12,726 nt of DNA. Source: a bacterium (lineage in GTDB: Bacteria; Babelota; Babeliae; Babelales; RVW-14). Made by a program: the position numbers and the translations under genes. The notes beneath the pieces are model-generated. The model saw nothing but the letters and a program-made list of their open reading frames with translations, was not told the origin of the DNA and did no database searches. The stretch is taken from positions 1,997 through 14,722 of the forward strand of contig JAHFBS010000004.1 in the NCBI GenBank assembly GCA_023249895.1, written 5' to 3'. This document shows, one piece after another, positions 1 through 12,726 of the stretch (position 1 is the stretch's first letter; every line of letters starts with the position of its first letter).

Positions 1-1
1 A

Positions 2-88
2 GAAGATAACTACGCCCTGGGCGATGTGAGCATTGCTGATCCAAAAAATATTATTGATCAACCTGAGGGGGCAACGCTGGAGTCGTAA
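2..88 (+). CDS. 3' end of a plus-strand gene (partial, unknown product)
   Basis: An open frame enters from the left edge and runs 28 codons to a TAA at 86-88. It is the only plus-strand frame without an early stop here, and it reads as an ordinary acidic protein tail, starting EDNYALGDVSIADPKN and ending in EGATLES. Its last 38 bases overlap the tail of the convergent minus-strand gene whose stop codon is at 51-53. The fragment is too short to assign a family. It could also be a chance open frame, so confidence is modest. Confidence 0.4.
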   Translation, partial: EDNYALGDVSIADPKNIIDQPEGATLES

Positions 89-953
89 GCTCTTTTGAAA
101 TAACCGGATCTTTATGGAGGAAGGTGAGCTGCTTATAAAGCTCGGCACTCTTTGGATTGGGTGCGATGGAGCTTGAGAGCGGTTTACCTTCTTCTTTTTG
201 ATGGAGGTTTTGTAAATCAGCGGTTACCAAGTTGCCAATTAAAATGCGTTCCATGCGTTCAATAAAACTATCCAAAACATGGTGAACAACCGTATCAATT
301 TCATCTTGAGCAAGAGAATCTTTTTTGCGTTTTGTCATGATCGTAGTAATTTTGTCCAAAATGATGCTTTGTGCGTGTGAATATTCTGCTTTTAATTCAT
401 CAGGGATTAGGCCAGGATGCATTTTGTGTTGAGAGAAGAGAGCCATTATTGATGCGTAAGCATGATCCCATATTTTGCAGAAAATTTCTTGTGAAAAGTC
501 TGCTGGAACAAGATCTTGGAGCGCTGTTTTAAAAATAAGATCGAGTGTTCTTTTGCTAACGGCTGGAAAATTGTTGTCTTCAAGACTTTTTTGAAGAAGA
601 TTGCAAACATTGCCGAGCGTTATATTGATTTTCCTGCGTTGTTCTTCTGAAATTTTTTCCAGCGATGCCGATCGATGTCGTGTGATAAATTTTTTGGCGT
701 ACGGAATAATATTAACGCTGGGCAAAAAAGTATTTTCATCAGAGGTGCCGGCGATGGACCGAGTTGTTACAATATCGTCATCCTCTTGTTCTTTGGTTGG
801 TTCGTTTACAAAAAAATCAGTATCGATATTTCCGGTAAAAATATCTTGTTTAATCTCGTAATCAGCGTCTTCAATAATGACCGTTTCATGCGTAGCAAAT
901 GCTGCGATGGGTAATATGCAGAGGGTAAAAAGACTGCAGGCAAAAAATTTCAT
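51..953 (-). CDS. Secreted protein of unknown function (300 aa)
   Basis: I do not recognise the family. The start is placed at the ATG at 953-951, because an AAAGGA ribosome binding site lies just before it; a TTG five codons upstream would swallow that site. The protein begins with a clear signal peptide (basic MKFF, a hydrophobic stretch to about residue 18, cleavage likely at AFA|THE), so the mature protein should be periplasmic or exported. About 50 acidic, probably disordered residues follow, then a largely helical body, and a Pro-rich tail (LTTPALPPQVDQ). No catalytic motif, repeat or membrane segment is visible after the signal peptide. It is the last gene of the five-gene minus-strand run, only 15 bases after the barrel-protein stop, so it is probably co-transcribed with it and may act with it in the periplasm. 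That partnership is inference from position only. Confidence 0.8.
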   Translation of the reverse strand: MKFFACSLFTLCILPIAAFATHETVIIEDADYEIKQDIFTGNIDTDFFVNEPTKEQEDDDIVTTRSIAGTSDENTFLPSVNIIPYAKKFITRHRSASLEKISEEQRRKINITLGNVCNLLQKSLEDNNFPAVSKRTLDLIFKTALQDLVPADFSQEIFCKIWDHAYASIMALFSQHKMHPGLIPDELKAEYSHAQSIILDKITTIMTKRKKDSLAQDEIDTVVHHVLDSFIERMERILIGNLVTADLQNLHQKEEGKPLSSSIAPNPKSAELYKQLTFLHKDPVISKELTTPALPPQVDQ

Positions 954-968
954 GAAGTTTCCTTTCAA

Positions 969-3446
969 TTAAAAGCGGTAGTCAAGTCCGGTAACAAAGG
1001 CGAAGGCGACTTGATGCCCAAGGCTATCGTAGTGGAGATAACCGTGACTATCGATACGACGTGTCAGAACGTTTGGTTGTCCATCAAGATCTTTGTACAG
1101 TCTGCCCGGGAAGAATAAGACAAGTTTGGTGTTCCAGTCACAGTGGTTAAGAATTTTATATACCGCGCGAAGATCAAATTCGGTACCAATCATGCGATGA
1201 GCGCGCTCTGTTGATTCCCAACCCTGAAATTTGGTTGGAATGCCATTAGGCAAGGTATTTCTGAATCGCGCAATTTGTTTTTCAATTGTTGGATCGGGAT
1301 ATTTTCCGTATTTATCCCATTTGCGCAAAGTTGCAGCTTCCCATAACCAGGTGATATCAGCAGTAAATGAAAGCGTTTCACGTTCTTTTTTGTAAGGATA
1401 CCAGGTTAACCCGAGTCCAATGTATTGCAGGTTGCTCAGATCTTTGACGTCGTTAAAAGCGTACATGGTTTGATAGGCAATATTGAGAGGACGCGGAATG
1501 ACTAGTCGATCAAAAATTAAATAGTTTTTTACCCCAAGTCCGCGATAACGCGAGCGCATCGGGACAAAGCCATTAAAGTATTTATCAACTTCATCATTAT
1601 ACGGATAATTATCGCCGGAAATATAACCAAGTGCGCCAGCAACTTTGAACGGATGATCTTCAAATTCGTAGCAGAGATCAAACATCGCCAAAAAGCCTTG
1701 ATAGGTAAGTTTGTAAGGATTGCGGAAACGATGGTTGCCAAAAGTATCTGAGTTAATAGCCCCGACCCCTCGTCCTGTACTTACAATAACGACTGGTGTG
1801 GCGTCATCATTTTCAACAATATTTTGATCCTGCTGTGTAAGCTCTCGGTTATTTCGTGTGCGCACAAGATAGGACATTTGATTTTGCGGCTCAAAAACAT
1901 TGTTGTCCGGTGCTGGAATTGGTAAAGCGTTTACATTTTGTATACGTTTTATTGGCGTCGCAGAATTTACTATAGCGGTTGATCCACTAAACCGTTTATT
2001 AAGAACATGACTAAATTGTGATTCTACGTAGCCAAAATTATTTATTGCTACTTGCTCAATATTGCGATCGATGGCGTGCATGCGTTGCCGTCCGGTTTGT
2101 CCTGCAACTTCAAGGTTGGCGCTCCATCCTTTATGGTGCCAATCTGCCATAACGCCAAGGGTAAAGAGCTTTGAACTTGAATCAGCAGACATTTCAATTT
2201 TTTGCTCAGGAGCATCGACATAAACTGCGTATTGTTCGAGCAGGAGATTTCCAAAGTCATTATAATGACGATTGAAATTAAGTTTCTGAACCCAGGTGTT
2301 GCGATTTTTTCCGCTTCCGCGTTCTGGGGGACCGTAAAGGCGTGATTGGCGATCAGGTTTGAGGTTGTCGGCAAGAGAAGAACTTGTTTCTTTCCATAAA
2401 TTGTAATAAAGATCGAGGCTCATATCTTTGGTACCGCTGACGCGCAGTAAAATTCCTGGTGGCATAAAGGGAAACCGCGTAAAACCACCTTCGCCGGCCC
2501 ATCCAAGATATTCAACTGCCAAATCATCATGATGGCCCAAAACAACGCCGCGACCAACAATATAAGGAAAGTAGCCGACTTTAAGAAATGTTGGTCGATC
2601 TTGAAACCGCTTACTAAAGACATCGAAATTTAATTTAAACCACGCTTGTTCAACAAAAATGAGCGGAAGGAGCGGCTTAACTTTAACATCACGAGCAACG
2701 ACCATATTATCGAGCTCAGGTATTGCAATTTGATCGATAGTAAATGGTGCGTATTGTGCTTCGTCATTCCAAAAAACATAGTTAGTAAGTCGAATGCACG
2801 CTTGTGACGCAGGGGCTTTGTATTTTTTGGTTCCTTGGGTGAGGGCAATATCTAAATTAAGTTTGTGGCGGATGAAATTGTTTTGGTCATGATAATCACT
2901 GCGCAGGGTGTAGACGCTATCATAAATAAACAGATCATCTTTAAGCTCGCCGCCAAAATAAAGTTCAATATCGTTAGGTCCTGAAAGTTGTAATTGTGAC
3001 ATTTCCTCAAGACAGGGTTCAGTACCTTCGTTTGGTTTCCACCACTTCAATACCCACCACGGTTGCGTGGCAACTCCTTTATCGATGTGAGGGCCAGTTT
3101 CATCGGGCGCTAAATCTTCTGAGGGCTTACCTTCGGGAATTTCTTGATCTACATCAGCACATAATTTAGTGCGATTAATTGTTGGCGTAATTTGTTCGAT
3201 TCCCTGGTCTTGGTCTGGTTCAAGTAGATCAGGCGGTGTATCGCTATGCGCGATAATGACCTCATTGTTTTTATCCGGTACGGGGGTGTCAATAAGCGCT
3301 GTTGTGGCATCTTCATCATCGACCATTAATTTTTCGACGTCGATGTTAGCATCAGTTTCATCGCCTTCTTGGTATTGCAATGCACCGGAAAGCGTTGAAA
3401 AGATGCTGCAGATGCCGAGCATCAAAGCATAGATATTTTTTTTCAT
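969..3446 (-). CDS. Putative outer-membrane beta-barrel protein (825 aa)
   Basis: The ATG at 3446-3444 has a strong AAGGAG ribosome binding site about 7 bases upstream. Residues 1-22 form a signal peptide (MKKN, hydrophobic core, cleavage near LSGA|LQ). Residues about 24-125 are very rich in Asp and Glu and probably disordered. A Trp-rich patch follows (WWVLKWW, about 130-136). From about residue 155 to the end the sequence alternates polar and aromatic/hydrophobic residues in short strand-like stretches, with many Tyr, Trp and Asn. The chain ends FVTGLDYRF, and a C-terminal Phe is the usual signature of BAM-assembled barrels. The size and pattern suggest a porin- or alginate-export-like barrel, but I cannot name a family. 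It lies 21 bases downstream of the phosphoesterase-like gene and 15 bases before the small secreted gene. The expected role is passage or binding of a substrate at the outer membrane; the substrate is unknown. Confidence 0.75.
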   Translation of the reverse strand: MKKNIYALMLGICSIFSTLSGALQYQEGDETDANIDVEKLMVDDEDATTALIDTPVPDKNNEVIIAHSDTPPDLLEPDQDQGIEQITPTINRTKLCADVDQEIPEGKPSEDLAPDETGPHIDKGVATQPWWVLKWWKPNEGTEPCLEEMSQLQLSGPNDIELYFGGELKDDLFIYDSVYTLRSDYHDQNNFIRHKLNLDIALTQGTKKYKAPASQACIRLTNYVFWNDEAQYAPFTIDQIAIPELDNMVVARDVKVKPLLPLIFVEQAWFKLNFDVFSKRFQDRPTFLKVGYFPYIVGRGVVLGHHDDLAVEYLGWAGEGGFTRFPFMPPGILLRVSGTKDMSLDLYYNLWKETSSSLADNLKPDRQSRLYGPPERGSGKNRNTWVQKLNFNRHYNDFGNLLLEQYAVYVDAPEQKIEMSADSSSKLFTLGVMADWHHKGWSANLEVAGQTGRQRMHAIDRNIEQVAINNFGYVESQFSHVLNKRFSGSTAIVNSATPIKRIQNVNALPIPAPDNNVFEPQNQMSYLVRTRNNRELTQQDQNIVENDDATPVVIVSTGRGVGAINSDTFGNHRFRNPYKLTYQGFLAMFDLCYEFEDHPFKVAGALGYISGDNYPYNDEVDKYFNGFVPMRSRYRGLGVKNYLIFDRLVIPRPLNIAYQTMYAFNDVKDLSNLQYIGLGLTWYPYKKERETLSFTADITWLWEAATLRKWDKYGKYPDPTIEKQIARFRNTLPNGIPTKFQGWESTERAHRMIGTEFDLRAVYKILNHCDWNTKLVLFFPGRLYKDLDGQPNVLTRRIDSHGYLHYDSLGHQVAFAFVTGLDYRF

Positions 3447-3467
3447 GCGACCTCTCCTTTTTTAGAT

Positions 3468-4850
3468 TTATAAGGGCTCAAAGGCGGGCTCAAGTGGTCC
3501 TCGTTGAGGAGCCGCTGGCTTTGATGCAGGTTCTTGTGGGGCGGCTGCTTTTTGTTCTTGTTGCGGTAATTCTTTATAGACTTCAGGTTGTTGTTGGGCC
3601 GTACGGGTTCCTTCGGCTGTTCCTGAAATAAGATATAACGTCGATGAGCTAAATTCTTTATGCTCTAAAACATTGCGGTTATAAAGAGTAATTTTCCAAT
3701 CATCAAAGTGCGATGCGGGGGTTAGGATAACAAAAGCATCGTAGACAAACTTAAGCGCTTTTTGATACACCGGAGTTGGGCATGAAAGCACGGTCCAAGC
3801 AGTTGATCCAAGGTCGGATGGTAAGAGCCTTAGTCCTTGGTGTGGTTGGAATGTTTCACGTTTCTTTTCGCCTTTAAAAATGACCTTGATATCGATTGGT
3901 TGTCCTGTTTGTTCGCCTTGCGTTTCGGTTAGTTGCAAGCACGTAATTTTTTTATCAGTTTTGGCGGTAAGAAATTTGGCAAAAAAGTACTCGGTGAGCA
4001 ATTTGTTTTGTCCGCGTCCAGAATCTGAGATGCGAACGAACTCTTGGGGCGTTTTGGTTGGTTCACTAATATAAATAGCGAGCGGTAACGTATTAAAGAA
4101 ACGATTAACTTGGTGAGCAAGCGGAATTTCTTCTGATGAAAGATGTGATGCTCGAACTTGTAGTTCTGTCTTAAGGCTATGTTCTTGCCAGTAATTTGCC
4201 GTCTCATGATTACCTTTAAGATAGAGCATGTTGTCAGGATTTGCTTGCATAATGCGCATGACAAGACTGAGCGTTTCCATTGAGTAGGGCGAGCGACTTA
4301 TCACATCACCCATTAAAATAATGTAGTAATCTGATGAAGTGACTTTAAATGATGTATCAATAATGCCGAGCTCTTTAAGCTTTACAAGGTCGCGTACGAA
4401 TGAATGAAATGCGCCCTGAAGATTGCCGAAAATAACAATTTTTGATTGGAGTGTTGGAGAAATCTTACATACAAAATTTTCTTTATACCCTTTTTCCTCA
4501 CGGAGCTTACTTACCTCATTAAGTTGTTGTTGAAAAAATTCTGGTGTCCACGCAGGATGGTGATGCAACCCAAGCGTGGCAAGAACCCATAAAAACTTTG
4601 TTGAGATGTTTGTTTTCCAATTTGGAACGAGTGTTTTGTAATAGTTGTTAAATTGAGGTTTGATCGTGTCATCAGTATCGGGTTTAATTGTTTCATCAGT
4701 TGATGTGGCATAAGCAATTGCGGTATCAAGTGTTTGAAAACCGGTCTTGTATGAAGGTTGTGGTAGAAAAACAACTATAGTGCTTACAAGAGCACCGATG
4801 CTCAAACCGATAACAAGTGTTTGATGATGTGATATAAAAGATTTCTTCAT
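3468..4850 (-). CDS. Membrane-anchored PPP-type metallophosphoesterase-like protein, possibly inactive (460 aa)
   Basis: I start at the ATG at 4850-4848, which has a GAGGAT ribosome binding site. The longer frame from 4928 would add 26 residues and overlap the upstream channel gene. Residues about 10-30 form one hydrophobic segment that can serve as a signal anchor, which places the domain in the periplasm. The calcineurin/PPP fold is suggested by three blocks in the right order: GNLQG (142-146), where the family has GDxHG; GDVISRSPYS (181-190), where it has GDxxDRGPYS; and GNHE (213-216), fully kept. The first-block Asp and His metal ligands are therefore replaced by Asn and Gln, so a normal two-metal centre is unlikely. 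The last 45 or so residues are rich in Gln, Pro and Ala and look disordered. The gene lies 32 bases after the channel gene and 17 bases of non-coding DNA or so before the barrel gene. It may be a pseudophosphatase that binds a phosphorylated ligand. The fold call is fairly sure, the function is not. Confidence 0.75.
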   Translation of the reverse strand: MKKSFISHHQTLVIGLSIGALVSTIVVFLPQPSYKTGFQTLDTAIAYATSTDETIKPDTDDTIKPQFNNYYKTLVPNWKTNISTKFLWVLATLGLHHHPAWTPEFFQQQLNEVSKLREEKGYKENFVCKISPTLQSKIVIFGNLQGAFHSFVRDLVKLKELGIIDTSFKVTSSDYYIILMGDVISRSPYSMETLSLVMRIMQANPDNMLYLKGNHETANYWQEHSLKTELQVRASHLSSEEIPLAHQVNRFFNTLPLAIYISEPTKTPQEFVRISDSGRGQNKLLTEYFFAKFLTAKTDKKITCLQLTETQGEQTGQPIDIKVIFKGEKKRETFQPHQGLRLLPSDLGSTAWTVLSCPTPVYQKALKFVYDAFVILTPASHFDDWKITLYNRNVLEHKEFSSSTLYLISGTAEGTRTAQQQPEVYKELPQQEQKAAAPQEPASKPAAPQRGPLEPAFEPL

Positions 4851-4882
4851 TACTATCCTCGCCGCATAAAAAGCGTAGGTAA

Positions 4883-5986
4883 CTATATGAGGAGAATATA
4901 GGTTGTACCTAGTACAAGCAAGAAACACATGAGGATAAACAGGATGCTTGAAAGTTTTTCGAGTTTAATAAGTGCAAGCGCATGTCCATGAGGATGCTCT
5001 TCGACAATGGTCATGTAACGTCGAACCGTCAAAATCTGAACGGTGAAGACAACAAATGAAAACAGCAGAAGGAAAAGGAATATAGTATCAGCAAGGGTTG
5101 AATATCCAACGGTTGGCATCATTTGTTCGATAACAAAACGATACGTGAGAAGAGCGGTGATGGCAGATGCTGTTAACGTGAACATGCTAAAGGTATTAGC
5201 AAGACCGGTAATAAATGAGAGCAATGAAAGTATTGATGCTGAAAATAAGGGAATGAAAATAATAAGTGCTTTGCGTGAACTCGTTTTAACAAGATTAAGC
5301 GCAAAAAGTGCCTTAGGATTTTCGGTTTTTTTGGTGGCGTCTTGCTGGTCAAATTGGAGCGGCAAATATCCTGCGTTAACAAACAGGTCTTTAATCCCCC
5401 ATCCGGCGGGCAAAACATTGTTTTGTATCTGGAAGCCCGATGCATCAACCGCATAAATCATCTCATGTGGTGTCACAAAATCGTTTGAAATTACAATTGA
5501 TAGTTGGTGGTTCTCAAGGGGAAAATGATGAAAGCCAAGATTAGTATTTAGTTCAAAAAGTACATTGTATTTAGCAAAGATAAGTCCGTTCTCTGAAATT
5601 TTAATATCGGGCGGACTTTTGCTCAAAATTTTACCGTTATCAATGGAAAATTTTTCAAGTGTATCAAGCGTGATTTCATCACCATTAAATTCAAACCAGA
5701 TAACTGAATCAATTTTAAAATTATTCTTTTCGATATTGAAAATAGGAATATCGCGTATAAACATACCGACTTTAACGCGGACTGAAAAAGGGCCAAGCTT
5801 TTCGAGTTCCTTGGTGGTGAGCGCTTTGAGTTGTGGAATGGTATCAGTAACGTTGGGACGATAGGAATTGATACGGAATGCAAGCGGCAGATATGTTATG
5901 ACGACTAAGATCATTAAGACTTTAAAGTGTACGGTATGAAAATTAAAAAATTTTTTTAAGTAAATGAGTAGATGTGTTGTGTTCAT
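4883..5986 (-). CDS. Pentameric ligand-gated ion channel (Cys-loop receptor superfamily, prokaryotic type; 367 aa)
   Basis: The layout is that of GLIC/ELIC-type channels. Residues 19-37 are a hydrophobic signal or signal anchor. Residues about 60-235 form the extracellular beta-sandwich: VRVKVGMFIRDI (69-80) followed by IDSVIWFEF (92-100) matches the beta1-beta2 region, and FHHFPLENHQLSIVI (152-166) matches the FPFDxQ loop that stands in for the animal Cys-loop. Four membrane helices follow: M1 about 238-261 with its conserved Pro246, M2 about 264-287, the M2-M3 linker MMPTVGYSTLAD (289-300) matching the family's LPxxxYxTxxD pattern, M3 about 301-321, and M4 about 345-366. The expected product is a homopentamer in the inner membrane that passes ions when a ligand binds on the periplasmic side. 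No acidic residue is seen at the inner mouth of M2, where cation-selective members carry Glu, so selectivity is open. The ATG overlaps the TGA of the upstream binding-protein gene (ATGA, 5983-5986), which implies coupled translation. Confidence 0.85.
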   Translation of the reverse strand: MNTTHLLIYLKKFFNFHTVHFKVLMILVVITYLPLAFRINSYRPNVTDTIPQLKALTTKELEKLGPFSVRVKVGMFIRDIPIFNIEKNNFKIDSVIWFEFNGDEITLDTLEKFSIDNGKILSKSPPDIKISENGLIFAKYNVLFELNTNLGFHHFPLENHQLSIVISNDFVTPHEMIYAVDASGFQIQNNVLPAGWGIKDLFVNAGYLPLQFDQQDATKKTENPKALFALNLVKTSSRKALIIFIPLFSASILSLLSFITGLANTFSMFTLTASAITALLTYRFVIEQMMPTVGYSTLADTIFLFLLLFSFVVFTVQILTVRRYMTIVEEHPHGHALALIKLEKLSSILFILMCFLLVLGTTYILLI

Positions 5987-7212
5987 AAGTTACCATCTTT
6001 TTTTGTGGCCAAGATCCATTCTTTTTCGTGACCTGTGTTGAGCCAAACGTTAGATGAAAGCGTTCGTGTAGAGGCATCAAATTTAAGCTCAATACCTTTA
6101 AATTTTACGTGTCCTAATTTTTCAATAGTTTGAAGAAGTGCATCGGTTGTCCAGGGGATTTTTGTTGTCTTGGCAAATTCCACAAGCAATGCCGCATTGA
6201 TATATCCTTCAAATGAATAAGGTGCTGGGGGACGGTTGGGAGAAAATTTTTCGAGGTCTTTACGATATTCTTCTGCAATGGCAAGTTTGCTGCGTTTAGG
6301 ATCAGGTACCACCGATGAGGTAATGATTTCTATGCCGCGAGATTCTTTAATTGTTTCTTGAATAGGAATTAATGATGAAAGTCCCAGTATCACGGTTTTG
6401 AAGAGTCCTTTATTAATGATTTGTTGAATAAAGTGATACGCAGGACGAGCCTGTGCAATACAAAGAATGGCATTAGGAGAACTTATCGATATTTCATCTA
6501 CCGCTCGTGAAATATTGAGTGTTTGTTGTGGATAAGAGGTTTGGGCTATAAGGGGAAGCTGATAACGATCAAGAACTCTTTTGAGCGCCTCAAGCACCGC
6601 TTCTCCCCAGTCACTTGCTTCATAGAAAATGGCGATCTTTTTTCGTTGTAAAACATTGGCGCTGTAGTTAACAAGTGCATCGACTTCCTGTTCATAGCTT
6701 GCTCTGAAAAAAATTGCATTTCGTGTGTCTTGATTGCGATGCGCTGATGATCCTTCGACGGGAAAGAGTGCTAATATTTTGTCCTCATGAAGCGTTGGCA
6801 AAAGTGTTGCGATAGTATCAGTTCCAAAAAGACTAATAAAAAGTGGCGATTTACTTGATTTGGTAAGAATGCGTACGTTTTTGTGTACTTCTTCCATGTC
6901 GGAATGATCATCGCGTACGTTGAGACGAAAAAGAAAAGGGAATTGTGGATCTTGCCGTATCTTGTTGAACATTAAATTCATCCCCTCAAAAATCTGATTT
7001 CCCATGACCGAGAGTTCGCCAGAAAGAGGGAGCGTTGAACAAAGTTGAACTTCTTGACGATTTTCGGTGGCAACTGAAGGAATGATGGTTGCCGTTTCAT
7101 GGAGGGTCTGCTTGAGCAGTGTTGCCGGTTTGTGCTTCCAGAAAATTACCATGCTCGTACCACTTACGATGCCGATAAGACCAACGATAAAAAGTATCTT
7201 TTTAGTATCCAT
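5983..7212 (-). CDS. Membrane-tethered type I periplasmic binding protein (Leu/Ile/Val-binding-like; 409 aa)
   Basis: The family is Peripla_BP_6/LivJ-like. The N-terminal block LPLSGELSVMGNQIFEG resembles the usual start of the fold, and LFGTDTIATLLP, AIFYEASDWGEA and SFEGYINAALLVEF resemble its later ligand-binding and core segments. In these proteins two lobes close on an amino acid or similar small molecule. Residues about 4-25 are one hydrophobic segment with no lipobox Cys, so it is probably anchored in the inner membrane with the lobes in the periplasm. I chose the ATG at 7212-7210, with a weak GGAT upstream; a TTG at 7221 is the alternative. No ABC-transporter permease or ATPase gene is nearby. 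Instead the gene overlaps the ion-channel gene by 4 bases. Fusions of PBP-I domains to bacterial ligand-gated channels are known, so this is best read as a sensor subunit for the channel rather than a transporter component; that role is inference. Confidence 0.85.
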   Translation of the reverse strand: MDTKKILFIVGLIGIVSGTSMVIFWKHKPATLLKQTLHETATIIPSVATENRQEVQLCSTLPLSGELSVMGNQIFEGMNLMFNKIRQDPQFPFLFRLNVRDDHSDMEEVHKNVRILTKSSKSPLFISLFGTDTIATLLPTLHEDKILALFPVEGSSAHRNQDTRNAIFFRASYEQEVDALVNYSANVLQRKKIAIFYEASDWGEAVLEALKRVLDRYQLPLIAQTSYPQQTLNISRAVDEISISSPNAILCIAQARPAYHFIQQIINKGLFKTVILGLSSLIPIQETIKESRGIEIITSSVVPDPKRSKLAIAEEYRKDLEKFSPNRPPAPYSFEGYINAALLVEFAKTTKIPWTTDALLQTIEKLGHVKFKGIELKFDASTRTLSSNVWLNTGHEKEWILATKKDGNL

Positions 7213-7315
7213 GGTATCCAACTATAGGTAGTTACATGACTTACAAAAAATAACCTTAATCCCTGGTAAGATGACCTTTCGGTGTTTGATAAGTCAACAT
7301 TTTTAAAAGAGTGTT

Positions 7316-7470
7316 TTAGGATGCGAGCTTAATGGCGTTAATGAGCTTCTGTGCCATTGGAAAGGGACTGTCTTTTTTGCAAGCAGATCATTACCAAAAA
7401 TAATAAAGATACGGCATTGATTTCTATCATGTTTATTGAAAATGGTAGGATTTAGCGATGTTTTTGGGGC
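7316..7470 (-). pseudogene. Frameshifted remnant of a small ORF (low confidence)
   Basis: On the minus strand one frame, open from 7470, reads RIFIIFGNDLLAKK. After a run of six A residues (7378-7373) a second frame continues as KDSPFPMAQKLINAIKLAS and stops at 7318-7316. Adding one A to the run joins the two into a single sensible protein stretch. No ATG, GTG or TTG starts the first part in frame, so even with the fix the gene would be incomplete. The pattern FGNDLL followed by DSPFP faintly resembles the N-terminal motif of hydrogenase-maturation-protease-like proteins, but the match is too short to claim a family. It could also be chance. Confidence 0.25.
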
Positions 7471-7487
7471 CTATTGAACCCGAGTTA

Positions 7488-7529
7488 TTTTCTGATACAA
7501 TCGAGCCCCTGTCTGATTGTATCAGAAAA
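7488..7529. repeat. 15-bp perfect inverted repeat upstream of the M48 gene
   Basis: TTTTCTGATACAATC (7488-7502) is exactly reverse-complemented at 7515-7529, with a 12-base spacer (7503-7514). The flanks run T-stem-A rather than stem-T, so it does not look like an intrinsic terminator on either strand. It ends one base before the TATTAT box at 7531-7536 and 50 bases before the M48 start, a position suited to an operator. A hairpin left by a mobile element is the alternative. Confidence 0.7.
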
Positions 7530-7578
7530 ATATTATCAAAAGCTGATGTTCATTAAAACACATTGTTAGAAAGAAAAT

Positions 7579-8265
7579 ATGAAAAAATATACAAAGTTTT
7601 TGATACTTGCGTTACTCATGGGTTTTTGTAATGCAAATTTGCCCCAAGAGACTGAGCGTAAAATTTATCAAGAATGCATGGCGCTTAAAAATTCCTCGCG
7701 TAACGCTATTCAAGAATTAGTGGCAATTTTGGGATTTTTATTAGTAACAAAAGAAAAGTGTCCGACGCTTTATAAGCTTGTTGAGGAATGTGCAACAAAA
7801 TTAAAGACGCCGGTTCCGCCGTTGGTGGTAATTTTTCAAGGCAATCTTCTTACAAGAATCCTAGAAGAACTTTCAATTTTAGATCTTAGATGTAATGCGG
7901 GAACGAGATCGCTGAGCCCATCTTTATCGATGTTTCAAATTGGTGAAGACCTTATTACCGACATGATTAATAAAAATGGCATGAAGGCTGATCAGCTTAA
8001 AGCTGTTATTGCGCATGAATTGGGGCATGTTAAGCGAAATCATTTTCTTAAGATCTTAATTATAGTGGCAGTTGTTTATATTGGAACAGCGATAATTTCT
8101 AAATATATGCCGCAAGCTCCCAACGTGAAAGAGATCCATTATCGCTTTGAGTACTTAGGAGGGCTCGTTAACCTCAATCCAATTTTGATATTATCTGAGG
8201 CTGCTTTTTTAATTGCTAGTTTGGTTTTTGTACAAATGTTTTTAAAGAGCGAAGCGAAAATCTAG
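7579..8265 (+). pseudogene. M48 zinc metalloprotease, N-terminal part, cut off by an IS200-type insertion
   Basis: The frame encodes 228 residues. Residues 1-19 look like a signal peptide or signal anchor (MKKYTKFLILALLMGFCNA). HELGH at 146-150, in the context AVIAHELGHVKRNH, is the M48 (HtpX/Ste24-like) zinc-binding helix with its catalytic Glu. Membrane segments follow at about 158-175 and 201-221. An intact M48 protein needs a third zinc ligand, the Glu of a later ExxAD motif. Here the frame leaves the gene after about Phe221 (8241) and reads seven codons of insertion sequence (LKSEAKI) to a TAG. The missing part, with the ExxAD motif, lies in the same frame at 8803-9030 beyond the element. 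Joined, the two give about 296 residues, the usual HtpX size. The truncated product should be inactive. The ribosome binding site is weak (GAAAGAAA). Confidence 0.85.
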
Positions 8266-8278
8266 GGAGCTTGCTCCC
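8265..8278 (+). repeat. Left-end hairpin of the IS200-type element
   Basis: GGGAG (8265-8269) pairs with CTCCC (8274-8278) around a CTTG loop. It lies about 20 bases inside the inferred left end, as expected for the subterminal hairpins that Y1 transposases recognise. The right-end hairpin has the same loop. The first G is also the last base of the TAG that ends the truncated M48 frame. Confidence 0.65.
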
Positions 8279-8291
8279 GAGCTGGATAGCT

Positions 8292-8317
8292 TTATAATGA
8301 GCGCAAGCTCATTATAA
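8292..8317 (+). promoter_or_regulatory. Hairpin next to the transposase ribosome binding site
   Basis: An 11-bp perfect stem (8292-8302 with 8307-8317) is closed by a GCAA tetraloop, a stable GNRA type. The AAGGA ribosome binding site at 8316-8320 begins inside the stem. IS200 itself is known to limit transposase translation by a leader hairpin over the ribosome binding site, so a similar brake is likely here. That this copy does so is inference. Confidence 0.6.
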
Positions 8318-8331
8318 GGAAAAAATAGCTC

Positions 8332-8775
8332 GTGGAACTCACTAGAAATTCGCATCATGTATTTCGAATTGTCTATCATTTCGTATGGATTCCAAAATAT
8401 CGTCATAAAGTCTTTACAGAGCCATATCGTAAAGGGATGAAGGATATTATTTATAAGATAGGGTATGACTACAACATAGAGATTCTAGAGCTTGAAATCC
8501 CAAAAGATCATATTCATATGGTCGTAAGATCAGCGCCGAAGATATGTCCGTCATGGATTATGCAAGTTATAAAAAGCATATCCGCGAGAAACTTTTTCAA
8601 GCTATATCCTGAGATCAAGAAAAAATATTTTTGGGGAGGGGCGTTGTGGACGCAAAGTTTTTTTGTGGAAACAATAGGAAATGCGAATGAGGAAGTAATT
8701 TGCAAATACGTGCAAAACCAACTTAGGGAAATGGATATTCAGGAAGAAAGAGCAAAGCAGCTCAGAGTATTCTGA
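8332..8775 (+). CDS. tnpA: IS200/IS605-family Y1 (HUH) transposase TnpA (147 aa)
   Basis: The protein is a single Y1-transposase domain of normal family length. The N-terminal block YHFVWIPKYR (15-24) is typical of IS200 transposases. HIH at 60-62 is the HUH metal-binding pair, and Tyr126 in KYVQNQ is the nucleophile that attacks single-stranded DNA at the element ends. No stop, frameshift or missing key residue is seen, so it could be active. The start is a GTG with AAGGA 11 bases upstream, a weak arrangement that fits the low expression usual for IS200. The gene sits inside the element that splits the M48 peptidase gene, on the same strand as its host gene. Confidence 0.92.
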   Translation: MELTRNSHHVFRIVYHFVWIPKYRHKVFTEPYRKGMKDIIYKIGYDYNIEILELEIPKDHIHMVVRSAPKICPSWIMQVIKSISARNFFKLYPEIKKKYFWGGALWTQSFFVETIGNANEEVICKYVQNQLREMDIQEERAKQLRVF

Positions 8776-8776
8776 T

Positions 8777-8798
8777 GCTCGGTCGCTTGCGGCCGAGC
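8777..8798 (+). repeat. Right-end hairpin of the IS200-type element
   Basis: GCTCGGTCG (8777-8785) pairs with CGGCCGAGC (8790-8798) with one G-T wobble, around a CTTG loop. It begins right after the tnpA stop. It is followed by TGTTTC rather than a T-run, so it is better read as the right-end transposase recognition hairpin than as a terminator. Confidence 0.65.
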
Positions 8799-8802
8799 TG
8801 TT

Positions 8803-9030
8803 TCACTACGTAAATTTGAAAAAGAGGCAGATACTGAGGCTGCTTCAATTCTTGATAATCCAAGCGATCTTGCTGATGTACTTGATCGAATACTTGTTAT
8901 TGCTAAAACAAAGCCTCGCCTTATTGAATGGATATTCAATTTCTTTGAGGGCCATCCACGGAATTGTGATCGCAGGGCGGCTCTTGAAGCCTTCAGACAA
9001 GGCGGATTGAACGTTACTTCGATTGCATAA
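8803..9030 (+). pseudogene. M48 zinc metalloprotease, C-terminal part stranded beyond the insertion
   Basis: From the TCA at 8803 the frame reads SLRKFEKEADTEAAS and runs 75 codons to the TAA at 9028-9030. FEKEAD is the ExxAD motif that carries the third zinc ligand of M48 peptidases, and EGHPRNCDRRAALEA near the end matches the His-Pro/Arg segment typical of M48 C-termini. The frame is the same (modulo 3) as the HELGH part that ends at 8241, so precise removal of the element would rebuild one gene of about 296 codons. There is no start codon with a ribosome binding site at the head of this piece, so it is probably not translated alone. It is still open and shows no decay, which suggests a recent insertion. 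Confidence 0.85.
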
Positions 9031-9050
9031 ATTACGCTTTGGAATCTTTA

Positions 9051-9070
9051 TTTCAGCCAGAAAATGTGGC
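9051..9070 (+). repeat. TTTYRGCC repeat, copy 1 (upstream of uvrA)
   Basis: TTTCAGCCAGAAAATGTGGC. It is the first of three related copies before uvrA; its core TTTCAGCCAGAAA is a near-palindrome. It starts 40 bases before copy 2. Confidence 0.55.
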
Positions 9071-9090
9071 CAGTGCTAAAAATAGCGGTA

Positions 9091-9110
9091 TTTTAGCCAT
9101 AAAATGCGTC
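9091..9110 (+). repeat. TTTYRGCC repeat, copy 2 (upstream of uvrA)
   Basis: TTTTAGCCATAAAATGCGTC. It matches copy 1 at 16 of 20 positions and lies just upstream of where the -35 region of the uvrA promoter would be. Confidence 0.5.
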
Positions 9111-9135
9111 GGAGACATGTTCTTTGCCGTAATGA

Positions 9136-9144
9136 TGATATACT
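9136..9144 (+). promoter_or_regulatory. Extended -10 promoter of uvrA
   Basis: TGATATACT matches the extended -10 form TGnTATAAT except for one base. No good -35 is present, which extended -10 promoters can tolerate. Transcription would start near 9151, about 60 bases before the uvrA start, leaving copy 3 of the repeat inside the leader. Confidence 0.5.
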
Positions 9145-9168
9145 TATCTTTCTATGTTTAAATATGTA

Positions 9169-9188
9169 TTTCGGCCTGAAATATAGGC
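9169..9188 (+). repeat. TTTYRGCC repeat, copy 3 (uvrA leader)
   Basis: TTTCGGCCTGAAATATAGGC. It matches copy 1 at 14 of 20 positions, and its core TTTCGGCCTGAAA is a near-palindrome. It starts 78 bases after copy 2, close to twice the 40-base step, and lies just downstream of the likely transcription start, a typical roadblock operator position. Confidence 0.5.
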
Positions 9189-9212
9189 ATAAAAATGAGT
9201 GGTGGGGGTTTC

Positions 9213-11771
9213 ATGGAAAAGGGAATTATTCGCATTCGAGGAGCGCGAGAACACAATCTTCGCTCAGTTGATATCGATATACCTAAAGAAAAGTTAGTTG
9301 TCATTACCGGTCCATCTGGATCGGGTAAAAGTTCTTTGGCGCTTGATACCTTGTATGCCGAGGGACAACGTCGTTATGTTGAATCGCTTTCATCATATGC
9401 GCGTCAATTTTTGGGTGTTTCCAAACGACCAGCCGTCTACAAAATCGAAGGCCTGTGTCCTGCTATTGCTATTGATCAAAAAACCGTTGGCTACAATCCA
9501 CGTTCTACGGTAGGAACAATTACCGAAATTTATGATTATTTACGTGTGCTTTTTGCACGCGTTGGGATTCCTCATTGTCCATCATGCGACAAGCCAATTT
9601 GTGCTGAATCTCCTGAAGGTATTACCAAATCATTATTACAAAAATTTAACGGGCAGACAGTGAGCATTGCGGCACCCATTGCCGTTGAAAAAAAAGGTGA
9701 ATTTAAAAACGAATTACGTCGTCTTTTTCAGCGTGGTTTTTACCGGTTCATGATCAATAAGGCCGAGCATCGTTTTGACAGCGAAAAAGATATTGATGAT
9801 CTGAAACTCAATAAAAACTTTAAACACAACATCAGTGTCCTTATTGACTGTATTAACCTTTCAGCTGAAGAAATTGTTCGTCTTCAAGAAGCGGTTGAAA
9901 AAGCATTTGGTGTTAATGGTGGTATCTGCAGCGTTATTGATGCATCGGGACACGAACAAATGTATTCATCTCAGCGCATTTGTCTTGATTGCGCCTGTTC
10001 ATTTCCTGAACTTGAACCTCGCTTTTTCTCCTTTAACTCGCCACTTGGTGCGTGCAGAAATTGTCATGGATTAGGATTTACGTATGATCCAGGTCAATAT
10101 ACCACGCATAATAATGATACCGATGAAACGCCTGGCCAATCGTTTTATTTCCGTCGCAGTCCACAAGAAACTCCCTGTGATTATTGTGGTGGTATGCGTT
10201 TGCGTCCTGAGGCACTTGCGGTAAAAATTAATGGCAAAAATATTCATGACTTTTGTTCCATGAGCGTTGATGCATTAGGTGCTCTTGCCAAAAACATACA
10301 ACTTGAAGGCGAAAGTAAGGAAGTTGCCTCTCCGCTTCTACGCGAAATTATTGCACGTCTTACCTTCTTACATGATGTTGGATTGGGATATTTAACGTTG
10401 GGTCGAACGGCTCGAACACTTTCGGGCGGTGAAGGACAGCGTATTCGACTTGCAACACAAATAGGTTCAGCATTGAGTGGCGTTCTCTATATCCTTGATG
10501 AGCCTAGTATTGGGTTGCATCAACGTGATAACGATCGCCTTATTCGTACGCTCAAAACGTTACGTGATCTTGGCAATACGGTTGTTGTGGTCGAGCATGA
10601 TATGGATACCATCCGTGCAGCAGATTATCTTGTTGATATGGGTCCGGCTGCCGGAATTTTGGGCGGTCAAGTAACTGCACACGGTTCACCTGATGCCGTA
10701 GCCGCGAATAAAAAATCACTAACCGGTGCCTATCTTGCAGGAACGCGAAGCATTCCGCTTCCTCAGCAACGTCGTAAAGTTAAAGATTTTTTGACGCTTA
10801 AGGGTGCACGCGCCAACAATCTTAAAAATGTTACGGTACAATTTCCGCTCGGCGTTTTGAGCGCCGTATCGGGTGTTTCTGGTTCAGGTAAAAGTAGCTT
10901 GGTGATGCAAACATTTGCCGGCGCTTTACATCATTACTTTGAGACGGGATATCTTTTGGGCCGTAATTTTGATGAACTTGAAGGTATCGATGCAATTAAT
11001 AATGTGGTGATGGTTGATCAGAGCCCAATTGGTCGAACGCCGCGTTCAAACCCTGCAACGTATCTTGGTATTTTTAACGAAATACGAGAACTCTTTGCTG
11101 CATTGCCCGAAAGTAATGCACGTGGGTATAAGGTTGGACGATTCAGCTTTAACGTAGCGGATGGCCGATGCTTTTCATGTAATGGTGAAGGCACTATTAC
11201 CGTTTCGATGCATTTTCTAGAAGATGTACATGTTATTTGCAAAACATGTAAAGGCCTGCGTTATAACGAACAAACGCTTGAAATTACCTTTAAAGGTAAA
11301 AACATTGCTCAAATATTAGATATGTCAGTGCTTGAAGCGCGCGAATTCTTTGCAACATTTCCACGTATTAAAAAGCGTTTGGATTTATTGTGTGAAGTTG
11401 GTCTTGATTATATCAAGCTAGGCCAATCTGCAACGACATTTTCGGGCGGAGAAGCTCAGCGTATTAAGTTGGTCAACGAGCTTGCTAAACGTGATCGCAA
11501 TACACTCTATATTCTTGATGAACCGACGACTGGACTTCATTCTGTTGACGTCGAAAAACTTCTATTAGTGCTCAATAAATTGGTTGACCGTGGCAACTCG
11601 GTACTAGTTATAGAACATAACCTTGATGTCTTAAAATCGGTTGATTATCTGATTGACGTTGGACCTGAAGGCGGTGAAAAGGGTGGTAATATTGTTGTTG
11701 CCGGAACGCCTGAAGAAGTTGCTGAAAGCAAAAAGAGTCTGACCGGTAAATATCTGAAAACTGTTTTGTAA
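9213..11771 (+). CDS. uvrA: Excinuclease ABC subunit A, short form (852 aa)
   Basis: UvrA is the dimeric ATPase that finds bulky DNA damage in nucleotide excision repair and loads UvrB. Both ABC modules are complete: Walker A GPSGSGKSS (33-41), signature LSGGEGQ (403-409), Walker B LYILDEP (425-431), then Walker A GVSGSGKSS (554-562), signature SGGEAQ (744-749) and Walker B LYILDEP (765-771). The UvrB-binding region (about 125-240) and both zinc modules are present, with Cys257/260/281/284 and Cys653/656/676/679. E. coli UvrA has 940 residues. The shortfall is in one place: only 31 residues separate GLGF after the first zinc module from PCDYC, where E. coli has more than 100, so the insertion domain is almost gone. 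I chose the ATG at 9213 because GGTGGGGG precedes it and homology begins there; the ATG at 9195 would add six residues. Confidence 0.96.
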   Translation: MEKGIIRIRGAREHNLRSVDIDIPKEKLVVITGPSGSGKSSLALDTLYAEGQRRYVESLSSYARQFLGVSKRPAVYKIEGLCPAIAIDQKTVGYNPRSTVGTITEIYDYLRVLFARVGIPHCPSCDKPICAESPEGITKSLLQKFNGQTVSIAAPIAVEKKGEFKNELRRLFQRGFYRFMINKAEHRFDSEKDIDDLKLNKNFKHNISVLIDCINLSAEEIVRLQEAVEKAFGVNGGICSVIDASGHEQMYSSQRICLDCACSFPELEPRFFSFNSPLGACRNCHGLGFTYDPGQYTTHNNDTDETPGQSFYFRRSPQETPCDYCGGMRLRPEALAVKINGKNIHDFCSMSVDALGALAKNIQLEGESKEVASPLLREIIARLTFLHDVGLGYLTLGRTARTLSGGEGQRIRLATQIGSALSGVLYILDEPSIGLHQRDNDRLIRTLKTLRDLGNTVVVVEHDMDTIRAADYLVDMGPAAGILGGQVTAHGSPDAVAANKKSLTGAYLAGTRSIPLPQQRRKVKDFLTLKGARANNLKNVTVQFPLGVLSAVSGVSGSGKSSLVMQTFAGALHHYFETGYLLGRNFDELEGIDAINNVVMVDQSPIGRTPRSNPATYLGIFNEIRELFAALPESNARGYKVGRFSFNVADGRCFSCNGEGTITVSMHFLEDVHVICKTCKGLRYNEQTLEITFKGKNIAQILDMSVLEAREFFATFPRIKKRLDLLCEVGLDYIKLGQSATTFSGGEAQRIKLVNELAKRDRNTLYILDEPTTGLHSVDVEKLLLVLNKLVDRGNSVLVIEHNLDVLKSVDYLIDVGPEGGEKGGNIVVAGTPEEVAESKKSLTGKYLKTVL

Positions 11772-11773
11772 AA

Positions 11774-11802
11774 TTGATATATACCAAAAAATGGTATATT
11801 CT
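11774..11802 (+). promoter_or_regulatory. Promoter of the toxin-antitoxin operon
   Basis: TTGATA (11774-11779) and TATTCT (11797-11802) form -35 and -10 boxes exactly 17 bases apart, just after the uvrA stop. The start of transcription would be near 11809, giving a leader of only about 13 bases. The palindrome at 11779-11799 fills the spacer. Confidence 0.6.
11779..11799. promoter_or_regulatory. Palindromic operator of the toxin-antitoxin operon
   Basis: ATATACCA (11779-11786) and TGGTATAT (11792-11799) are exact reverse complements around five A residues. The site lies between the -35 and -10 boxes, so a protein bound there would block RNA polymerase. Binding by the Xre antitoxin encoded downstream is the obvious expectation, since such antitoxins usually repress their own operon. 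Confidence 0.6.
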
Positions 11803-11821
11803 TGCATAAGGCTTTTGTCCA

Positions 11822-12106
11822 GTGAATTGGAAAGTTACTATCAAACGAAGTATTCTCAAAGAAATTAAAAAATTGCCGATTGATGTTGCTGACAAAATGG
11901 GAGCATTGGTTCGAGAAATTGAGTCGTTTGGCCCGTTACGATACAACTGGAAAAATTTCAGCAAGTTAAAGGGCCGTGGAGATTGTTATCATTGTCATAT
12001 CAAATCAGGACGACCTACTTTTGTTGTGTGTTGGGAAGTTACAGATAAAGAAATTAGAATTATTGAGGTGTATTATGCCGGGACGCATGAGAACGCACCA
12101 TACTGA
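11822..12106 (+). CDS. RelE/HigB-family mRNA-interferase toxin (94 aa)
   Basis: This small basic protein has the RelE/ParE-superfamily layout: an N-terminal beta strand and two helices (WKVTIKRSILKEIKKLP), a middle strand region (FSKLKGRGDCYHCHI) and a C-terminal strand pair (PTFVVCWEV, then IRIIEVYYAGTHENAPY). RelE/HigB toxins cut mRNA on the ribosome and stop growth until neutralised by their antitoxin. The exact catalytic residues vary in this family and I cannot fix them here. The start is a GTG with AAGG about 10 bases upstream. The gene is first in a two-gene operon and its end overlaps the antitoxin gene by 32 bases. A toxin-first order is typical of HigBA-like pairs. Confidence 0.85.
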   Translation: MNWKVTIKRSILKEIKKLPIDVADKMGALVREIESFGPLRYNWKNFSKLKGRGDCYHCHIKSGRPTFVVCWEVTDKEIRIIEVYYAGTHENAPY

Positions 12107-12467
12107 TAGTACAATTAATGTTATTATCCTAGATAAGAACAAGGCGTATAAAAAGTTTATTATATCTCGTAGCGAAGAGCCTAAGCTTCTTACACTTCTG
12201 CGTAATATTGCTCAGAATGATGACGCTGAGGATTATGTTACCGTCGATGAGGCTTTTAAACACGTTTATCAAAAACACGGGAAAATTGGCTCGACCCTTC
12301 GAGGCTTTCGTTTTCGTGATGAACTAACACAAGTTGAACTTGCGCGTCGTCTTGGCATTCGCCAGGCGCATCTTTCGGCAATGGAACACGGAAAAAGGAC
12401 AGTCGGTAAGGCGCTGGCTAAAAAATTAGCTAAGATTTTTAATACCGACTATCGTTTGTTCCTGTAA
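12075..12467 (+). CDS. Xre-family helix-turn-helix antitoxin (130 aa)
   Basis: I chose the ATG at 12075 because GAGGTG lies just before it. The open frame extends back to 11976, but that part overlaps the toxin gene and has no ribosome binding site; another ATG at 12087 is possible. Residues about 78-128 are a Cro/C1-type HTH: FRDELTQVELARRLGIRQAH with LSAMEHGKRTVGKALAKKLA after it. Residues 1-75 have no motif I recognise and probably wrap the toxin. The protein should neutralise the upstream RelE/HigB toxin by direct binding and repress the operon at the palindrome in its promoter. It ends 42 bases before the CCA end of the convergent tRNA gene. Confidence 0.88.
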   Translation: MPGRMRTHHTDSTINVIILDKNKAYKKFIISRSEEPKLLTLLRNIAQNDDAEDYVTVDEAFKHVYQKHGKIGSTLRGFRFRDELTQVELARRLGIRQAHLSAMEHGKRTVGKALAKKLAKIFNTDYRLFL

Positions 12468-12509
12468 TCAAATCTGTTTTATAAATATATTTTAACTGAA
12501 TGTAATAGA

Positions 12510-12585
12510 TGGTAGAGGCGAACGGACTCGAACCGTTGACCCTCCGCATGTGACGCGGATGCTCTACCAACTGAGCTACGCCTCT
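12510..12585 (-). tRNA. tRNA-Val (anticodon CAC)
   Basis: On the minus strand the cloverleaf is complete over 76 bases. The acceptor stem AGAGGCG/CGCCTCT has 7 pairs, the D-arm is GCTC/GAGC with loop AGTTGGTA, the anticodon stem TCCGC/GCGGA has 5 pairs with loop GTCACAT, the variable loop is GGGTC, and the T-arm AACGG/CCGTT has loop TTCGAGT. U33 is present and positions 34-36 read CAC, which decodes GUG (Val). The 3' ACCA (discriminator plus CCA) is encoded in the DNA. Confidence 0.97.
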
Positions 12586-12726
12586 ATTATGAAGAATTAT
12601 TTCAAACAAATCATGTGAAAGATATTCGGTCCGTCTACGCTTTGGGGAGTATTACACGTAAGCAAACAAAGCTACGACGGGACAGTCTTCGCTTATTTTC
12701 CCTAAGTCACTGGCGTGCCAGTCGAA
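12586..12726. other. Right-edge intergenic DNA with inverted repeats
   Basis: Upstream of the tRNA I see no clear gene. GTCCGTCTACGCTTTG (12629-12644) and CAAAGCTACGACGGGAC (12667-12683) form an imperfect inverted repeat with one gap and three mismatches. ACTGGC/GCCAGT (12709-12722) is a second, perfect one with only two bases between its arms. A minus-strand frame is open from the edge to a TAA at 12654-12652 (25 codons including stop); it may be the end of a gene, but it runs through the repeats and is more likely chance. Confidence 0.4.

What the first reader, a model, noticed from the sequence alone, without database searches (positions are those of the whole stretch)
4883..7212. Two-gene receptor: a periplasmic binding protein translationally coupled to a pentameric ligand-gated ion channel
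Seen: a PBP-I (LivJ-like) gene whose TGA overlaps the ATG of a Cys-loop-superfamily channel gene (ATGA at 5983-5986). The binding protein has an N-terminal membrane segment, no lipobox, and no ABC transporter genes beside it. Known: bacterial pLGICs have been reported fused to PBP-I, Cache and other sensor domains, and in predicted operons with PBP-II genes. Inference: here the PBP-I sensor is a separate, membrane-tethered subunit that docks on the channel and gates or tunes it. That would be a bacterial amino-acid-type receptor made of two chains, parallel in logic to the PBP-like amino-terminal domains of animal glutamate receptors.
Basis: partly seen in the sequence, partly recalled or inferred. 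Interest (0 to 1): 0.85.

Follow-up and report, generated by a model that had tools for sequence, protein, structure and literature searches.

The report
Three-part bacterial channel receptor module
A bacterium from a group of protist parasites carries, side by side, a ligand-binding protein, a relative of animal nerve-receptor channels and a phosphatase-like protein with a broken active site, a set that recurs in many members of its phylum and looks like an undescribed multi-part sensor channel.

Summary
In detail: a Peripla_BP_6 (PBP-I) gene (7212-5983, -) overlaps by ATGA a pentameric ligand-gated ion channel (pLGIC) gene (5986-4883). The channel misses Pfam's Neur_chan models but matches GLIC by sequence and predicted fold. 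The genome is Dependentiae (Babelota/TM6). In two sets of loci from this phylum, 87 of 106 channels adjoin a PBP-I and/or this pseudophosphatase. The two are often fused, with 1-4 PBP-I domains; no channel is fused to either. Channel and PBP divergence correlates across 48 pairs (r=0.59; no within-genome swap of 2000 reaches it). PBP presence follows the channel (29 of 32 channel-positive, 0 of 17 channel-negative genomes), not LivH/M permeases. I read it as a multi-chain envelope receptor: Venus-flytrap sensor, pseudophosphatase adaptor, pLGIC. Complex and gating are inferred, not shown. My searches of an open-licence library found no description. New variant of prokaryotic pLGICs with accessory sensors.

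The parts
5983..7212 (-). PBP-I (Peripla_BP_6, LivJ-like) sensor protein, 409 aa, N-terminal hydrophobic segment, no lipobox
   Evidence: PF13458 4e-27; 3lop 2e-23
4883..5986 (-). pentameric ligand-gated ion channel (pLGIC) subunit, 367 aa: N-terminal helix (probable TM), beta-sandwich ECD, four TM helices
5983..5986 (-). ATGA overlap of PBP stop and channel start (translational coupling is inferred)
5861..5932 (-). extra N-terminal hydrophobic helix of the channel (residues 19-42)
5156..5158 (-). M2 pore position 9' (Thr277; Thr in 42 of 44 rows of A1)
   Evidence: prime numbering set from the GLIC alignment
3468..4850 (-). PPP/calcineurin-fold pseudophosphatase (MPE), 460 aa from its ATG, N-terminal hydrophobic segment, Pro/Ala/Gln-rich C-tail
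   Evidence: PF00149 3e-6; family profile to PP2A 3e-8
4413..4427 (-). MPE motif I: GNLQG in place of GDxHG
4296..4310 (-). MPE motif II: GDVIS in place of GDxxD
4203..4214 (-). MPE motif III: GNHE, retained here
969..3446 (-). protein with a partial match to Alginate_exp (PF13372 4e-7), probably an outer-membrane barrel; likely same operon by spacing; found beside 8 set-1 modules, all in the window's own family
51..953 (-). probably secreted protein of unknown function, last gene of the likely operon; relatives in 4 set-1 loci including this one

Best explanation
A multi-chain envelope receptor. A small solute reaches the periplasm (in this family perhaps through the outer-membrane barrel encoded next) and closes the PBP-I Venus flytrap. 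The PPP-fold pseudophosphatase, held to the inner membrane by its N-terminal segment, acts as a non-catalytic adaptor between the PBP and the periplasmic domain of the pLGIC. Flytrap closure biases the pentamer towards open or closed and so changes ion flow across the inner membrane. Shown here: the genes, their order, recurrence, fusions, correlated divergence and the broken metal site. Inferred: the complex, the adaptor role, the gating, the membrane topology.
For: 87 of 106 channels adjoin a PBP and/or MPE on the same strand (50 of 62 in set 1; 37 of 44 in set 2, 38 loci of 31 further genomes). By genome: 29 of 32 and 26 of 31. MPE lies directly downstream of 69 of 106 channels; of these 69, 22 overlap the channel gene and 41 start within 0-30 nt. 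MPE and PBP are fused in one chain in many genomes. The AF2 model of one natural fusion has pLDDT 89.9 and pTM 0.86, which suggests a defined MPE-PBP arrangement. Distances of 48 channel-PBP pairs correlate (r=0.59); swapping PBPs among paralogues of one genome (17 genomes with more than one pair) gives mean 0.20, maximum 0.57, and 0 of 2000 reach the observed value. PBP occurs in 29 of 32 channel-positive and 0 of 17 channel-negative genomes, with no association with LivH/M permeases (Fisher p=0.77). All six metal ligands are intact in 0 of 36 module MPEs against 16 of 20 unlinked paralogues.
Against: No physical contact, ligand or current has been shown. Genetic linkage alone can make divergence agree, and nearest neighbours of channel and PBP in other genomes agree in only 21 of 48 pairs. 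19 of 106 channels have no detected partner; two of these run off contig ends. A clade of 12 channels, 11 of them labelled PBP-CH, shows no MPE (one of these, L084, runs off its contig), so the adaptor is not always needed. No channel is fused to PBP or MPE in any of 106 cases. Fused chains show a strong hydrophobic 19-mer before the MPE domain in only 14 of 50 (the test sees only residues before the domain hit), so their membrane anchoring is unproven. Pore position 9' is Thr and acidic residues at -1'/-2' are absent, so gate and selectivity are uncertain. PBP segments near the presumed pocket vary between paralogues.
Confidence: 0.57

Rival explanations
1. The PBP does not gate the channel allosterically but concentrates or hands over a ligand that then binds the channel's own extracellular site; the pseudophosphatase only scaffolds.
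For: Tasneem et al. proposed this for fused or operonic binding proteins (PMC549065, passages seen). Fits separate chains and the absence of channel fusions.
Against: Correlated divergence of each pair and the MPE-PBP fusions suggest a lasting partnership, though they do not exclude hand-over.
Confidence: 0.2
2. Binding-protein-dependent uptake: the PBP feeds solutes into the pLGIC pore, which has become a solute channel in a metabolically poor, host-dependent bacterium.
For: Pore 9' is Thr, not a hydrophobic residue, and there is no acidic residue at -1' or -2' in 44 of 44 rows. The own genome (79% complete) shows no LivH/M permease.
Against: The pLGIC fold is kept and Phe at 16' is in 43 of 44. 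pLGIC pores are not known to pass amino acids (recalled).
Confidence: 0.1
3. The PBP is an ordinary LivJ-type substrate-binding protein for an ABC importer; the channel is a chance neighbour.
For: Where sources name the fusions, they write ABC transporter or branched-chain amino acid substrate-binding protein. 12 of 29 PBP-positive genomes do hold a PF02653 permease somewhere.
Against: Phylum-wide adjacency to the channel; PBP tracks the channel, not the permease. The likely true LivJ of G001 (C4) lies about 1.5 kb from two permease genes and is only a weak match (E 1.5e-4).
Confidence: 0.02
4. The MPE is an active ecto-phosphatase that makes or destroys the ligand sensed by the PBP.
For: PF00149 match; some members keep 4-5 of the 6 ligands, and one of 68 database relatives (P0101) keeps all six.
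Against: 0 of 36 module MPEs keep all six; in the window Asp and His of motif I and the second Asp of motif II are replaced.
Confidence: 0.05

Closest known systems
PBP-I-pLGIC fusions of alphaproteobacteria (PMC549065, passages seen)
   Same: A PBP-I sensor domain goes with a bacterial pLGIC.
   Different: There one chain with an N-terminal PBP-I; here separate chains (0 of 106 fused), with a pseudophosphatase that can be fused to 1-4 PBP-I domains.
pLGIC genes in predicted operons with stand-alone PBP-II or Cache genes (same paper)
   Same: Sensor encoded as a separate gene beside the channel.
   Different: PBP-I not PBP-II; three or more components; spread through many genomes of a phylum and in several paralogues.
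DeCLIC and its N-terminal domain (PMC12664993, passages seen)
   Same: Extra periplasmic domains on a bacterial pLGIC; DeCLIC appears among the structural matches.
   Different: DeCLIC's extra domains are on the same chain and are described as two lobes like other regulatory regions, not as PBP-I or PPP fold.
GLIC (Gloeobacter proton-gated channel)
   Same: Nearest solved channel by sequence.
   Different: GLIC has no known partner proteins (recalled); here an extra N-terminal helix, Thr at 9', Phe at 16', no acidic residue at -2'.
Animal ionotropic and metabotropic glutamate receptors (PBP-I-like domains)
   Same: A Venus-flytrap domain drives a membrane receptor; the PBP half of the fused model aligns to mGlu ligand domains.
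   Different: Analogy only; a different channel superfamily, and single chains (recalled).

Membership tests
pLGIC / Pro-loop receptor | beta-sandwich extracellular domain followed by four TM helices | tested here: met
   AF2 model pLDDT 84.5; Foldseek to GLIC, GluCl, GABA-A, glycine receptor and DeCLIC at E about 1e-16 to 2e-15, TM about 0.6
pLGIC / Pro-loop receptor | sequence homology to a proven pLGIC | tested here: met
   GLIC by phmmer E=5e-7; profile A4 E=5e-17; profile A1 gave none at E<=1e-12
pLGIC / Pro-loop receptor | Pro-loop proline and M1 proline | tested here: met
   P156 and P246 in 44 of 44 rows of A1
pLGIC / Pro-loop receptor | match to Pfam Neur_chan_LBD or Neur_chan_memb | tested here: inconclusive
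   window protein: none at E<=1; 10 of 44 members of A1 match PF02932 at E<=0.01
pLGIC / Pro-loop receptor | pentamer that conducts ions when a ligand binds | not testable with these tools
   needs electrophysiology and structure
PBP-I (Peripla_BP_6) | profile match and two-lobed fold | tested here: met
ABC importer substrate-binding protein (LivJ) | works with LivH/LivM permeases encoded nearby | tested here: not met
   own genome 0 PF02653 hits; 19 of 49 genomes have PF02653, no association with the PBP
PPP/calcineurin-like phosphatase | Metallophos fold | tested here: met
   by sequence profiles: PF00149 3e-6; PP2A 3e-8 with profile A3. Not tested by fold comparison (one search was filled by PBPs)
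PPP/calcineurin-like phosphatase | metal ligands D-x-H, GD-x-x-D, GNH | tested here: not met
   0 of 36 module members intact; 16 of 20 unlinked paralogues intact
PBP-I-pLGIC fusion receptor (as in PMC549065) | PBP-I and pLGIC in one chain | tested here: not met
   0 of 106 channel ORFs carry a PBP or MPE domain

The most novel reading that the evidence does not exclude
A bacterial phylum of host-dependent bacteria runs a diversified family of multi-subunit, neurotransmitter-receptor-like channels in which Venus-flytrap PBPs (one to four per chain) drive a Cys-loop-type pore through a catalytically dead PPP-phosphatase adaptor. The adaptor's Pro/Ala/Lys-rich tail may link the receptor to the cell wall or an outer-membrane barrel, making a trans-envelope ligand-gated ion pathway.
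Probability: 0.3. Interest if true: 0.88.

Novelty: new variant of a known kind. Interest (0 to 1): 0.74.

Why it matters
Bacterial pLGICs have been structural models for animal receptors while their natural partners and roles stayed obscure. Here is a phylum where the sensor, a putative adaptor and the channel are separate, recurrently adjacent genes in several paralogues, so how an accessory ligand-binding domain drives a pLGIC becomes testable by mixing chains. If the adaptor role holds, it would add a pseudophosphatase to the parts from which receptors are built, and give Dependentiae, known mainly from metagenomes and a few parasites of protists, a candidate way to sense a host.

Tried and rejected
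ABC-transporter reading: rejected. Active phosphatase reading: mostly rejected; against me, one of 68 database relatives (P0101) keeps all six residues, and so does one of 50 in the second set of loci (L150:8274-10151, on the opposite strand to the module there, probably an unlinked paralogue). Channel fused to sensor: looked for, none in 106. Pfam Neur_chan_LBD in the own genome: no hit, but no control genome rang either, so this says nothing. Profile A1 against PDB at E<=1e-12: none; profile A4 succeeded. The structural comparison of the fused MPE.PBP model was filled by PBPs, so the MPE half was not tested by fold. Shared ligand of the PBPs: segments near the presumed pocket differ between paralogues, and no ligand is named. 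Promoter and terminator scan of 1-8300: 16 promoter-like sites (shuffles 21.4) and 7 terminator-like sites (shuffles 8.7), one of the latter inside the MPE gene on its strand, so the operon rests on spacing alone. Neighbour families of the channels without MPE were only glanced at.

Limits: the 49 and 101 genomes are related, not independent samples, so the Fisher p values are only descriptive. The 20 unlinked phosphatase paralogues were picked by hand from the better-scoring unlinked rows, with one row each from G002 and G000 added; they are not random. In the first motif count four short module MPE fragments and the duplicate of the window were dropped, and five short ones in the second set; the 68 database relatives overlap the locus sets. 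Of the 63 channel matches, G026:C17 (fetched as L104) gave no channel ORF; of the new matches, G057:C11 (a short piece at a contig start) was not fetched. One channel fragment (L120) was left out of the tree. Label PBP-CH in set 1 includes L073, whose MPE lies about 1.1 kb downstream behind another gene, and L084 and L087, which run off their contigs. The search that found the fusions started from a fused chain and so favours chains of 416 aa and more.
Full report
Observation. The two ORFs lie as described: PBP 7212-5983 and channel 5986-4883 on the minus strand, sharing ATGA. The PBP matches Peripla_BP_6 at 4e-27 and the Ralstonia PBP 3lop at 2e-23. However phmmer aligns it to GLIC at 5e-7 over residues 125-355, a 29-row family profile reaches 5e-17 (the 44-row profile A1 gave nothing at 1e-12), 10 of 44 members of A1 match Neur_chan_memb, and the AlphaFold2 model (pLDDT 84.5) matches pLGICs by Foldseek with TM-scores of about 0.6. 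Pro-loop and M1 prolines are invariant in 44 rows. The channel also has a hydrophobic helix before the ECD (residues 19-42).

Whose genome. Close relatives that bear a name are Candidatus Babeliales, Dependentiae or TM6 in nearly every case. The own genome is a 0.91 Mb assembly, 79% complete, with three channel matches. The channel occurs in 32 of 49 genomes of the relatives search and 63 of 101 of the phylum search, G000 counted in both.

A third partner. Directly downstream of the channel lies a Metallophos gene (4850-3468; PF00149 3e-6). Around relatives' channels the same three components return. In one large group PBP and phosphatase-like domain are one chain, with the channel as a rule upstream. 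A search with the phosphatase half of one such chain gave 68 database proteins, 49 of them also bearing PF13458. Of 54 fused non-edge chains, 47 have 1 PBP domain, 4 have 2, 2 have 3, and 1 has 4. At what looks like one place in the chromosome (neighbour families f1, f3, f4, f5, f11; a member of f1 is a prolyl-tRNA synthetase) either arrangement can sit, and genome G033 has both in a row.

Counts. Set 1 (55 loci of 32 genomes, fetched around channel or PBP hits): 62 channels; PBP-CH-MPE 19, PBP-CH 13, CH-MPE.PBP 16, CH-MPE 2, no partner 12. Set 2 (38 loci of 31 genomes not in set 1): 44 channels; CH-MPE.PBP 29, CH-MPE 6, with a separate PBP 2, none 7. Together 87 of 106 have a partner; by genome 29 of 32 and 26 of 31. 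MPE follows the channel directly in 69 of 106, and 63 of these 69 overlap it or start within 30 nt. No channel is fused to either partner. Of 54 PBP ORFs in set 1, 8 are not the direct neighbour of a channel; these include fragments, members of MPE.PBP arrays and the likely LivJ of G001.

Correlated divergence. Architecture labels cluster on the channel tree (15 changes, shuffled mean 34.0) and on the PBP tree (5 changes, shuffled mean 22.6). Distances of 48 pairs correlate at r=0.59; exchange of PBPs among paralogues within genomes gives mean 0.20, maximum 0.57, and 0 of 2000 reach the observed value. Physical linkage can cause this by itself, so it shows lasting partnership, not contact. Nearest neighbours agreed in only 21 of 48. 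PBP presence: 29 of 32 channel-positive, 0 of 17 channel-negative genomes (Fisher 2e-10, genomes not independent). LivH/M permease PF02653: none in the own genome, 19 of 49 genomes, 12 of 29 PBP-positive and 7 of 20 PBP-negative genomes (p=0.77). The weak PBP hit in G001:C4 lies near two permease genes and is probably the true LivJ.

The phosphatase-like protein looks like a pseudoenzyme. Its profile is closest in the PDB to PP2A/calcineurin-type PPP phosphatases. In the window motif I is GNLQG, motif II GDVIS, motif III GNHE. All six ligands D,H,D,D,N,H are intact in 0 of 36 module members but in 16 of 20 unlinked paralogues of these genomes. In wider sets 1 of 50 and 1 of 68 are intact. Conserved instead are N204, E216, W352 and S356 (36 of 36), W221 (35 of 36) and H149 (33 of 36), as would suit a binding or structural surface (inference). 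Of 23 stand-alone set-1 MPE ORFs, fragments included, 13 end in tails of 50-343 residues of which 46-84% are P, A, K, Q, E or T, as would suit a protein that reaches into the cell wall (inference).

N-termini. A hydrophobic 19-mer precedes the domain in 24 of 32 stand-alone PBPs and 26 of 30 stand-alone MPEs, but only 14 of 50 fused chains; lipobox-like strings occur in 0 of 32, 0 of 30 and 4 of 50. The test sees only residues before the domain hit and says little where that stretch is short. The channels' value (6 of 92) is uninformative for that reason.

Fold of the fusion. The model of P0046 (757 aa, a relative, not the window's protein) has pLDDT 89.9 and pTM 0.86; its PBP half aligns to Leu/Ile/Val-type binding proteins and to mGlu and taste-receptor ligand domains. 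The high pTM suggests a fixed MPE-PBP arrangement (inference; no PAE seen).

Pore. Aligned to GLIC, M2 has Thr at 9' (42 of 44), Phe at 16' (43 of 44), Glu at 19' (42 of 44), Lys/Arg at 0' (31 of 44; Met in the window), and no acidic residue at -1' or -2' in any row. Selectivity cannot be named.

Mechanism and standing. Best reading: a Venus-flytrap PBP senses a solute and, through a pseudophosphatase adaptor, acts on a pLGIC. Shown: gene content, order, recurrence, fusion, correlated divergence, broken active site. Inferred: complex, gating, ions, ligand, topology, and the role of the barrel-like protein (969-3446) and of the last protein (51-953). Relatives of these two were found in 8 and 4 set-1 loci, all in the window's own family; the barrel profile found none in set 2.

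Known work. The 2004 survey reported PBP-I fused to pLGICs, and stand-alone PBP-II or Cache genes in predicted operons (PMC549065, passages). The 2016 evolution paper (PMC4795631, passages; no mention of PBP, operon or TM6) and the DeCLIC paper (PMC12664993, passages) do not describe this set in the passages seen. Searches: pLGIC with periplasmic binding protein, prokaryotic and operon (0 papers); two of prokaryotic LGIC, periplasmic binding protein, Cys-loop (64 papers, 15 listings seen); Dependentiae with ligand-gated ion channel; pLGIC with phosphoesterase and periplasmic binding; TM6/Dependentiae with ion channel (24 papers, 10 listings seen); pLGIC with accessory-domain terms (308 papers, 10 listings seen); pLGIC with PBP-I terms; Babela with ion channel (1 listing, an amoeba-symbiont paper). 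None that I saw reports it; the library holds open-licence papers only. The Chromulinavorax genome paper (PMC6561590, passages) does not contain the word ligand-gated.

Verdict. Observation confirmed; interpretation partly supported and enlarged: a new variant of prokaryotic pLGICs with accessory sensors, built of three or more chains.

Noticed in passing
L107 (G029), 3328-7524 and 9242-14869: Single chains with a pseudophosphatase domain and three or four tandem PBP-I domains (1399 and 1876 aa; the third of the shorter one is partial), each next to a channel.
   Followed up: partly
L107, L068, L076 (G029, G038, G046): Channels with an N-terminal extension of about 215-230 residues rich in hydrophobic stretches (probably multi-TM); the one scanned (L107:14890-16557) had no Pfam match over cut-off.
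   Followed up: partly
L116:7121-11671, L106:7251-9242, L074:5767-7578 (G035, G028, G044): Channels with long Lys/Arg-rich N-terminal extensions of 264 to 1176 residues; no Pfam match in any of the three.
   Followed up: partly
relatives, e.g. G004 with 11 matches: Dependentiae genomes carry many PPP-type metallophosphoesterases outside the module; 16 of the 20 examined keep all six metal ligands.
   Followed up: partly
L069 (G041:C9) 803-3972: Three tandem channel genes with no detected PBP or MPE.
   Followed up: no
L094:2447-3835, L109:5042-6316, L097:10244-11617, L113:8487-9917: Proteins near fused-type channels that look, by eye, like outer-membrane barrels; no Pfam match in the three scanned.
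   Followed up: partly
L088 (G008) 5537-7466: Between a channel and a PBP lie a gene with a weak TPR match and a gene with HINT and Ntox35 domains (polymorphic-toxin-like).
   Followed up: no
window 7579-8775: A short M48 peptidase gene (PF01435, 4e-8) followed by an IS200-type transposase (PF01797, 4e-39).
   Followed up: no
window 11822-12467: Overlapping small gene with a YafQ-like match below cut-off and an HTH_3 gene: perhaps a toxin-antitoxin pair.
   Followed up: no
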